From Stenotrophobium rhamnosiphilum (GTDB taxonomy: Bacteria > Pseudomonadota > Gammaproteobacteria > Nevskiales > Nevskiaceae), in contig NZ_QANS01000006.1 of the NCBI RefSeq assembly GCF_003052265.1, forward strand, positions 66,758-130,757: DNA of 64,000 nt, given 5' to 3'. Made by a program: the position numbers and the translations under genes. Below, in pieces: positions 1-64,000 of this stretch. The first letter of the stretch is position 1; every line of letters begins with the position of its first letter. The notes under the pieces are model-generated. The model was not told where the DNA came from and did no database searches. It saw only the letters and a program-made list of their open reading frames with translations.

Positions 1-576
1 GGCAACATCAACGGCCACATCATTCGTTGGCGCGAAACGGGTGATAACCCGGCAGCAACGTCGTTCACGTGGGACATCTTCTTGTTCGGTTCACGTGCCG
101 GTTACACGAACCCAGCCGTCAACGCTTCCGAGCTCACCGCAGACAACGATCTGTCGAGCCCAGACGGTTTGTGGTTTGCGCCGAACGGCCAGCTTTGGAT
201 TCAAACCGATGACGGCGCTTACACCGACACCACCAACTGCATGATGCTCGTCGCAGCACCAGGCAAAGTCGGTGATGGCGGCGCAGCAACGCTGAACGGT
301 CAGTCGACGTTCAAAGGTAAGAGCCTCGGCACCGATCTGCGTCGCTTCCTCGTTGGCCCTAAGCAGTGCGAACTCACGGGCATCACGATGACGCCAGATA
401 GCAAAGCGCTGTTTGTGCAGATTCAGCATCCGGGCGAAAACGGCAACATCGCAGCACCGGGCAGCAACTGGCCCAACGTCAGCGGCGATGCAACACAGGC
501 GGGCACTGCAGGCGCCCGCCCACGTTCAGCCACCATCATCATCACCAAGAATGATGGCGGCGTGATCGGGGTCTAA
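1..576 (+). CDS. PhoX-family (DUF839) phosphatase, C-terminal part
   Basis: The reading frame is open from the first base of the window, so the start lies upstream; about 191 residues are visible. The segment reads GNINGHIIRWRE, then SPDGLWFAPNGQLWIQTDDG, and ends in a region with TGITMTPDSKALFVQIQHPG. This pattern is typical of the C-terminal beta-propeller of PhoX-type secreted alkaline phosphatases (DUF839), which use calcium and iron and release phosphate from organic esters in the periplasm. The N-terminal Tat signal and most metal ligands are outside the window, so activity cannot be judged. A strong terminator follows about 45 bp after the stop. Confidence 0.8.
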   Translation, partial: GNINGHIIRWRETGDNPAATSFTWDIFLFGSRAGYTNPAVNASELTADNDLSSPDGLWFAPNGQLWIQTDDGAYTDTTNCMMLVAAPGKVGDGGAATLNGQSTFKGKSLGTDLRRFLVGPKQCELTGITMTPDSKALFVQIQHPGENGNIAAPGSNWPNVSGDATQAGTAGARPRSATIIITKNDGGVIGV

Positions 577-620
577 TTGGCGCTAAATTAGCTTCAAATT
601 TGATGGCTGTAGCAAGCGAA

Positions 621-648
621 CAGGCCCGCATTTGCGGGCCTGTTTTTT
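621..648 (+). terminator. Rho-independent terminator after phoX-like gene
   Basis: A 9-bp perfect GC stem (CAGGCCCGC / GCGGGCCTG) with a 4-nt loop is followed by TTTTTT. It closes the phosphatase transcript before the next cluster. Confidence 0.9.
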
Positions 649-764
649 ATTGTCCCAAGATATGGCCGCTAAAGGGCTTTTCGCTACTACAAACAGGGGA
701 AGTAAGCCCAGCCTGCGAGACCTACTGTCAGTAGATAGAAAACGACAGTATGGAGAGGTTGGTG

Positions 765-1871
765 ATGGCGGCCAAAGACGACGTAATTTCCGGCAAAGCG
801 TGGGACGACTTTTGCGATGCGCTGAAGCACGCAGGCAATCAAATTCTGCGCCCGGAAGCACCAAGCGATGAACTGAGCCGCGCTGAAGGTTACCGCTACC
901 TCACGCGTTTGCTGCGCATTGGTTTGGAAATGCATCTGGAATTTTCAGATCCGGATTTCCCCGGCTTCTTCCTGCCCTCGCATGAGACCGGCAAGATCGG
1001 CGCGGACAATCCAGACAATCTTTACTACTTCGCCAAAATTAACGGCGCGAACGACTATGTGATTCGCGGAACACGCGGCACGGTGTTTTATTTGTCGATT
1101 GGCACGCAGAAAGGTGGCTACGAAACCAACGGTAAGATGGAGCAGACCGGCTTCATTGATGCAGCGAACATCAAGATGGACGCTGAAGGCCGCTTCGAGT
1201 TGATCCTCAGTCAGAAAGAACAGCCCGGCAATTGGGTGCGCCTCGAACCGGGCAGCAATGCCGTCATCGTTCGCCAGACTTTCCTTGATCGCAAAACTGA
1301 GCGTCCTTCGCAGTTGAAGATCGAACGCGTTGGCAGCGATGCAGCACCGAAGCCCCTCACCGCTGAACGCTTGCAGGCCAGCCTCGGCAATGTCGCCAAG
1401 TTTGTTGAAGGCACCGCAACCGTGTTTGCCAACTGGGCGCAGAGCTATCTGCCGCACCCGAATGAAATTCCGCCTGCGAACCAAGCTGTGTGTCAGGCCG
1501 CTGGTGGTGATCCGAATATTTTCTACTACCACTCGTACTGGCAGCTCGCCGAAGACGAAGCGATGGTGGTGCACATTCCACGCATTCCGGAATGCCGTTA
1601 CTGGAACCTGCAGATCAACAACTGGTGGATGGAGTCGCTCGACTACCGCTATCACCGCATCTGCCACAACCAGAACTCCACACAGCTTGATGCTGATGGC
1701 GGCGTGACGTTGGTGCTGTCGCACAAGAATCCCGGCGTTGCCAACTGGCTGGAAACTGCAGGCCACGATCGCGGCACATTGTGCTTCCGTTGGGTCGGCG
1801 CCAAAGAACACGTTCACCCGCAGACGCGCGTTGTGAAATTGAATTCGTTAATTGAGGAGAAGCGCGCATGA
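765..1871 (+). CDS. DUF1214 domain-containing protein
   Basis: A protein of about 368 residues. The C-terminal third carries the DUF1214-type pattern PRIPECRYWNLQINNWWMES and a later NWLETAGHDRGTLCFRWVGA. DUF1214/DUF1254 proteins have no firmly assigned reaction and often neighbour lipid or xenobiotic catabolism genes. I chose the ATG at 765 because GGAGAGG lies just upstream; an in-frame ATG at 750 adds five residues. The stop overlaps the start of the sulfotransferase (ATGA), so the two are translationally coupled. No signal peptide is seen. Confidence 0.8.
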   Translation: MAAKDDVISGKAWDDFCDALKHAGNQILRPEAPSDELSRAEGYRYLTRLLRIGLEMHLEFSDPDFPGFFLPSHETGKIGADNPDNLYYFAKINGANDYVIRGTRGTVFYLSIGTQKGGYETNGKMEQTGFIDAANIKMDAEGRFELILSQKEQPGNWVRLEPGSNAVIVRQTFLDRKTERPSQLKIERVGSDAAPKPLTAERLQASLGNVAKFVEGTATVFANWAQSYLPHPNEIPPANQAVCQAAGGDPNIFYYHSYWQLAEDEAMVVHIPRIPECRYWNLQINNWWMESLDYRYHRICHNQNSTQLDADGGVTLVLSHKNPGVANWLETAGHDRGTLCFRWVGAKEHVHPQTRVVKLNSLIEEKRA

Positions 1872-3031
1872 GCGCCGCGACACTGAACCCCGATGCACTC
1901 GAGCGCGCCGCGCTTGAACAAGCCGCAGGCCTGAAGAACTTCGGCGATCCAACATATCGCAAGGGTCTTGAAGTGCTTTGCGATTCGCTGAACACCGAAG
2001 CCAATCTCTCAGATTTTGGTCGCGGCCTGTTGGAGCACAAGATCGTCGAGATGTTGGTCAATCGCCTGCGTATCGAAGAGTTCTTCCGTCAGCATCCAGA
2101 AATTGAAAACGAAAAGATTGGCGCGCCAGTCGTTATCGTTGGCTTGCCACGCACTGGCACCACGCTGTTGCAGCGCGTGCTGTCTTGCGATCCCAACCTG
2201 TACTCGATGCACTGGTGGGAGTCGCGCTATCCGGTTCCATTTCCCGGTGAAGACATCAAGAATCCGATTGAGCGCATGGAGCGTGCACGCGGTGAAGTGA
2301 AGGTGATGGTGGACGCCATGCCTAAGCTGATGGCGATTCATCCGATGGACGCCGATCAGGCGGATGAAGAAGTGATGTTGATGGAACATTCCTTCATGTC
2401 GTCCTTCAACGCTTACGCGAATGTGCCGAGCTATATGAAGTGGCTGCACGAGAGCGACGAGACGCCGGCCTACGATTACCTCAAGCGCATTCTCAAGTTC
2501 TTGCAGTGGCAGCAGCGTCAGCGCGGCATCACTGCAACGCGTTGGGTGCTGAAAGCGCCGCATCACTTGCTGCGCATGAAACTGCTGCTCAAGGAATTCC
2601 CGGGCGCACAAGTTATCCAGACGCATCGCGATCCCGTCGACACCATTCCTTCTATCGCCAGCATGATTCACACGCTGTGGGGCATTTACGGCAGCGGCCC
2701 AGATGCATCAGCCGCTGGCCACGAATGGAATGATCTGATGGCTCGCGCTTTCCATCACACGATGGATGTCCGTGCGACCAACAACACGCCATTCCTCGAT
2801 GTGCGTTTCATCGACACCGTGAAGAAACCTTTCGAAGTGGTCGACGCAATTTACGCCCACACCGGCATGACGCTCTCAGCTGAGGGCAAGCAAGCGATGG
2901 AAGTGTGGATGGAAAAAAATCGCCGCGACAAACGCGAAGCACATGAATACCACCCCGGCGATTTTGGTCTGAGCGACGAACAGCTCAAGCGTGATTTCGC
3001 GGATTACCGCAAAAAGTACATCGAAGCATAA
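1868..3031 (+). CDS. Sulfotransferase family protein
   Basis: This 387-residue protein is of the PAPS-dependent sulfotransferase type. The 5'-phosphosulfate-binding loop GLPRTGTT is near residue 92, followed by a Trp-rich stretch (MHWWESRYPVPFPGED). QTHRDPVDTIPSIASM near residue 255 resembles the 3'-phosphate-binding region. Bacterial members of this group often sit beside SDR, DUF1214 and acyl-CoA genes, and their acceptors are mostly unknown; transfer of sulfate to a lipid or sterol-like hydroxyl is an inference. It overlaps the DUF1214 gene by 4 bp, and a palindromic repeat follows the stop. Confidence 0.88.
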   Translation: MSAATLNPDALERAALEQAAGLKNFGDPTYRKGLEVLCDSLNTEANLSDFGRGLLEHKIVEMLVNRLRIEEFFRQHPEIENEKIGAPVVIVGLPRTGTTLLQRVLSCDPNLYSMHWWESRYPVPFPGEDIKNPIERMERARGEVKVMVDAMPKLMAIHPMDADQADEEVMLMEHSFMSSFNAYANVPSYMKWLHESDETPAYDYLKRILKFLQWQQRQRGITATRWVLKAPHHLLRMKLLLKEFPGAQVIQTHRDPVDTIPSIASMIHTLWGIYGSGPDASAAGHEWNDLMARAFHHTMDVRATNNTPFLDVRFIDTVKKPFEVVDAIYAHTGMTLSAEGKQAMEVWMEKNRRDKREAHEYHPGDFGLSDEQLKRDFADYRKKYIEA

Positions 3032-3035
3032 ATAC

Positions 3036-3102
3036 GTAGGGTGCGCTGTGCGCACGCGGATCTGGCACATGGCCACCAACGCGTGCGCACAGCGCACCCT
3101 AC
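3036..3102. repeat. REP-like inverted repeat, GTAGGGTGCGC type
   Basis: Two perfectly complementary 22-nt arms (starting GTAGGGTGCGCTGTGCGCAC and ending in its reverse complement) flank a 23-nt spacer. The same arm sequence recurs at 58867-58938, so this is a dispersed intergenic family. Confidence 0.9.
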
Positions 3103-3137
3103 AAAAAACAAAACATTAATCACAAGGAGAGAACACA

Positions 3138-3929
3138 GTGTTACTCAAAGATAAAATCGTAATCGTGTCCGGTATCGGCCCTGGCCTCGGCGTAAAGCTC
3201 GCCATTGAAGCCGCACGCGAAGGCGCTGCTGGCGTTGTTGCTGCCGCACGTAGCCAGGAAAAGCTGGATGACGCAGAAGCACGCGTCAAAGCGATCAACC
3301 CGAACTGCAAAGTTCTCAAGATCGTCACCGACATCACCGACCGCGCACAGTGCGAAGCACTCGTTGCCGCAACGATCAAACAGTTCGGCCGTATTGATGC
3401 GCTTGTTAACAGCGCCTTCGTTCACGGCGATATGGATTACGTCTCCAGCGCCAACCTCGATGCTTGGGCTGCTGTCATGAACACCAACCTGATCGGCACG
3501 CTCAAGCTGACGCAGTCAGTGTTGCCACAGATGAAATTACAAGGCGGCGGCGCCATCGTCATGATCAACACCATGGCCGCGCGTACTCCTCCTCCGCTAG
3601 GCGAAGCCGGTTATGCCGCGTCGAAGTCTGCACTCGCTAACTCTGCCAAGTACCTCGCCAAAGAAGTCGGCAAAGACAACATTCGCGTGAACAGCATTCA
3701 CATGGGCTGGATGTGGGGCGCGCCGGTTGAAGGCTATTTTGTATGGCAGGCGCAGGAAACGGGCGTGCCTTTGGAAACACTCAAAGCCAAGATTTCTTCC
3801 ACGATCCCATTGGGCCGCATCCCAACCGACGACGAATGCGCACGCGCTGCGTTGTTCTTGGTTTCGGATTACGCCAGTGCGGTGACGGGTGCTGCGTTGG
3901 ATGCGAATGGTGGTTCGTACATGCCGTAA
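3138..3929 (+). CDS. SDR family oxidoreductase
   Basis: A 263-residue Rossmann oxidoreductase starting at GTG 3138, preceded by AAGGAGAG. The cofactor loop is SGIGPGLG (residues 11-18), a variant of TGxxxGxG. The active site carries YAASK near residue 157. The serine position before it reads MINTMAAR, so the usual catalytic Ser seems replaced by Thr. The C-terminal SAVTGAALDANGGSYMP is the standard SDR ending. Substrate is unknown; the sulfotransferase, EthD and acyl-CoA neighbours suggest a hydroxyl/keto step on a lipid-like compound. Confidence 0.88.
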   Translation: MLLKDKIVIVSGIGPGLGVKLAIEAAREGAAGVVAAARSQEKLDDAEARVKAINPNCKVLKIVTDITDRAQCEALVAATIKQFGRIDALVNSAFVHGDMDYVSSANLDAWAAVMNTNLIGTLKLTQSVLPQMKLQGGGAIVMINTMAARTPPPLGEAGYAASKSALANSAKYLAKEVGKDNIRVNSIHMGWMWGAPVEGYFVWQAQETGVPLETLKAKISSTIPLGRIPTDDECARAALFLVSDYASAVTGAALDANGGSYMP

Positions 3930-3950
3930 GGCGTGTCGCGTCTTCACACT

Positions 3951-4052
3951 CCCTCTCCCCATGCTTTTTATGGGGAGAGGGTCGGGGTGAGGGGCCAGAC
4001 AATCTCTGCAAGAGCCCCTCACCCTGCCCTCTCCCCGCACGCGGGGAGAGGG
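3951..4052. repeat. Intergenic palindromic repeat, CCCTCTCCCC type
   Basis: Nested inverted repeats: CCCTCTCCCCAT pairs with ATGGGGAGAGGG, GGGGTGAGGGG pairs with CCCCTCACCC, and a second CCCTCTCCCC/GGGGAGAGGG hairpin follows. It is a REP/BIME-like element between the SDR and EthD genes. Confidence 0.85.
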
Positions 4053-4071
4053 AAAACTTAAAGAGCACATC

Positions 4072-4779
4072 ATGGAAAAAGTCATTTATCTGGTTGAACG
4101 CGATCCCAAAGTCGATATCGACGCCTTTGGAAAAAATCTGCGCGTGTATCTCACTTCGCAACTACGCAGCATTCCATCGGTGCGTAGCTTGCAAGTGAAT
4201 GTGGCGGATTCTGCGGTTGCAGCAGGCGAAGGCCTGAAGCAAACGAATAGCAATCCACCACTGGAAGCCATCGTGCAGGTTTGGATGGACAGTGCGGTTG
4301 CGCATTTGCGTGCACCTATCGACGCAGCAATCGCCGCCAACACGGCGCGCTTTGCGGCGTATCTGGTGACCGAGTCGCAGCCACTGCGCAATCACAAACA
4401 TCCCGCCAAGCTTGGCGAACGCACCGAAGGCTTTGCGCAGATTGCTTTGATCCGCAAACCTCAGGCGCAGCCCTATGCCGAGTGGCTAGACGTGTGGCAC
4501 AACTCGCACACGAAGGTTGCGGTGGAAACGCAGTCCAATTTTGAATACATCCAAAATGCTGTGATTCGCCCGTTAACGCCGAATGCGCCGCCATTGGATG
4601 CGGTGGTGGAAGAAGGTTTCCCGATTGCCGCCTTGAACGATCCGTATACGTTCTTTGATGCGGTGGGCGATGAGGCTAAGTTTCAGGCCAACCTCAAAGC
4701 GATGATGGATAGCGTGTTTCGCTTCATCGATATGAGCAAGATCGACGTTGCGCCGACGAGTCAGTACAAGCTTCTGTAA
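4072..4779 (+). CDS. EthD domain-containing protein
   Basis: A 235-residue protein that appears to be a duplicated ferredoxin-like (dimeric alpha-beta barrel) fold. The second half contains PYAEWLDVWHNSHTKVAVET, the His-containing motif of EthD-type proteins, and PLDAVVEEGFP. EthD proteins accompany catabolic oxygenases and related enzymes; their chemistry is poorly known. The gene follows the SDR across a palindromic repeat and is co-directional with the sulfotransferase cluster. No signal peptide. Confidence 0.75.
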   Translation: MEKVIYLVERDPKVDIDAFGKNLRVYLTSQLRSIPSVRSLQVNVADSAVAAGEGLKQTNSNPPLEAIVQVWMDSAVAHLRAPIDAAIAANTARFAAYLVTESQPLRNHKHPAKLGERTEGFAQIALIRKPQAQPYAEWLDVWHNSHTKVAVETQSNFEYIQNAVIRPLTPNAPPLDAVVEEGFPIAALNDPYTFFDAVGDEAKFQANLKAMMDSVFRFIDMSKIDVAPTSQYKLL

Positions 4780-4785
4780 TTTTTT

Positions 4786-4868
4786 GTAGGGTGGGTAGAA
4801 CGCAGCGAAACCCACCGCTTGCACGCGCCAAAGAAATGGTGGGTTTCGCTACGCTCTACCCACCCTAC
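4786..4868. repeat. REP-like inverted repeat, GTAGGGTGGGTAGA type
   Basis: Long imperfect palindrome; the left arm GTAGGGTGGGTAGAACGCAG pairs with a right arm ending in CTCTACCCACCCTAC. The same family is found at 6715-6795 and 9084-9213. It lies between convergent genes and may also act as a transcription barrier. Confidence 0.9.
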
Positions 4869-4891
4869 GATGCAGCGCTTTTCTTTAAGCC

Positions 4892-5671
4892 TTAATTGCC
4901 TTTGTAAAACCCGTTCGGATCAAACATTTCCTTCGTGGCTTTTACATCGCCTTCGACATTGCCGAACTTGATCTGCGTCTTGGTGCCTTCCTTAAGATCA
5001 CTCATCTCAAGCTGTGACAGATACCAGAACTTGCCTGACTGCGTCAGCGCATTGGCCGAAGCACTGAGCTGTTTACGAAGCGTGGTGCCTTGATAGAAAT
5101 CTGCTTTCAGCGGCACACAGGTTTTCTGATCCAGCCACATGCGAACCAGCGTGTAGCTTGGGTTCTTCATTTTCTTAGTTGGCGTGAGCGTCAACACATG
5201 CGTTGGGCGCTGATCAATTTCACTTGCGGCTTCCAGCTTGCCGTCGGAACCGGTGAACGTATTTTGAATCAGCTTGGCATCGGCGTAGCTAAAGTCCGTA
5301 CCGAGTAGCGAGCCATTGGCGAATGCGCCGGTGATGTGGCGCACGCGGCCGACGCCCGGCAGAAATACGAACATATCGTCTTCTGGACTGCCCACACGTT
5401 CGCGCACGAGATACGCCGCGCCAGAAACATTGGCCGGTGCCGTGATACGAATTGAGATGCGAGCCAAGCCGTTGTCACGCTTGGCGGTGAGCTTGCCGCG
5501 GATGACGCGGGAGCCCCCGGTGCGGTCGGTCGAGTTGAATTCAATTTCTTGTGCGCGGATGGTGTCCGGCACATTGGCGCGCATACAGCCATAAACTTTT
5601 TGGAACTCGGCATCGGCGGCATACGCCGGTACAGCGAGCGCGAACAATAACAACGTTGCGATTATTTTCAC
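4892..5671 (-). CDS. Outer membrane lipoprotein-sorting protein (LolA-like)
   Basis: A 259-residue periplasmic protein with signal peptide MKIIATLLLFALAVPAYA. The body has the LolA-like half-barrel pattern of the lipoprotein-sorting group: SRVIRGKLTAKRDNGLAR, DDMFVFLPGVGRVRHITG, GSLLGTDFSYADA and VRMWLDQKTCVPLKADFY. Such proteins bind acyl chains or lipids in the periplasm; many relatives are encoded beside RND-type lipid exporters, which are absent here. Start is GTG at 5671 with GGGAG upstream. Transcribed away from the SDR at 6690. Confidence 0.82.
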   Translation of the reverse strand: MKIIATLLLFALAVPAYAADAEFQKVYGCMRANVPDTIRAQEIEFNSTDRTGGSRVIRGKLTAKRDNGLARISIRITAPANVSGAAYLVRERVGSPEDDMFVFLPGVGRVRHITGAFANGSLLGTDFSYADAKLIQNTFTGSDGKLEAASEIDQRPTHVLTLTPTKKMKNPSYTLVRMWLDQKTCVPLKADFYQGTTLRKQLSASANALTQSGKFWYLSQLEMSDLKEGTKTQIKFGNVEGDVKATKEMFDPNGFYKGN

Positions 5672-5826
5672 GACGATCTACTCCCTGCACATGACCGTAT
5701 AGATTGCTGCAACGCCTGCACCAGCCCGGCCTGACCGTAGCAGTATGGATTCAGCGTATGTCAGTGCTGAGTAATCAGCAATACGATTTATGGACTAGTT
5801 TTGATGCCTAGCCCGCAGCTTGATCG

Positions 5827-6690
5827 CTACTTTGTCGGCAGTGCGTAGTAATCAGGACGGCCTGCCGTCCACAGCTCGCCCCAGAGCTTGCCACCACCAT
5901 CTACGGTGAGCACTTCGCCGGTGATGAAGCTGCCGGAAGATGCACTGAGATAAATCACTGACTCCGCGATTTCCATCGGCGTGCCGGGACGCTTGAGCGG
6001 ATTGGCGAGTGGGAATTCTTTGACCGCTTCTGGCGGATACACATCCAGACCTTCCGTTGCGGTGAGGCCAGGAGCAACGCAGTTGACGCGCACACCTAAT
6101 GGGGCCCACTCAACAGCGACCGTGCGTGATGCACCGATGATGCCTGCACGTGCTGCCACGGTGTGTGCAACACCCGGCATGCCGCGTTCGATTACGACGA
6201 CGATGTTGACGATGGAGCCCGGCATTTTCTGATCGCGCCAATACTGCGCAGCGCGCTGCATCATGAACCAGGTGCCGTTGAGGTTGTTGTTGATGACCGC
6301 CATCCAACCCTTAGGCGCGTAATCAATCGCGTTCTGCGGAAACTGACCGCCTGCGTTGTTGACGACGTAATCCAGACGACCAAACTTTTCGTGGATCTGC
6401 TTGTAGAGCGCATCAACAGCTTCGGGCTCGCGCACGTTTACAGTCATCGCCGTCATGTCAGCGCCTTTGCTTTGCGCAAACGCGACAACCTTTTCCAGCT
6501 TTTCCAGCGTACGGCCGCAGATCACAACCGTCGCACCCAAGCGCGCGAACAACAGCGCCGATGCACGTCCAATACCGCTGCCACCGCCCGACACCAACGC
6601 GACCTTGCCCTTGAACAAATCAGAGCGGTAAACCGTTTCTGTGTTCCAGAGGAATTCGGGATTGTTGAGTTGTACGGTGTCGGTGGTCAT
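5827..6690 (-). CDS. SDR family oxidoreductase, enoyl-CoA reductase-like
   Basis: A 287-residue SDR with the cofactor motif SGGGSGIGRASA near residue 34 and NNAGGQFP near residue 113. Overall it resembles 2,4-dienoyl-CoA/trans-2-enoyl-CoA reductase-type SDRs (TAMTVNVREPEAVDAL, YLASSSGSFITGEVLTVDGG-like ending). The usual YxxxK active site is not present; the segment reads GVAHTVAARAGIIGASR, as in a subgroup of enoyl-CoA-type SDRs. A role in unsaturated acyl-CoA reduction beside the acyl-CoA dehydrogenase is an inference. Confidence 0.82.
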   Translation of the reverse strand: MTTDTVQLNNPEFLWNTETVYRSDLFKGKVALVSGGGSGIGRASALLFARLGATVVICGRTLEKLEKVVAFAQSKGADMTAMTVNVREPEAVDALYKQIHEKFGRLDYVVNNAGGQFPQNAIDYAPKGWMAVINNNLNGTWFMMQRAAQYWRDQKMPGSIVNIVVVIERGMPGVAHTVAARAGIIGASRTVAVEWAPLGVRVNCVAPGLTATEGLDVYPPEAVKEFPLANPLKRPGTPMEIAESVIYLSASSGSFITGEVLTVDGGGKLWGELWTAGRPDYYALPTK

Positions 6691-6714
6691 TAAATAAAAC
6701 TCTCAACTCTAAAT

Positions 6715-6795
6715 GTAGGGTGGGTAGAGCGCAGCGAAACCCACCATTGATCTGAATGTGCAGCGGTGGGTTTCGCTACGCTCTACCCACCCTAC
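6715..6795. repeat. REP-like inverted repeat, GTAGGGTGGGTAGA type
   Basis: Second copy of the family at 4786-4868. The arms start GTAGGGTGGGTAGAGCGCAG and end CTCTACCCACCCTAC. It lies between the SDR and acyl-CoA dehydrogenase genes. Confidence 0.9.
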
Positions 6796-6808
6796 AATTT
6801 AATTCCGC

Positions 6809-8014
6809 TTACTTACGCAGCAGTTCGCCCGCAATAATCATCTTGCGAACTTCCGTCGTGCCCGCGCCGATCTCAAGCAGCTTGATCGAGCGATACAGAC
6901 GATTGATTTCCGATTCCCAGATGTAGCCATAACCACCGTGCACCTGCACAGCGTGGTTGAGCACTTTGTTCATCGTTTCAGCAACAAACATCACGCCTGC
7001 TGCGGTGATCTTGTGGATGTCACCGCGACCGCCTTCGTCTTCGCTGATCGAGTTCGCTGCGCGCAGCGTCTGATAGGTGTAGAGGCGCATCGCTTCAACC
7101 CACACATACATCTCAGCGATCATCGACTGCACCATCTGGAAGTCGGCGATCGGGCGATTAAACTGCTTGCGCTGCTTGGCGTAATCAATCGCGAGCTGCA
7201 ATGCGCGCTCGGCGATGCCGAGGCAGATTGGAGAGATCATCGAGCGCTCGAGATCGAGGCCGCTCATCACCACCTTCACACCGCGATCCACTTCGCCAAC
7301 CAAGTTCTCAACTGGAACCTTGCAGTCTTCAAACACGAGTTCTGCAGTCTGCGAACCACGGAAGCCCATCTTGATGAGCTTCTGCGCAACCTTGAAGCCA
7401 GGGAAATCTTTTTCGACGATGAATGCCGAGATGCCCTGAGCGCCTTTCTCTTTATCGGTCTTCGCGTAAACCAGCAGCACGTCAGCGACGGGGCCGTTAG
7501 TGATGAAAATTTTGGTGCCATTCAGAATGTAATGACCGCCTTCAAGACGTGCCGTGGTGCGCATCGAACCCAGCGCATCAGAACCCGCACCCGGCTCGGT
7601 CAGACCAAGCGCGCCGACGAGCGTGCCTTTGCACAGACCAGGCAGATATTTTTTCTTCTGGTCTTCGTTGGCGTTACGCAGAATGTTGTGGAGGCAGAGG
7701 TTCTCATGCGCAACCCACGACAGTGCCAGCGCGTGGTTCCAACGGCCGAAGGCCTGAAGGATCAAACCGCTGGTGAATACGTCCATGCCCGCACCGCCGT
7801 ATTGTTCTGGCGCGGTGATGCCGAAGTAACCGGTTTCACCGATCTTCGGGAAGATATCTTTCGGCCACCATTCTTCATCGTCCATCTTCTGCGCCAAGGG
7901 ATACATCTCGGCTTGGGCAAAACGGTCCGCGTTATCCAGAACCTCTTGCTCATCATTAGTGAGGCCAGAAAAAATCTGCGCGACGCTTGTACGGTCGGCG
8001 TTGTGATTCGACAT
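6809..8014 (-). CDS. Acyl-CoA dehydrogenase, isovaleryl-CoA dehydrogenase-like
   Basis: A flavoprotein of about 401 residues. FAD/substrate-binding motifs include GLTEPGAGSDA and LNGTKIFITNGPVADVLLVY. The segment SGLDLERSMISP places a glutamate where isovaleryl-CoA dehydrogenases carry their catalytic base, unlike short-chain enzymes. The C-terminus GYIWESEINRLYRSIKLLEIGAGTTEVRKM is typical. It would oxidise a branched acyl-CoA to the enoyl-CoA and pass electrons to ETF. I start at ATG 8014; an upstream ATG at 8092 adds 26 low-complexity residues. An acyl-CoA carboxylase operon near 59-63 kb could act downstream. Confidence 0.85.
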   Translation of the reverse strand: MSNHNADRTSVAQIFSGLTNDEQEVLDNADRFAQAEMYPLAQKMDDEEWWPKDIFPKIGETGYFGITAPEQYGGAGMDVFTSGLILQAFGRWNHALALSWVAHENLCLHNILRNANEDQKKKYLPGLCKGTLVGALGLTEPGAGSDALGSMRTTARLEGGHYILNGTKIFITNGPVADVLLVYAKTDKEKGAQGISAFIVEKDFPGFKVAQKLIKMGFRGSQTAELVFEDCKVPVENLVGEVDRGVKVVMSGLDLERSMISPICLGIAERALQLAIDYAKQRKQFNRPIADFQMVQSMIAEMYVWVEAMRLYTYQTLRAANSISEDEGGRGDIHKITAAGVMFVAETMNKVLNHAVQVHGGYGYIWESEINRLYRSIKLLEIGAGTTEVRKMIIAGELLRK

Positions 8015-8486
8015 GGTGATATCCCGAGCGATAACGATTGAAATAGATATGGAATGGCGACGGCCCACACTTGGTGAGCCTGACTCACGCATTTTAAGCC
8101 AGAGGGGGCGGAACGCTTCGTCCGATGTGAGGAGGTGAGGCGCCGCGCTTGGCGAGCACTGCTCGCCGCGGTGCCGAACGACCGGCCAAGGATGGCCGGG
8201 CCGTGGGTACTAGATATGAGCCCAGTTGCGCCATGGACGGCTGACCGGACCAACAAACAAGCACCCCCGATAAAGTCCCTCAAACCCGGCCATCCCTATC
8301 GGCCGAATTGCGCAAAACATTAATCCTTCTCTAGTGGTCACCGGGTTAGCGGCAGCTATCGACCGCTAAGAGGTCGTTCGTTTTGACTCGTCGGCGAGAA
8401 ACGGACGGCCGTCGCGTCGGGCCGCTCATGCCGTACTTGTCGCGAGAGCATGCATTCGCCCTCAGTACAGCCGACGCAGCAATCCG
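8015..8486. other. Intergenic region between divergent genes
   Basis: No convincing gene. It contains a perfect 8-bp hairpin (GGCGAGCA/TGCTCGCC, 8151-8167) and must hold the promoters of the divergent acyl-CoA dehydrogenase and NlpC/P60 genes; I could not place -35/-10 boxes with confidence. Confidence 0.5.
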
Positions 8487-9062
8487 ATGACTTACGCCGC
8501 CGCCCTCGTCCGAATCTTCTGCGCCCCAATGCTGCTGGCTTCCAGCGCGACCATCGCGGCACCCACACAATTCAGCGAGCAGCTAGCCGACTGGCATCAG
8601 GCAGCAAGCTCACCCGTCACACCGGCCGCTTCCAGCGCCGAAGCGCCACTTGAACTGGTGGCCTCGACCAACATTGGCGAAAGCATCATCCGCGAACTGG
8701 TCCTACTCAAAGGCCACGCCATGCTCGGCACGCGTTATGTCTTTGGCGCAAACGAAGCCGACGCCGTGGATTGCTCAAGCCTGATTCAGCAGCTATTCGA
8801 AAGCGCCGGCATAGAACTGCCCCGCACCACCCAAGATCTGGCCAGCATTGGCGAACCCGTTAACAGCCAGTCGCTGCAACCCGGCGATCTACTGTTTTAT
8901 AGCTGGAAGAAAAACCGCCTGCATGTGGCGGTTTACGCGGGAGATGGTTTTGCGATTCATGCCTCTCCCGACAAGCGCAGTGTTGTGATGACTGAACTCA
9001 ACAAGACTTGGGATCATCACTTTGTCGCCGCGCGGCGCGTGGTGCAGGAAGACAATATCTAA
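8487..9062 (+). CDS. NlpC/P60 family peptidoglycan hydrolase
   Basis: A 191-residue secreted protein. An N-terminal hydrophobic stretch (residues 5-25, ending SSATIAA) acts as a signal. The catalytic domain runs from about residue 75: Cys in AVDCSSLIQQLF, His in NRLHVAVYAGDGF, and a polar third residue in FAIHASPDKRSVV. QPGDLLFYS is a family hallmark. It likely cleaves peptide cross-links of peptidoglycan in the periplasm. It stands alone, followed by a REP-like element. Confidence 0.88.
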   Translation: MTYAAALVRIFCAPMLLASSATIAAPTQFSEQLADWHQAASSPVTPAASSAEAPLELVASTNIGESIIRELVLLKGHAMLGTRYVFGANEADAVDCSSLIQQLFESAGIELPRTTQDLASIGEPVNSQSLQPGDLLFYSWKKNRLHVAVYAGDGFAIHASPDKRSVVMTELNKTWDHHFVAARRVVQEDNI

Positions 9063-9083
9063 TCCGTAAATCTGCTGTATCTC

Positions 9084-9213
9084 GTAGGGTGGGTAAACGA
9101 GGGCACGGATGCCCTCGGTAGAGCAATGCAGGAGCAATTGCCGAGCGCAGCGAAACCCACCGCTGGCTCACGTTAAAGAGATGGTGGGTTTCGCTGCGCT
9201 CTACCCACCCTAC
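9084..9213. repeat. REP-like inverted repeat, interrupted copy
   Basis: Third copy of the GTAGGGTGGGTA family. The left arm is split by about 45 bp (GAGGGCACGGATGCCCTC, itself a hairpin, and flanking bases) before GAGCGCAGCGAAACCCACC resumes. The right arm ends CTCTACCCACCCTAC. Confidence 0.8.
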
Positions 9214-9242
9214 AAAAGAGTGAGTCGGGGCACGCGCGCGCC

Positions 9243-9812
9243 TTACGGCAATTCAACCCGCTTCAAGTCCGCCAACAACACCGGCAAATCCGCTCGAAAT
9301 TCTTCAGCCACCGCTTCCCACCCTTTCGCCGCATCAATCAAGGGCAAGGGATCACGCATGCGATTCGCGGTGCGACTAATCGCATACTCAATGCCCGCAG
9401 GCCCGGCGTAAGAGATCAGCAACTTCGAAAACCCCTGCGCTTCAATCGCGCGGCCACCGGCGTGGAGGAACCACGGCGCGGCTTGTTCGATATCGATTGA
9501 TGCTCGCAGACAGAAATCTGGCAGCGCTTCATCGCTAAATTTTTTCCAATCATTCGCCAGAATGTGATCGCAAACTAAATCCATCACGATACCTGCATAG
9601 CGCCGTCGCCCCTGTCCGAAGCGCACGCGCGCCGCAACGCTGAGTGGATGACGATCAGTTGTCGCATCGACCATGCGGTGCAGTCGAATGCCATGCGCGA
9701 TGTCATCGGGATACGCCGACAAATCTGCGCCACGCGCGATATCGCCAAGGATTGCGCCGGCGAATGAAGTCTTCGTTTGTTCTGCCAGCCACAGATGCGC
9801 GAGAAAATTCAC
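9243..9812 (-). CDS. acpH: ACP phosphodiesterase (AcpH-like)
   Basis: A 189-residue protein with the AcpH pattern: MNFLAHLWLA at the N-terminus, GAILGDIARGADLSAYP, and GIRLHRMVDATTDRHPLSVAA. AcpH is an HD-type metal hydrolase that removes 4'-phosphopantetheine from holo-acyl carrier protein in the cytoplasm. The conserved His/Asp residues (GIRLHR, VCDHILANDW) are present. Its ATG overlaps the stop of the preceding enoyl-CoA hydratase gene by 4 bp, so the two form an operon. Confidence 0.85.
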   Translation of the reverse strand: MNFLAHLWLAEQTKTSFAGAILGDIARGADLSAYPDDIAHGIRLHRMVDATTDRHPLSVAARVRFGQGRRRYAGIVMDLVCDHILANDWKKFSDEALPDFCLRASIDIEQAAPWFLHAGGRAIEAQGFSKLLISYAGPAGIEYAISRTANRMRDPLPLIDAAKGWEAVAEEFRADLPVLLADLKRVELP

Positions 9813-10825
9813 GCGGTGACTTCGTCCACCAAATTCCAGGCCAGCGCTTTTTGCGCGTCGATGCGCTTTCCCGAGAGCATCAACCAGCCTGCACGTTGTC
9901 GACCAATGCGTCGCGCAATGCTCACCGTGCCACCCGCGCCAGGGATCAAGCCAAACTTCAATTCTGGCAACTGAAAATAAGCATCTTCACTAGCAACCAT
10001 GCGGCTCGCAAATGCAGGGAACTCAATGCCAGAGCCGATGCACGCGCCATGCACATTGACCGTCACGCGTGCAGCACATTGCGAGAGCAAGCGCCCCGGT
10101 AATGCGAGGCTACGTACGACATGCGCCGACGCCGGATCTGGCGCGCTGCCAAATTCCGTGAGATCGCCGCCGGTCGAAAAACATTTGCCACGACCGCTGA
10201 TCTGTACGCTCTCAATGCTGTCATCCGCCAGCACCAATTGCAGCGATTCAATCAATGCATCACGCATCTCAACCGTCATGCCATTTCGATTGGAAGCGCG
10301 ATTGAGTTCCAGCATCAGCGCATCACCCTCGCGCGACACGATCACAGGATCACCACTATCGCTATGCACCGCAGGCGCGGCAGCGCGATTCGCGTCCAAC
10401 CATTTTTTAAATTCTGGCCCAGCCTGTAGCGTTGAATACGCCAAGGACTCGGCAACCAAAGCATCCGTCAGCGGCAAGCGCGCATTGAGGCGCAGCAGTT
10501 GCACCAACACCGTCGCCGCAATCGGGCTCTGTCGAATATTCGTAATTAAAGGTGCGGCCTCAGCCACATTGGCAACGCGCGCATCGCAAGCGCGGATCAC
10601 GGCCCATTCATCGCCATCAGCCGCAATGCCAATCACCGGGCAAGCGCGTTCTTCTATCCATGCAATCAATTGCAGCGACTGCATCTCATCAATTGATCCA
10701 CTCGTATCCAACAAAATGAAAGGCTGTGTCGAGAACGGTGAACTCTGGGCGGCATCTCCCGCAGCTGCGCGTCCCAGCGCATCGGACAAAGTCAAAATCT
10801 CAAAGTTGGTTGTGGTATCGGTCAT
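9809..10825 (-). CDS. Enoyl-CoA hydratase/isomerase family protein
   Basis: About 338 residues, longer than the usual 260, because roughly 110 residues precede the crotonase core. The core begins near DPVIVSREGDALMLELNRASNRN. Oxyanion-hole segments are GRGKCFSTGGDLTEFG and VNVHGACIGSGIEF; LPELKFGLIPGAGGTVSIARRIG carries the usual acidic residue. The extra N-terminal region (FILLDTSGSIDEMQSLQLIAW) resembles a degenerate second crotonase unit. I start at the ATG at 10825 with GGGTGA about 10 nt upstream; ATGs at 10843 and 10951 are alternatives. Substrate unknown. Confidence 0.75.
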   Translation of the reverse strand: MTDTTTNFEILTLSDALGRAAAGDAAQSSPFSTQPFILLDTSGSIDEMQSLQLIAWIEERACPVIGIAADGDEWAVIRACDARVANVAEAAPLITNIRQSPIAATVLVQLLRLNARLPLTDALVAESLAYSTLQAGPEFKKWLDANRAAAPAVHSDSGDPVIVSREGDALMLELNRASNRNGMTVEMRDALIESLQLVLADDSIESVQISGRGKCFSTGGDLTEFGSAPDPASAHVVRSLALPGRLLSQCAARVTVNVHGACIGSGIEFPAFASRMVASEDAYFQLPELKFGLIPGAGGTVSIARRIGRQRAGWLMLSGKRIDAQKALAWNLVDEVTA

Positions 10826-10920
10826 ATCAGTCTGATCACCCATGACATCGGGCTGATGCTTATGGCATTGCTGAGAGGATACACAAAGCATCGCCAAACC
10901 TGCAGGGCTGATGCCTAACA

Positions 10921-10948
10921 AAAACAGAGTGGGCCTTTTGGGCCCACT
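10921..10948 (-). terminator. Terminator of the BON-domain gene
   Basis: An 8-bp stem (AGTGGGCC/GGCCCACT) with a 5-nt loop, followed on the minus strand by TGTTTTTGTT. It lies 15 bp beyond the stop of the BON gene. Confidence 0.85.
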
Positions 10949-10963
10949 CAAGCAGCTACAGAA

Positions 10964-11281
10964 CTACTTAGGTTTGTGGATCAAGTCATTCCTAACGTTC
11001 TGCACGCCTCCAATAGCCGCCGTTACTTGGCCTGCCTTTGCGATTTGCCATTGCGAATCGACAAAGCCAGAAAGTTGCACGGTGCCATTAAAAGTCTTTA
11101 CTTCAATCGCCATTGAGTTGACGTCCTTTTCAGCAAGCAAGGCCGCTTTCACTTTGGTCGTGATCGCTGCATCGTCAACCACTTCACCAGCGGTGTGTGG
11201 ATGGCCGTTGCTAGCGCAGCCACCAACAAAGAAGGCGCTACTTGCAAGCATTACCGCGATGGAAATTGTTTTTAGGTTCAT
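10964..11281 (-). CDS. BON domain-containing lipoprotein
   Basis: A 105-residue lipoprotein. The signal MNLKTISIAVMLASSAFFVGGC ends in a lipobox (VGGC). The rest is a single BON domain: DDAAITTKVKAALLAEKDVNSMAIEVKTFNGTVQLSGFVDS, then the conserved GGVQNVRNDL. BON domains bind phospholipids and help envelope integrity under stress (OsmY/DolP-like). GAGG lies 7 nt before the ATG, and a terminator follows directly, so this is a single-gene transcript. Confidence 0.9.
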   Translation of the reverse strand: MNLKTISIAVMLASSAFFVGGCASNGHPHTAGEVVDDAAITTKVKAALLAEKDVNSMAIEVKTFNGTVQLSGFVDSQWQIAKAGQVTAAIGGVQNVRNDLIHKPK

Positions 11282-11497
11282 AAACAGTCCTCAGAAGCGT
11301 TCGTCATGCAGGTTTGCACAAACGAATCCTGCCCAAGGCCGATCTTCCGGTCTGTTCGCTACAGCACTTTCGCGCTTTCATCACGACGCCAGAATTTCTC
11401 TCACTCAACCTTAAGTGCGACAACGCACAGAGTCGCGCAGACGTCGACGTGCATAGTTTCCCGACCCGTGTCCCGTCGAAAATTTTGAGAACAAACG

Positions 11498-13021
11498 ATG
11501 CGAAACATCCACGCAAACCAACGGACGGTCTGCGGCATCTTCTTTACGCTGGCAGTTCTGGCATCCACTGCAAGCTTTGCGGAAGAAGATCCTAAGCTCG
11601 ACAGCCCCGCCCAACAAAAAGCGCCGACCGCGTTTGCGGCTGATAAGCCGAAACCTGTTTTTGGATGGGGCACAGGCGAGGGCAAAAGTTATCTCGTGCC
11701 TGCACTGAATATCGTCGTCGAAGAATTTTTGCTGAATCAATACGACCGACACTTTCTTGATAGCGAGGTTTACGGCAGCAACTTTTCTACTGCCAAACAC
11801 AACCTCACGCATCAGTGGGTGGTGGACTCCGATAAGTTCAAGATCAACCAGTTCCTTCACCCCTATCAAGGCGCCATCTATCAAAACCTGGCGCGCTCTG
11901 CGGGACTCGATTTCTGGCCATCGATGGGCTACTCGTTTCTTGGTAGCGCGCTGTGGGAGATCGCTGGCGAAACCGATCCCGCATCAATTAACGATCAGTT
12001 CACCACCGGCATCGGGGGCGCATTTTTAGGCGAGCCTTTGTTCCGCATGTCGAGCTTGTTGTTAGAGGCTGGCAAAGAGCCGGGCTTTTGGCGTGAGGTA
12101 GGCGCGGCGTTTATTTCTCCTGGCAACGGATTCACCCGCTATGCCTACGGCGATCGTTTCGACGGCGTGTTTCGCAGCAACAATCCAGCGGTTTATACGC
12201 GCATACAACTTGGTGCAACGCTGAATCAGAACGTGCACTCCAATGTAAATCTCAACACCATTCCCGGTGGCGACGCGATTGCGCAAACCTACGACAAGAA
12301 CGAAGCCTCCGCCGACTTCACGATGGCCTACGGTTTGCCCGGCAAACCGGGCTATACCTACAACCGGCCGTTCGATTATTTTCACTTTCAGTTCACTGCG
12401 TCCAACAACAACGCTTTTGAAAACATCATCAGCCGCGGTCTGCTTTACGGCGCGCCTTATTCAGTCGGCGATAACTATCGCGGCGTCTGGGGTTTGTATG
12501 GCACTTACGATTACATCTCGCCACAACTCTTTCGCGTCTCCACAACCGGCGCAGGCGTAGGCACCACCGGGCAGTGGTGGATTTCAAAAGTGGTCGCTGT
12601 TCAGGGCACCGCTTTAGCGAGCGTCGGTTACGGCTCGTCAGGCGTCATTCGTGGCACAGGCGATCGCGATTATCACAACGGCATCACGCCGCAAGGTTTG
12701 GTCGCGTCACGTTTCATCTTCAGCGACCGCGCATCACTCGACCTCGAATTTCGCGACTACTACGTCAGCAAGCTCGCCGCTGGCAGCACTGGGGGTTCAG
12801 AAAACATCAAGCGTGGCGACGTTGCACTCACCGTGCGCGTCTACAACCTGCACGGCATCACCTTCAAATATGCGTGGACACAGCGTGACGCGAAATTTTC
12901 CGAACTCGCGCCCGACACGCATCAACGCGTAGGCGCCTTCAGCATCGCTTACAGCTATCTCGGTCAAACGCGCTTCGGCGCTGTCGACTGGCGCCCGCCA
13001 AGTGCTGGCGGCCCGCAATAG
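11498..13021 (+). CDS. DUF3943 domain-containing outer-membrane protein
   Basis: A 507-residue exported protein. A signal peptide ends near residue 28 (TLAVLASTASFA). The DUF3943-type core is seen in SYLVPALNIVVEEFLLNQYDR, FLHPYQGAIYQNLARSAGLDF and GYSFLGSALWEIAGE. The C-terminal half has alternating beta-strand patterning ending in YSYLGQTRFGAVDWRP, suggesting an outer-membrane barrel. Function is unknown. It is followed 58 bp later by a PAP2 phosphatase gene, and the two may work together on envelope lipids. Confidence 0.8.
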   Translation: MRNIHANQRTVCGIFFTLAVLASTASFAEEDPKLDSPAQQKAPTAFAADKPKPVFGWGTGEGKSYLVPALNIVVEEFLLNQYDRHFLDSEVYGSNFSTAKHNLTHQWVVDSDKFKINQFLHPYQGAIYQNLARSAGLDFWPSMGYSFLGSALWEIAGETDPASINDQFTTGIGGAFLGEPLFRMSSLLLEAGKEPGFWREVGAAFISPGNGFTRYAYGDRFDGVFRSNNPAVYTRIQLGATLNQNVHSNVNLNTIPGGDAIAQTYDKNEASADFTMAYGLPGKPGYTYNRPFDYFHFQFTASNNNAFENIISRGLLYGAPYSVGDNYRGVWGLYGTYDYISPQLFRVSTTGAGVGTTGQWWISKVVAVQGTALASVGYGSSGVIRGTGDRDYHNGITPQGLVASRFIFSDRASLDLEFRDYYVSKLAAGSTGGSENIKRGDVALTVRVYNLHGITFKYAWTQRDAKFSELAPDTHQRVGAFSIAYSYLGQTRFGAVDWRPPSAGGPQ

Positions 13022-13079
13022 TCTTTAGAAATTAACCATTGATATGCGTCATTCACTTTCAACGACAACAGGTCTTCAC

Positions 13080-13622
13080 ATGCGTAAAACTAAATTTTTA
13101 GCCCCATTACTTTTGGCATGCGGCCTGTTCTCTAACAACGCCAGCGCCAACAGCGGCTCAGAATTATCAAGTGACGTCATCACCGGCGTCGTTCCTATCG
13201 GCGCGTTTGCATACGCCTATTTCACCGACGATGAAGAAGGCCAGAAACAATGGCTACGCAACACGCTCGCAAACCAATTGATCATCACCAGCGCCAGAGT
13301 CGCGTTTAATCCAAGTCTCGGAAAGCGGCCCAATGGCGGCAAATATGGCTTCCCATCCGGCCACGTTGGCTTCGTCACATCCGGTGCTTCGTTTTTACAA
13401 GAACGATACGGCTGGAAACTCGGCGTGCCCGCATACATGCTCTCAGCCTATGTCGCCGCCCAACGCGTCAGAGATGATCACCACCACTGGCGCGATGTGA
13501 TTGCCTCTGGCGTTTTATCTTTTGGCATCGCCAAACTGTTTGTTACACCGCAGGGCGCTACTTACGTTGCGCCAGCGATTGGGCCGGACTTTATTGGGAT
13601 GAGGTGGGAGAGGTCGTTTTAA
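13080..13622 (+). CDS. PAP2-family phosphatase
   Basis: About 180 residues. I start at ATG 13080 (MRKTKFLAPLLLACGLF, a signal peptide ending near SASA), with AGG 7 nt upstream; an ATG at 13044 adds 12 residues. The phosphatase signature is complete: KRPNGGKYGFPSGHVG, then RVRDDHHHWRDVI, which carry the conserved Lys/Arg, the PSGH histidine and the second RxxxxxHxxxD site. It probably removes phosphate from a lipid or lipid-linked carrier in the periplasm. Its partner is likely the upstream DUF3943 protein. Confidence 0.87.
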   Translation: MRKTKFLAPLLLACGLFSNNASANSGSELSSDVITGVVPIGAFAYAYFTDDEEGQKQWLRNTLANQLIITSARVAFNPSLGKRPNGGKYGFPSGHVGFVTSGASFLQERYGWKLGVPAYMLSAYVAAQRVRDDHHHWRDVIASGVLSFGIAKLFVTPQGATYVAPAIGPDFIGMRWERSF

Positions 13623-13665
13623 ATTTAACGGAACCAGCTTCTTTTAAAAATGCACTTAGAGGCAT

Positions 13666-15129
13666 TCAGCCAAGACGCTCCCACAGCTTGAATACAATCT
13701 CATCGGTAATGCGGTTCTTTTCAGCCTGGGCACCTGCCCCTTGGGCGTATGGGATCCCAATAGTGTCTCTCGATATTCCTACAAAGGCCGTATCGTCAAG
13801 AAAAATAGGAATGACTTCACGGTCGACAACACGAGGCGCAAAACACTCTCGCTCGAATGTTGGCCAAATTTTTTCGCGGTAATGTTTATCTAAGAGGCAA
13901 ATAACTAAGCGGGAGTCACGACCAAATATTTTTTCAAACTGAGCTGACCAAGCGCCCCCTAAAAAATTTACTTCGAAATGTTCATCGAAGAAAACATGAG
14001 TGTCGAGACTTTTAAGCTGCTCCGCTATCTCTCTAGCTAAATCTCGGTTCTCGCCTGCAAACGAAATAGCAAAGTCATATTCGACATCACGACTTACGTT
14101 TTTAAATCCACAATCCTGTCGCAACTTTCCCCAATGTAGATGCTTTAAGAAGTAGAAAAGCGCAGGATCTTCAACCGCAAAATTCTTGGTCTCCGAGTTG
14201 TAATAGAAATGCCGCCCACAAGTTGGCTTATCCCGCAAAAGAATTGGCAAGCGACTTTCTTTAATGTTGTTAATGCTTCCGCGAACATCTTCGTTAGCAT
14301 TTGCAAGCTCATTCAGATCAACAATCGAACTTTCTTGTCCACCGATTTTTTGCAGAAGTTTAAAGTAAGGGTCGTTGTTTGGGCGGAACCTCACGCCTCG
14401 ACAGAATTCCTTTACTGCCGGATAAAAAGCAGATGTCAGTTTCTCTACAACCCTACCTCGCAGAGTTACGAGGTCATATTCCAAATTCTTAGGCGCGTCC
14501 TGAGTTTCCAAAACATCATTCAACATACAAATCGTTTGGCATAGTTGCTGAGTTAGCCAATAGTCGCCTTTTGATTCATCAAAAATAGGCTCCCAATTCT
14601 CTATCTGCACGTTGAGCTTCTGACAACCCTCTCGAATTAAACGCTCTATGTCAGCTCGCGATCCAGCCTGAATTCTATGCACTCCCGTTCGCTTGGCTAC
14701 ATCTGGAACCAATTGAATCAACGCAGCTCCGACTTGATTAATTCCTATCAGAATTAACTTAGTCTTAGCGTCTGCTCCGGCTTCAGCTGAAAACTTAGCT
14801 ATATTGGCAAGCGCTTCTTGAGTTTCGCTAGCTAGACGATGGAAGTCATCAACAACAAAACGACCTTGTAATTTATTTGCCGCAACTGCCTCTATCTTGT
14901 GAACATCTGTCGGAGAACGAGCAGTGAGATATTCCGCTCCCGCTCCGCCAAGCTGCTCTAGAATTTTCCTGACGCAGCTTGTTTTTCCAGTTCCGGACTG
15001 CCCCTCTACAACAACAGGCTTGCCGGGATGCCGGATATCAAGAAGTATTTCATTGAAGTTGGGCGGCTTTACAAAAGTAAACTGAGGAAGTCCTTCAGTG
15101 ACAAATATTTCTTCAACCAGTTGCTTCAT
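13666..15129 (-). CDS. AAA ATPase fused to a C-terminal TIR domain
   Basis: A 487-residue two-domain protein. The N-terminal ATPase has Walker A GQSGTGKTS (near residue 43), Walker B RFVVDDFHRL (near residue 91) and KLILIGINQ as a sensor-like strand. A middle helical region runs to about residue 345. The C-terminal TIR domain starts at YDFAISFAGENRDLAREIAEQL, continues VFFDEHFEVNFLGGAW and RLVICLLDKHY, and has WPTFERECF, which contains the candidate catalytic Glu of NAD-cleaving TIRs. ATPase-TIR fusions are known among anti-phage abortive-infection proteins; that role here is inferred. The gene is clearly more AT-rich than its neighbours and stands alone, so it was probably acquired. Confidence 0.85.
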   Translation of the reverse strand: MKQLVEEIFVTEGLPQFTFVKPPNFNEILLDIRHPGKPVVVEGQSGTGKTSCVRKILEQLGGAGAEYLTARSPTDVHKIEAVAANKLQGRFVVDDFHRLASETQEALANIAKFSAEAGADAKTKLILIGINQVGAALIQLVPDVAKRTGVHRIQAGSRADIERLIREGCQKLNVQIENWEPIFDESKGDYWLTQQLCQTICMLNDVLETQDAPKNLEYDLVTLRGRVVEKLTSAFYPAVKEFCRGVRFRPNNDPYFKLLQKIGGQESSIVDLNELANANEDVRGSINNIKESRLPILLRDKPTCGRHFYYNSETKNFAVEDPALFYFLKHLHWGKLRQDCGFKNVSRDVEYDFAISFAGENRDLAREIAEQLKSLDTHVFFDEHFEVNFLGGAWSAQFEKIFGRDSRLVICLLDKHYREKIWPTFERECFAPRVVDREVIPIFLDDTAFVGISRDTIGIPYAQGAGAQAEKNRITDEIVFKLWERLG

Positions 15130-15236
15130 ATGACACCCAATTTTAAGTTATCTGACATTCACATCGACCAATTCTGCCCGAATTAAAAAGACTCATCCGC
15201 TTTAATCACTTTATATATAAGAACCCACAACCGCTA

Positions 15237-16787
15237 CTAACACCCCGCCCGAATATCCTCACAACGCTGCCGCTTCCCAGAACGATCCGGATAGTCACGC
15301 GCTGAGTGATAGCGGAAGCTGAGTTTTACTGCGCCCTCTGCATTCGCATCATCAACGAGTCGTTGATCGGCATCTGCATATCCAGGCTCGCCGCTTTTCT
15401 TGAGCCAACGATCAAACCATGCGAGTGAGTAGTAGGTGACGGATGGACGTCCCCATCCACCGACGCAGGCATTGCTTGATGTATCTGGGCACCACGATGA
15501 GGCGGGGAATGTGGGGATGAGTGAGAAATCAAAATGCGTGGTGCCTTGTATGCCGATGACGTATGTCGGCACGCCTGCGGATTGCCATTCAGCAAATGCG
15601 ACTTTGTGATTTTCTACATTCGGCTGCACAAGATTTGGTGTTGGTGCAAAACCGTAGTCAGAGTTGAAACTCATCGACGGAACGCGTGGTGCGAATTTTG
15701 GCAGGCCGCCCATCGCAATCAGTTGCGTCAATGTGGTGGTGACTTCTACTGGCAATGGATAGTTGGTTGCAGGTGCGAGGCTTCCGCCGTCTGGGGTCAT
15801 CAGGCTATCGAGTGCGATGGCGACTTTCACCGGATTGCTTTTATCCATTTTGCCCGGCCACGGATCAGCGCCGGGTGCGCCGTAACCTTGCACAACAGAA
15901 ACACCAATCGCGCCGAGTGAGTGGCCTGCGATGCCGAGACGATTTAGATCAAGTCGCTGCCAGATCGGATTGTTCGGCGTGGTGACGGTGAGATAAGTGC
16001 CCGCGCAGGTGACGTTGTGCGGATATGGACGCGATGGCGTGGAGCGGAAGAAGTCGATGGCATCGACTTGCCCTTCCCAAAATACTTTGGGGCCAAGGTT
16101 GCTGCCTTGTTGCAACGTCGGCGTTTGCTGATCTGAACGACCTTGGCCGCGCGGGTCATACGTGAGCACGGCGTAACCGGAACGCACGAGTGCTTGCGCC
16201 AACCACCAGTACACCGTCTCCGGCGCTTGCACCGAGCCGTTGGTGATGACGATGTTGGGCAATTTGCCGCTGCTGTTTTTAGGGAGCCAGACTCGACCCG
16301 AGAGACGTGCGCAGTCGCGGTCATAGAAAACGACGGGCGTGACTTCTGCTTCGTTCTGATAAAACGATTTGCCGTCTGGGCCATCGAAATCCGCATAGCG
16401 AAACGGATCGCCTGCACATTGCGCGCCCCATGTTGCACATAGCGGCAGCAATGGCGTGTTGCCCGAAGGAAAGAGCAACCAACTGGGGTCGGCCAGAGCA
16501 CGCGCCGTCCATTCTTGCGTGTTGGCTAATGACTGCTCGGTGAGGCGCTGTAAAAACCCAGGCGCCAATTCTTCTGCTGGGCCTTCCAGTGTTTTGGCGT
16601 AGTTGCTGGCCTCGCAGGTGGTCCATTCCACAGACGGGAACGCTGCGTTGTCGCAAGTTCGATCAAGGTTCTGGGGCTGCGTCGGCGTTACGCCTTTTGC
16701 AGATGCGCCTGTAGGACTCGATTGGCTACACCCCGACACCATCGCCCCGCAGGCGAGGACGGCGATCGCTACATACTTAATGTTCAT
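15237..16787 (-). CDS. Alpha/beta hydrolase lipoprotein
   Basis: About 516 residues. The start is set at ATG 16787: MNIKYVAIAVLACGAMVSGC gives a signal peptide with a lipobox. Any longer frame would run into the transposon end at 16838. The hydrolase core has PNIVITNGSVQAP, YDPRGQGRSD, and the nucleophile elbow GIAGHSLGAIG near residue 285; the acid and His (GTTHFDF) follow. It is most likely a cell-envelope esterase or peptidase-like hydrolase of unknown substrate. The mobile element is inserted 50 bp upstream of its start codon and may have replaced its promoter. Confidence 0.82.
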   Translation of the reverse strand: MNIKYVAIAVLACGAMVSGCSQSSPTGASAKGVTPTQPQNLDRTCDNAAFPSVEWTTCEASNYAKTLEGPAEELAPGFLQRLTEQSLANTQEWTARALADPSWLLFPSGNTPLLPLCATWGAQCAGDPFRYADFDGPDGKSFYQNEAEVTPVVFYDRDCARLSGRVWLPKNSSGKLPNIVITNGSVQAPETVYWWLAQALVRSGYAVLTYDPRGQGRSDQQTPTLQQGSNLGPKVFWEGQVDAIDFFRSTPSRPYPHNVTCAGTYLTVTTPNNPIWQRLDLNRLGIAGHSLGAIGVSVVQGYGAPGADPWPGKMDKSNPVKVAIALDSLMTPDGGSLAPATNYPLPVEVTTTLTQLIAMGGLPKFAPRVPSMSFNSDYGFAPTPNLVQPNVENHKVAFAEWQSAGVPTYVIGIQGTTHFDFSLIPTFPASSWCPDTSSNACVGGWGRPSVTYYSLAWFDRWLKKSGEPGYADADQRLVDDANAEGAVKLSFRYHSARDYPDRSGKRQRCEDIRAGC

Positions 16788-16832
16788 GCCCGTTTTGGCC
16801 CCTGAATTTGGCCAAAGCTTACCCTGCAAAGC

Positions 16833-16837
16833 ACTGG
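16833..16837. repeat. Target site duplication, left copy (ACTGG)
   Basis: The 5-bp ACTGG directly precedes the left tip of the Tn7-like element. The same five bases follow the right tip at 56017-56021. Five-bp duplications are the rule for Tn7-type insertion. Confidence 0.88.
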
Positions 16838-16996
16838 TATTCGCGTGAATTAATGTCGTTAACTGGGCGCTAGATTTTCTCTTCACAATTCATGGCATTA
16901 CCAGATGGGGCGTGGGGCTCAAGAATGCCTAAAGTTGTTTACCGATGAGCCGAATCGCCACCGGTCGAAACGATCTACTGGATTAATGTTATTGCC
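16838..16996 (+). repeat. Left transposon end with spaced TnsB-type sites
   Basis: Site L1 at 16848-16863 (AATTAATGTCGTTAAC) differs at one position from the innermost right-end repeat. L2 at 16928-16942 (CCTAAAGTTGTTTAC) matches the core TAAAGTYGTTNAC exactly. L3 at 16982-16996 (ATTAATGTTATTGCC) is weaker. Widely spaced sites are characteristic of the left end in Tn7. The tip reads TAT where the other end reads TGT. Confidence 0.82.
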
Positions 16997-17063
16997 TAGT
17001 TTTCGGCATATAGATTTGTCACTGTTTAGGCCGCCTGAGTGATCTTCACTAACGCGACCATCC

Positions 17064-18107
17064 GTGACCCAGAAAACAGCTGCGACCTCAATCACCGCCC
17101 CACGAGATGCAGGAAAGCAGCTCGCTCTGTTCCGCCCCCTCACGATTCTTGAGTGGCTGCCCGACGAGACGCTTTATAGCCTGGTAGCCCGACTTCATTA
17201 CTTATCAGGGTTTCGCAGAGAATCGACTACAAGCAATGTCCTATTCGGCCATCCACGCGCAGGCCTAAGACACGATTTTCAGCACAGTGTTTCTGAATTT
17301 GAACGCCGAACGGATGGTTCGCTAGGGTCTGCAGAACAAATTCTTCTAAGCCACACCATACTGCCGTTTTTTCTTTGCTTCAGCGATCGCGAGTTCTCAA
17401 GCGATTTCATCAGATCCTTAGCTGACGGATATTGGGACTCTTCCACACTTGGAAGACCTTTCATCACCGGAAGTACACGCGGCTGCAATCCCTTAAAAGC
17501 ATGCCCAGCCTGTATTAAGCACGATCAAGAAACTTACGGTGTCGCATATTGGCATCGGAGCCATCAATTTCCAGGAGTGTGGTTGTGTGCTGTGCATGAC
17601 TCACTCCTTATGACGGTCCTCGCCTCAGACTCCCAATCTGCGAAGTACAAACTCAGGCTGCCCAAGATGGCTGACCTTCAGGGTTCGAGTTTTGAGACAG
17701 ATTCAATAAGCATGGCGGATGGTAGGCGGACGTTCCTCCGTATCCTGCGCGACAGCATCCACCAGGCAACAGACGACTATTCGTCGCTCCAAGTCTCCTC
17801 ATCATCTGTCGTAGCGCTCTTCGCAATCGGCGCACAGGAAAAAGGCTTAACAAATTCCAACGGCCGATTGCATATCAAAAGAATGGGCGAGTCGTACTTA
17901 GACTTCATATCTCCAATCGCAGGGTTAACCGAGTTCTCGGAGTTTCTAGGGCATGGCGACGTCACTGTGTCAGAACTGGCGCGCCTTCTAAGGGGTTCGC
18001 CCAGAAGAACTCATCCATTACGATACATTTTTATTTCGCTCTGGCTCTTCGGAGATTTCTCAACTTTCAGAGAACGACTGATCTCACGTACAACGCAACA
18101 TTTCTAG
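17064..18107 (+). CDS. tniQ: TniQ family transposition target-selection protein 1
   Basis: A 347-residue TniQ/TnsD-like protein starting at GTG 17064. The N-terminal TniQ core reads LPDETLYSLVARLHYLSGF and is followed by a zinc-finger region: ACPACIKHDQETYGVAYWHR, then FPGVWLCAVHDSLL, giving a Cx2C...CxxH set. TniQ/TnsD proteins recognise the target or bridge a targeting complex to TnsC. At this length it lacks the long C-terminal DNA-binding part of TnsD from Tn7. It is the first gene inside the left end and 24 bp upstream of a second tniQ. Confidence 0.85.
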   Translation: MTQKTAATSITAPRDAGKQLALFRPLTILEWLPDETLYSLVARLHYLSGFRRESTTSNVLFGHPRAGLRHDFQHSVSEFERRTDGSLGSAEQILLSHTILPFFLCFSDREFSSDFIRSLADGYWDSSTLGRPFITGSTRGCNPLKACPACIKHDQETYGVAYWHRSHQFPGVWLCAVHDSLLMTVLASDSQSAKYKLRLPKMADLQGSSFETDSISMADGRRTFLRILRDSIHQATDDYSSLQVSSSSVVALFAIGAQEKGLTNSNGRLHIKRMGESYLDFISPIAGLTEFSEFLGHGDVTVSELARLLRGSPRRTHPLRYIFISLWLFGDFSTFRERLISRTTQHF

Positions 18108-18131
18108 CCACTCAGAGCAACCACATAAAGC

Positions 18132-19124
18132 ATGATTCTTACGATTCCTAAGCCACAACCCACTGAGCACGCGACGAGTATCCTGGCCCGACTACTTCGC
18201 TTGAATGGGCTAAAGGATCTAAGGCACCTACCCGATTTTGATTTCGAAATGAAATCAACTCGCGGGGTGGCTCTGGCTCGACTGCTGGGGCTGTCCCCTC
18301 AAGACTTCGTCAGGCAACACACCATTATCCCGTTTCGCTGCGCTGTGCATTTGCCTAGAGAGCAACAACCCTCATCAGCGGCGCACAGAGAATTTTCTGA
18401 TGATCTATCAAATCTATTTTCCATTAGGCCGCGTCCGCCATTTTATTGTTCGCGATGCAGGCAAGAGGATCTTGAATGGCACGGCTTCTCCTTTTGGAGA
18501 ACGACCCATCAGATACCTGGCGTCACTCGATGTCAGAAACATGAATTTCCGCTGACTGCCGCTGACGTCGATCCAATGCTGGTTCTACCCGAAGAAATTC
18601 GGCTCTCGCGTATCAAATATCAATCGATCGACTTGGCCGCAGAAGCAGGATATTCGCGAGAAACAGAATATGTAGAGCTTGCTGTAGATCTTCTCGACCT
18701 AAAACGGCCAATACTTCACTCTGTTCTTATTTCAAGACTGCAGTCTCGCGCAAAGAATTTTGGGTTTACTCTAAACAGCACTCGTGGCTTCAAACATTTG
18801 GAGATCAATCGCCATTTCGATCAATTTGCGCGAGATCGACTCTACAGTCCTCGCCGAAAATCAATCATGTATCCAGGGGTTTATTGCCGATATTTTTGGC
18901 GTCCAGAGAATCTCTCAAAAAGCATGTTGAATGCACTCCTTGGAACTCATTACGGAATAGTCGCCACCTGTCTATTGGCGCTAGCCTTGTCAGAGAACGG
19001 CGATGAAGCGGCGAAGCTTTTTCGCGCCCCAAGCCCGGAGACTACCCTCATTAATTCTTGTGAATCCCTATCAAGCAATAGTGATAACGCCCTCTCGCGG
19101 ATTCGCCAACGCGTCGAACAATGA
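18132..19124 (+). CDS. tniQ: TniQ family transposition target-selection protein 2
   Basis: A 330-residue divergent TniQ. The N-terminus TEHATSILARLLRLNG corresponds to the TniQ helix region. The zinc motif is FYCSRCRQEDLEWHGFSFWR followed by QIPGVTRCQKHEFPL, with the same Cx2C...CxxH spacing as the first copy. The two proteins share this layout but little obvious sequence, so they are not a recent duplication. Paired TniQ/TnsD genes in Tn7-like elements usually split the work between a fixed chromosomal site and a second type of target; that is an inference here. Confidence 0.82.
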   Translation: MILTIPKPQPTEHATSILARLLRLNGLKDLRHLPDFDFEMKSTRGVALARLLGLSPQDFVRQHTIIPFRCAVHLPREQQPSSAAHREFSDDLSNLFSIRPRPPFYCSRCRQEDLEWHGFSFWRTTHQIPGVTRCQKHEFPLTAADVDPMLVLPEEIRLSRIKYQSIDLAAEAGYSRETEYVELAVDLLDLKRPILHSVLISRLQSRAKNFGFTLNSTRGFKHLEINRHFDQFARDRLYSPRRKSIMYPGVYCRYFWRPENLSKSMLNALLGTHYGIVATCLLALALSENGDEAAKLFRAPSPETTLINSCESLSSNSDNALSRIRQRVEQ

Positions 19125-19268
19125 TTGGCACAGTTGATGTGTTGACGTATTGCCACGAAAAATCGCTATATGATTCTGCAGAAAGCGGCCATTTAGTGGC
19201 GTATCTCGACAGGCAACAATCAGCCCAAAGCGGTCACCGAGAAAATCCTGTCAGTTACGACGGGCTGT

Positions 19269-20384
19269 TTAGTGAGCCAATCCCGACCAGCCCAAATACC
19301 CCGTATACAAACCAACGCAGATAATGACGAAGCTAGAGAAATAGGGGGCACGTCTAGCGAAGGTCCCAAATCCACTCCAACGACGTGAAGCGTGTCGCAC
19401 ACTGAGTGCAGCTATCGTGCCGGATGCGACCATCGTCATGGCAAGACCGATGCTGAAGCAAAGGACCAACACAATGCCCAAGCTGTATTGCTTCAATTGG
19501 AGGCACAACAAGAGAATGGTGATGGAGGCAGGGCAAGGGATCAATCCTCCCGTTAGTCCAAACATCACGATCTGACCCGTTGTGATGTTCTTATTGGCGA
19601 AGCGGCGCTTGATGTCATTCGCGTGGGCCAATTCGTGTGCGTCTTGGTATCCCGGGGTCGACAGATCCAATCCACCATGATCATGCTCGTGAGCATGCTC
19701 TTCGAACAGCACATCAAAATCGTGCGCATGGGTTCCATGTTTGAGCGTCAGCCGAGCCGTGAACTCATGTGGTTCAGGAATCTCATCGGCAGATTCTAAG
19801 AAACCGTCTCGCTGCACAAACTGGAACGTTTGCGCTGTTCCATCCTGTCGCGTTGTTACTAAGGTGATGGAATCAGGTTCGGCAGAATGGATTGCCTTCC
19901 CGTGTTGCTTGAAGCGTATTCGGAAGCATGGCGGCACGTCTTTTTCAAAAACTTCTAAGGTAGCAACGCCGTGACCGGTATCAATGATCTTGGTTTCGTC
20001 ATGGTGATGATCATGGCCAGCTGACGCTTTCTCAAGCTGCTGATCTCGATACGTACGACGAAGCATCCATAAAGCGATGCCCACAATAAGGACCGCAGAG
20101 CCCAACTGAAAATACGGCTCGGTGCTCTCGGCATTGAACTGGCCACCCAGATGCATGCCCAAAAGCGCCACCGCCCAGACCACCGCGGTATGGGACACCG
20201 TAGCGGCAAGCCCGAGCAATACAGCCTGAGCGACGGTGCCACGAACAGCGACGATAAACGCCGCCATCATGGTTTTGGAATGGCCTGGTTCCAGCCCATG
20301 CAATGCGCCCAACAGGATTGCACTGGGAATGAACAGCCAAGCGTTGCCCGCTCCCTGCTGGAGCAACTCTGAGAATGAAGTCAT
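19269..20384 (-). CDS. NicO-family nickel/cobalt efflux protein (RcnA-like)
   Basis: A 371-residue inner-membrane protein. It has membrane segments near the N-terminus (FIPSAILLGALHGLEPGHSK, with the HxxEPGHS signature), a long His-rich loop (GHDHHHDETK and EEHAHEHDHGG), and a C-terminal membrane half with GLTGGLIPCPASITILLLC. These are hallmarks of RcnA/NicO exporters that expel Ni2+ or Co2+. About 120 residues between the halves form an extra soluble domain. The gene lies 8 bp after the CsoR/RcnR-like regulator and has AGGG 6 nt before the ATG. Confidence 0.88.
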   Translation of the reverse strand: MTSFSELLQQGAGNAWLFIPSAILLGALHGLEPGHSKTMMAAFIVAVRGTVAQAVLLGLAATVSHTAVVWAVALLGMHLGGQFNAESTEPYFQLGSAVLIVGIALWMLRRTYRDQQLEKASAGHDHHHDETKIIDTGHGVATLEVFEKDVPPCFRIRFKQHGKAIHSAEPDSITLVTTRQDGTAQTFQFVQRDGFLESADEIPEPHEFTARLTLKHGTHAHDFDVLFEEHAHEHDHGGLDLSTPGYQDAHELAHANDIKRRFANKNITTGQIVMFGLTGGLIPCPASITILLLCLQLKQYSLGIVLVLCFSIGLAMTMVASGTIAALSVRHASRRWSGFGTFARRAPYFSSFVIICVGLYTGYLGWSGLAH

Positions 20385-20392
20385 TGGAAGCC

Positions 20393-20659
20393 CTAAAGGT
20401 ATTTCGAGATATCGCGCAAGTCCTGCATGGACTGTTTGGAAACAGTCTCGCCGGGCTCAAGACAGTTATCGATGTGCTGATGAATGAAAGTTTTTTTGGC
20501 CTGTGTAATCGCTTTTTCAGCAGCCTGAAGCTGCATGGCCACGTCCGTGCATGATCGGTCTTCCTCGATCATGCCCACGATGGTATTCAGTTGCCCGATT
20601 GCCCTTCGAAGGCGTTTGATGATCTCGGGGTTAGCGGCGTGTGCATTGGAATGGCTCAT
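20393..20659 (-). CDS. CsoR/RcnR-family metal-sensing repressor
   Basis: An 88-residue all-helical repressor. The start is ATG 20659 (MSHSNAHAAN...), matching the MSH N-terminus that supplies a His ligand in RcnR. Ligand candidates are the Cys in EEDRSCTDV and the HQHIDNC cluster, so both RcnR-like (His) and CsoR-like (Cys-His-Cys) sets are possible. It probably represses itself and the NicO exporter by binding the C-tract operator just upstream, and releases on binding Ni or Co. Confidence 0.86.
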   Translation of the reverse strand: MSHSNAHAANPEIIKRLRRAIGQLNTIVGMIEEDRSCTDVAMQLQAAEKAITQAKKTFIHQHIDNCLEPGETVSKQSMQDLRDISKYL

Positions 20660-20666
20660 GCACAAA

Positions 20667-20688
20667 TACTATACCCCCCTACCGTATA
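20667..20688 (-). promoter_or_regulatory. Likely operator of the CsoR/RcnR-like repressor
   Basis: TACTATACCCCCCTACCGTA places a run of six C (G on the coding strand) between AT-rich half sites 8 bp upstream of the repressor start. G-tract operators of this form are typical of the CsoR/RcnR family. Confidence 0.75.
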
Positions 20689-20822
20689 CGGCAAGGGATG
20701 AAGAATCTTTAATAAGGCCACTGACTTTTGGCGAGCGCGTCGCGTTGATTCAATGACCGCAGCACGAACCCGGCCAAAGCCTTCACGAGTGAGCTAAGCA
20801 TTCAGCATCGATTAAGGGTGTC

Positions 20823-20859
20823 TTGACGCTGTCATATATTTCCATTAATTTGGAAATAT
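20823..20859 (+). promoter_or_regulatory. ars promoter with ArsR-type operator over the start codon
   Basis: TTGACG (20823-20828) and TAATTT (20846-20851) are spaced 17 bp. The inverted repeat ATATTTCCA/TGGAAATAT (20836-20844 and 20851-20859) spans the -10 box and the first bases of the arsR start codon. Predicted transcription start is close to the ATG at 20858, so the message may be leaderless or nearly so. Confidence 0.65.
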
Positions 20860-21190
20860 GAAATCAATAACTGCCGTAAATCGTCTCGCTGCTCTGGCGC
20901 AGGAAAGTCGCCTCGCCGTCTTCAGGTTGCTGGTTCAGAAAGGGCCAGAGGGTCTGTGCGTTAGCGATATTCAGAGTGCCTTGAAGGTTCCTTCGGCAAC
21001 GCTTTCGTTTCACCTGAAAGAACTGGTGAACGCGGGACTACTCAAGTCTCGGCAGGAAGGCCGATTTATTTACTACGCGCCTGACTTCAAGGCGATGAAC
21101 GACTTGCTCGGCTATCTCACTGAGAACTGCTGCGCGGGCGAACCCTGCGATGTTGAGTGCGCCCCTAAAACTGCTCGCTTGGAGAAGTAA
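20858..21190 (+). CDS. arsR: ArsR-family arsenic-responsive repressor
   Basis: A 110-residue winged-helix protein: LAQESRLAVFRLLVQKGPEG, then the recognition helix region VPSATLSFHLKELVNAGLL. The metalloid site is unusual in position: Cys residues cluster at the C-terminus (TENCCAGEPCDVEC) instead of in the ELCVCDL motif of the E. coli type. Such C-terminal Cys sets occur in other ArsR lineages that sense As(III). It opens the ars operon and probably binds the inverted repeat that overlaps its own start. Confidence 0.9.
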   Translation: MKSITAVNRLAALAQESRLAVFRLLVQKGPEGLCVSDIQSALKVPSATLSFHLKELVNAGLLKSRQEGRFIYYAPDFKAMNDLLGYLTENCCAGEPCDVECAPKTARLEK

Positions 21191-21192
21191 CC

Positions 21193-21693
21193 ATGAGTCA
21201 AAAACCTTACAACGTGCTGTTCCTCTGCACGGGTAATTCAGCACGGTCGATCATTGCCGAGGCGGCGATGAACAACCTCGCTATCAGCATGAGCAAGTTC
21301 AAAGCCTACAGCGCAGGCAGCCATCCCACCGGCACGGTCCATCCGATTGCTCTGGAATTTCTGGAGCGTGGTCATATCGCGACTGAAGGATTACGCAGCA
21401 AGAGTTGGGATGAGTTCGCGCAACCTGATTCACCTTTGCTCGATTTCGTGTTTACCGTTTGCGATAACGCTGCGGGCGAGAAATGTCCTTACTGGCCGGG
21501 GCAACCCATGACGGCACACTGGGGTATTCCTGACCCTGCCGCAGTTGAAGGTACGGACGAACAGAAGCGTAAAGCCTTTGGCGAAACGTTCATGACACTG
21601 CGCCGTCGTATTGAGCTGTTTGCCAGCCTTCCGTTCGACAAGCTGAATCGCATGGCGCTTCAAGAGCGCATAACGGACATCGGCACCCAATGA
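21193..21693 (+). CDS. arsC: Arsenate reductase, LMW-phosphatase type
   Basis: A 166-residue protein with the P-loop FLCTGNSARS (Cys near residue 12) followed by AGSHPTGTVHPIALEFL, FVFTVCDNAAGEKCPYWPGQ and HWGIPDPAAVEG. It reduces arsenate to arsenite using the P-loop Cys, with later Cys residues for disulfide relay; in this family thioredoxin or a similar reductant restores the enzyme. It starts 2 bp after the arsR stop and its stop overlaps the aquaporin start (ATGA). Confidence 0.9.
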   Translation: MSQKPYNVLFLCTGNSARSIIAEAAMNNLAISMSKFKAYSAGSHPTGTVHPIALEFLERGHIATEGLRSKSWDEFAQPDSPLLDFVFTVCDNAAGEKCPYWPGQPMTAHWGIPDPAAVEGTDEQKRKAFGETFMTLRRRIELFASLPFDKLNRMALQERITDIGTQ

Positions 21694-22403
21694 CATTCGC
21701 TCGACGTGTTGTTGCTGAAGGACTCGGCACCGCACTATTGCTCGCAGCTGTAGTGGGCTCAGGAATCATGGGCGAGCGTTTGGCGGGTGGAAACGTTGCT
21801 ATTGCGTTGCTCGCCAATTCTATCGCCACAGGTGGTGTCTTGATGGCGCTGATTCTGACCTTTGGGCCGATCTCTGGCGCTCACTTCAATCCAGCCGTGA
21901 CGTTAGCTGATGCCTCACAAGGTGGAGTCCCTTGGAATGAAGTCCCAGCGTATGTATCCGCGCAAGTGGTTGGCGCTTTTGCTGGCGTCGCTGCGGCGCA
22001 CTTGATGTTCGGTGAGCCGGTGTACAGCGCGTCGCTGCATGAACGCGCTGGCTCTGCTCAAGCCTTCAGTGAATTCGTTGCGACCTTTGGATTGCTTGCG
22101 GTGATCTGGGGTTGTGCAAGATTGCGTTCGTCTGCCGTGCCCTTTGCAGTCTCGGGCTACATCGTCGGCGCCTATTGGTTTACGGCCTCGACTTCATTCG
22201 CCAACCCTGCTGTGACGCTTGCCCGAGCCGCCACAAATACCTTCGCGGGCATACGGCCTGCTGATGCGCCGTTGTTTATCCTCGCGCAGCTTGCTGGAGC
22301 CTTTGCAGCCACCGTGATCTTCCGCTGGTTGATTCCCTCTTTACCTACTACCGCTTCGAGCGTCGTTGTTCCACATGACGGCATCGAAGGAGAACAAAAA
22401 TGA
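21690..22403 (+). CDS. MIP-family channel (AqpS-like), predicted arsenite channel
   Basis: A 237-residue membrane channel with two half-helix motifs, GAHFNPAVTLADA and TSFANPAVTLARA, and about six membrane segments. Aquaglyceroporins in ars operons (AqpS of Sinorhizobium meliloti) let uncharged As(OH)3 leave the cell after arsenate reduction. No ArsB or Acr3 pump is present here, so this channel is the only visible exit. Overlaps both neighbours by 4 bp. Confidence 0.88.
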   Translation: MTFARRVVAEGLGTALLLAAVVGSGIMGERLAGGNVAIALLANSIATGGVLMALILTFGPISGAHFNPAVTLADASQGGVPWNEVPAYVSAQVVGAFAGVAAAHLMFGEPVYSASLHERAGSAQAFSEFVATFGLLAVIWGCARLRSSAVPFAVSGYIVGAYWFTASTSFANPAVTLARAATNTFAGIRPADAPLFILAQLAGAFAATVIFRWLIPSLPTTASSVVVPHDGIEGEQK

Positions 22404-22801
22404 AAACGGTGATCTTTGCCTGCGTGCACAACGCAGGCCGCTCGCAGATGTCTGCGGCGTTCTTTAATCATCTTGCTGATCCCAAGAAAGCACGAGCCAT
22501 CTCCGCCGGGACTCAGCCAGCTGCCCGAGTGCATCCAGAAGTTTTAGAAGCCATGAAGGAAGTTGGCATCGATCTCGGTAATGCCATTCCGCAAAAACTA
22601 ACGGTAGAGCTTGCCGAAGGCGCAACACTACTCGTGACCATGGGCTGCGGTGACGAATGCCCATATGTGCCGGGACTCCGGCGCGATGATTGGCCACTGC
22701 AAGACCCAAAGGGACAGTCCGGCAACCGCGTACGTGAGATCAGAGACGATATTCGCAATCGCATCGTTGCATTGCTTCAAGCGGAAGGCTGGGCAATCTG
22801 A
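22400..22801 (+). CDS. arsC: Second arsenate reductase, LMW-phosphatase type
   Basis: A 133-residue protein with P-loop FACVHNAGRSQMSAAFFN, then AISAGTQPAARVHPEVLEAM and LLVTMGCGDECPYVPG, the usual ArsC-like phosphatase layout. The P-loop CVHNAGRS differs from the CTGNSARS of the first copy, so this is a separate lineage, not a tandem duplicate. GAAGGAGAA precedes the ATG. The start overlaps the channel gene stop. Confidence 0.87.
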   Translation: MKTVIFACVHNAGRSQMSAAFFNHLADPKKARAISAGTQPAARVHPEVLEAMKEVGIDLGNAIPQKLTVELAEGATLLVTMGCGDECPYVPGLRRDDWPLQDPKGQSGNRVREIRDDIRNRIVALLQAEGWAI

Positions 22802-22808
22802 GTTTGAT

Positions 22809-23255
22809 ATGAATACCGACATCGTCATCTATCACAACCCGGACTGCGGGACCTCGCGCAACACATTGGCGATGATTCGGAATGCAGGTATCGAACCGCA
22901 CGTCATTGAGTATCTGAAAACGCCGCCGTCACGAATAATGTTGATCTCGCTGATCGCTCGCATGGACATCAGCACGCGAGATCTGCTGCGCGAGAAGGGC
23001 ACGCCGTATGTGGACCTCGGGCTCTCCGATCCGGCATTGAACGATGAGCAGTTGCTCGACGCGATGATGGCTCACCCCATTTTGATTAACCGCGCCATTG
23101 TGGTGTCGCCACTTGGCGTTCGCCTGTGTCGCCCTTCAGAGGTGGTATTAGACCTGCTGCCAGAATCACAGCAAAGCGCTTTTACTAAAGAAGATGGCGA
23201 ACAGGTGTTGGATGCTCAAGGTCGCCGTGTTGCACCGAAAGGACACAGCGCGTGA
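22809..23255 (+). CDS. arsC: Glutaredoxin-type arsenate reductase
   Basis: A 148-residue protein of the thioredoxin-fold ArsC family: [21 protein letters not shown] gives the catalytic Cys, and [21 protein letters not shown] gives the conserved Arg region. It reduces arsenate with glutathione and glutaredoxin, unlike the two phosphatase-type enzymes upstream. I start at ATG 22809. The stop overlaps the arsH GTG start (GTGA). Confidence 0.9.
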
Positions 23256-23995
23256 GCCGCATTCTTCTACTGTCTGATCCGGATCACTTACCGGCACTCG
23301 ATCCACAGTACGCATTTCGCCGCCCTGGGATTGGCTTGGGCCCGAATGAACCGAAGCCTCGCATCCTACTGCTCTATGGATCGTTGAGAGCTCGTTCGTT
23401 CTCACGACACGCTACTGAAGAGGCAGCGCGTCTGCTCAATTATTTTGGTGCTGAAACGCGGATTTTTGATCCTTCTGATCTTCCGTTGCCAGATCAGGTT
23501 TCTGGCGATAAACATCCTGCGGTGCAAGAACTGCGTGAGCTATCGATGTGGTCAGAAGGACACGTGTGGTGCAGCCCAGAACGACATGGCCAGATCACTG
23601 GCGTGATGAAAGCGCAGATCGATCATCTGCCGCTCAACATGGGTGGAATGCGACCCACGCAGGGACGAACGCTCGCGGTTATGCAGGTGTCTGGCGGTTC
23701 ACAATCATTCAATGCGGTGAACACGCTGCGATTACTGGGACGTTGGATGCGGATGTTCACGATCCCCAATCAATCGAGTGTCGCAAAGGCATTTGAGGAA
23801 TTCGATGCGGCGGGACGCATGAAGCCGTCCGCTTATTATGATCGTATTGTTGACGTGATGGAGGAGCTGGTTCGCTTCACGATACTGATGCGCCCCCATA
23901 CAGAACAACTCGTCAGCCGCTATTCCGAGCGCAAAGAAAGTGGCGCAATCATCGATCCGACAGCCGATCTTTCAGCGATTGCTATTGCTCGTTAA
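23252..23995 (+). CDS. arsH: ArsH organoarsenical oxidase / NADPH-FMN reductase
   Basis: A 247-residue flavodoxin-like protein starting at GTG 23252. FMN-binding region [21 protein letters not shown], then [20 protein letters not shown] and [21 protein letters not shown] are diagnostic of ArsH. It oxidises trivalent organoarsenicals and closes the ars operon. The order resembles the rhizobial arsR-aqpS-arsC-arsH type with extra reductases. Confidence 0.92.
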
Positions 23996-24111
23996 CCGAG
24001 CCCATCGACTGTCTGCAATTGGCACATAGTGCTAGGTCAATACCGTGAAGCGAGCGTCAGCTATTTGGCGACCGTGGCAAGGAGAGCGCGCACCATGCAA
24101 AGCCACATCAT

Positions 24112-25350
24112 TTACTCAGGCCTCCAGTCTGAATCATAAAATAGGTCTTCAAATCGGCGCACAGCGTCCGGATGTCCGCTCAGAAGTGCATCAACGGCAG
24201 GTCGCGTCGGAGCAAGAGACCCAGCTGCTGCCATCTCAAAATGCTTCATGGTCAAATTGCGAGAACCGCTCGCTATTGCCACCCTATGCGCCGCAATCCA
24301 AAGCGAAATTACCAAACGACGAATGCCGGCAGTCACGGAATGAATAAACTTTTTTAACTCATCATCGATAGCTAGACGAACATCGCTCCATTGATACATC
24401 TCCAACGTCTTTAGCAACATATTAAAGTCCGGGCTTTCGAAATTCTCCGCATGCCTAAATTCTATTTGTCCTCCCGTCGTCAATCGCTGCGAAACGGCAA
24501 ATCTCTTTTGCAATATTGCACTCGCGTCAGGCGTTCCCACTAGCATCAACGGCACCCCGCTCTCCTCGATTATTTCCATTAACGTCTTTAGGGTCACGTC
24601 ATCTGAGAGACGCAAATCAAGCTCTTTACGACCACGCTTAGAACGCCTCTGCTCAATGGACGGAAGCTTGAATAGATTTTGCACTTCATCAATGACGAGA
24701 AGTCCAAGAAAGTGAGTCTGAACAAATCTCACCCAGTTTTGGAGTGACCCATGCAGGTCCCTATTGCTTATGGTCAGAAGCTGAAGTACTTCCGGGTCTT
24801 TAAAGGCAAACGCCGTAGCGTCAATCAATGCCGCAAGGAGACTCTTGAGGTTTCCGGAGGGCGGCATTTGAATATATAGCCAGCACAACTGCGTTAGTCC
24901 TCCAGTACAGTTTGGAAACTCCGGATGTACGTAAACCTGCGTATACCCCTCTAGCACTCTCTGAATACATTTGGTTTTGCCTAGGCCAGAGGCCCCGATC
25001 ACGAATGCCGCCGGACCCGGCTCAGCAGCCAGCGGGCTAGATATCTCCGAGAAAAAACTGCGCCAAACTGTAGGATTAAAGGGATTTCTCTCCATGTATC
25101 CTTCGTGCAGCATAAGATCAATGGTTCTCGCGACAGTCAGCATATCGGCCGACGGAGCGCGAATACTCCTAATGCGTCCAAGCTCATAATTTCGCCCAAT
25201 AAGAGTCTGATTTATATCTGCACTCGGCTTAGGAGGAAGGCGCTTCAGTTTCCTCAGTATTTCTGCGTCATCTGGAATACATCCCAACGCCAAATGAAGA
25301 ATATTGGTGCCGTCGACGCTACAGCCCGCTCCATTCGATTGACCTTTCAT
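24112..25350 (-). CDS. tnsC: TnsC-like AAA+ ATPase
   Basis: A 412-residue transposition regulator. Walker A GASGLGKT near residue 117, Walker B LLVIDEVQNL near residue 220, and sensor region VPLMLVGTPDAS. TnsC assembles on target DNA with TniQ and activates the TnsAB transposase. The C-terminal part (TAGIRRLVISLWIAAHRVAI) matches the usual AAA+ lid. Its ATG overlaps the tnsB stop by 4 bp. Confidence 0.92.
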   Translation of the reverse strand: MKGQSNGAGCSVDGTNILHLALGCIPDDAEILRKLKRLPPKPSADINQTLIGRNYELGRIRSIRAPSADMLTVARTIDLMLHEGYMERNPFNPTVWRSFFSEISSPLAAEPGPAAFVIGASGLGKTKCIQRVLEGYTQVYVHPEFPNCTGGLTQLCWLYIQMPPSGNLKSLLAALIDATAFAFKDPEVLQLLTISNRDLHGSLQNWVRFVQTHFLGLLVIDEVQNLFKLPSIEQRRSKRGRKELDLRLSDDVTLKTLMEIIEESGVPLMLVGTPDASAILQKRFAVSQRLTTGGQIEFRHAENFESPDFNMLLKTLEMYQWSDVRLAIDDELKKFIHSVTAGIRRLVISLWIAAHRVAIASGSRNLTMKHFEMAAAGSLAPTRPAVDALLSGHPDAVRRFEDLFYDSDWRPE

Positions 25351-27554
25351 GGCCGGCCTTGATCGAACATGATTTGATGAATCAAATCGTCCGTGGCCGA
25401 ACGTATCACGGGCATAACGATTTCTCTTGATGAATCTCTGTCATCAATTTTAGTGCTGCTGGCAATGCGAGCCATATCGTGACGGGCTAATACAGGCGCA
25501 CTCTCCTCAAACGCACGTGCCTCATGAACATTTAATGCGAATGGGGGCAGCACTTCGTTCTTCACTGCCAGCCGAGCGGCGTCGGACATTTGCATGACTT
25601 GAAATGCATAGGAGATTTTTGCCTTTAACGCCTCAGCAGCTCTCGACGGTTTACTTATGGATGTAAAGGCCAGGGCGTCATAATGTTCTAGGAACGATGA
25701 TTTAGCCGGCATCGCCGAGTTCGGCGCCAGTGTGAAGTTCCGAAGTTTGTCATTGGGAAGTGTGGCCCATATTTGCTGCGGGGCACTCGGGATATGAAAA
25801 GCATTAATTTCGAAGGCACCGAAGTTTCTCGCTTGGGCCGACTGCCCGCGCATATCAATCTCGCTATTTAAAAATCGCAAACCTCCATACTCCAGTCCTG
25901 ATCGGTTCACTGTCATGTCCAATGGACTCAGCAATTTTCTTACTAATATTTCTGGGTCATAAGGCGACTTAAACCCGATCCCAATCGCATGGCCGAATTT
26001 CCAGATTCCAGCTGGCGTTGGGGGCACCCCCTGGGCCCTCATTTCATCTGTACACAAATGGCTTCTGTCAGCATGCGAATTTTTGTAGTGCGCAAATAGC
26101 CGAATGTATTTCACGAATTCCCATAACGTCATCGCACTCATTTTTTTGTTGCTGCGATTTTCGTAGGCTTGCTTCCGCGCATCCATCGCGCCTGGAATTA
26201 ATCCATAGGCGTCGTCTTTCTGTATTCGATTGAATACCTCTACGATTCCCTTGAGATCGGCCCTATATGGAGAATTAATCGCGAGATCGAACGACATATC
26301 TGTCGCAGTAAGCAATGCGCCTTCACTCAGATATTCGCCGCGATCAGTCAAAAGTGCCTTCGGCAGAGTTGGATAAGGGTCGAGCCCAAGATCCATAGGC
26401 ATTCCCCATATATCCGTCAACTCATTGGCACCGTATACGCTGCAGAACAACGCTATCCGGGCGTTTTGCCAAGAAGGATGAGCCAAGCACACGTAAAATC
26501 CGACGATCGCCGTTGACCAAACGTCAATGATCCAATAGATAAAAGGACGGCCAACGAGCCAATGCCTATTAATCGAGCTGCGTAGATCTGTGTCCGCCCG
26601 CGTACTGTCCATCGCAAAGAGATGCCCCGGACCTGCAACACCGTCGCGCGCATAGCCGATCAGGCCTCGATGAGATCTTGCATACGCGAGCGGAGATACA
26701 CGTTTTTGGAGGCGCTCTATCTTGTTTATGTGTGCATCGTAAAGAGTTCGCACCTGATCCAACGAGGGGAACGTGCCTACCTTGGGCATCACCGGTTCTA
26801 TTTTTCCTTCAATGAATGTCCATTCGGAAATCCATAGCTCTGCCACGAGCTTGCTATAGGCGTCGCCAAACTTAGTGGTTTGATCTAGTAATGCGCGTAA
26901 TTTTGAGATGATGATCTCGCGCTCAACTATTTTTATGGCGCGCTGCGGCGTCGTTTCGATACCCAACATTTCTCGAAGAGTTTTAATGCCCGGCTTCGAC
27001 TCTGGGCTCATGTATTCACGCGGGATGCCGGGTGCCCCGCAGTCTCGAAATTGGCTTCGCAACGACGAAACATTAAATCCATAAAAGCATAGAAGCTTTA
27101 GCCAGTAATAAACCGCTTGCTTCGATACAGTGGATCGAGCCAAAGCTTTTGAAACTAGTTTTCCAAACGTATCGCCAGTCTCAAAATTAGGTTGGAGCTT
27201 GGCGGGATTACAAAAATCGCTCATTACGGACCGACGCAATTCATAGACCTTGCGCTCCGCCACCGAGAGGTCGTCATCTTCGACACCAATATTGCGATCG
27301 AAATGAATGGTGATCGCCTCCATCTCTCCGTTCTGTATTAGGTCCGTCGTCTCCTTAAAAGTGATTCGCCTTGTCACCAGGCGCACTTTCCTGAGATTTA
27401 TTTCCTTTGACTGCACTTCCACGTGGCCGATTTCAATCGGAAGACGAACGAGGATCGATTCTTCTCTCTCTGTCATAGAACATACGGCGCGCCAAACTTC
27501 TGACGATTCATCTGTCTTAATTCGGTAGAGCTGATTGAAGATTAGGCTGGCCAT
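25347..27554 (-). CDS. tnsB: TnsB-like DDE transposase
   Basis: A 735-residue retroviral-integrase-fold transposase. The acidic triad is visible: Asp in HLFAMDSTRAD (near 314), Asp in ALLTDRGEYLS (near 402) and Glu in LKGIVEVFNRIQ (near 437). About 300 N-terminal residues would bind the repeated end sites at 16848-16996 and 55951-56016. TnsB cuts and joins the 3' strands. The start overlaps the tnsA stop by 13 bp. Confidence 0.93.
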   Translation of the reverse strand: MASLIFNQLYRIKTDESSEVWRAVCSMTEREESILVRLPIEIGHVEVQSKEINLRKVRLVTRRITFKETTDLIQNGEMEAITIHFDRNIGVEDDDLSVAERKVYELRRSVMSDFCNPAKLQPNFETGDTFGKLVSKALARSTVSKQAVYYWLKLLCFYGFNVSSLRSQFRDCGAPGIPREYMSPESKPGIKTLREMLGIETTPQRAIKIVEREIIISKLRALLDQTTKFGDAYSKLVAELWISEWTFIEGKIEPVMPKVGTFPSLDQVRTLYDAHINKIERLQKRVSPLAYARSHRGLIGYARDGVAGPGHLFAMDSTRADTDLRSSINRHWLVGRPFIYWIIDVWSTAIVGFYVCLAHPSWQNARIALFCSVYGANELTDIWGMPMDLGLDPYPTLPKALLTDRGEYLSEGALLTATDMSFDLAINSPYRADLKGIVEVFNRIQKDDAYGLIPGAMDARKQAYENRSNKKMSAMTLWEFVKYIRLFAHYKNSHADRSHLCTDEMRAQGVPPTPAGIWKFGHAIGIGFKSPYDPEILVRKLLSPLDMTVNRSGLEYGGLRFLNSEIDMRGQSAQARNFGAFEINAFHIPSAPQQIWATLPNDKLRNFTLAPNSAMPAKSSFLEHYDALAFTSISKPSRAAEALKAKISYAFQVMQMSDAARLAVKNEVLPPFALNVHEARAFEESAPVLARHDMARIASSTKIDDRDSSREIVMPVIRSATDDLIHQIMFDQGRP

Positions 27555-28450
27555 GCCGACACCCCTGACCAGATCGGATTGAACGCTTTGAACTGTGAGA
27601 ATTCAATTCGAATTAGTGGCGCACCTCTGAATAAATCTCTGGATAAGTCGACAGGTATTCGACCGCTCCATATGCTTTGCCAGAAACATTCTTGGGCCGT
27701 GCCGAGAGCAACCTTGAATTCTTTCTGGATTAGCTCCAAGCAGGGCGCAATCAACAGTTCCGATTCATTACTCAGTAGTGCTTGGGTTCTATCTAAAGCC
27801 TCCCGCGGCAACCACGGCCTGCCCGAAGTCCAAGTTGATATAGCAGTTACATTTAGTCGGACGGCGAGTGGAACATCTGACTTCACAAACAAAATCCATC
27901 GATGCTCCTCCTGCTTCCAGTACTCGCGTTCTATTTTAAATTTCTCTCCGTCTCGCTTTGATTTTGGAAGCGACTCTTTGACGGAAACGGCCAGTACATT
28001 TCGCTTTCCACTCCCGTCCCTAAACACAACAGCAAAATCAGTTGTCATCTGCCAATAACTGGATTCCCCACCTCCATATACTTTCGGATGGCGAATGTTT
28101 AACGACTCAGATATGGCCTGCGTTCCCTGAAAGAAACCATATGGAACGCCGATATCGAATTGACTCAAGAAAGGTCGGTGCGATTCCACTGATAACGGAA
28201 ATTGCTCCAAGCAATCTTCCAGGTCCGGCATTTGCTGGATGAAAATCAATCCCAGCTTTTCACCGTCGCTGAGCAAGTGAGACTTGCGGTCGCTCCAAGT
28301 GTTGCCCATCAAATGCGAGCGCCCACGACTCGCTGGATCTGATCTTCTTACTTGATGAAAGGGACGATAGTCGGTTCCCGTACCAGTCCCCCTTCCATCT
28401 TCTTTCCACTTTCTGAACAACTGCGGCGTGAATCGTTTTCCTCTACCCAT
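27542..28450 (-). CDS. tnsA: TnsA-like endonuclease
   Basis: About 302 residues, starting at ATG 28450 with GGGAGG 7 nt upstream; a longer form from 28480 is possible. The restriction-enzyme-like core has an early Glu (DGEKLGLIFIQQMPD), Asp in MTTDFAVVFRDG and Lys in LAVSVKESLP. TnsA cuts the 5' strands so that the element moves by cut-and-paste. The position two before the Lys is Ser where Tn7 TnsA has Gln. It is followed directly by tnsB and tnsC. Confidence 0.87.
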   Translation of the reverse strand: MGRGKRFTPQLFRKWKEDGRGTGTGTDYRPFHQVRRSDPASRGRSHLMGNTWSDRKSHLLSDGEKLGLIFIQQMPDLEDCLEQFPLSVESHRPFLSQFDIGVPYGFFQGTQAISESLNIRHPKVYGGGESSYWQMTTDFAVVFRDGSGKRNVLAVSVKESLPKSKRDGEKFKIEREYWKQEEHRWILFVKSDVPLAVRLNVTAISTWTSGRPWLPREALDRTQALLSNESELLIAPCLELIQKEFKVALGTAQECFWQSIWSGRIPVDLSRDLFRGAPLIRIEFSQFKAFNPIWSGVSAWPA

Positions 28451-28585
28451 TACAAATCCTCCCAGGTTGGTTCCGGGCAAGCGCTAGCCTCAGCGCATAG
28501 CCGCTACTTGACGTTGGAAAGGGAGAGGAGGAAACTGCGGGTGTCGCGATTCGAAACCGACCCCGAGAATTCATCCTCACAAAAG

Positions 28586-28617
28586 ACCCAGGCTCGCCAG
28601 CTTGGGTTTTTCGTTTT
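28586..28617 (+). terminator. Hairpin terminator upstream of tnsA
   Basis: ACCCAGGC/GCTTGGGT (one G-U pair) with a 6-nt loop, followed by TTTTTCGTTTTT on the plus strand. On the minus strand the hairpin is followed by CTTTTG, so it may also separate the small regulator gene from tnsABC. No plus-strand gene ending here was recognised. Confidence 0.6.
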
Positions 28618-28693
28618 TATCCCTCGCTATTTTTGCTTCCTTGTTGCTTCATGATGCGCGCCTCAATGTTGACTTCAAATGATTTCGACATAG

Positions 28694-28957
28694 CTATCTC
28701 CTAATAGACGTGAGTTCAGCTGCAGTTTCTGTCTGCTGCATTTCGATAAGAACTTCCGCAACCGTATGCGTGTTGAAACGAACCTGACGTCCGAGCTTGA
28801 TTCGTGCACGACGGAGTGGCCGGCACCAAGGTAGATCGATCGCAAAGCCGTTCGTAACTCGGGTTGGGGTACTTCCCAATAATTCGGCCAAGTCGCCGAC
28901 GTCCATCAGGGCACCGTACTTCCCAAGCAACGTCGCTTCTAAAGGTTGACTCGACAT
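28694..28957 (-). CDS. Small DNA-binding-like protein
   Basis: An 87-residue protein with a likely helix-turn-helix: ALMDVGDLAELLGSTPTRVTN, then LGRQVRFNTHTVAEVLIEMQ. The layout resembles excisionase/MerR-like winged helices found next to recombinases, but I do not recognise a specific family. GAGG lies 7 nt before the ATG. It is upstream of and co-directional with tnsABC, so it could regulate transposition; that is an inference. Confidence 0.6.
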   Translation of the reverse strand: MSSQPLEATLLGKYGALMDVGDLAELLGSTPTRVTNGFAIDLPWCRPLRRARIKLGRQVRFNTHTVAEVLIEMQQTETAAELTSIRR

Positions 28958-29332
28958 ACTTGGCCTCGTGCAGACTCAATTGGCGACAGCAAGAGTGAGT
29001 TGAAGTGATGTAATCCTGCCAGTTATCAAGTCATAAAATCAACTTATTTAGGATAAATTTCTTAAATAAATAGACGCCAAAGTAATGACCAATAAAATAT
29101 TCTAAAAATTTTTAATATTGTTGTTTATCGCCTAACGATAAACATAAATTTTTCCCATACTTACATGGCATTTATTCTTCTTTAAAGTCTTTTTAACTGA
29201 AATATAAAGCGCAATAACAAGTTTTTTAATATAATTCATCCCGCGCTCATCCAAGCACGCTAGCCTTCGGCTCTTCTCTATTTCTCAGCTTCACGGCCTC
29301 CCTGGCCGTGCCCGACACATTGGAGATGCAGC
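28958..29332. other. AT-rich intergenic region
   Basis: No gene seen. The region is strongly AT-rich and contains an inverted repeat GTTTATCG/CGATAAAC (29123-29143, 5-nt loop). It should hold promoters for the divergent genes on both sides. Confidence 0.5.
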
Positions 29333-29704
29333 ATGGATATTGTTCGCCTTAACGGCACTCAAGAATTTTCGGTCGTCGGCAAAATTTGCGATCGATGCAA
29401 CAGGCGCGCTTACAACGACAGCGACTTCGGCGAATTCCACGAGTTCGTTCGCATCCGGATCAACGTCGGTTATGGCGCAAAGGCTTTCCGAGATGGTGAC
29501 CTTATGGAATGTGACCTTTGCGAGAAATGCGCCAAAGCGCTTCTCGGGCCATATTTGCGAACCATCGCAACGTTTGAATCTCGTTGCCAAGCAATAGCTG
29601 CGCAGACACAGTTGGCTGATGGAGAAGCGTCTAGTGGAAAAATTATTTGGAGTCTATTGGACGATCTGAGTGCGTCGAATAGTGGCGAGTCAGAGCCGCA
29701 ATAA
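29333..29704 (+). CDS. Hypothetical protein with CxxC zinc-like motifs
   Basis: A 123-residue protein not recognised. Visible features are two Cys pairs, KICDRCNRRAYN near residue 19 and MECDLCEKCAKALLG near residue 60, which could bind one zinc and form a small treble-clef-like unit. GGAG lies 7 nt before the ATG. Its 3' end overlaps the convergent VbhA-like gene by about 60 bp. Confidence 0.6.
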   Translation: MDIVRLNGTQEFSVVGKICDRCNRRAYNDSDFGEFHEFVRIRINVGYGAKAFRDGDLMECDLCEKCAKALLGPYLRTIATFESRCQAIAAQTQLADGEASSGKIIWSLLDDLSASNSGESEPQ

Positions 29705-29882
29705 CTTCGTCGATAGTGATTTTTCCTAGAGCATATAGCTCACCCTGCTCGCGCGCGAAGTCACTCGCAGGCGGCAGGCCTTCCATCATGCCGGAGCGTT
29801 CGGCGGCACGTAATGCTTCTCGGCGCGCCTCAATTTGAGCATCGGAAAGTTGGCTATCGGGTTTAATATTTAATCTCTGCAT
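29643..29882 (-). CDS. VbhA-like antitoxin (Fic inhibitor), orphan
   Basis: A 79-residue protein. The segment IEARREALRAAERSGMMEGL carries S-x-x-x-E-G, the inhibitory motif of class I Fic antitoxins, whose Glu blocks ATP positioning in the Fic active site. The second half (FAREQGELYALGKITIDEVI) matches the VbhA-type small antitoxin fold. No Fic toxin (HPFx[D/E]GNGR) is found nearby on either strand, so it is an orphan, either a remnant or an anti-toxin carried in trans. Confidence 0.72.
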   Translation of the reverse strand: MQRLNIKPDSQLSDAQIEARREALRAAERSGMMEGLPPASDFAREQGELYALGKITIDEVIAALTRHYSTHSDRPIDSK

Positions 29883-29951
29883 CGAGAAGGCGGCCCCAGC
29901 ACACTTCTCTGCTGGTCAGCCTCCGCTTATTTTAAACGTTAGTAGTAAAAA

Positions 29952-30641
29952 ATGAACATTAAGAAGACCTGTTACATGTGTTCGCTCCCGGCTACGTCAT
30001 TGGAGCATGCACCGCCAAAATGTCTATTCCCGACCGCCCGAGACACAGAGAATGGTATCAATTTGCGGAAGAACCTAATCACAGTTCCCTCTTGTGATGA
30101 GCATAATTCAGCGAAATCTAAAGATGACGAGTATCTGCTCTACTCACTTTCTCTATCAATCACATCGAACAATACAGGCCTTAATCTGTTTCTAACTAAA
30201 GTACAGAGAGCCGCACAAAGGAAGCCTGCCTTAGCAATTGAGCTGTTCAGTACTTCCGTACCAGTCTCCTTACAAAACACTCAAACAAAGGAGATCGCAG
30301 AAGCACATGCAATTACAGTAAACGGCGCTCGCATTGATAAAGTACTAGCTCAGTGCGCAAGAGCACTTTAATTCGTTAAAACTGGCAATAAATGCTTCGG
30401 TGAAGCACAGGTAGTGACCGGCTTTTCAATCATCAAAGATAATCAAGACATAAATGATCGCGCCTTCACTGGCTTGCAATTCGCCGATGAAAAACTAGGA
30501 GATTTTGAGCGGCATGGAAAAAATCCAGAAGTATTTAACTTCAGAATAATTTCTGAAAATGACGCCGCAATAATTCTTATGGAATTCTATGGATCATCAA
30601 AAGCAATTGTTAGGCTCCGCCGCTGTCAGCAAGTGTTGTAG
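29952..30641 (+). pseudogene. HNH-like protein gene interrupted by an in-frame stop
   Basis: The first 139 codons have TCYMCSLPATSLEHAPPKCLFP and then TVPSCDEHNSAKSKDDEYLL, the CxxC...EH...CxxHN layout of an HNH-nuclease-like zinc fold. A TAA at 30369-30371 stops the frame, but the same frame stays open for another 90 codons (FVKTGNKCFGEAQVVTGFSI onward) to 30641. A single-base change from TAT or TAC to TAA would explain this. The short product may still fold, since the zinc core is intact. Confidence 0.65.
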
Positions 30642-30677
30642 TCGTCTCTACTTTTCGAAATAATTCATCAGCGCAAT

Positions 30678-31568
30678 ATGACAAATTTTGGCGTGCAACC
30701 GATGGGCGAAGAACTGCAAGCGCAGCAACGGAATGTTCAGCGAATGCTCGGACGCTGTCTTTTGCGATTGCAGCAGTACGAAAAATTAATGAAGGCCATC
30801 GTAGCCTTCCACGAAATCTCAGCGTCTGGGCTGCCCCTAGTATCAAATCAGACAGAGCGAATTGCGGATACCGCCGGCAATACGCTGGGCACCCTAGTTG
30901 GCAAGCTCTTCGGGACATATGTCACAACCGATGAGACAAAAGACGTTTCTGAATCAGATGGACCAGACAACATCTTCTCGTTCAGGATGAAAATGAATTT
31001 GCGCATGTCCGTTGATGATTACGACAGGACAGAGAAAGACCTGAAGGAGCTAGTGCTGCTACGAAACAATCTGGTACACCACTTCATTGACCAATACGAT
31101 CTCTGGAGCTTAGACGGATGCCGAGAGGCACAGGAAGCCTTAACAACAGCCTACAGTCGAATTGATGAGCATTATGAGCAATTGCGGGGCTGGGCCGAAC
31201 ACATGGACCAAGCCCGTCGATTGGCGGCAGACTTCGTTCAATCTGATGCCTTTCGCGATTTGGTGATCAATGGCATAGCGCCTGATGGCTCAGTGAATTG
31301 GCCCACATCTGGAATCGTTCGTGGATTCCTTGAGGCAGCCGCCGAGTTGGCTATCGACGGATGGACTCCCGTCGCGTCGGCTGGCTTATGGATTGCCGAA
31401 AGATATCCCGATCAACTTCCCTCCAAATACAAATGCAGCAGCTGGCGCCAGGTCGTTCACGAATCTCGCCTTTTCGATCTTGAATATCGTGAAGCCACTG
31501 GCCGCCGCGGTGCTTACTACCGGGCTAAGCAGATTCAAAGTACAAACCCAAGTATCAATGCCAAATAA
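30678..31568 (+). CDS. OST-HTH/LOTUS domain-containing protein
   Basis: A 296-residue protein. The N-terminal two thirds are helical and include the segment VLLRNNLVHHFIDQYDLWSL. The last 60 residues (DGWTPVASAGLWIAERYPDQ, then YKCSSWRQVVHESRLFDLEY) resemble the OST-HTH/LOTUS fold, a small winged helix linked to RNA binding. LRNNLVHHF has the Rx4H-like form of HEPN domains. An RNA-targeting or toxin-related role is an inference. Confidence 0.65.
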   Translation: MTNFGVQPMGEELQAQQRNVQRMLGRCLLRLQQYEKLMKAIVAFHEISASGLPLVSNQTERIADTAGNTLGTLVGKLFGTYVTTDETKDVSESDGPDNIFSFRMKMNLRMSVDDYDRTEKDLKELVLLRNNLVHHFIDQYDLWSLDGCREAQEALTTAYSRIDEHYEQLRGWAEHMDQARRLAADFVQSDAFRDLVINGIAPDGSVNWPTSGIVRGFLEAAAELAIDGWTPVASAGLWIAERYPDQLPSKYKCSSWRQVVHESRLFDLEYREATGRRGAYYRAKQIQSTNPSINAK

Positions 31569-31822
31569 TATTTCCAGCCAGTAATCCCATCAGAAAGCGG
31601 TCACTCATCTTGCCCGCGCCCGACACAATTCGGCCAACGACGGTGCAGCTTGCGCTGGCCAACACACTAGCAGTACGATCTCAGCACAGCGGGATCGACG
31701 CTGGCTGTCCACCTTGGCATACCCGAATGGGACGATCTTTTTGATGTGCCTTCGCATTGACTATCCAACTGGTCGCGCGCGGCAGTGGACACCTCGCATA
31801 ACGACCATTTTTGGAGATCGTC

Positions 31823-32719
31823 ATGCCTGATACTTATTTTTTCCCCAGCAAAGCCATATCTCGCTTTAAGAAGCGGGCGAAGCTAATTCATCGCGAAACC
31901 GGAAAAACCCACAACGAAGCGCTTGAAGAGATCGCACGAGGATTTGGCCTGCCGAATTGGCACCACCTTACTTTGCATGCAGATGCGAGTCGTCACTGTG
32001 AATTGGCATTTGCCAACGACCTAATCGTCGCGTACGACCTCAAGGAAGCTGAGAACGTCGATACCGCCCTCTTCACCGAGAACCTCTATTTGTTTGGCCT
32101 CTGTAGAAAGCCACTCATTGCGCGCTTTCGCGATGGTGATGAAGACAAATGGGAACCAGAATCCGAAACTGAATACGAGCGCATGGCCGACGAATATCGA
32201 CTTTTCGTCAGGACCGGAGGAACTGCGCCGGAAAAGCTTGAAGATGCTGTAGAGCTTGTGCAATCCAGCAGCTTCTTTCCTCCGGAGGTATTTTGGTGGA
32301 AAGGCACGCTCTACGAAGGACTTGGCGCTCACCCGGTGCTACCGCAGCAACCCATTCCGGAGCATTTGATGTCTGCGTTTGGAGCGCCGGCTCGCGGCGA
32401 GAAGCTAATTTCACCGCAGGTAAGCGCCTCCAAGGGTACCGGCGTAAATGGAAACGTGGCAGATTCATACTCGTACTGCATCCATTGTGAGCGGGCGTAT
32501 CCAGAAGGAGCTTATCGCCAAAAGCTTAGTTGGCAGTTATGCCCGTATGCGGACTGTGATGGCGATACTGTTATTGATAACTGGGGATGGAGGCGAATTC
32601 GCAAAGAGAATCCAGGCTACCCAGAAGTACCCGAGTTGGGCGTTCAATATCCCATGCATGGACCCAATTACGTTGCGCCTAAAAATCCCAAGCAAAAAAC
32701 CAAACGCAAGTCGAAATAA
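31823..32719 (+). CDS. Hypothetical protein with a C-terminal Cys motif
   Basis: About 298 residues, starting at ATG 31823 with GGAG 6 nt upstream. The N-terminus (RFKKRAKLIHRETGKTHNEA, then LEEIARGFGLPNWHHL) resembles the small helical region seen at the N-terminus of many accessory proteins that read KxxGxxxWxxL. The C-terminus has CIHCERAYPEG and LCPYADCDGD, a possible zinc ribbon, and a Lys-rich tail. No function can be given. A strong hairpin follows the stop. Confidence 0.7.
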   Translation: MPDTYFFPSKAISRFKKRAKLIHRETGKTHNEALEEIARGFGLPNWHHLTLHADASRHCELAFANDLIVAYDLKEAENVDTALFTENLYLFGLCRKPLIARFRDGDEDKWEPESETEYERMADEYRLFVRTGGTAPEKLEDAVELVQSSSFFPPEVFWWKGTLYEGLGAHPVLPQQPIPEHLMSAFGAPARGEKLISPQVSASKGTGVNGNVADSYSYCIHCERAYPEGAYRQKLSWQLCPYADCDGDTVIDNWGWRRIRKENPGYPEVPELGVQYPMHGPNYVAPKNPKQKTKRKSK

Positions 32720-32725
32720 ATGGAA

Positions 32726-32758
32726 AGGCCCGAGACAACCTACCGGTTGCTCGGGCCT
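32726..32758 (+). terminator. Hairpin terminator
   Basis: AGGCCCGAG/CTCGGGCCT with an inner CAACC/GGTTG pairing. It starts 6 bp after the stop of the preceding gene. The downstream T-run is weak. Confidence 0.7.
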
Positions 32759-33047
32759 ATTCAAAAAACAAGAAAATCATTGCATCAAACCATCATCATT
32801 TTTTGACGAGTAGATTCAGTGTTGGACGCAGTATCTGTTAACGCAAGTCCTTTCAACCTAGTCGGCAAACCGCTATGTGATCGTGCAGAAGCGATTATCT
32901 AAATGTGTATTTACACAGGCGGGCGTCAGACTCGCTTTAGTCCAATTTCGATCGGATACTTTCTCGAGAAATCCGAGTCAGGCTCCGTTTGTCGCTTGGA
33001 CCCTTTGAGTCAAATGACTGAGTTCGGCCAAATCGGAGCGAGCAACA
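32759..33047. other. Intergenic region
   Basis: No gene seen between the hairpin and the HEPN-like gene. It should hold that gene's promoter; I could not fix the boxes. Confidence 0.4.
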
Positions 33048-34253
33048 ATGACAGAAAGAAACATCCTCAACGAAATCGGCGGGCAAGGACTCGATCAGCT
33101 CGAACTCGAGCAACTTATATTCAACTACTATTCCCACGGCTCTGCTCAGGGGCCCGATCTAGTTAGTTACGGTCGAACGCAAGGCGAAGACGCCGTGCGT
33201 ATTAGTTACAGCAAGAGAGGAAAGCTGCAGGCGATTAGCCCTGGCCCCAACTGGCAAGAGTCCGATCTTGAAGTCTTGCACCTGCGCATCGCCGAAGAAC
33301 TGCGCCGGGACCATGGACAGGGAGTCAATAGAAAGATCCTCTTCTGTGCAGTTCCTGTAATTGGAACCTTTCGGTATAAGGACGTGTTTCAGATACTACC
33401 GTGTCCACCGGACGCCCCAATGCCTGGGCATCCGACAGGAGATCATCCCTTTGTCTTAGAAATTGCTTTCTCTAAAAGCAGTAGCGCTTCAATCAACAGC
33501 CTGCGTTACGGTCGTGCAGCACGTAACCTAGAACTTCTGTGCGTAATTCTTCTCCCTTGGATCAGTTCCGGAATCTCAAATCGCGTAATCAAGCGATGGG
33601 TAGTACTCCACGATGAGCCCACAAGATCTTCGAAGAATATCTACACGCAAGAAGGATACTGGATCACTCTTCCGGGCCCGACAAACGCCTTCAGCGACGT
33701 ATCAAATCTCCCAGCCTTGAATCGACACCCAGACAATGATTATTACGGGTTCAGGGGAATTGCAGGCAACGAAGTGCTCGATCTGCCGGAACAGTTTGAA
33801 AACCGATTGGACGCGTACTTTTCTTTGACAGAAGAAGACCGAGACACCTTCCAATGCGCTGCTTACTGGTTTAACCACGCACGGCGAGCACAAGAAACGT
33901 CTCAATCGGCCGAGTTCTTGGCCTTGATCAATGGGCTTGAAGCACTTTTGCCTCAAGCGAGCGCACACGCCGAATGTTCAACTTGTAGAAAGCGCCTAGG
34001 CCCTTCAATTTCAGATAAATTCGTTGAGCTTATCGAAAAGTATGCTCCGTCTCCCAACGTATCTGTACAGGATAAGAAAGGCCTATATGGATTGCGATCT
34101 GCTGTAGCCCATGGGGGCAAATTACTTTACGACGATGTAAGCGGTGGTCGCGGTGGACTCTCCGGGCTACAGATGCGGCATCAAACTAGCAGCCGCAACA
34201 TCCGTCACATCGCTCGAATTGTCATGCTCAATTGGCTCATTAGTCGGCATTAG
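33048..34253 (+). CDS. HEPN-like domain protein
   Basis: A 401-residue protein not assigned to a named family. The C-terminal quarter has ECSTCRKRLGPSISDKFVEL and then LYGLRSAVAHGGKLL, where RSAVAH fits the Rx4H active-site motif of HEPN ribonucleases and of ApeA/ApeC-type HEPN domains. The N-terminal 250 residues are mostly beta/alpha of unknown fold. HEPN enzymes often act in toxin-antitoxin or anti-phage systems; here it stands alone in transposon cargo. Confidence 0.6.
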   Translation: MTERNILNEIGGQGLDQLELEQLIFNYYSHGSAQGPDLVSYGRTQGEDAVRISYSKRGKLQAISPGPNWQESDLEVLHLRIAEELRRDHGQGVNRKILFCAVPVIGTFRYKDVFQILPCPPDAPMPGHPTGDHPFVLEIAFSKSSSASINSLRYGRAARNLELLCVILLPWISSGISNRVIKRWVVLHDEPTRSSKNIYTQEGYWITLPGPTNAFSDVSNLPALNRHPDNDYYGFRGIAGNEVLDLPEQFENRLDAYFSLTEEDRDTFQCAAYWFNHARRAQETSQSAEFLALINGLEALLPQASAHAECSTCRKRLGPSISDKFVELIEKYAPSPNVSVQDKKGLYGLRSAVAHGGKLLYDDVSGGRGGLSGLQMRHQTSSRNIRHIARIVMLNWLISRH

Positions 34254-34389
34254 GTCGCCAACTGCGGCTTTCCGTTCCCGTCGATCTGCCAGATGAAATA
34301 AGCCCCCTTTCGGAGGCTTATTTATTCCTGCATTTTGATAGCAATTTATGACAAAGCCAAACTTCAATATCATCAGTTGCAGAGAAGCA

Positions 34390-35649
34390 TTAAGGGCAAA
34401 CACCTTTACGTTTTGCTTCTAGATCATCAGGAATGGAACAGACAGGCCGATCCTTTGTTTGACGTGTGATCTCTAGATACTTTGCCGAGCAGCTCGCCAT
34501 CGAGAGGTTGGCAGCATTTTTCTTGCTCGCCAGGTCTAGAGGATCCTTGGAAGCCTGTGCGTTAGCCGCATCGTATATTCCTTTATCCGTTATCGATTTT
34601 CCTAGAAGCGTAATTAATTCACCGCATCCTTTTGCAAGCGCTATGTCCGCTGCAGCTTTTTTGTCTTCATCAGAACTCTGAGCGACGGCGATGGTTGCGG
34701 GATTAAATTGCTTATCTAACGCTGTTTTAGCGTCGTCACGATGTTTATCAGCGTAGGCGGCTACTTTTTGGAGCCACTCCGATGCATGTGGCGTTTCGGT
34801 TACCGTTACCGTCAGGTTGACCGGGCCATCAAATTTAGGCACAGGCGTTTTTGATTCAACCTTTGGAACGACAATCCAGAGCCCTTGATCACCCAATCCG
34901 TCGGAAGTATTTCTAAAGCCGGGCTTGGGACTCAACCCCTCACCTGCAATGACAACTTCGAAGACGCTATCTCCAGTAGCAGAGTTTTTCTTAAGAGGAG
35001 CTAATGCTTTTACCGTAAGCGTTAAGCTTTCAATTTTTGAAGCGTCACGGTTCGCAAGTGGTTTGGGGTAATACAACGCGACCAATTGCGGTATCGCATA
35101 ACCTGCTGGCGTGGAACCAAATGAAGCTCCTCCGAATTGAATCTTGGCGAATAGCGCGGGAGCCCCGAGGCTTTGGCGCTGCCACAAATCCTTAGTGAAC
35201 TTATCTGGAGTGTTCGTGCATAAGTCTTTGTTCCAACCATGAGCATATTGCTTATTAGCGTCGGTCTTGCACCATTCGCCATCCTGAGCTCTGGGAGCGA
35301 TGACAATTGCGAGACAACCCCGCAACTTAGCGTCCGCATACATCATTTCAGGAGCTGACCCCGTAAATGTTAATGCTTCCTTATCGTCCTTAGCTGCAGC
35401 CACTACTGCATCAGCTGTCTTGTCCACTACGAATCCAATCGCACTTACAATCAGTGAAGCGGTGTCAAAACCCTTGATAACTGGAGCTGCACTTTCTTCT
35501 GCACCTGGAGGGCATTCTTTAAAAAAGTAGGCGCGCGTGACGGGAGCTCCAGCTCCTCGTAAATCGTCGTTTGGCCGCGCATTGGTTTGAAATAGTGAGC
35601 AGCCCATTACGGAAAAGGCTGACGCAGTTATTAATAAATAATTTTTCAT
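34390..35649 (-). CDS. Hypothetical lipoprotein
   Basis: About 419 residues from ATG 35649 (GGAG 6 nt upstream). The signal MKNYLLITASAFSVMGC ends in a lipobox, so the protein is anchored in the envelope. The mature part has several Cys residues and beta-rich segments (SLTLTVKALAPL, VFEVVIAGEGLSP, VNLTVTVTETP). No family recognised. The start overlaps the stop of the upstream protease gene (ATGA), so the two are made together. Confidence 0.7.
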   Translation of the reverse strand: MKNYLLITASAFSVMGCSLFQTNARPNDDLRGAGAPVTRAYFFKECPPGAEESAAPVIKGFDTASLIVSAIGFVVDKTADAVVAAAKDDKEALTFTGSAPEMMYADAKLRGCLAIVIAPRAQDGEWCKTDANKQYAHGWNKDLCTNTPDKFTKDLWQRQSLGAPALFAKIQFGGASFGSTPAGYAIPQLVALYYPKPLANRDASKIESLTLTVKALAPLKKNSATGDSVFEVVIAGEGLSPKPGFRNTSDGLGDQGLWIVVPKVESKTPVPKFDGPVNLTVTVTETPHASEWLQKVAAYADKHRDDAKTALDKQFNPATIAVAQSSDEDKKAAADIALAKGCGELITLLGKSITDKGIYDAANAQASKDPLDLASKKNAANLSMASCSAKYLEITRQTKDRPVCSIPDDLEAKRKGVCP

Positions 35650-36848
35650 TGTGCTCTCCATAAGCTCGCTACATTTCCGTCTAAGCTGTCACTCGACGCA
35701 TGGACATATGAACAACTGCTCCAACCTTCGGCTCCGGTTCCCGGGGCTCCGGAATGAACACCGACCCAAACTATCTCTGACTGATCACCCTGCGTTCGAG
35801 CCGAGACGATCATGGGGCTTCCACTGAATCCAAAAAAGGATTGGCATTGGTGAAAGACGCAGTCCTTCTGGATTTCCGAAATGCTGCAACTTCCGCCCAG
35901 CCATTTTTGATATCGAATACCGTCTCTCCAGTGAATTTGGCTAGAGTCGTACTTCGTAGTTGCGGTTGGTTGGCTAGCAATCTTTGCCAAATACGGAATT
36001 GGCCCAGCCAACCAAAATGACATTTTTGCTTTGGGCTCTTGATGAGTGACCCTGGGCAGCGGGGAAACTGAACTACCGACGGTGGTGACCACAACTGGCA
36101 CCGTTATCGCGTCTTGAGAGATGTCGAATTCAGATTTCGTTTCGAGCTTCTCAAAGCCTTCAAACGTGATTTGTCTATGTCCGTCGAGGGTATAACCGCG
36201 CCAATCTTTGGGCTTCGTCGCTAACGCAGTAAGTTTTCCTTCGTCACGGCTAACAAAACAATGACGACTCGTGACAAGCCTCTTGTCATTAATAAGCAAT
36301 CCCATGCAAAGAACACTGCCTTGATAGACCAATGCAACCGTGGCTTGCTCTGCAACGACATGATCGACTTTTGGATATTGCTCATCTTTGCTCATGCATG
36401 CATTTACAAACTTGGTCACGTCATCTCGAGTTGTTGGATCGGGAGGTCCGGGACTGTCTGCTAATGAATACGGAATCTCGTCCATCGAATCGACACACGA
36501 TTGCACGGCATCATCGAGAGCTTGCTTCGCCAGCTGATCGTATAGCGACGGGGAATATAGCTCGAGCTTGAACGGCTTCCCATATTCGTTGCTTGGAACG
36601 AAGGTACCGCCCACTTTAACGCCGGGAACTTTGTGACTATGCGTGTCCTGGTCTTTGAGCACCAATTTGTATTCATGAAGAAGTGAGTCGATGTCGCCAT
36701 AGCCGTAGGTTGTGAACCGCGGGTCGCCTAGCTGCTTCGAAGGCAGCTTAAAAGCTGCGCCTTGGCCCATGCCTCCAGTTTCCTGAGCGTGTGCAGTCAA
36801 AAAATATAATGCGATGACCCCAAGAAACAGATTGCGTTTTAATCGCAT
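35646..36848 (-). CDS. Trypsin-like serine protease, exported
   Basis: A 400-residue protein with signal peptide MRLKRNLFLGVIALYFLTAHA. The chymotrypsin-fold triad is visible: His in LVTSRHCFVSRDE, Asp in SEFDISQDAITVP and Ser in FFGFSGSPMIVSAR. About 170 residues precede the protease core and end in the conserved LVYQGSVLCMGLLI strand. It would act in the periplasm or outside. The paired lipoprotein may be its anchor, inhibitor or substrate; this is unknown. Confidence 0.78.
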   Translation of the reverse strand: MRLKRNLFLGVIALYFLTAHAQETGGMGQGAAFKLPSKQLGDPRFTTYGYGDIDSLLHEYKLVLKDQDTHSHKVPGVKVGGTFVPSNEYGKPFKLELYSPSLYDQLAKQALDDAVQSCVDSMDEIPYSLADSPGPPDPTTRDDVTKFVNACMSKDEQYPKVDHVVAEQATVALVYQGSVLCMGLLINDKRLVTSRHCFVSRDEGKLTALATKPKDWRGYTLDGHRQITFEGFEKLETKSEFDISQDAITVPVVVTTVGSSVSPLPRVTHQEPKAKMSFWLAGPIPYLAKIASQPTATTKYDSSQIHWRDGIRYQKWLGGSCSISEIQKDCVFHQCQSFFGFSGSPMIVSARTQGDQSEIVWVGVHSGAPGTGAEGWSSCSYVHASSDSLDGNVASLWRAQ

Positions 36849-37158
36849 GTTAGTTCCCCACTCAGCAGCTGCATTTACTTTCGAGTTAGTGCTTGTGCAA
36901 GCGAATGTCGTTTGAGAGTGCCGCTACTGATACCGAAAAGACGGTATGACTAAATAGTCGTTCTCTTATTTTATTTTTTTAGCTTCCCTGAGCCAGAGTT
37001 TTACAGCCCCAAATAAATATTTGCAAATTGCAGACGTCAGTTAAGCCAAAGACCGCTCTCTGACGCGCAATGAACGACCCCATAAAAACAATTGCACGAA
37101 TAAGCGGCTGATTGCGTTTCTTATTGAAAGATCAATAAATTTTCTGGCCCCGTATTCT
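36849..37158. other. Intergenic region
   Basis: No gene seen. It is AT-rich with a T-run near 36964-36979 that could end leftward or rightward transcripts. Confidence 0.4.
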
Positions 37159-39753
37159 TCAGAATGCCAAGTCCAAACGTAGACTCATCATGCGAGGTCG
37201 GGAGTAGGATGTAGGGAATATAGTCCCTTCCGCATTCGGTCCTGCAGAGATGCCCACAATCGCTTTTTCATTGGTCAGATTGGTCACACCGAAACTCAGT
37301 GATGGGGCAAGCGGCAAATCCGAACGACCCACGTTCAAATTGAAATTGAGCAAATGGTAATTGCCAATGACGTGGTTATGTCCAAGGTCATTGTAGGCCT
37401 TACCTTGATAGGAGTGCATCACCGATGCACTGGCCTTCCAAAGATCAGATGGAAGCTTGTAAGACAGCACGCTTGATGTTTGAACGCGCGGCGAGTTGGG
37501 CATGTCAGTGCCAGGGGCAATGCTATTTCCTCCGGCATCGTTGAACGTCGAGTTCGTCTTCGCAATGATGTATGACGCTGACGTTGAAAAGGACAATCCC
37601 TCGACCGGCGTCAGATAGTTGAAAGTAGCCTCAACGCCGTTGCTGCTTACAGAGCCAACATTGTCGACGTAGCCACCTAATCCGCTCTTAGTTAATTCAA
37701 AAGTTTGTGCATCTGCCCAATCTACGTGGAAAGCCGTGATGTCGAAACGAAGCGTCCTATCAAGCCAGTCCGTGCGCGTACCAATTTCATAGTTCCACAG
37801 CGTACTAGACTTGAATATCGGATGCGGCTCTCCATCGATGCCAGGGATGCTTACGGGCTGTAAGTTCACGCCGCCGAATTGGAATCCGCGAGATGCAGTT
37901 GTATAGAAATACAGATCGTCACTGGCTTGCCATGAAAGCGAAAACTTCGGGCTAAATCCGTGACCTTTCACTTCAAGATTTTTATTTACGCTTACCGACT
38001 GGTTAAATGCGGTCGTCAGCAAACCCGTGGTTGTGCCAGTTCCGTTGACTTGAGATTGATATAGACGACCACCAAAGGTAAGAGCCCAATCATCGAATAA
38101 TGTCCGCGTAACCTCACCGAATAAAGCACGCTCGGTTGCGATCAGTGGATCAAACTTCTGCTCAGCCAATGACAGCCCGCGTGCAGAGAAAGCAGCTTGC
38201 GTCACATTTCCCAATAGCCCACTAAGTCCAGGAATTAATGCCGGAACATTCGTATTCGCAAAATAAATATCCGAGTCGATAGACGCACGATATTTGTTGT
38301 AGAAAACGCCGCCGAGCCAAGCCCATGGCTCACTGTCATTGGAAACTAGGCGCAATTCCTGCATATAGCCGACAGCATTAACATTTTGATATGCATGATC
38401 GAGATCGACGCCCTGCGCGGCGAGAGGCTCAGACAACGTATAACTCGCGTTGATATCCTGGACCGAAGTTTTTCCTTGACGCGAAGTCTGGGAAACCAAC
38501 GTGGCCCAATCAAATGCATAACGGACATCTAAAGTAGCGACTTTAAATTCGACGGCCTTGGGGCTCGCCGTTGGCGCGTCCTTTCGAACGAATTCGGCAT
38601 TCTGATTAGTAATGAAAGAGAGTTCTTGCGTAGTGCGCTTTTGCTGCATATACGACAAGTTCACGCTCAACTCTTCTGTTGGCTGCCATAGCGCGAGCGC
38701 ACGACCAGTCCATTTTTTCGCGGCATCGCCATCTTTGACATATGGTCTACCAGGCGTGTCAAAGTCGATGAAGCCTGGAACCTTCTGATAGACACCGCTA
38801 ACTCTAAATGCCGCAGAGTCACCAATCGGTGCATTCAGAACCAATCCAAAAGTCGGACTGGAAGAGCCATCCTTCAGTGACTGCCAATTTGCGAAAGTGC
38901 GGCCAGTCCATGTCTCCAGCTCAGGCTTATTTTGCTCATATCGAATTGCACCATTGAGCGCTGATGCGCCAAATAAAGTGCCCTGCGGTCCTTTCAAAAC
39001 CGATACGTTCTTCATGTCGTACGGATCGGGATCGGCCACTGCAAAAGTGCCGTATGGATCAGTCAGTGGCACATCGTCCAGCAGCACGCCTGTAGTTTGA
39101 TTCGCGCCATCGCTCGGACCTACACCACGAATGGATATTTGCTGCGCTTTATCTGCAACAGTACTTTGAAGATTAACGCCAGGCACCATTGTGATGATGT
39201 CGTCGAGCTGACGTGCGTTGAGAGTCTCGAGTGCTTTGCCGTCTAGAGCAGAAATACTCACAGGGATCGCTCGCACGGACTGCTCACGCTTTGTAGCTGT
39301 AACTACAATTTCTTCAAGTTGCGCTGATCGCTTGGCATCAGGAAGCGCAATATTAGATTCAACTTTCTCTACCGCGACTGGATCGGGTGAATACGTAGCG
39401 TTCGCGTCCGTTCCCTTATCCGCAGACGGAGTGAGCCCCGACTCCATTTCGGGATTGAATGCTGTCTGATCGGCAGCAGTCTCACTAGCTTGTGGCAAAT
39501 CGACAGCCGCCGTTCCCGGGGACGGTTCCGTCGAAGCGCCTGCTGCATCTGTTGATGATCCCAGCAATGATTCGAAATCCGCATCGGCCAAGGTATTACT
39601 TGGTGGCGATGCTTCCGTGGTGGCGGCGGAAGTGTCCGCTTGTGACACAGAGGTGTGCGCAGCCTCATTGGCCGGCGGAGACTGCTGCGCGGCGGATTGG
39701 GCCGCGATGAAGGTACAGGCAACAGCAGCCGTAAATATAATTTTCCTTGGCAC
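37159..39753 (-). CDS. TonB-dependent receptor
   Basis: An 864-residue outer-membrane receptor. The signal peptide is MPRKIIFTAAVACTFIAAQSAAQ; a low-complexity Ala/Ser/Thr linker follows for about 120 residues. The TonB box region is LEEIVVTATKREQSVRAIPV, then the plug (LDDIITMVPGVNLQS, SIRGVGPSDGANQTTGV) and a 22-strand-type barrel ending in MMSLRLDLAF. The GTG start at 39753 has GGAG about 9 nt upstream. Its ligand is unknown, but it opens a cluster with an MFS transporter and oxidative enzymes. Confidence 0.92.
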   Translation of the reverse strand: MPRKIIFTAAVACTFIAAQSAAQQSPPANEAAHTSVSQADTSAATTEASPPSNTLADADFESLLGSSTDAAGASTEPSPGTAAVDLPQASETAADQTAFNPEMESGLTPSADKGTDANATYSPDPVAVEKVESNIALPDAKRSAQLEEIVVTATKREQSVRAIPVSISALDGKALETLNARQLDDIITMVPGVNLQSTVADKAQQISIRGVGPSDGANQTTGVLLDDVPLTDPYGTFAVADPDPYDMKNVSVLKGPQGTLFGASALNGAIRYEQNKPELETWTGRTFANWQSLKDGSSSPTFGLVLNAPIGDSAAFRVSGVYQKVPGFIDFDTPGRPYVKDGDAAKKWTGRALALWQPTEELSVNLSYMQQKRTTQELSFITNQNAEFVRKDAPTASPKAVEFKVATLDVRYAFDWATLVSQTSRQGKTSVQDINASYTLSEPLAAQGVDLDHAYQNVNAVGYMQELRLVSNDSEPWAWLGGVFYNKYRASIDSDIYFANTNVPALIPGLSGLLGNVTQAAFSARGLSLAEQKFDPLIATERALFGEVTRTLFDDWALTFGGRLYQSQVNGTGTTTGLLTTAFNQSVSVNKNLEVKGHGFSPKFSLSWQASDDLYFYTTASRGFQFGGVNLQPVSIPGIDGEPHPIFKSSTLWNYEIGTRTDWLDRTLRFDITAFHVDWADAQTFELTKSGLGGYVDNVGSVSSNGVEATFNYLTPVEGLSFSTSASYIIAKTNSTFNDAGGNSIAPGTDMPNSPRVQTSSVLSYKLPSDLWKASASVMHSYQGKAYNDLGHNHVIGNYHLLNFNLNVGRSDLPLAPSLSFGVTNLTNEKAIVGISAGPNAEGTIFPTSYSRPRMMSLRLDLAF

Positions 39754-40148
39754 GCGTACATTCTCCTGCAGCTTTGACTATCCGGGATCAGCCATGAACC
39801 GGAATGCCGCTTGTAATAGATAACTTCTAACTTATTCCTCCACTATTCGGCCCGCCATACATAGAAACACCAGAAATAACGAATCAGAATGCCTTCTGAT
39901 TTGCCACTTTTTTAGCTCTTACGATATCGGTGAAATAGTGGAGCTCGTCACACCCACTTTGCTGTAAAACATCTCTACGAAATTGAATCTACTTGCTCGC
40001 GCTTCAGCTACGCTTATCGCGGCTTAGCCTCGCTTCAAATCACGAATAACTTTTTGATAGCAATACTGCTTTTAAATTTAAATCCTTTAGTTTTGCCTTC
40101 GCCCCAGCAATTTTCACAAGTGAATTGACTAGACCAATTGCAGTACAG
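39754..40148. other. Intergenic region
   Basis: No gene seen in about 395 bp. It is AT-rich near the receptor and probably holds its promoter. Confidence 0.45.
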
Positions 40149-41327
40149 CTAATTAATTTGGATGGGCATCGGTAACCCGGCACCCCAACCCGCGGCAAGT
40201 GCACTGACATTCAATATCGGATCAGCTGCTTTCGCGCGTTGGTCGCGGATACGACAGACTTCCGGGTCAGTGGAAAATAAAGCGCTCGCAAACTCGCGGG
40301 CCTGCACAGTAATCGCAGAGGTCTTCTCTTTGCGTAATTGCGTGAATGCCTCTAAGGCACTTGGCAAATCGGCACTGGCCTTTTCCAAGCACGCGGCTAA
40401 ATGCCATGCATCTTCTATCGCCTGACACGCTCCTTGCCCGGAGGTTGGAAGTGGCGCGTGAGCGGCGTCACCAACCAATAGAACGTTATCCCTGTGCCAG
40501 ACAGCCAAGGGATCCAAGTCGTACACCCGAATTTTTCGAATGGCGTGAGCTTCAGTAGCGCGAATTACTTTGCTGATTGGCGCTGGCCACGAGTCGAATA
40601 ATTCTGCGACAACCTCTTTGTGGTCGGCTTCAATCGCATCATGCTCAGTGGCATCAGCCTGCGCTGCGGCCCAATAGACTTTGCGTGGATTTATGCCGAC
40701 AAGTCCGAATCGTTCACCGCATCCCCAATAGTCTGAAATGGCAACCTCATCGATTACTGGGGAAGAGAACTCAGCTACGCCGAGCCAATTCACAAAACCC
40801 TGATAAACCGGTGAGTTGTCGCCTGCCACATATTGCCGTGCTACCGAATCTTTGCGGCCGTCTGCCCCGATGATTAAATCCGGCGAGACGGTGTGCCCGT
40901 TATCGAAACGCACCGTGCACCTGCCATCGGCACCAAGCTGAATGGTGTGTGCGTTGTAACCATAGGCGACCTCTATCCCGAGTGAAGCAAGCCGCTTCAA
41001 AAGGATAGATTGCAGATCGCAACGCAAGATTGAATACGCTGGAGATCCCATCAACTTTTCCAGGTGCGGGATATCGATATGTCCTAGCGGATTATCTTCT
41101 TGGTCTATTCGCCGCATCTTTTTGGGCCGGCCACTAACCGCGGCGATATACGGCAACACGCCAAATGACGAAAGAATAAAGCTGGCATTCGGCCATATCA
41201 CCAAGCCTGCACCCATCGTGGCCGCAAGCGGACGACGTTCGTATATCTGTATTTGATGGCCTTGCTTGACTAGCGCCAATGCGGCACTCGCACCCGCAAC
41301 GCCTGCGCCAATTATCACAATGTTCAT
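40149..41327 (-). CDS. FAD-dependent monooxygenase
   Basis: A 392-residue flavoprotein of the aromatic-hydroxylase/UbiH type. FAD motifs are NIVIIGAGVAGASAALAL (N-terminus), DLIIGADGRKDSVA (near residue 150) and VLLVGDAAHAPLPTSGQGAC (near residue 285). It would hydroxylate a small organic compound using NAD(P)H and O2. Co-directional with the receptor, transporter and dehydrogenase genes of this cargo block. Substrate unknown. Confidence 0.85.
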   Translation of the reverse strand: MNIVIIGAGVAGASAALALVKQGHQIQIYERRPLAATMGAGLVIWPNASFILSSFGVLPYIAAVSGRPKKMRRIDQEDNPLGHIDIPHLEKLMGSPAYSILRCDLQSILLKRLASLGIEVAYGYNAHTIQLGADGRCTVRFDNGHTVSPDLIIGADGRKDSVARQYVAGDNSPVYQGFVNWLGVAEFSSPVIDEVAISDYWGCGERFGLVGINPRKVYWAAAQADATEHDAIEADHKEVVAELFDSWPAPISKVIRATEAHAIRKIRVYDLDPLAVWHRDNVLLVGDAAHAPLPTSGQGACQAIEDAWHLAACLEKASADLPSALEAFTQLRKEKTSAITVQAREFASALFSTDPEVCRIRDQRAKAADPILNVSALAAGWGAGLPMPIQIN

Positions 41328-41399
41328 ATCTGAATATTTATCTAGATCAGGATGGAATTAACTTCGCATTCACAGCAGAGCGATGTTGCGTACGTTGGA

Positions 41400-42788
41400 T
41401 TATTTGAGGGCAGCGGCTTCACGTACTTTGATCGCCTCGTGTATCTCTGCCTGGCGCGCACGGTTGATCGGAAATCGCCAAATAAGTGGCGCTCCGCAAG
41501 CCATGCCTAGCGCCGGAAGCCATACAGCCACAAGCCGAATTGCGAATGCGCCTGTTGCAGTCTGAGAATGCGCCGCTGCATTAAAATCGAGCCAACCAAG
41601 TACAGCCAACCCAATCGCAGCTGAGATGCCTGTCATGGATTTTGCTACAAATGCCAGAATTGCCGAGTAAATTCCGGAGCGATCCTCTCCCGTGCAAAGA
41701 CGCTCGTGGTCCATGATGTCGCCCATCATTGCCGGGACAGTAACTCCCACCGCAATTTGGCAAAAACACGTTATGGGATACAGCGTAACCATGAAGGGAA
41801 AACCTGCACTTCCAACAGGTGCAAAGCCCATTCCTGCGTACGCGATGGATGCGAGTATTAGTGAAACAGCCCAAACATGGTGCCGTTCATATTTCAGACA
41901 AACCCATCCCCAGAACGGCAATCCCAACAGTGTGAAAGGCACGCCTAGCAATAGAATTATTGGCAACTGCTCCGCGAGTCCCAAGTAGGAATCGGCATAA
42001 AGATACGTAACGCCAGCAGACATTCCGTTCAGAAATGTGACGGGAACAAAAGCGATTAGTAGATGTAGCAACGGACGATTATTGGTAACCGCATGCAAGG
42101 TGCCTCGCCAATCACCCACCGCACTTGATTCTGTTTTGGTTGACGGACTACCGCCTTCGGGAACTGTCGCCAAAGCATAAAGATTCAGCAGCGGCACACA
42201 GACTGCGATCAGCACTGCAGTAAAGCCGAGCGTCTGCATGGTCATCTCAGTCGTTTCAGAAAGGCCGAACGCTTTTGACAGAAATGGAACCACGTAGAAA
42301 ATTAGACTTCCAAACATCATCCCCATTGAGCGCCAAAGTTGTACGCGCGCACGCTGTACGTAATCGCTTGATAAGCCCAAGGCCCAAGCGCCATAAGGTA
42401 TTTCAGTTAGCTTCCATCCGACATACGTCACGATGGTCCAAATGGTGTAATAAGTAATCGTCACATTCGGAGGTGGGCGATATAGAAACCATAAGCCAAC
42501 AACCGTAACTATGGTCCCAGCCACAATCCATGCCTTTCGCGTACCTGCCTTTCGGAATGTTGCGTCAGAAAGATGCCCAATGAGTGGATAAGTTATTGCA
42601 TCGAACAAGCGCGAGAAAAGCATCGCACCCGCAATTGCTGTCAATGACAAGCCACCAAATTTTGCATATATGCCCTGCACGCTACTTTCAGGCGCATGCA
42701 TAAATCCCAGCATTACTGCTGGCATAGAAAAAGCAAAAAGCATGCTGCGACGTAGGTTGGAATCGTTATTCAAACTGTTGTCCTCCAT
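41400..42788 (-). CDS. MFS transporter, GPH/MelB-like
   Basis: About 462 residues with twelve predicted membrane segments. The region LFSRLFDAITYPLIGHLSDA is the signature of glycoside-pentoside-hexuronide:cation symporters. LTEIPYGAWALGLSSDYVQRARV also fits. I start at ATG 42788; an ATG at 42815 adds 9 residues. It probably imports the compound taken up by the adjacent TonB receptor. Confidence 0.85.
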   Translation of the reverse strand: MEDNSLNNDSNLRRSMLFAFSMPAVMLGFMHAPESSVQGIYAKFGGLSLTAIAGAMLFSRLFDAITYPLIGHLSDATFRKAGTRKAWIVAGTIVTVVGLWFLYRPPPNVTITYYTIWTIVTYVGWKLTEIPYGAWALGLSSDYVQRARVQLWRSMGMMFGSLIFYVVPFLSKAFGLSETTEMTMQTLGFTAVLIAVCVPLLNLYALATVPEGGSPSTKTESSAVGDWRGTLHAVTNNRPLLHLLIAFVPVTFLNGMSAGVTYLYADSYLGLAEQLPIILLLGVPFTLLGLPFWGWVCLKYERHHVWAVSLILASIAYAGMGFAPVGSAGFPFMVTLYPITCFCQIAVGVTVPAMMGDIMDHERLCTGEDRSGIYSAILAFVAKSMTGISAAIGLAVLGWLDFNAAAHSQTATGAFAIRLVAVWLPALGMACGAPLIWRFPINRARQAEIHEAIKVREAAALK

Positions 42789-42860
42789 GCTCACGCTTGT
42801 ACAACTCGACAACATGGATCGCGCTTGAATCGGGTTGCAGATAATTATTGAACGCGACGT

Positions 42861-43892
42861 TCATGGGCGGTCCCAGTCCAGTACAACCTTCGCTGCTATG
42901 CCGCTCTTCATGGCTTGGAAGCCATCGGCGAAATTCGTGTAATGCAAGCGGTGCGTGATGATAGGCATGAGGTCAAGGCCAGACTCAATCATGGTCGACA
43001 TTTTGTACCAGGTGTCATACATCTCACGCCCGTAAACGCCCTTGATCGTAAGCATTTTGAAGATCACGGAATTCCAGTTGATGGCCACGTCATTAGGCGG
43101 AATTCCAAGCATGGCAACCTTGCCCCCGTGAGCCATGCTCTCTATAAGGCCACGGAAGGCATCGGGGTTCCCAGACATTTCTAGCCCCACGTCGAAGCCT
43201 TCTTTCATGCCGAGTTTTTTCTGCACCTGTTCGATCTTTTCTGTGCGCACATCGACGCCGCATGTTGCGCCCATCTTTACTGCAAGCTTGAGGCGCTCTG
43301 GATTGATGTCGGTAACGACGACATGACGCGCGCCTGAATGGCGGCACACCGCTGCAGCCATGATGCCAATTGGGCCCGCTCCAGCGATCAATACGTCTTC
43401 GCCTAGAAGTGGAAAGCTGAGCGCTGTGTGCGTGGCGTTTCCGAAAGGATCAAATAAAGAGGCAACGTCTAGATCGATGCCAGGCTTGTGCACCCAGACG
43501 TTGGACATCGGTAGCGCCACGTATTCGGCGAATGCACCAGATCGATTTACACCGATGCCACTCGTAAATGCGCACAGATGCCGACGGCCGGCCATGCAGT
43601 TCCGGCAGCGGCCGCAAACCACATGACCCTCTCCTGAAACAATCTGTCCAGCATGGAAGTCGTTGACGTTAGAGCCGACCTCCACGATCTCCCCGACGAA
43701 CTCGTGTCCAACCACCATAGGCAAGGGAATTGTCTTCTCCGCCCACGCGTCCCAATTCCAGATATGCATGTCAGTGCCGCAGATGGCTGTGCGCTTGACC
43801 TTGATCAGTACATCGTTGATGCCCATTACAGGCTCTGGCACGTCTTCCAACCACAGACCTTCGCAAGAGTGCTTTTTGATTAAAGCTTTCAT
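42861..43892 (-). CDS. tdh: L-threonine 3-dehydrogenase
   Basis: A 343-residue zinc-dependent dehydrogenase, very close to E. coli Tdh along its whole length. Catalytic zinc residues lie in [13 protein letters not shown] and VVGHEFVGE; the structural zinc Cys set is [19 protein letters not shown] binding is [32 protein letters not shown] is characteristic. It oxidises threonine to 2-amino-3-ketobutyrate. No kbl ligase gene is beside it. AGGG lies 7 nt before the ATG. The context suggests it may serve a related hydroxy-amino compound. Confidence 0.88.
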
Positions 43893-44101
43893 CGATATCC
43901 CTTTTCACGAAACCACAAAACTCAAGTCGAGTGTGGACATGAAGCGCACATCTGGATATCCATGAAAACACTGAAAGCGCGCCCGTCGCCGAATGTCAGT
44001 TACTCACTAGAAATGTAACCGCGAGTGAAGCCCGTCAGTGGAACTACCTAATTTCTATAGATAATTTTCATACGGCGAGCACTGCATGTAGATTTAGCCG
44101 T

Positions 44102-44776
44102 ATGACTAAGAAAATTATACAAACGACTAATAAGCGCAAGGCCGCTCCTACACCAGCCAAGAAACGAGCTATTTCGCAACCAGATGCGCGTGAAAAACTG
44201 CTGGCAGCAACACGCCAAGTCATAGCAAAAGATGGCTTTTCAGAAGCCTCGGTCAAAGCTATTGCTCGCAAGGCAGGGGTCAATCACGGCCTTGTGCACT
44301 ACCACTTCGGCGGTAAAGAGCAAATGCTTTTAGAGTCATTCGTGCAAGGCAACTATGGCCTTGAAGGCATGCGCGAACTTCGAGCCAAATGGTTGCCAAA
44401 GGATTACGTTCGCGGCGCGTGCGCTATGACGTTGCTGGAAATAAAAGAACAGCCCGATATGTTTCGAATTGGCGCGCAGCTCTCGGCGCAAAGTCTTTTA
44501 CCCGGAGCTGTTCTTGGCAAGCAAGTAAGAAAATATATGAAGTCTGCAATCCAAGAACTTGCGGAGCTTCTGGCGGCTACACACAACCGGAAGCCGACGA
44601 AGCGAGATGTTGCTATTGCGCTAGTCCTCAACGGTGGCGCTAGTGCGATTGCACATTGGTCATTGCGCGATCCGACTGCGGATGCAACCGCAGCACTCAG
44701 CGTCCTGGAAGAAATAATAGAGCGCGCGCTATTACCTGAAAAGGTAAAAACACCATCGCGTAAGAAGCGCGCGTAA
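44102..44776 (+). CDS. TetR/AcrR family regulator
   Basis: A 224-residue repressor. The HTH is seen in FSEASVKAIARKAGVNHGLV and then HYHFGGKEQML. A Lys/Ala-rich tail precedes the HTH and another follows at the C-terminus. It is divergent from tdh across a 209-bp gap that contains GTTAC...GTAAC and TGGATATCCA palindromes. It probably controls the tdh-MFS-monooxygenase-receptor block and the DUF885 gene downstream. Confidence 0.85.
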   Translation: MTKKIIQTTNKRKAAPTPAKKRAISQPDAREKLLAATRQVIAKDGFSEASVKAIARKAGVNHGLVHYHFGGKEQMLLESFVQGNYGLEGMRELRAKWLPKDYVRGACAMTLLEIKEQPDMFRIGAQLSAQSLLPGAVLGKQVRKYMKSAIQELAELLAATHNRKPTKRDVAIALVLNGGASAIAHWSLRDPTADATAALSVLEEIIERALLPEKVKTPSRKKRA

Positions 44777-44804
44777 GCATCCACAAACTAGACTATTGAT
44801 ATCA

Positions 44805-46487
44805 ATGCAATCGAATAATCTTGCTGCCTTGGCGGCAGCCTGCTGGGATTTCCATATCGGCGAATACCCGCCTCTTGCGGCTGAACACGGTGATCCGCGC
44901 GCACGACATATATTCCTGAAGGAATCCATCGCCGATCATCGCCACCGGAATCTGGTCGATCGGGAATTCATCTTAAAACTCGAAGCGATCAATCGTGAAG
45001 AGCTGCCCTCGCAAGATCGCATCACATACGATCTGTTGCACCGTGAGCTAACAGTGGTCTGCGAACAGTTCCGGCTAGAGGAATACTTACGTCCACAGAT
45101 ATATCCATTTGGACCTGAAGCCGTAATTGGAAGCGCGATCAGTAAGACTGTGCTGTCGGATGAGCAAGCCTTGCAAGACTATGTCATACGCTTAGCTTCA
45201 ATCCCCCAGGTTTTCGAAGACTACCTCGAGCGTTTCAGACTGGGGGCATCCAGAGGCTATGTATTGCCAGCTGCCTTGCTTGAGCCTGTGTTGGCCACTG
45301 TCCGCGCTTACGTTCTCGAAGATGTCGAAGCTTGTGCTTGGTACAAACCTTTACGAAACATTCCGAAAGGGACAGTCCCAACCGCTCTGATAGAGGAAGT
45401 TTGGCAGTTAATTGCAAACGTACTCAAACCGGCCTACTTACACTACGCAGACGAGCTTGAAGCTATATATCGTCCAGCAATCCGCAACAGTGTCAGTTGT
45501 GCCGACGCCCCAATGGGACGAGAGTACTACCAACATCTAGTGTCTTATTACACGACGGCTGATGCAGATCCAGATGAAATTCATCGTACCGGACTAGCAG
45601 AAGTAGAGCGCATATCAACTGCAATACTGAAGACGGCAAATGAAGCGGGATTCGGCAACGACGTTGAGACATTTCAAAATTACTTACGCAGCGCAAAGTG
45701 TTTCTTCTCGACTGATGCCAACGCGCTCCGTGAAAGGATAGAGGTATTGTCCAAGCGTATTGATGGACGCATCCCAGAATTATTTGGACTGATTCCACGC
45801 ATGACCTACGGCGTTGAATCAGTTCCTGAAGCACTAGCTGCTTATTATCCGATTGCATCTGCGCACCCCAACCCCGCTAACAATACGTCTGCAGGTAAGT
45901 TCTGGGTGACAAGCTTGGTTGAGCGTTGCCCAAGCTACCTTCATATTCCACTAGTCCTGCACGAAGGGTGGCCCGGTCATCTGATGCATATTGCACTGCT
46001 TCAGGAGATGAAGGATCTGCCCGCATTTCGGCGATACAGCATGGCTGGATATATTGCTTACATCGAAGGCTGGGCACTGTATTGCGAAGGCCTGGGCGAG
46101 GATCTAGGTTTGTACAGCGATCCATACCTCCGCTACGGAAGATTAGAGATGGAAATCCATCGTGCCGTTCGCTTGGTAGTGGACACAGGCATCCATGCGT
46201 TGGGATGGACTCGTCATGACGCTATTACCTATATGCAAAAGTACCTGACGACTAGCCCGGCAGCTATTGAGACGGAAGTGAACCGTTACATTGGCTTACC
46301 TGCGCAAGCCTTGTCGTACAAGACGGGTGAAATGAAGATACTGGAACTTCGACGTCGCGCTGAACAACGTCTTGGCTCTAAATTTTCGCTCAAGAAATTT
46401 CATGATCGCTTAGTGACTGCAGGTGCAGTGACGCTCGAGGTTCTCGAAGCGCACGTGCAAGAATGGATTGAGGGCGCAGAACACTGA
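44805..46487 (+). CDS. DUF885 family protein, predicted metallopeptidase
   Basis: About 560 residues from ATG 44805. The family hallmark VLHEGWPGHLMHIALLQE is near residue 385 and supplies a His-Glu...His zinc site (HExxPGH); a Glu downstream (YIEGWALYCEGLGED) would be the third ligand. DUF885 proteins are related to M32-like carboxypeptidases. It follows tetR by 28 bp and belongs with the catabolic block; it may cleave an amino-acid conjugate imported by the receptor and MFS genes. Confidence 0.82.
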   Translation: MQSNNLAALAAACWDFHIGEYPPLAAEHGDPRARHIFLKESIADHRHRNLVDREFILKLEAINREELPSQDRITYDLLHRELTVVCEQFRLEEYLRPQIYPFGPEAVIGSAISKTVLSDEQALQDYVIRLASIPQVFEDYLERFRLGASRGYVLPAALLEPVLATVRAYVLEDVEACAWYKPLRNIPKGTVPTALIEEVWQLIANVLKPAYLHYADELEAIYRPAIRNSVSCADAPMGREYYQHLVSYYTTADADPDEIHRTGLAEVERISTAILKTANEAGFGNDVETFQNYLRSAKCFFSTDANALRERIEVLSKRIDGRIPELFGLIPRMTYGVESVPEALAAYYPIASAHPNPANNTSAGKFWVTSLVERCPSYLHIPLVLHEGWPGHLMHIALLQEMKDLPAFRRYSMAGYIAYIEGWALYCEGLGEDLGLYSDPYLRYGRLEMEIHRAVRLVVDTGIHALGWTRHDAITYMQKYLTTSPAAIETEVNRYIGLPAQALSYKTGEMKILELRRRAEQRLGSKFSLKKFHDRLVTAGAVTLEVLEAHVQEWIEGAEH

Positions 46488-46812
46488 CTCGGCCGGGCAG
46501 CGGCAATCTCAGAAATTGTTGTCACTTGTGTTGGCAGAAAATGTCTTTATGTTTAGGCGCCCAACCCAAAGGGCGTTTAGTAGCTCTGCGCTCAGATTGC
46601 TGCCAACGGCTAGCTGCAAATACTGAGGAGATCGCCATGCATTCTGATCTTGCCGTGACTTTGCCAGCCAATGTTCGTCATTATTAACCGTCTAAATATA
46701 GATAACATTCATGTAGTTGCTCATAACAATCGATCTTTATGCATGAAATTATAGTTTTATGCATTAGAAGCGATTATCATGCCGGAACCCCGATTGATTG
46801 TGAGAAAGGAAC
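46488..46812. other. Intergenic region with repeated TTTATGCAT
   Basis: No gene seen. Two direct copies of TTTATGCAT (46736-46744 and 46756-46764) are spaced 20 bp, i.e. two helix turns, upstream of the next gene; they look like a regulator binding site. Confidence 0.5.
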
Positions 46813-47484
46813 ATGCCTTTTAGAGCGGATGAAGCAGCCCGAGTTAGATACGAAGAGGTGGAGCGTTACCTCCTAATAAGAACCAGAGATACTGATGAGC
46901 CTGCAAGAGCGCAGAGCAAAGATGCTCTGCTAGATATCATCAATGAACTAGGTCCGGCTGTGGATAGTTACCCGACTTGGCACCCACTTGTTAGCAACCA
47001 TGACGACCGCAATCCCGTCACGACACCTAGCGAACAATGCGGATACAACGGACTAGACCACACGAGATTCTTCGTTAACGGGTTTATTACGTGTCCATAT
47101 GGGGATGGCCAAGATGTTATCGATTCCGTCGAAGCTCTTCCCTATAACAGCGCCGCAAACATCACTGCAGAGCGACTAAATGTGCAGTTCTACAATCCTG
47201 GGGCAACGCCGATTTTGGTCAAGTGCAAGTGGAATAAGCCACTTCTGCCAGGCCGGATGATTCCAATAGCTATCGCCATGCCATTGCTTTTGCAAAAGGA
47301 GATTCCATGCTGGGAATGGTCAGCGGTTGCTGAAACCTGGGAAACAATGCGCCACTACTTTCTAGGCACACCCCACGGAAGCAGATCGTCTCTTTTTGTG
47401 ACGCCGGAGGATGGGCAAACGATAAAGAAGATCTGGAACGAGGTCATCAATACTGGAATGTTCGGCCCCATTAAAATTCGATGA
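46813..47484 (+). CDS. Hypothetical protein
   Basis: A 223-residue protein not recognised. It is rich in Trp and Pro (YPTWHPLVSNHDD, FITCPYGDGQDVIDSV) with no membrane segment or signal peptide. AAAGGA lies just before the ATG. It is separated by 221 bp from the five-gene operon that follows and might belong to the same defence-like block; nothing in its sequence settles this. Confidence 0.6.
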   Translation: MPFRADEAARVRYEEVERYLLIRTRDTDEPARAQSKDALLDIINELGPAVDSYPTWHPLVSNHDDRNPVTTPSEQCGYNGLDHTRFFVNGFITCPYGDGQDVIDSVEALPYNSAANITAERLNVQFYNPGATPILVKCKWNKPLLPGRMIPIAIAMPLLLQKEIPCWEWSAVAETWETMRHYFLGTPHGSRSSLFVTPEDGQTIKKIWNEVINTGMFGPIKIR

Positions 47485-47601
47485 ACCAGCGATGGGGGAG
47501 TCCAATTGGCTCCGTATCTTTTAGCCAGTAAACGCTCAACTTAGTACTGAATGTGACCGGGGAAATCTGAAGTTAGTCCGGAAACTACAATCGTCTTAAG
47601 C

Positions 47602-47617
47602 ACAGCACTCGTGCTGT
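47602..47617. promoter_or_regulatory. Inverted repeat upstream of SIS-HAD operon
   Basis: Perfect 7-bp inverted repeat ACAGCAC/GTGCTGT with a 2-nt centre, about 90 bp before the operon start and next to TATATGAT, a possible -10 region. It is a candidate operator. Confidence 0.5.
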
Positions 47618-47705
47618 TAGCTATATGATGCGCCGATATTAGATCGCTTCTAAAAGTGACAAAGGCAAACCTGAATTTGGTGCGCCAAAACAATGGGAGA
47701 ACGCC

Positions 47706-49664
47706 TTGGGAAAGTCGTATGCAGTAGAACTCGACAACTTTGCGAATACTTACGAGTGGGCGCATAAGCAGGACGCTGCGAGTCTAGGCCGCCTAAAACA
47801 TTTTCTTGCCAGATGGCATGGCGAGCATGTCAGAATTGTTGGGTCTGGAGGCTCGTACTCTGCTGCAGTAGCCGCAGCGCTTTTTAGAGAAATAGCACAT
47901 CAGTCGCCTACGACCCCTTTGACTCCCATCGAGTTCGTTTCTTCGTTAAATCGTCTGGCTTCTCATAGCCTTCTGCTATCAGCTGAAGGTAAAAACAAGG
48001 ACGTTCTTGCTGCAGCGCAGGCCTCCGCTCAAGCAGATATTAGTTGCGCCGCGGTAACGCTAACGGCGAGTAACCCTCTAGTCGATTTTGCTGTGAGTAA
48101 TAAATCGCTGCGGACATTCTCGTATCCCATGGATTGGGGGAAAGATGGATACCTGGCCACGAATTCGCTCATTGGGACAGTTCTGATTATTTACAGAATG
48201 TTCTTCGGAGAAAAACGTTTTAGCGAGTCTCTTGCACACTTATTTAGTCAACCTCGCCTAACAAAGCGGCGTAACGAATTGGCTATTTTCCCAAGTGTAG
48301 AAGAGGCCAAGCGTCGCGGAATATTATTGATCTACTCCGCACAAGCAAAACCATTCGCTGTCGATTTTGAATCGAAGGCAGCAGAATCAGGGCTCGTCTC
48401 TGTCCAAATTACAGACTTACGTCAGTTTGCTCACGGAAGGCACCTTCAGCTCGCAGTTCGTCAGCAGCCCCCTTTCGTAATTTGCGTTTACTCGGAAACA
48501 GATTCAGCGTTAGCGCGTGAGATTACGTCTCACCTTCCTGATCGAAATTTTCACGAAATAAAGATTGATGGAATATCAGATCAGGATGTTTGCGTTGCGG
48601 GCTTGGTGGACGCGATGTATTTAATTGAGGCCTTCGCTAAAGACGCCGACTATGATCCCGGTCAGCCCGATGTGCCTGAATTTGGGCGCCGCATCCATGC
48701 CATCGACATACGAAAGGTGTCGGCTGCTCCCCAACCAGCCAAGCAGGACATACTTGAACTGGCCGCACGCAGAAAAATGGGCGGCGTAAAATCCAATCTG
48801 GTAAGTCCCCTTGTCAAAGAAGCTGCGGAAAGATATTGGGGAAAAATAACAAGAACGAAATTTAAAGCGATTGTTTTTGATTTCGATGGGACGCTGTGCC
48901 GAACCGAGAATCGATACGAGGGGATGCCAGCCTCGATCGTTGATCTGATTTGCCCACTAGTCAGCCAAGGATTGGTATTTGCCATTGCAACAGGGCGTGG
49001 AGATTCACTTAGAGACAGCCTGCTCCAGTCGTTCCCGAGCGAAATGCACAGTTCAATCGTAGTGGGTTACTACAGCGGGGCCTATATCCGGTCGCTTGAT
49101 CAACCGTTTGAAAAGCCCGTTGCAAATCCAGAATTCGAAGAGCTTTGGAATTGGCTAAATTGCTCTCCATATGCTGACTTATTAAAGCCTCTAGATTCAC
49201 TTGTTCGCGGAGGGCAATTTAGTTTGCGCATCCCAGACGCCCAGAGGTCTGCGCGACTTCGCTCAGCAATCGGAGCATGGCTATACGAGAAAAGAAAATC
49301 CTCTTGGCGCGTATTTTCCTCCGGTCATTCAATCGATGTTCTAGACGGCGTAACGAGCAAACGTAAAGTTGTTAGCGAAATTGCTCGGAAATATGGCCTG
49401 CAAGAAGACACTCAAATTCTGCGCCTTGGCGATAGTGGACACGAAGAAGGAAATGATTTCGAACTGCTTGATCAGGGCCTCAGCCTCAGCTGCGACAAAG
49501 TGTCCGCAAATCTCGCAGCATGCTGGAATTTTGGGCCGGCAGGGAATAAGCAAGCTGACGTGACGTCTTGGTATTTGCAGTCAATAACCAGTCAGCAAAA
49601 CCTTTTTGAAATTGACGAGAGAACACTACTTCTAAAAATCTTTGAGCAGGTGCCTACAGCATGA
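47706..49664 (+). CDS. Double SIS-domain / HAD hydrolase fusion protein
   Basis: A 652-residue fusion. Residues about 35-330 form two SIS (sugar isomerase) units: VRIVGSGGSYSAAVAAALFR and later LLIYSAQAKPFAVDFESKAA, with DLRQFAHGRHLQLA as in GlmS-type isomerases. From about residue 388 a HAD phosphatase follows: IVFDFDGTLCRT (motif I), FAIATGRGDS (motif II) and LRLGDSGHEEGNDFELL (motif IV). The start is TTG 47706 with GGGAG 6 nt upstream. The stop overlaps the PRTase start (ATGA). It would isomerise and dephosphorylate a sugar phosphate. Confidence 0.8.
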   Translation: MGKSYAVELDNFANTYEWAHKQDAASLGRLKHFLARWHGEHVRIVGSGGSYSAAVAAALFREIAHQSPTTPLTPIEFVSSLNRLASHSLLLSAEGKNKDVLAAAQASAQADISCAAVTLTASNPLVDFAVSNKSLRTFSYPMDWGKDGYLATNSLIGTVLIIYRMFFGEKRFSESLAHLFSQPRLTKRRNELAIFPSVEEAKRRGILLIYSAQAKPFAVDFESKAAESGLVSVQITDLRQFAHGRHLQLAVRQQPPFVICVYSETDSALAREITSHLPDRNFHEIKIDGISDQDVCVAGLVDAMYLIEAFAKDADYDPGQPDVPEFGRRIHAIDIRKVSAAPQPAKQDILELAARRKMGGVKSNLVSPLVKEAAERYWGKITRTKFKAIVFDFDGTLCRTENRYEGMPASIVDLICPLVSQGLVFAIATGRGDSLRDSLLQSFPSEMHSSIVVGYYSGAYIRSLDQPFEKPVANPEFEELWNWLNCSPYADLLKPLDSLVRGGQFSLRIPDAQRSARLRSAIGAWLYEKRKSSWRVFSSGHSIDVLDGVTSKRKVVSEIARKYGLQEDTQILRLGDSGHEEGNDFELLDQGLSLSCDKVSANLAACWNFGPAGNKQADVTSWYLQSITSQQNLFEIDERTLLLKIFEQVPTA

Positions 49665-50776
49665 AATCTCAGCTTGCTTTTACTTTGATTGGGCAACTGC
49701 TTAAGTGGGACGACGCAAAGTTTGCGGAGGAATTTCGCGAACTACAGCTGATGATCTCGCATAAATACGATGAATACCAAGGGTTCGAACCCGCAACTCG
49801 CTTTCACGTCGCGCTATTGAATTGGTTGAGTCAGTTTCCTGATATTGAAAAAAGATTGACCGCGTATCAGATCGTAAAGGATCGTTTGATTTTTATTAGT
49901 CAGCGCGAGATGAATCATCTCGTAAGTCTTTTTATGCCTATCGCAGAGCGTATGGCCAGAAAGAAGGTTGCTTATGAACTAGGCATACCCTTCTACGAAA
50001 CCTGGTCGGATGAACAAGCGATAGGCCGATTAAAAGCTTTAGAACGAAGAACACTGTATGTCGGGTTAAGTGACGGCGCAAAAATGGATGTCTTTCGGCG
50101 CTATAACGAGGGCACTGTATCGAATGAGCAGGTCGTAGCGTTTAGTGAGATTGGCGATGACAAATGGAAGGACCTCCAGAACGAACTACAAAAAGACATG
50201 TGTCGCTCTGGGCCGCCGGATAAAAGAGATGCGACGTTTGAGATCGTGTGTCTTATCGATGATTTTTCAGGGTCTGGAGCATCTTTGATTAGATACGACG
50301 ATAAAGAGCTTAAGTGGAAAGGGAAAGTTGCAAAGTTTCACAAAGCGAATAGGTTTCGAAAAGATACATTTCTTTCGGCGAATTGTCGCATCCATGTTCA
50401 TCACCATCTTGCCTCTTCTAAGGCTAGTAAGCAGATTGAGGCTGATCTCAAGAAGTTTAAAGTTGATAACCCGGAGTTCGAATACACGTCTTCATTCTCA
50501 TACGTGCTTCCGGACGATATCGTGATTAACGAAAATGACAGCGATAAAAAACTCGTTGCGCTTTTACAAGACTGGTACGACAAAGGGATTGAGGACGAAC
50601 ACACAAAATCCGATATCTGGTTCGGCTACAAACAATGCGGGCTACCTTTGATTTTAGAGCACAACACGCCAAATAATTCTCTTGCATTGCTATGGGCATC
50701 CTCCTCCAAGGACGACGCCAAGCCTTTCATGAAACCACTATTTTCGAGGCGGAAGCGCCACTCAAGCCATGGATAA
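49661..50776 (+). CDS. Phosphoribosyltransferase-like protein
   Basis: A 371-residue protein. EIVCLIDDFSGSGASLIRYD near residue 197 is a clear PRPP-binding loop (hydrophobic strand, two acidic residues, then SGSG). The N-terminal 190 residues are helical. The family resembles PRTases described in comparative genomics of prokaryotic conflict systems, paired with ATPases; I recall this without a database check. Both neighbours overlap: 4 bp with the SIS-HAD gene and 8 bp with the ATPase gene. Confidence 0.72.
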   Translation: MKSQLAFTLIGQLLKWDDAKFAEEFRELQLMISHKYDEYQGFEPATRFHVALLNWLSQFPDIEKRLTAYQIVKDRLIFISQREMNHLVSLFMPIAERMARKKVAYELGIPFYETWSDEQAIGRLKALERRTLYVGLSDGAKMDVFRRYNEGTVSNEQVVAFSEIGDDKWKDLQNELQKDMCRSGPPDKRDATFEIVCLIDDFSGSGASLIRYDDKELKWKGKVAKFHKANRFRKDTFLSANCRIHVHHHLASSKASKQIEADLKKFKVDNPEFEYTSSFSYVLPDDIVINENDSDKKLVALLQDWYDKGIEDEHTKSDIWFGYKQCGLPLILEHNTPNNSLALLWASSSKDDAKPFMKPLFSRRKRHSSHG

Positions 50777-52682
50777 TCCGTTTAAGAAACGCCGAACGGA
50801 ACTGATCGCCGATAAGCGCACACTACTTTCTCTCATTAGCCCTACGCCGGTTAACGAGTTCTTTCGCTCTGAAAAGTCTGAGTTACTTGAAAAGCTCACG
50901 ATGGTCGTCGGCACGCCAGGCTGCGGCAAAACTACCATTGCGCAAATCGTAGAATTTGAAACGCTTGGTACGCTTTGTATTTCTCAGGGCGATCAGCTGA
51001 ACGATAGCCTGATGGATGCGCTTACTTACAACGGCCTTATTTTGAATGGCGTCCCCGTGCTAATGGGCCATCGACTCGCGATGAGTACAAACTTTCGCGG
51101 GATTTGGGACTTGCCGTATTCGAATCAGACACGCTCTGCTTTGCTCAGGGCATTCGTGCAATCAAAAGCTGTTCTTGGCTGGTTTCGCCAACTTGAAGGA
51201 ATGAATGTTTCACTAACTGACGTTGAAATCGTCATGGGTGGAAATGCGGATTCATTAGCGGTTATTACTGGGGCTGATAGTCCCGCTAAATTTCGGCAAT
51301 ACGCGAGAGACATTGAGCTTGCGATTTTCAAGATCGTTACTGCGCTCGTTCCTCCCGCTGAAGGTGCGATGGCAGCCCAGTTTTTGAATACAAGCTACGA
51401 CGTTTTCGAAGCCCTGAAGTATTTCAAAATTAGAAATTGGCCAACACAAGAAGCGGATGCCTGGGTCAATCTGCGGCCGATGATCATTATTGACGACGCA
51501 CACGAACTACACCCTGCGCAGTTTCTTGAATTACGCGACTGGTTGAAGACAAAGACAATTGGCGTATCACGATGGCTAATGTGTAGACCGGATGTTGTTG
51601 CCCCAGAAGATTATCGAGAGGCAATGACGCGAGAACACATGTACGAAGAAGGACTTGCGCCGGGGTCGACTAAGGGACGCGACTATCTTATTAAACTTAT
51701 GGAACTTGGCTCTCGTGACGCCAGACGGTTCAAACCGATTGCGACCGACATCGCCAATCGATACATCGCCGGAATTCCAGAGTTCTCTCGCCGTTCAATT
51801 CGCGATATCCGGAACACCCTTGATGTTGGATCAGCGACACTTCCAGACGGGCAAATTAAACAGCTCAGAGAGGAAATTTCCAAGCTCGCGCGTGACTCTC
51901 GATTCTCCGACACGCTTGTCAATACGATAGGAGGGCGAATCCCTTCAAGTGCACGCGAAGACGAAAAGTTGGCCGCATTGCGCATACTACTTAATCGAGA
52001 GCGAAACAGAACACCCCAACTTGGGTTGCTTGGAGATGACACCGAGATCGGCGAGCCAGTCACCGATGAAAAAATGGCGGCGACGTCCCTCATCGACGGC
52101 GGACGAATACAGCTCATGCGTCAATTTGAGCGGCCGTATTACTACGGGATGGACAAGTTGATTGCTGCAAGCAATGTAAACATCGAACAATTTATTCGCC
52201 TGACAGGTTCATTGGTCGACGAATTGCTCGCTAGGATGATCCGTGGAAATAGCCCAACTTTGACACCAAGGAGCCAACACAAAGCACTTATCAATCAAGC
52301 GAATCAAACGATGAATGAGTGGGATTTTCCTTATAACAGCTCTGTTCGAATCCTAGTTCACAACATTGCGACGCGCTGCCAGGAAATTACTCTCAGGCCT
52401 AATGCGCCGCTAACGTTAGGCGCGAATGCAATTGGCGTTCCTCAGGACGAAATGGATCGCGTCCTGGAGCGGTCTGAGCGACTTACTCGAATATTGCATT
52501 TCGCTTTTGCATATAAAGCGCTCGTGTTTGTTCCGCAATACAAGTGCAAAGGTAAAGTGTGGTGCCTGCTTGAGCTCGGGGCGCTGCCCAGTATGGCTTA
52601 TGGTTTGCGCCTAAGTCGGGGAGGATTTATTGAAGACACTCTTTCGGGGCTTCAGTCTCTTACTCCGGAGTTCTCTCAGTAA
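50769..52682 (+). CDS. AAA/STAND-like ATPase in PRTase operon
   Basis: A 637-residue P-loop ATPase. Walker A is VVGTPGCGKTTIA (near residue 48), Walker B PMIIIDDAHELHP (near residue 237). WLMCRPDVVAPEDYREAMTR follows as a sensor-like region. The remaining 350 residues are helical with a likely winged-helix end. Its ORC/CDC6-like features fit the ATPases that accompany PRTase conflict genes, by memory. It probably senses a trigger and gates the enzyme partners. It overlaps the upstream gene by 8 bp and the downstream gene by 1 bp. Confidence 0.72.
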   Translation: MDNPFKKRRTELIADKRTLLSLISPTPVNEFFRSEKSELLEKLTMVVGTPGCGKTTIAQIVEFETLGTLCISQGDQLNDSLMDALTYNGLILNGVPVLMGHRLAMSTNFRGIWDLPYSNQTRSALLRAFVQSKAVLGWFRQLEGMNVSLTDVEIVMGGNADSLAVITGADSPAKFRQYARDIELAIFKIVTALVPPAEGAMAAQFLNTSYDVFEALKYFKIRNWPTQEADAWVNLRPMIIIDDAHELHPAQFLELRDWLKTKTIGVSRWLMCRPDVVAPEDYREAMTREHMYEEGLAPGSTKGRDYLIKLMELGSRDARRFKPIATDIANRYIAGIPEFSRRSIRDIRNTLDVGSATLPDGQIKQLREEISKLARDSRFSDTLVNTIGGRIPSSAREDEKLAALRILLNRERNRTPQLGLLGDDTEIGEPVTDEKMAATSLIDGGRIQLMRQFERPYYYGMDKLIAASNVNIEQFIRLTGSLVDELLARMIRGNSPTLTPRSQHKALINQANQTMNEWDFPYNSSVRILVHNIATRCQEITLRPNAPLTLGANAIGVPQDEMDRVLERSERLTRILHFAFAYKALVFVPQYKCKGKVWCLLELGALPSMAYGLRLSRGGFIEDTLSGLQSLTPEFSQ

Positions 52683-53737
52683 TGAAACCCTTGATCACAC
52701 ATAAAAACGATGAATGCGCTCCGTTCTTTCAGGCTTTCATTCGCCCCGAGCGGAAAATACTTTTCATCGGGACTCTGGGCTTTAATGATCTTTGTTTAAC
52801 GTTCCCTCGCTTACTCGCCCAATACCTTAACGTTGACTATCTCTTTCTTATTGAAGAGAGACCAGATGTGGCAGGAATTCTGAAGCAGTCGGCTGAACGA
52901 AATAGAGTTGAATTAACAAAAATTCTCGCAGGAAGAAAAATTTCTTTCGAGAGCATTAAAATCGTTGCTGACGATACGGCGAATGTCGCTGGTCGCAACG
53001 CAACTAAAGTCTGCGAGCCCTTAATTAAGCAAGGCTACACAGACGTATTTGTGGACGCTTCAGCAGCCTCACGCGGGGTTTGCTTTCCAGTTGTAAAGCA
53101 AGCCTACGAGAACGCCCAAGCAGATATAAAGATCAATGCACATGTCGTTATGGCTGGCCGCGCAAAGGAACCGCTAAAAGCAAAGTCGATGTCTAGCGAT
53201 ACCCCTCATTACATTCATGGCTTTCATGGGCGGATGGGGACCGACGAGTTACATGGCGTTATTAAACTCTGGATTCCGCAGTTGTCTGAGGGTTCCATTG
53301 CATCGCTTGAGCGAATTCACCGCGAACTTCGACCAGATGAGTCCTGCCCCATATTGCCATTTCCCGTCTCAAATCCGCGTCGAGGAGACGTCCTTCTGCG
53401 CGAATTTGAAAGACAAATCACCAGCGAGTGGGACGTCAATCTCTTAGATATAATTTATGCGCATGAAACAGACCCAACTGACGTGTGCCGCACTATTGCG
53501 CGCATTCATAAGAATCGACTTCAAGCATTTGAAAGATCTACGTTTCAACCGACGGAGACGATTTTATCGCCAGCCGGCTCCCGTATTGGTAGCGTTGGCA
53601 TGGTCTTGGCCGCATTAAAACTGGACCTGCCAATAATGTATGAAGAGAGCATCGGATACAGTTCCGAGGTATCCTCTCTTCCAGATTTATCCGTTGGCCT
53701 ACCTGAGCACCTCTGGCATGTTTGGATTCGGCCGTAA
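52682..53737 (+). CDS. Rossmann-like protein of unknown function
   Basis: A 351-residue protein not recognised by name. RKILFIGTLGFNDLCLTFPR, then VDYLFLIEERPDV and TDVFVDASAASRGVCFPVVK, shows alternating strands and helices as in CARF-like or other Rossmann sensors; the DASAASRG segment sits where CARF folds have their ligand-binding turn. A ligand-sensing role is an inference. The C-terminal third (ILSPAGSRIGSVGMVLAAL) may be a second domain. It shares a base with the ATPase stop (TAATG). Confidence 0.6.
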   Translation: MKPLITHKNDECAPFFQAFIRPERKILFIGTLGFNDLCLTFPRLLAQYLNVDYLFLIEERPDVAGILKQSAERNRVELTKILAGRKISFESIKIVADDTANVAGRNATKVCEPLIKQGYTDVFVDASAASRGVCFPVVKQAYENAQADIKINAHVVMAGRAKEPLKAKSMSSDTPHYIHGFHGRMGTDELHGVIKLWIPQLSEGSIASLERIHRELRPDESCPILPFPVSNPRRGDVLLREFERQITSEWDVNLLDIIYAHETDPTDVCRTIARIHKNRLQAFERSTFQPTETILSPAGSRIGSVGMVLAALKLDLPIMYEESIGYSSEVSSLPDLSVGLPEHLWHVWIRP

Positions 53738-53773
53738 TGAGAGAATCGATCTAGGCGATTTATTACGAATGCT

Positions 53774-54856
53774 ATGACGATACAAGCGCCAAGAATTGCT
53801 GGAGCCGGGCTCTTCGCCGTTGATGTTCTTGTCGGCCCCGATGGTGACGTTTCGAAATGTTCTCTCGGCGGTTCGGCAGGGAATGTTTTGGCTATTCTCG
53901 GCTCGCTTGGCTGGGGCACGAGTCCCATTGGCATGCTAGGCGACGACTCAGCCGCCGACATGCTTCAAGACGAATTCTCTGCCATAGGCGCTGACCTAAC
54001 GTTCATGCGGCGATCAGATGATCGGCGTACTCCTGTTGTTTACCAACATCAGTTGAGCCAGCCCGAATCGCATACGCACAGATTTAGTTTTACGTGCCCC
54101 TGCTGTGGCACTCGGCGCAAACCGCAGTGGGATCTTCGCGATCACCCAGCAACATACGACACAGAGTTACCATCTGCTTCTGTTTTCTTCCTTGATCGCC
54201 CGACAGAATCTGGCATCGCAATGGCTCAGCACTATGCTGAACTTGGCGGGCTTGTTGTATTCGAGCCCTCAGAAATTGGAAGCGATGTAGCCTTGTTTAG
54301 AAAAGCGCTGCAGTATTCGCACATCGTAAAATACGCAGATGATCGTATAAACGGCCTCGAAGACTTCGACACCAGCTCTGTGATTGTCGAAATTCAAACC
54401 CGTGGGCCTCGCGGCCTTCGCTTCAAAACTGCAAATTTGCACTTGGATTGGTTTGAGCTAGGAGCTTACGCCCTACCAACTCACAAACGTGATACCGCGG
54501 GCGCTGGCGACTGGTGCACGGCAGGCCTAATTTATAAGTTATTTAATGACGGCGTAAGCAGCAGAGATGATGTTGGGCATGAGTCACTTCTGAACGCGTT
54601 GGCGTTTGGCCAGGCATTGTCTGCATTTAACTGCATGACGGAGGGCGCGCGCGGGCTTCTAGATGCATGGCGCCCAGAGAAGATTGTGGAGCAAGCTCGA
54701 GAGCTGAGCTCTCTGCGTTTGAGCGCGATGCTTGAAAACCAAATTGCTCCATCAAGTCCTATGAGCGAGGACTTTTTAGTCCGTCTCGTTGATGATTCAA
54801 TTTTTGCTCAGCGCAAATCTCATTTAAGCACTAACAATTTCCTCTGCTGCCTCTAA
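53774..54856 (+). CDS. PfkB-family carbohydrate/nucleoside kinase
   Basis: A 360-residue ribokinase-type kinase. CSLGGSAGNVLAILGSLGW is the substrate-side glycine motif, and HKRDTAGAGDWCTAGLIYKL is the DTxGAGD anion-hole and catalytic Asp motif. FSFTCPCCGTRRKPQWD inserts a possible zinc finger not typical of the family. It would phosphorylate a sugar or nucleoside. It starts 36 bp after the preceding gene and ends the operon; its last 33 bp overlap the 3' end of the convergent NADAR gene. Confidence 0.82.
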   Translation: MTIQAPRIAGAGLFAVDVLVGPDGDVSKCSLGGSAGNVLAILGSLGWGTSPIGMLGDDSAADMLQDEFSAIGADLTFMRRSDDRRTPVVYQHQLSQPESHTHRFSFTCPCCGTRRKPQWDLRDHPATYDTELPSASVFFLDRPTESGIAMAQHYAELGGLVVFEPSEIGSDVALFRKALQYSHIVKYADDRINGLEDFDTSSVIVEIQTRGPRGLRFKTANLHLDWFELGAYALPTHKRDTAGAGDWCTAGLIYKLFNDGVSSRDDVGHESLLNALAFGQALSAFNCMTEGARGLLDAWRPEKIVEQARELSSLRLSAMLENQIAPSSPMSEDFLVRLVDDSIFAQRKSHLSTNNFLCCL

Positions 54857-55372
54857 TTTTTTGCGTGTTGTTCGCTTAGTACTTTCCACGCTTTTTTTGC
54901 TGCGGCCTTTGAGTTGTTCGGATTTTCCAATTTCGTCCCGAACTTCCATTAGTAGCTGGCCTAATTTGTTTTGGCCCTTACCGTTTACTTCGCCCCAGAG
55001 CCGGTTGACCGCATTATCAACGGTGGCAGCCTCAACCAACCTCGCGTTGCCAGTGCTGAGAAGTAAATCTTTTAGATCTTGGTGCTGAGTGAACTTGGCA
55101 AGCAAGATGCGTTTCATGCGATCAAATTTAATCTTGGACCAGTCTGGTGATACGTCCCAAACGTATAGTCCATGAGCAGCCATCGCGAGTAATGCCGGAC
55201 TTGGCGCCGACATCAGCCACTTTCGAACAGCTGGTTTTCTGGCTTTGCCGGCTTGATATGCGTGTTCGGTTGTTGGAAAAACTTCGTCTTCGAAAGTTAC
55301 ATCTCGCTTGAAGAGATTACTGAAAGCACCGTAAGGCTTTTCGCTAGCACGGTAGAAACGGATCTCATTCAT
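54824..55372 (-). CDS. NADAR-family N-glycosidase
   Basis: About 182 residues from ATG 55372 (GGAG 6 nt upstream). The YbiA/NADAR motifs are clear: FYRASEKPYGAFSNLFKRDV, EVFPTTEHAYQAGKARKP (with the catalytic Glu) and RLWGEVNGKGQNKLGQLLME. NADAR enzymes hydrolyse N-glycosidic bonds, including removal of ADP-ribose from guanine and cleavage of ribosylaminopyrimidines. It faces the PfkB gene tail to tail and follows an XRE regulator. A role as antidote or as part of the adjacent PRTase system is an inference. Confidence 0.83.
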   Translation of the reverse strand: MNEIRFYRASEKPYGAFSNLFKRDVTFEDEVFPTTEHAYQAGKARKPAVRKWLMSAPSPALLAMAAHGLYVWDVSPDWSKIKFDRMKRILLAKFTQHQDLKDLLLSTGNARLVEAATVDNAVNRLWGEVNGKGQNKLGQLLMEVRDEIGKSEQLKGRSKKSVESTKRTTRKKLEAAEEIVSA

Positions 55373-55401
55373 GGTGGTCTCCTGTAATTCAGCTGAGTAC
55401 T

Positions 55402-55689
55402 TCATTGGATTGATTTCGAGTTCGCGAGGTCGCCGCGCGCTTTAGTTTTTTGCATCTTTGTTTCACGCCAGGCTTTTAAAACTGCATTGACGTCTTCGGG
55501 TGGCAACAACGCCATTAGGTTTAAGACAGACGACATTGCCGCCGGGGTGGTTGATCCACGCATCCACTCGCCTACTGCGCGCGTGCTCGCATGCGCAAGC
55601 AGCGCTAAATCTTCGTGCGTGAGACGGCGTCCGTGCACAACGGAAAGCCTAAGCTGCATATCAGTTAATGTTTTTTGTAATTTATTCAC
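55402..55689 (-). CDS. Small XRE-like helix-turn-helix regulator
   Basis: A 95-residue protein starting at GTG 55689. The HTH reads GRRLTHEDLALLAHASTRAV and then GEWMRGSTTPAAMSSVLNL. It lies 29 bp upstream of the NADAR gene on the same strand, and two inverted repeats sit directly upstream, so autoregulation of the pair is likely. Confidence 0.72.
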   Translation of the reverse strand: MNKLQKTLTDMQLRLSVVHGRRLTHEDLALLAHASTRAVGEWMRGSTTPAAMSSVLNLMALLPPEDVNAVLKAWRETKMQKTKARGDLANSKSIQ

Positions 55690-55702
55690 ATATAACTCAT
55701 TT

Positions 55703-55726
55703 TAACTTACATAAAATTGTAAGTTA
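55703..55726. promoter_or_regulatory. Inverted repeat, likely XRE operator
   Basis: TAACTTAC/GTAAGTTA, 8-nt centre, 14 bp upstream of the XRE gene start. A good candidate for its operator. Confidence 0.6.
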
Positions 55727-55730
55727 CACA

Positions 55731-55763
55731 CATAAAGAACGCAATAGATATGCGTTCTTTATG
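55731..55763. promoter_or_regulatory. Perfect 13-bp palindrome
   Basis: CATAAAGAACGCA and TGCGTTCTTTATG are perfect complements separated by 7 nt. There is no T-run, so it is more likely an operator or end-associated hairpin than a terminator. Confidence 0.6.
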
Positions 55764-55950
55764 TTTGGCAATCAATGGATGTAGAAGCGATTAAGACCGC
55801 GCTTCTTAGGAAGAAGCTGCATAGCGCCGAGCCCGATGCGTTACCACCTCTGCGACAGAGCGGCTAAGCATTGACCTAAAAGAATCCTATACGCGTCGGT
55901 TTAGTCATTTTTTCAGGGAGCCCTGCCCTGGCGCGCGTCGGTCCAAAATT

Positions 55951-56016
55951 GTTAACGACTTTAATTGAGTGTCAACAACTTTAATTCCGTGTAAACGACT
56001 TTAATTACGCCGAACA
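55951..56016 (-). repeat. Right transposon end with three abutting TnsB-type sites
   Basis: Three 20-bp units lie back to back: GTTAACGACTTTAATTGAGT, GTCAACAACTTTAATTCCGT and GTAAACGACTTTAATTACGC, followed by CGAACA, the tip (TGTTCG on the reverse strand). Abutting or overlapping sites are characteristic of the Tn7 right end. The stretch 55764-55950 has no convincing gene. Confidence 0.9.
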
Positions 56017-56021
56017 ACTGG
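56017..56021. repeat. Target site duplication, right copy (ACTGG)
   Basis: ACTGG directly follows the right tip and matches the left copy at 16833-16837. Confidence 0.88.
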
Positions 56022-56175
56022 GTTGCGGCTCGGGCGGAACGGCCTCCCATAAATGGGTGAGGCTGACTCATTAACGCTGCAATAATCTGTTTTCCATTCT
56101 GCGGCGTCCTGTGCGTATCGGTCTTGAACCCGGTACTGAGCGGGGCTCACGCCGGCCCCTTATAAGGAGAACAAC

Positions 56176-56970
56176 ATGTCGCAAGCCGCTACTGACCCTG
56201 TCCTGCTCGAACGTCGTGGAGACGTCCTCTGGATCATCATTAACCGTGAAGAGCGCCGTAACGCGCTGAATCAGGAAGTGGTGCAGACCATCGACCGCGG
56301 CATTGCTGAGGCGGTTGCGGGCGGCGAAGTGAAGGCGATTGTGCTGACCGGCGCGGGCGACAAGGCATTTTGCGCTGGCGCGGATCTGGCCAAGGGCGCT
56401 AAGGGTTTTGCGTTTGCTGTCGATTTCTCACGACCCAAGCATTACATCGTTGATCTGTTCAAGCGCTTGCAGGAGTGCACGCTGCCCGTGATTGCTCGCG
56501 TGAATGGCCATGCGATGGCGGGCGGCTTCGGCCTGCTCTGCGCTTGCGACATGGTGATTGCGGCAGATGACATTCGCATCGGCACCACCGAGAGCAAGAT
56601 CGGCATGACGCCGATGATGATCCTGCCGTACATGCTGCGCGTGTTGCCGCCGCGCAAACTACAAGAGATGTGCATCACCGGCGAACAGTTCACGGCGAAG
56701 GAAGCCTACGAGTGGGGCCTGCTGAACTATCTCGTGCCGCGTGCTGAACTCGACACCAAGCTGGACTGGCTGCTGTCGCGCATCATCGACAAATCACCCA
56801 CCGCAATTCGCCTGGGCAAACAGGCTTTCAACGCGACGCGCGATATGGGTCTGCGTGAAGCGCTGGAGTACGCGCAGGCGATGGTGCCGGTGATGTCGAG
56901 CACGCAGGACGCGAAGGAAGGCATGGGTGCGTTCCAAGAGAAGCGCGCGCCTAACTTCACGGGCACCTAA
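56176..56970 (+). CDS. Enoyl-CoA hydratase
   Basis: A 264-residue crotonase-fold enzyme. GAGDKAFCAGADLAKG and RVNGHAMAGGFGLLCACDMV form the oxyanion hole; DDIRIGTTESKIGMTPMMIL carries a catalytic-position Glu. GGAG lies 6 nt before the ATG. It opens a co-directional run leading to an AtuA-like gene and an acyl-CoA carboxylase, so it probably hydrates the enoyl-CoA product of that pathway. Its upstream 155 bp were left intact by the transposon. Confidence 0.88.
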   Translation: MSQAATDPVLLERRGDVLWIIINREERRNALNQEVVQTIDRGIAEAVAGGEVKAIVLTGAGDKAFCAGADLAKGAKGFAFAVDFSRPKHYIVDLFKRLQECTLPVIARVNGHAMAGGFGLLCACDMVIAADDIRIGTTESKIGMTPMMILPYMLRVLPPRKLQEMCITGEQFTAKEAYEWGLLNYLVPRAELDTKLDWLLSRIIDKSPTAIRLGKQAFNATRDMGLREALEYAQAMVPVMSSTQDAKEGMGAFQEKRAPNFTGT

Positions 56971-56979
56971 GAACATTTT

Positions 56980-57040
56980 GTAGGAGCGCCTCTTAGGCGC
57001 GATTGACGCAGAAAGAATCGCGCCTAAGAGGCGCTCCTAC
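56980..57040. repeat. REP-like palindrome, GTAGGAGCGCCTC type
   Basis: Arms beginning GTAGGAGCGCCTCTTAGGCG and ending with the complement flank a 15-nt loop. Located between the hydratase and AtuA-like genes. Confidence 0.9.
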
Positions 57041-57052
57041 GGGGAAACATTT

Positions 57053-58843
57053 ATGAGTAAACAAGTAAGAATTGGTTGCGGCGCTGGTTTCTGGGGCGAC
57101 TCAGCGGAAGGCCCGAAGCAACTCGTTGAATCCGGCGAGATCGATTATCTCGTTCTCGATTATCTGGCTGAGATCACGATGTCGCTGCTCGCCAAAGCGC
57201 GCGGCAAAGATCCAGCAGCGGGTTACGCAACAGATTTTCCTGATGTGATCGCGCGCCTCGCGCCGACCATCAAGGCCAACAAAATTCGCGTCGTTACCAA
57301 TGCAGGCGGCGTTAATCCGCAGGCTTGCCGCGATGCATTGCAGGCCAAGTTGCAGGCTGCGGGCATTGAGCTGTCGATTGGCATTGTCACCGGCGACGAT
57401 CTGCTCGCACGCGCTGGCGACTTCGCCAACGTAAAAGAAATGTTCACCGGCGAAAGCATTCCCGGAAAGCTCTGGAGCATGAACGCTTATCTCGGTGCGT
57501 TTCCGGTTGCGCAGGCACTCGATGCAGGCGCTGACATCGTCATCACTGGCCGCTGCGTCGACAGCGCTGTTGCACTCGGTCCATTGATTCACGAATTCGG
57601 TTGGAAGACTGACGACTACGATCAACTCGCGATGGGCAGCCTCGCTGGCCACATCGTTGAGTGCGGCGCGCAAGCGACCGGTGGCATCATCACCGACTGG
57701 GAAACCACCAGTGCCGACTGGGATCGCATGGGCTTCCCGATTGCGATCTGCGAAGCGGATGGCAGCTTTGTTGTGACCAAGCCTGCGAACACTGGCGGCA
57801 ACGTCAATATCGCTGCAGTGAGCGAACAGCTGGTCTATGAAATTGGTGATCCCGCAAGTTATTTGTTGCCAGACGTGACCTGCGATTTCCGCGGCGTGAC
57901 GCTGAAGCAGCTGGGCGACAACCGCGTGCAAGTGATCGGCGCCAAAGGCCGCGCACCGAGCGATCAGTACAAAGTTTCTGCGACGTATCAGGATGGCTTC
58001 CGCGCCACTGGCACGATGATGATTGGTGGTCGCAATGCCGTCGGCAAAGCTGAAGCCGTCGCCGCTGCAATCCTACGCCGCACACGCACGATGTTTGAGC
58101 AGCGCAAGTTGCCGGACTACACGCGCACCGATGTTGAAGTGCTCGGCAGTGAATCCAACTGGGGCGCCAACGCACGCCGTCGCGATACGCGCGAAGTGGT
58201 GTTGAAGCTTTCCGTGCAGAGCGCCGACAAAGGCGCGCTGGAAATTTTCTCGCGCGAATTCATTCCTGCTGCAACGGCAATGGCGCAGAGCATCACCGGC
58301 TTCTCGGGTGGTCGCCCTTCAGTCACGCCAGTCGTGCGTTTGTTCTCTTGCCTCGTACCGAAGAGCAACTTGCCAGTGCATGTGGATGCAGGCGGTAAGA
58401 ATGCTGCTGCTCCGATTGCAGCGGGCGTTGCAACGCTTACGGCTGCTCCGGCAGTAGCAATCGACACCACGGCTGTCGCCAAAGAAGCGGATTCAGTTTC
58501 AGTGCCACTCGTTTCTTTGGCTTACGGCCGCAGCGGCGACAAAGGCAACAGCGCCAACATCGGTGTGATTGCACGTCGTGCAGAGTTTGTTCCGCTGTTG
58601 CGCGAACAGCTCACCGCAGAAGCCGTGAAGCAGTACATGGCGCACTTCTTCAAAGGCGAAGCACAGCGTTTTGAATTGCCGGGCCTGATGGCATTCAACT
58701 TCCTGATTGCCGATGCACTCGGTGGCGGTGGTATGGCATCTCTGCGTTATGACCCGCAGGGCAAGATGCTGTCGCAGATCCTGATGGACTTCCCGCTCTC
58801 GGTTCCGAAGTCTTGGGTTGATAAGGGATTGGTCAGCGCATGA
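57053..58843 (+). CDS. AtuA-family (DUF1446) protein
   Basis: A 596-residue protein. The N-terminal 450 residues follow the DUF1446/AtuA pattern: RIGCGAGFWGDSAEGPKQLV, VTNAGGVNPQACRDAL and ADIVITGRCVDSAVALGPL. The last 110 residues (VPLVSLAYGRSGDKGNSANI) match the C-terminal AtuA-like ferredoxin-fold domain. AtuA is needed for acyclic terpene and related acid use in Pseudomonas but its reaction is unsettled. GGGGA precedes the ATG. Next to an acyl-CoA carboxylase, this points to branched or terpenoid acid degradation. Confidence 0.9.
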   Translation: MSKQVRIGCGAGFWGDSAEGPKQLVESGEIDYLVLDYLAEITMSLLAKARGKDPAAGYATDFPDVIARLAPTIKANKIRVVTNAGGVNPQACRDALQAKLQAAGIELSIGIVTGDDLLARAGDFANVKEMFTGESIPGKLWSMNAYLGAFPVAQALDAGADIVITGRCVDSAVALGPLIHEFGWKTDDYDQLAMGSLAGHIVECGAQATGGIITDWETTSADWDRMGFPIAICEADGSFVVTKPANTGGNVNIAAVSEQLVYEIGDPASYLLPDVTCDFRGVTLKQLGDNRVQVIGAKGRAPSDQYKVSATYQDGFRATGTMMIGGRNAVGKAEAVAAAILRRTRTMFEQRKLPDYTRTDVEVLGSESNWGANARRRDTREVVLKLSVQSADKGALEIFSREFIPAATAMAQSITGFSGGRPSVTPVVRLFSCLVPKSNLPVHVDAGGKNAAAPIAAGVATLTAAPAVAIDTTAVAKEADSVSVPLVSLAYGRSGDKGNSANIGVIARRAEFVPLLREQLTAEAVKQYMAHFFKGEAQRFELPGLMAFNFLIADALGGGGMASLRYDPQGKMLSQILMDFPLSVPKSWVDKGLVSA

Positions 58844-58866
58844 ACAGCGCCTCAACCGCCATCACC

Positions 58867-58938
58867 GTAGGGTGCGCTGTGCGCACGCGGTTTGGCACGT
58901 CCCTAGCGGCAAGAGAAGGTGCGCACAGCGCACCCTAC
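58867..58938. repeat. REP-like inverted repeat, GTAGGGTGCGC type
   Basis: Same arm sequence as at 3036-3102, about 55.8 kb away on the other side of the transposon. The central spacer differs. Confidence 0.9.
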
Positions 58939-58949
58939 GGTTCGATCAT

Positions 58950-59660
58950 ATGAGCAGCGCGCCTGCCCGCCGCCCAGCAACGCGCTTAGCGCGTGAGCAG
59001 CGTGTGGGCGACATTCTCGTCGCAGCACGTGATGTGTTCTGCGAGAAAGGTTACGAGCAGACTGCCGTTTCCGAAATCGCGGCACGCATCGGCGTCGTTG
59101 AAGGCACTGTCTACAAATACTTCGAGAGCAAGCGTGACTTGCTGCTGAAGGTTTTGGAGCACTGGTACGAAGAGATGTTCGGCGACTACGCGCGTGATCT
59201 CTCAGGCATCCAAGGCGCACGTTCACGTTTGCGCTTGCTGGTGTGGCGTCATCTGCGCTCCATCCGCGAATACCCACTGTTGTGTCGCCTGATGTTTCGC
59301 GAAGTGCGCTCGGAGCGCGACTACGTTGGCTCTGAATTGCATGAACTCAACAAGCGCTACACGCGTTTGCTGCTCGACGTGTTGGAAGACGGCGTGAAGA
59401 GCGGTGAGCTGCGTCATGACGTGCCGCTGCATCTGCTGCGCGACATGGTCTACGGCAGCATCGAGCATTACACCTGGAACTTTATTTGCGGCCGCGGCGA
59501 GTTGGATATCGACGCGACTGCGGACCAAATCACTGCACTGTTGTGTGACGGCGTCGCCGCGCACAACGGCGCAGACACGCTTAAACGTGAAACTGAAAGG
59601 CTGTCGCAGATCGCATCGCGAATCGAACGCAGCCTTCCCAAGCAGGCAAGGAAATCATGA
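58950..59660 (+). CDS. TetR family regulator of the acyl-CoA operon
   Basis: About 236 residues from ATG 58950; upstream extension would run into the palindromic repeat. The HTH is TAVSEIAARIGVVEGTVYKY followed by FESKRDLLLKVLEHW. The C-terminal domain would bind an acyl-CoA-type inducer. The stop overlaps the biotin carboxylase start (ATGA), so the regulator is made with the carboxylase. Confidence 0.85.
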   Translation: MSSAPARRPATRLAREQRVGDILVAARDVFCEKGYEQTAVSEIAARIGVVEGTVYKYFESKRDLLLKVLEHWYEEMFGDYARDLSGIQGARSRLRLLVWRHLRSIREYPLLCRLMFREVRSERDYVGSELHELNKRYTRLLLDVLEDGVKSGELRHDVPLHLLRDMVYGSIEHYTWNFICGRGELDIDATADQITALLCDGVAAHNGADTLKRETERLSQIASRIERSLPKQARKS

Positions 59661-61171
59661 GCAACAGAAATACCAAAGCTCCGGATGTATCGAGCTGGCC
59701 CTTTAACTCCGTACTCGTCGCCAACCGCGGCGAGATCGCTGTGCGCGTGCTGCGCACTGTGCAGAAACTCGGACTCAAAGGAATCGTGGTTTATCACGCG
59801 GCCGATCGCGGCACGTTGGCGGTGAAGATGGCGGATCAAGCCATCGAAATCACTGGCTCAACGCCTGTCGCCAGCTACCTCGATGGCGCGCAGATCATCG
59901 CTGCAGCCAAGGCCAGCGGCGCTGGCGCGATTCACCCGGGCTACGGCTTTCTCTCCGAGAACAAAGGTTTCTGCCAAGCGGTAGAAGCTGCGGGCATTCG
60001 CTTCATCGGCCCTACGCCAGAACAGATCGACCTGATGGGCGACAAGGTTCGTGCGCGTAACTATGTTGAGAAGGCTGGCTTCCCAGTCGCGCCTTCTGCG
60101 ATTGAAGACAATGATCCCGCAACCTTCGTTGAGCGCTCACGCAAAGTTGGCGCGCCGTTGCTGATCAAGCCTAGCGCAGGCGGTGGCGGTAAAGGCATGC
60201 GCATCGTGCGTGACCTCGCTCTGCTCGAACAAGAAATTGAACGCGGCCGCAGTGAAGGTCAGCGTTACTTCGGCGACGGCCGCTTGTATTGCGAGCGTTA
60301 TATCGAAAACCCACGCCACATCGAAGTACAGGTACTGGGCGACGGACAAGGCAATGTGGTGCACGTGTTTGAGCGCGAATGCTCAGTGCAGCGCCGCTTC
60401 CAGAAGATTGTTGAAGAAACCCCATCACCCGCACTCGACGCCGCACAGCGCGAGAAGATTTGCGAAACCGCCGCAGGCATTGCCCGCGCGATTGGTTACC
60501 GCAACGCAGGCACGGTGGAGTTCATCTTCGGCCAGCAGGGCGAGTTCTACTTCCTCGAAATGAACACGCGCTTGCAGGTTGAACATCCGGTCACCGAAGA
60601 AATCACCGGCATCGACCTCGTGCAAGAACAGCTGCGCGTTGCTGCTGGCGAGAAGCTGGGCTACGTGCAGTCAGACGTAACTTCTTCCGGCCATGCGATT
60701 GAGTTCCGCATCTATGCAGAAGACGCCGCACGCGGTTACACGCCGACCACCGGCCCTGTGCTGACGCTGCAACCGCCACAAGGCGAAGGCGTGCGTTGGG
60801 ATAGCGGTGTGATTCAAGGCGGCGAAGTGACGGCTGCTTTCGATCCTATGATCGCCAAGCTGATCATCCGCGGCAAAGATCGTGATGATGCGATTGCCAA
60901 GGCTGACAAGGCACTGCGCGAAACCGTATTGCTGGGTTGCAAAACCAACACTGCATTCTTGCGTCGTCTGATTCAGCACCCAGCGTTTGTTGCCGGCGAT
61001 GTGCACACCGGCTTCCTCGATGCGAATCCGCAGATTGCTGCTGAACCTGAAATGGCCAAGACCACGCTGCATGCGTTGCTCTCGGCTGCATCGCTGAGCA
61101 CGCGCCCGATGCGCGACGTCGCGGATGCCGTACCCAATATGCATGCCGCCATTGGCGGTTGGAGAAATTAA
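59657..61171 (+). CDS. Acyl-CoA carboxylase, biotin carboxylase subunit
   Basis: A 504-residue ATP-grasp enzyme. Motifs: VLVANRGEIAVRVLRT, KPSAGGGGKGMRIV, FERECSVQRRFQKIVEE and FLEMNTRLQVEHPVTE. It carboxylates biotin on the separate carrier protein. In methylcrotonyl- and geranyl-CoA carboxylases the alpha subunit usually fuses this with the carrier; here it ends near residue 504 and the carrier is its own gene, overlapping by 1 bp. Confidence 0.93.
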   Translation: MSNRNTKAPDVSSWPFNSVLVANRGEIAVRVLRTVQKLGLKGIVVYHAADRGTLAVKMADQAIEITGSTPVASYLDGAQIIAAAKASGAGAIHPGYGFLSENKGFCQAVEAAGIRFIGPTPEQIDLMGDKVRARNYVEKAGFPVAPSAIEDNDPATFVERSRKVGAPLLIKPSAGGGGKGMRIVRDLALLEQEIERGRSEGQRYFGDGRLYCERYIENPRHIEVQVLGDGQGNVVHVFERECSVQRRFQKIVEETPSPALDAAQREKICETAAGIARAIGYRNAGTVEFIFGQQGEFYFLEMNTRLQVEHPVTEEITGIDLVQEQLRVAAGEKLGYVQSDVTSSGHAIEFRIYAEDAARGYTPTTGPVLTLQPPQGEGVRWDSGVIQGGEVTAAFDPMIAKLIIRGKDRDDAIAKADKALRETVLLGCKTNTAFLRRLIQHPAFVAGDVHTGFLDANPQIAAEPEMAKTTLHALLSAASLSTRPMRDVADAVPNMHAAIGGWRN

Positions 61172-61680
61172 TGCATCACGCATTCAAGCTCGGCGACGCT
61201 GAGCACAATCTCGAAATCTCGCGCGGTGCGGACGGCTATCGTCTGCATCTGATCGACGATCAAACCGTCCCTTTTGATTTGAAGACCGGCGCTGATGGCC
61301 GCCAATGGTTAACGCTGGATGGCGTGCATCACGAAGTCGTGATCGCCACCAAAGGCGATGACGTTTTCATTCACTTTGATGGCGAGGCTTATCAGCTGCG
61401 CTATGAGCATCCGCTCAAGCGTCTAGCCGCTGCAGGCGGAGGTGCCGCCGAAGACCGCGTGATGGCGCCAATGCCGGGCAGCATCGTCAACGTCACCGTC
61501 AAAGCTGGCGACGCCGTTACCAAGGGCCAAGTGCTGTTGGTGATGGAGAGCATGAAAATGGAAACCACCATCACGGCACCACGCGATGGCGTGATCGAAG
61601 CCGTGACTTACGACAAGGGCCAGACCTTTGATCGCGATGCGCTGTTGCTCAGCCTCGTCGCGCTGGAGAAGAAGAAGTGA
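61171..61680 (+). CDS. Biotin carboxyl carrier protein
   Basis: About 169 residues starting at ATG 61171 with GGAGA upstream. The last 75 residues form the biotinyl domain, with VMAPMPGSIVNVTVKAGDAV and VMESMKMETTI, where the Lys between Met residues is biotinylated. The N-terminal 90 residues match the linker region found in fused carboxylase alpha subunits. The stop overlaps the carboxyltransferase start (GTGA). Confidence 0.92.
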   Translation: MHHAFKLGDAEHNLEISRGADGYRLHLIDDQTVPFDLKTGADGRQWLTLDGVHHEVVIATKGDDVFIHFDGEAYQLRYEHPLKRLAAAGGGAAEDRVMAPMPGSIVNVTVKAGDAVTKGQVLLVMESMKMETTITAPRDGVIEAVTYDKGQTFDRDALLLSLVALEKKK

Positions 61681-63284
61681 AACGCATCGAATCCAAAATT
61701 AATACTTCTTCGGCCGAGTTCCAGGCCAACGCCGCGCACAACCGCAAAGTGGTTGACGACTTCCGCGAGCTGCAACGCAAAGCGCGTGATGACCGTCCTC
61801 AGCGCGACATCGATCGTCTTCGCTCGCAGAACAAACTGTTGGTGCGCGAACGCCTGAAGCTGTTGCTCGACCCGGGCACGCCTTTCCTTGAGTTCTCATC
61901 GCTGGCTGCCAACGATGCTTATGATGGCGACGTACCGGGCGCAGCATGCGTCACGGGTATCGGCATCGTTTCGGGTCGTGAAGTCGTGATCAATGCGGGC
62001 GATGCTTCAGTGAAGGGCGGCGCTTGGTATCCGCTCACCGTGAAGAAGACGGTGCGCGCACTCGATATCGCTATCGAAAACCGTCTCCCAGTCGTTCACC
62101 TCTGCGATTCCGCTGGTGGCTTCTTGCCGTTGCAAGCTGATTTGTTTGCCGACAAATACATGGCAGGCCGCATCTTCCGTAACCAATGCCAACTCTCGAA
62201 GATGGGCGTGCAGCAGGTGTCTGTCGTACTCGGTCACTGCACCGCAGGCGGCGCTTACGTGCCGGGCCTGTCGGACTACAACGTCATCGTGCGCGGCACT
62301 GGCGCGATCTTCCTTGCTGGCCCTCCGTTGGTGAAAGCTGCAACGGGTGAAGACGTGTCGGTGGAAGATCTCGGTGGTTGCGACATGCACACCAGCGTCT
62401 CCGGCACCGCCGACTATCCCGCTTCGAGCGAAGAAGAAGCGATTGCGATTGCGCGCGACATCGTTGCGCAGTTCAAGCGTCCACAGAAAACGCACATCGA
62501 ATGGCAGGAACCAGAAGCACCGTTCTACGATCCGTCCGAACTGTATGGCGTGATTCCGAAAGACATCAAACAACAGTTTGATATTCGCGAAGTGATTGCA
62601 CGTCTCGTCGACGGCTCACGCTTCCACGAATACCAGCCGAACTATGGCAAGACACTGATCTGCGGCTACGCACATCTGTGGGGCTACAAGATCGGCATTC
62701 TCGGCAACAACGGCGTGCTGTTTAACGACAGCTCGCTGAAGGGCGCACACTTCATCGAACTGTGCAACCAGAACAAGACGCCGATCCTGTTCCTGCAGAA
62801 CATCACCGGCTTCATGGTTGGCCGCGAATACGAACGCCGCGGCATCACCAAGGACGGCGCCAAGATGATCATGGCCGTGTCCTGCTCGGAAGTGCCGAAG
62901 TTCACCGTGATGTGTAACGGTTCCTTCGGCGCTGGTAACTACGGCATGAGCGGTCGCGCATTTGATTCACGCTTCTTGTTCGCCTGGCCGCAGTCACAAA
63001 TTTCGGTGATGGGCGCAGAACAAGCCGCGAACACGCTGGCTGACGTGAAGGTTCGTCAGCTCGCCAAGCAAGGCAAGAAGCTGACGCAAGAAGACATCGA
63101 CGCGATCCGCGATCCGGTGCTCGGCGAGTTCAAGCGCAAACAGAGCGCGTACTGGAGCACGTCGGAAATGTGGGACGACGGCATTCTCGACCCCGCGGAT
63201 ACCCGCAACGCCCTCGGCATTGCACTATCTGCCTCGTTGAGCGCACCCATTGGCGATCCGCGATACGGTATCTTCCGTATGTAA
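61677..63284 (+). CDS. Acyl-CoA carboxylase, carboxyltransferase subunit
   Basis: A 535-residue beta subunit with two crotonase-like halves. VHLCDSAGGFLPLQADLFAD, VVLGHCTAGGAYVPGLSDYN and FLQNITGFMVGREYERRGI are typical of the methylcrotonyl/geranyl-CoA carboxylase group. It transfers the carboxyl group from biotin to an enoyl-CoA. Starts at GTG 61677 with GGAGAAG upstream. Whether the substrate is methylcrotonyl-, geranyl- or another branched enoyl-CoA cannot be told from the sequence alone. Confidence 0.92.
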   Translation: MKRIESKINTSSAEFQANAAHNRKVVDDFRELQRKARDDRPQRDIDRLRSQNKLLVRERLKLLLDPGTPFLEFSSLAANDAYDGDVPGAACVTGIGIVSGREVVINAGDASVKGGAWYPLTVKKTVRALDIAIENRLPVVHLCDSAGGFLPLQADLFADKYMAGRIFRNQCQLSKMGVQQVSVVLGHCTAGGAYVPGLSDYNVIVRGTGAIFLAGPPLVKAATGEDVSVEDLGGCDMHTSVSGTADYPASSEEEAIAIARDIVAQFKRPQKTHIEWQEPEAPFYDPSELYGVIPKDIKQQFDIREVIARLVDGSRFHEYQPNYGKTLICGYAHLWGYKIGILGNNGVLFNDSSLKGAHFIELCNQNKTPILFLQNITGFMVGREYERRGITKDGAKMIMAVSCSEVPKFTVMCNGSFGAGNYGMSGRAFDSRFLFAWPQSQISVMGAEQAANTLADVKVRQLAKQGKKLTQEDIDAIRDPVLGEFKRKQSAYWSTSEMWDDGILDPADTRNALGIALSASLSAPIGDPRYGIFRM

Positions 63285-63290
63285 GCATCT

Positions 63291-63320
63291 TGGGCCCGCA
63301 CTAGCGGGCCCAGTCTTTAT
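63291..63320 (+). terminator. Terminator of the carboxylase operon
   Basis: TGGGCCCGC/GCGGGCCCA, 9-bp perfect stem with a 4-nt loop, followed by GTCTTTAT. Seven bp after the carboxyltransferase stop. Confidence 0.85.
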
Positions 63321-63338
63321 CGCCACACAGAGCCAGTC

Positions 63339-64000
63339 ATGAATTATGAATTGAAAGTTGTCCCGGTCAGCACGCGCAGCCGCATCATCATGCGATTGCT
63401 CAAGACGTTTCTGCGCCCGTGGCTCTCATGGCTGGTGCGCGGCTCGCGTGATCGCATTGCAAGATTTCAGTTGCTGACGGCTTCGAATAAATGCCGCAAT
63501 ACTTACGGATTGCCGATGGAGTATCGCGTGATCGGTGCGCCCGATGGCGGTATTCCGGGTCACTTTGCTGGCCTGCCGACTGACACGTACAAGAACGCGA
63601 TTCTCTACATTCACGGTGGCGCGTTCATTCTTCCTGCGTCGCCTGATGTGCAACTGCGCATGATGTGCAAACTATGCCGCGATATGGATGCGGTGGGTTT
63701 TGGTGTTGACTACCGTCTCGCACCGAGCAGCAAGTTTCCGGCTGCACTGGATGATTGCGAACGTGCTTATCGCGCGCTGCTCGATCTGGGTTTTGCAGCA
63801 AATCGAATTGCGATTGTTGGCGAATCCGCTGGTGGCAATCTGACACTCGCTGTATTGCAGCGCATTCGCAAGCGCGGCTGGCCGATGCCTGCTTGCGCGA
63901 TTCCAATTTCACCCGCAACCGATCTCGGCCGTTCACACGGCCTGCCTTCACGCATTACTCGCGCGAAGGGAGATGTACTCCTACCATCAAAGGCATTACA
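63339..64000 (+). CDS. Alpha/beta hydrolase (esterase), 3' end cut by the window
   Basis: About 220 residues are visible from ATG 63339; the frame is open to the last base. It shows the hormone-sensitive-lipase-type motifs: AILYIHGGAFIL (oxyanion HGG), DYRLAPSSKFPAALDD, and IVGESAGGNLTL with the nucleophile Ser. The catalytic Asp and His would lie beyond the window. It likely releases an acid that feeds the adjacent acyl-CoA pathway. Confidence 0.85.
   Translation, partial: MNYELKVVPVSTRSRIIMRLLKTFLRPWLSWLVRGSRDRIARFQLLTASNKCRNTYGLPMEYRVIGAPDGGIPGHFAGLPTDTYKNAILYIHGGAFILPASPDVQLRMMCKLCRDMDAVGFGVDYRLAPSSKFPAALDDCERAYRALLDLGFAANRIAIVGESAGGNLTLAVLQRIRKRGWPMPACAIPISPATDLGRSHGLPSRITRAKGDVLLPSKAL

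Follow-up and report, generated by a model that had tools for sequence, protein, structure and literature searches.

What might an operon of phosphosugar and nucleoside enzymes do in the company of an ORC/CDC6-like ATPase? The question is raised by a gene cluster near the right end of the window, a 64,000-nucleotide stretch of Stenotrophobium rhamnosiphilum DNA (contig NZ_QANS01000006.1), which an earlier note had described as a five-gene operon that could form a ribosyl-based defense system. Five ORFs on the (+) strand encode a SIS-HAD fusion (47706..49664, 652 aa, TTG start), a PRTase-CE phosphoribosyltransferase that is predicted to be an effector or writer enzyme (49661..50776, 371 aa), an ORC/CDC6-like P-loop ATPase (50769..52682, 637 aa), a stand-alone CARF protein (CARF6), the predicted nucleotide sensor (52682..53737, 351 aa), and a PfkB-family sugar/nucleoside kinase (53774..54856, 360 aa). 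The junctions are exactly as claimed, with overlaps of 4, 8, and 1 bp followed by a 36-bp gap, and the borders drawn around the five genes are right. However, two (-) strand genes that had been missed also belong: one for a NADAR N-glycosidase (YbiA-like) of a module-specific clade (54824..55405; PF08719, 2e-27) and one for a small HTH-like protein, a predicted regulator (55402..55689). The cassette therefore comprises seven genes over 47706–55689, five on the (+) strand and two on the (-) strand. Profile searches bear out the SIS-HAD, PRTase, ATPase, and PfkB identities, whereas the supposed Rossmann protein is the CARF protein, the most informative member of the set. No clear flanking direct repeat marking an insertion was seen in 46400-56200, and no Rfam RNA reaches the gathering score between 40 and 60 kb of the window.

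The proposed pairing of a PRTase with an ORC/CDC6-like ATPase holds at the level of family membership. The PRTase matches Pfam PRTase-CE (PF24390; 1e-21 for the window protein, with 60/60 members matching) and PADLOC PRTase_III-A (1.8e-18). It has the motif and fold of a type I phosphoribosyltransferase: its PRPP-type motif is intact, with the acidic pair D200 and D201 invariant in 60 sequences, and comparison of the AF2 model (pLDDT 93.8) using VIA returns mainly PRTases, of UPRT/HPRT type, at Z 7.3-8.8, a range that the tool calls common. Foldseek alone gave 0 matches at E<=1e-3 with this model, and a PDB sequence-profile search with the PRTase gave no convincing match. The ATPase matches Pfam ORC-CDC6-like (PF24389; 1.2e-9 for the window protein, with 28/29 members matching), and its Walker A (P50, G51, G53, K54, T55) and Walker B (D242-D243) residues are invariant in 29 sequences. 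The two families reportedly stem from Burroughs and Aravind 2020. The idea that the combination is perhaps undescribed is doubtful for its parts: PRTase-CE and ORC-CDC6-like are existing Pfam families, and PADLOC has models for CARF6 and for a relative of the PRTase. Compared with the Pfam pair, however, the loci examined here add CARF6, SIS-HAD, and nearly always PfkB. No paper among the literature matches listed names the unit in its accessible text, and the likeliest source papers lie outside the reach of that search.

The product of the fourth gene matches PADLOC CARF6 over residues 3-350 of 351 (E=1.1e-153), as do 53/53 relatives at 1e-10 or better; this family is said to come from a 2020 census of the CARF superfamily. 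In a VIA structure comparison with the AF2 model (pLDDT 94.9), rows 1-30 of 50 are all CARF-domain proteins, and the next row has a Z of 8.4. The best match is the CRISPR nuclease 6sce, which we take to be Can1, at Z 14.9 over 233 residues. Both halves of the cassette chain share the CARF fold with 6sce and the CARF proteins of type III CRISPR; unlike 6sce, the cassette protein has no visible nuclease or other effector domain in its 351 aa. Foldseek alone ranks cation-chloride cotransporter domains above CARF proteins for this model, a PDB sequence-profile search yields no CARF match, and no relative was found in the phage collection. We read the chain as two CARF domains and, from sequence and model, predict that it senses a nucleotide. 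Where the function of a CARF protein has been worked out, its ligand is a cyclic oligoadenylate, and the group is understood mostly as readers of the cyclic oligoadenylate made by Cas10.

The theme of ribosyl and phosphosugar chemistry is upheld by the remaining enzymes, whose catalytic residues are kept. The SIS-HAD product consists of an N-terminal part resembling SIS sugar-phosphate isomerases/deaminases (0.095, a weak match below cut-off) and a C-terminal HAD-IIB phosphatase (PF08282, 1.3e-7). A profile of 13 homologues matches NagB-II/SIS and HAD structures; in these homologues a GSGGS motif is nearly invariant, and E227, H243, D392, D394, K552, and G575-D576 are invariant. The kinase matches PF00294 (8e-15), with G243, G245, and D246 of its GAGD motif invariant in 12 sequences. 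The NCBIfam model for ribose-1-phosphate kinase is matched by 12/12 PfkB members, that for fructokinase by 11/12, and that for fructoselysine 6-kinase by 7/12; the window protein scores far below the cut-off for the first two. No PADLOC model matched the SIS-HAD or PfkB product.

NADAR, the most constrained protein of the set, is 57-73% identical in seven module homologues, and its profile lies nearer to YbiA (2b3w, 2.1e-28) than to the NADAR structure 8bau (3.1e-10). Members of the clade, scoring at least 298 bits, turn up in 8/8 genomes that have a NADAR gene at the cassette, against 0/25 other genomes. NADAR and the small gene occupy the same position in L018-L020, the three nearest relatives compared, where the small protein has partners of 50-53% identity. 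The window copy of the latter has no Pfam match; its partner in L018 gives weak HTH_31/HTH_3 matches below cut-off.

Linkage was examined in the best 80 of 304 PRTase-bearing genome loci. The five genes are complete in 69 of these, and the other 11 reach the end of the locus inside the unit. Leaving out 27/80 loci that fail the flank criterion, all five genes occur together in 53/53 informative loci, including three (L039, L041, L055) in which one gene is in two pieces and was scored present. These data rule out chance adjacency and bear out the picture of a single, closely knit unit; the genes are not usually unlinked, the outcome that the earlier note had set against its proposal. NADAR is present in 25/53 informative loci and missing from 28/53. 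The gene families also diverge in step (r 0.83-0.96 over 10 pairs, each with 0/500 shuffles reaching its value; L006, L007, and L015 left out), although co-function and joint inheritance look alike in such a test. The tightest blocks are PRTase, ATPase, and CARF on one side and SIS-HAD and PfkB on the other, and PRTase and CARF are the tightest pair (r 0.96). A PRTase-only tree, built from the window and 79 of the best 80 loci, covers 12 phylum-level groups, with phylum labels taken from submitters' titles, many of them MAGs.

This broad distribution is sporadic. A single-protein search found the cassette in 1/369 genomes, the own genome, and a phylum-wide search in 6/398, own genome counted. 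Among relatives, 2/40 besides the own genome carry it (3/41 with it), one genome of the same genus is negative, and in three the right-hand core genes are present while the module is absent within the 20 kb examined. No near DNA match was found in E. coli genomes. The cassette is often carried on plasmids: the CARF protein and the ATPase each match the same 17 plasmid records, of which 15 were examined, all but the A. tumefaciens records H5 and H7. The context is of the anti-phage type, with the cassette among defense genes and on mobile DNA (plasmids, integrases, TnsD/TniQ); integrases and TnsD/TniQ lie in the cassette flanks themselves. PADLOC models matched 376 times in 150 flank ORFs versus 32 times in 150 control ORFs, a comparison in which the control is not phylum-matched, models are redundant, and genomic islands generally may be enriched. 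The flank ORFs were the 150 that head the list of 257 (loci L018-L062) rather than a random sample, and the control ORFs were a random 150 of 207 from 19 stretches. Flank matches include Gabija A/B, a type I methyltransferase, HEC-01A, and RTasHel; control ORFs also match mad8 (4), AriA (3), and type I methyltransferase (1).

These observations suggest that the cassette is probably an antiviral system. Our preferred reading, which we hold tentatively and at a little under an even chance, is a horizontally mobile, nucleotide-gated defense (conflict) module. The ORC-like ATPase would recognize foreign nucleic acid or its replication, and the CARF protein would bind a nucleotide signal and set a threshold, the two together releasing the PRTase. 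Using PRPP, the PRTase may then place phosphoribose on a base or amine, where the acceptor could be nucleic acid, a nucleotide, or a free nucleobase. The outcome would be a drained or poisoned nucleotide metabolism or a marked target. NADAR could remove the N-linked ribosyl group so written, and SIS-HAD and PfkB could isomerize, dephosphorylate, and re-phosphorylate the released sugar, so that these three would provide for safety and recycling. Regulation of the cassette would fall to the small HTH-like protein. This eraser and recycling role is not universal, because NADAR is absent from 28/53 loci and PfkB from two records. If the proposal is true, the coupling of a PRTase to an ORC-like ATPase and to ribosyl enzymes that write and erase would be an immune chemistry of which we know of no worked example.

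It is somewhat unlikely, but worth weighing, that the module instead synthesizes a signal, with PRTase, SIS-HAD, and PfkB making a ribosylated nucleotide that the CARF pair reads. Cas10 (Csm1 and Cmr2 models) is above cut-off in 0/28 cassette genomes, some of them draft assemblies, against control genomes in which Csm1 is above cut-off in 3/14 and Cmr2 in 1/14; a SMODS (CBASS-type) cyclase occurs anywhere in 3/28, and the unit itself contains no known signal synthase. A signal maker inside the module would therefore close the gap left by a constant CARF protein, although the cyclase search covered the Csm1, Cmr2, and SMODS models only. The 0/28 count for Cas10 led us to reject a type III CRISPR accessory effector, and CBASS is rejected for the lack of a CD-NTase cyclase among the window proteins scanned. 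The tight co-divergence of PRTase and CARF and the effector-like patatin phospholipase and caspase genes in two loci also favor signal synthesis. Against it, the known ligands of CARF proteins are cyclic oligoadenylates, which no PRTase is known to us to make, and the unit has no constant gene for a dedicated downstream effector. In such a scheme the ORC-like ATPase would act on DNA and NADAR would end the signal, resembling the nucleoside-type signal predicted, in PMC7824862, to be made by the PRTases and HAD phosphatases of the Ter system. The shared logic there is a PRTase, a HAD, and a ligand-binding protein; in contrast, none of the seven cassette proteins has a TerB/C/D-type Pfam match. 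An unlikely extension is a third branch of CARF signaling, independent of type III CRISPR and CBASS, in which a ribosyl signal made in its own operon by PRTase and sugar enzymes would be read by a single-chain CARF pair and ended by a dedicated NADAR, with the ORC-like ATPase detecting foreign DNA. A sensor like those of type III CRISPR here belongs to a fixed operon whose loci span 12 phylum-level groups, with no Cas10 above cut-off in the 28 cassette genomes examined, which makes the CARF ligand and its maker directly testable questions.

A non-defense island that cleans up ribosylated or glycated metabolites and salvages sugar, with CARF and ATPase as regulators, is quite unlikely. SIS, PfkB, HAD, and NADAR/YbiA relatives do work in sugar and riboflavin-intermediate metabolism, and the 7/12 fructoselysine 6-kinase matches point the same way. 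However, the spread is sporadic, the flanks are of the defense type, and the ORC-like ATPase and CARF sensor are constant; the 150 flank ORFs scanned showed neither a transporter nor a catabolic gene as a constant neighbor, since no further Pfam family is matched by >4 of them. An ordinary sugar operon is ruled out by the same spread and the constant CARF and ATPase, and the cassette, present in 2/40 relatives and 6/398 genomes phylum-wide, is not the housekeeping sugar pathway that the earlier note had allowed for.

Addiction, in which the PRTase (or ATPase and PRTase) is a toxin, NADAR its antidote, and the pair maintains a plasmid or island, is also distinctly improbable. The 17 plasmid records and the conserved NADAR partner with its HTH-like gene fit this idea, and the cassette shares a NADAR N-glycosidase with the DarT1-NADAR toxin-antitoxin; per PMC9503650, NADAR replaces the antitoxin domain in DarT-DarG-like systems. 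However, NADAR is missing from over half of the informative loci, the same clade is absent elsewhere in 16/16 genomes of such loci, and a set of five to seven genes is large for an addiction system alone. A plain DarT-type system is ruled out, as none of the seven proteins has an ADP-ribosyltransferase (ART) domain match.

Retron type III-A, also rejected, shares a related PRTase, PADLOC PRTase_III-A, which we read as the retron effector (a PRTase is part of type III retrons, according to PMC12548924), but the cassette has an ATPase and CARF in place of RT and RNA, with no reverse transcriptase in the nine window proteins scanned and no Rfam RNA at gathering score. A minimal PRTase-ATPase-CARF trio, considered for L006 (R. 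tumorigenes), was also dropped, as sugar genes were found upstream: HTH, NADAR, SIS-HAD, and PfkB genes lie directly before the first trio. In that locus the patatin phospholipase gene lies between two trios, and in L014 the caspase gene adjoins NADAR.

ORF calling on the window confirmed exactly the five forward-strand ORFs that the earlier note had placed at 47706–54856, with junctions of −4, −8, −1, and +36 bp. The first gene encodes a SIS-HAD protein, as identified by profile searches. The PRTase and P-loop ATPase proposed in the earlier note are borne out by matches of the second and third products to PRTase-CE (PF24390, 1e-21) and the ORC-CDC6-like ATPase family (PF24389, 1.2e-9). The fourth product, described there as a Rossmann protein, is identified here as CARF6 (PADLOC, 1.1e-153), and the fifth is a PfkB protein (8e-15). 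On the opposite strand, a NADAR gene (PF08719, 2e-27) lies tail to tail with PfkB, overlapping it by 33 bp, and is adjoined by a gene for a small HTH-like protein of 95 aa.

The three nearest relatives (loci L018, L019, and L020) share the whole seven-gene series, which begins with SIS-HAD and ends with the small HTH-like gene, in an unchanged order and at 50–78% identity. Of the eight window flank genes tested, five on the left and three on the right, none is found in these loci at 1e-5. Right-hand core genes (enoyl-CoA hydratase and AtuA-type) are present in one same-genus and two same-family genomes at 70–91% identity; the 20 kb fetched from these genomes contains neither module genes nor the tested left-flank genes. 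Because the seven genes are shared without the window flanks, and the core flank genes occur in relatives without the module, the transferable unit is about 47706–55689. Directly 5′ of this unit, a 223-aa ORF (46813–47484) matches no Pfam or PADLOC family and is not found in L018–L020. Just beyond the right edge, a 17-bp unit occurs three times in tandem at a spacing of 20 (55950–56006), an iteron-like arrangement. A palindromic repeat of ~62 bp (56976–57041), which lies in the gap separating the AtuA-type gene from the enoyl-CoA hydratase gene, has ~30 further matches across its own genome, mostly on both strands. It has no match in any of the seven relatives examined and belongs to a dispersed REP-like family.

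Linkage of the genes was examined across other loci. Plasmid searches by tblastn with CARF and with the ATPase each returned 17 records, with identical accessions. All five genes are present on 14 of the 15 records fetched for gene content, one of these (L015) being frameshifted, and NADAR is present on 8 of the 15. Scanning GTDB genomes with the PRTase alignment gave 304 related loci, and the best 80 of these were kept. Profiles made here find all five genes in 69 of these 80, a count subject to selection bias in that the best 80 lie nearest an alignment itself built from loci with the unit; the other 11 run into the locus end inside the unit. Among the best 80, the 53 loci with at least 3 kb to the left and at least 7 kb to the right of PRTase all carry the five-gene set, three of them (L039, L041, and L055) with one gene in two pieces, and 25 carry NADAR. 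Two gene orders prevail, with SIS-HAD either first or between CARF and PfkB. The module also occurs on four IMG/VR contigs, one of which (L106) is cut before SIS-HAD.

Several copies depart from this arrangement. No PfkB is found on the whole 423-kb record of R. lentis (L017) or in the 73-kb record of IMG/VR contig L107, which may be a fragment; in this PfkB-less variant, with no PfkB of the module family on either record, NADAR lies directly 5′ of SIS-HAD on the same strand. The ATPase gene of L039 and the CARF gene of L055 are each split by ~1.5 kb, PfkB of L041 is in two pieces, and several genes of L015 are in pieces. L007 and the R. tumorigenes plasmid locus L006 (with L140) each hold two PRTase–ATPase–CARF trios and show one set of SIS-HAD, PfkB, and NADAR. 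In L006, a patatin-like phospholipase gene (PF01734, 1.1e-25) lies between the two trios on the other strand.

Among 76 rows with all five genes full-length, the window included, pairwise identities between the five families correlate at 0.83–0.96. None of 500 label shuffles was as high for any of the 10 family pairs, the highest shuffle being 0.2. The tight blocks are PRTase–CARF (0.96), ATPase–CARF (0.947), PRTase–ATPase (0.917), and SIS-HAD–PfkB (0.937). This correlated divergence would be compatible with co-function or joint inheritance and does not separate them. In the 36 rows with NADAR, its mean identity is 70%, versus 33–45% for the remaining families. A NADAR of at least 298 bits occurs in all 8 genomes with a local copy. 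Of the 16 module genomes that lack a local copy, none has such a NADAR, and weaker ones are seen in two (115 and 38 bits); it is likewise absent from all 9 genomes without the module, one of which has a 109-bit NADAR. NADAR is thus a dedicated, highly constrained partner of the module, although many copies do without it.

The PRTase model (AF2, pLDDT 93.8) gives weak Foldseek matches, and its VIA matches are mainly UPRT, HPRT, XGPRT, and PyrR at Z about 7.3–8.8, a range in which VIA warns of common arrangements. The PRTase assignment is nevertheless firm because D200 and D201 of the PRPP-type motif are invariant in 60 sequences and all 60 belong to Pfam PRTase-CE. A C-terminal HNTPNN block, with H334, N335, P337, N338, and N339 invariant and T336 nearly so, is a family signature. 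Walker A and Walker B of the ATPase are invariant (29 sequences). The SIS-HAD profile matches NagB-II/SIS and HAD structures (4.7e-6 to 5.2e-6); all 13 sequences compared share E227, H243, and the HAD motifs without variation, and E227 and H243 presumably have a GlmS-like role. The nearest solved relatives of PfkB are fructokinases (1.7e-20), and the NCBIfam models for ribose-1-phosphate kinase and fructokinase are the most widely matched, with the window protein far below cut-off.

We tentatively favor a reading in which the PRTase is gated and is served by an eraser and recycling arm. The ATPase would sense foreign DNA in the first step, and NADAR, SIS-HAD, and PfkB would make up the arm; any substrates ascribed to the module enzymes are putative. 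A self-made signal, ranked second, is an unlikely alternative, and roles in metabolite repair or in addiction are both improbable.

The model of the CARF protein, built from 53 sequences (AF2, pLDDT 94.9, pTM 0.93), matches CARF proteins in Foldseek at probability 0.98–1.0, yet long-chain transporter domains rank first. On VIA re-alignment, rows 1–30 comprise Csm6, Card1, Can2, Csa3, Cam1, Cad1, and ring nucleases, all of which we take from their names to be CARF-domain proteins; row 31 is an unrelated protein (Z 8.4). The top match is 6sce (Z 14.9, rmsd 3.3, 233 aligned), which we take to be Can1, with two CARFs in one chain. Because the aligned span, 25–326, takes in both chain halves, we read the modeled protein as a pair of CARF domains that lacks an effector domain. 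Signal synthases were sought with Csm1, Cmr2, and SMODS models. Cas10 (Csm1 and Cmr2) is over cut-off in 0 of 28 module genomes, some of them drafts, so the CARF protein seems to be independent of Cas10 in this set; four sub-cut-off matches of 19–23 bits cover only 34–63 model positions. Control genomes exceed the cut-off in 3 of 14 cases for Csm1 and 1 of 14 for Cmr2, and a SMODS cyclase occurs in 3 of the 28 module genomes.

By single-protein search, the only one of 369 genomes from the class in which CARF is found is its own; by profile search, it is found in 6 of 398 across the phylum, its own counted. Among near genomes, 3 of 41 have it, again with its own counted. It is not found in the one same-genus genome examined. 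The module is accessory DNA. A PRTase tree of 79 of the best 80 of 304 loci spans 12 phylum-level groups, labeled from submitters' titles. Pseudomonadota require 10 label changes, 5 of them forced by well-supported branches, which suggests transfer without proving it.

CARF6, PRTase-CE, and ORC-CDC6-like are already catalogued families. Term searches of the main texts find neither "phosphoribosyl" nor "sugar" in PMC4012209 and neither "CARF6" nor "PRTase" in PMC12669027. Passages of PMC13092281 mention NADAR and PRTase domains only briefly; in those of PMC12548924, type III-A retrons usually have the PRTase as their effector.

The first 150 of 257 flank ORFs in list order (L018–L062) match 376 PADLOC models at 1e-5, versus 32 for 150 control ORFs taken from 19 arbitrarily placed stretches, a ratio inflated by redundant models and drawn against a control that is not phylum-matched. 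Among the flank matches, Gabija A, Gabija B, type I methyltransferase, and HEC-01A occur twice each; those of the control include mad8 (4), AriA (3), RtcR-type CARF regulators (2), and type I methyltransferase (one). Pfam matches in the flanks include phage integrases (4), TnsD and TniQ (3 each), patatin (2), and RES (2). A caspase-domain protein (PF00656, 3.5e-34; L014:14028–15482) adjoins the module's NADAR gene in L014. On five plasmids from alphaproteobacteria (L004, L006, L007, L011, and L014), the module has genes annotated to the RHE_PE00001 family close by.
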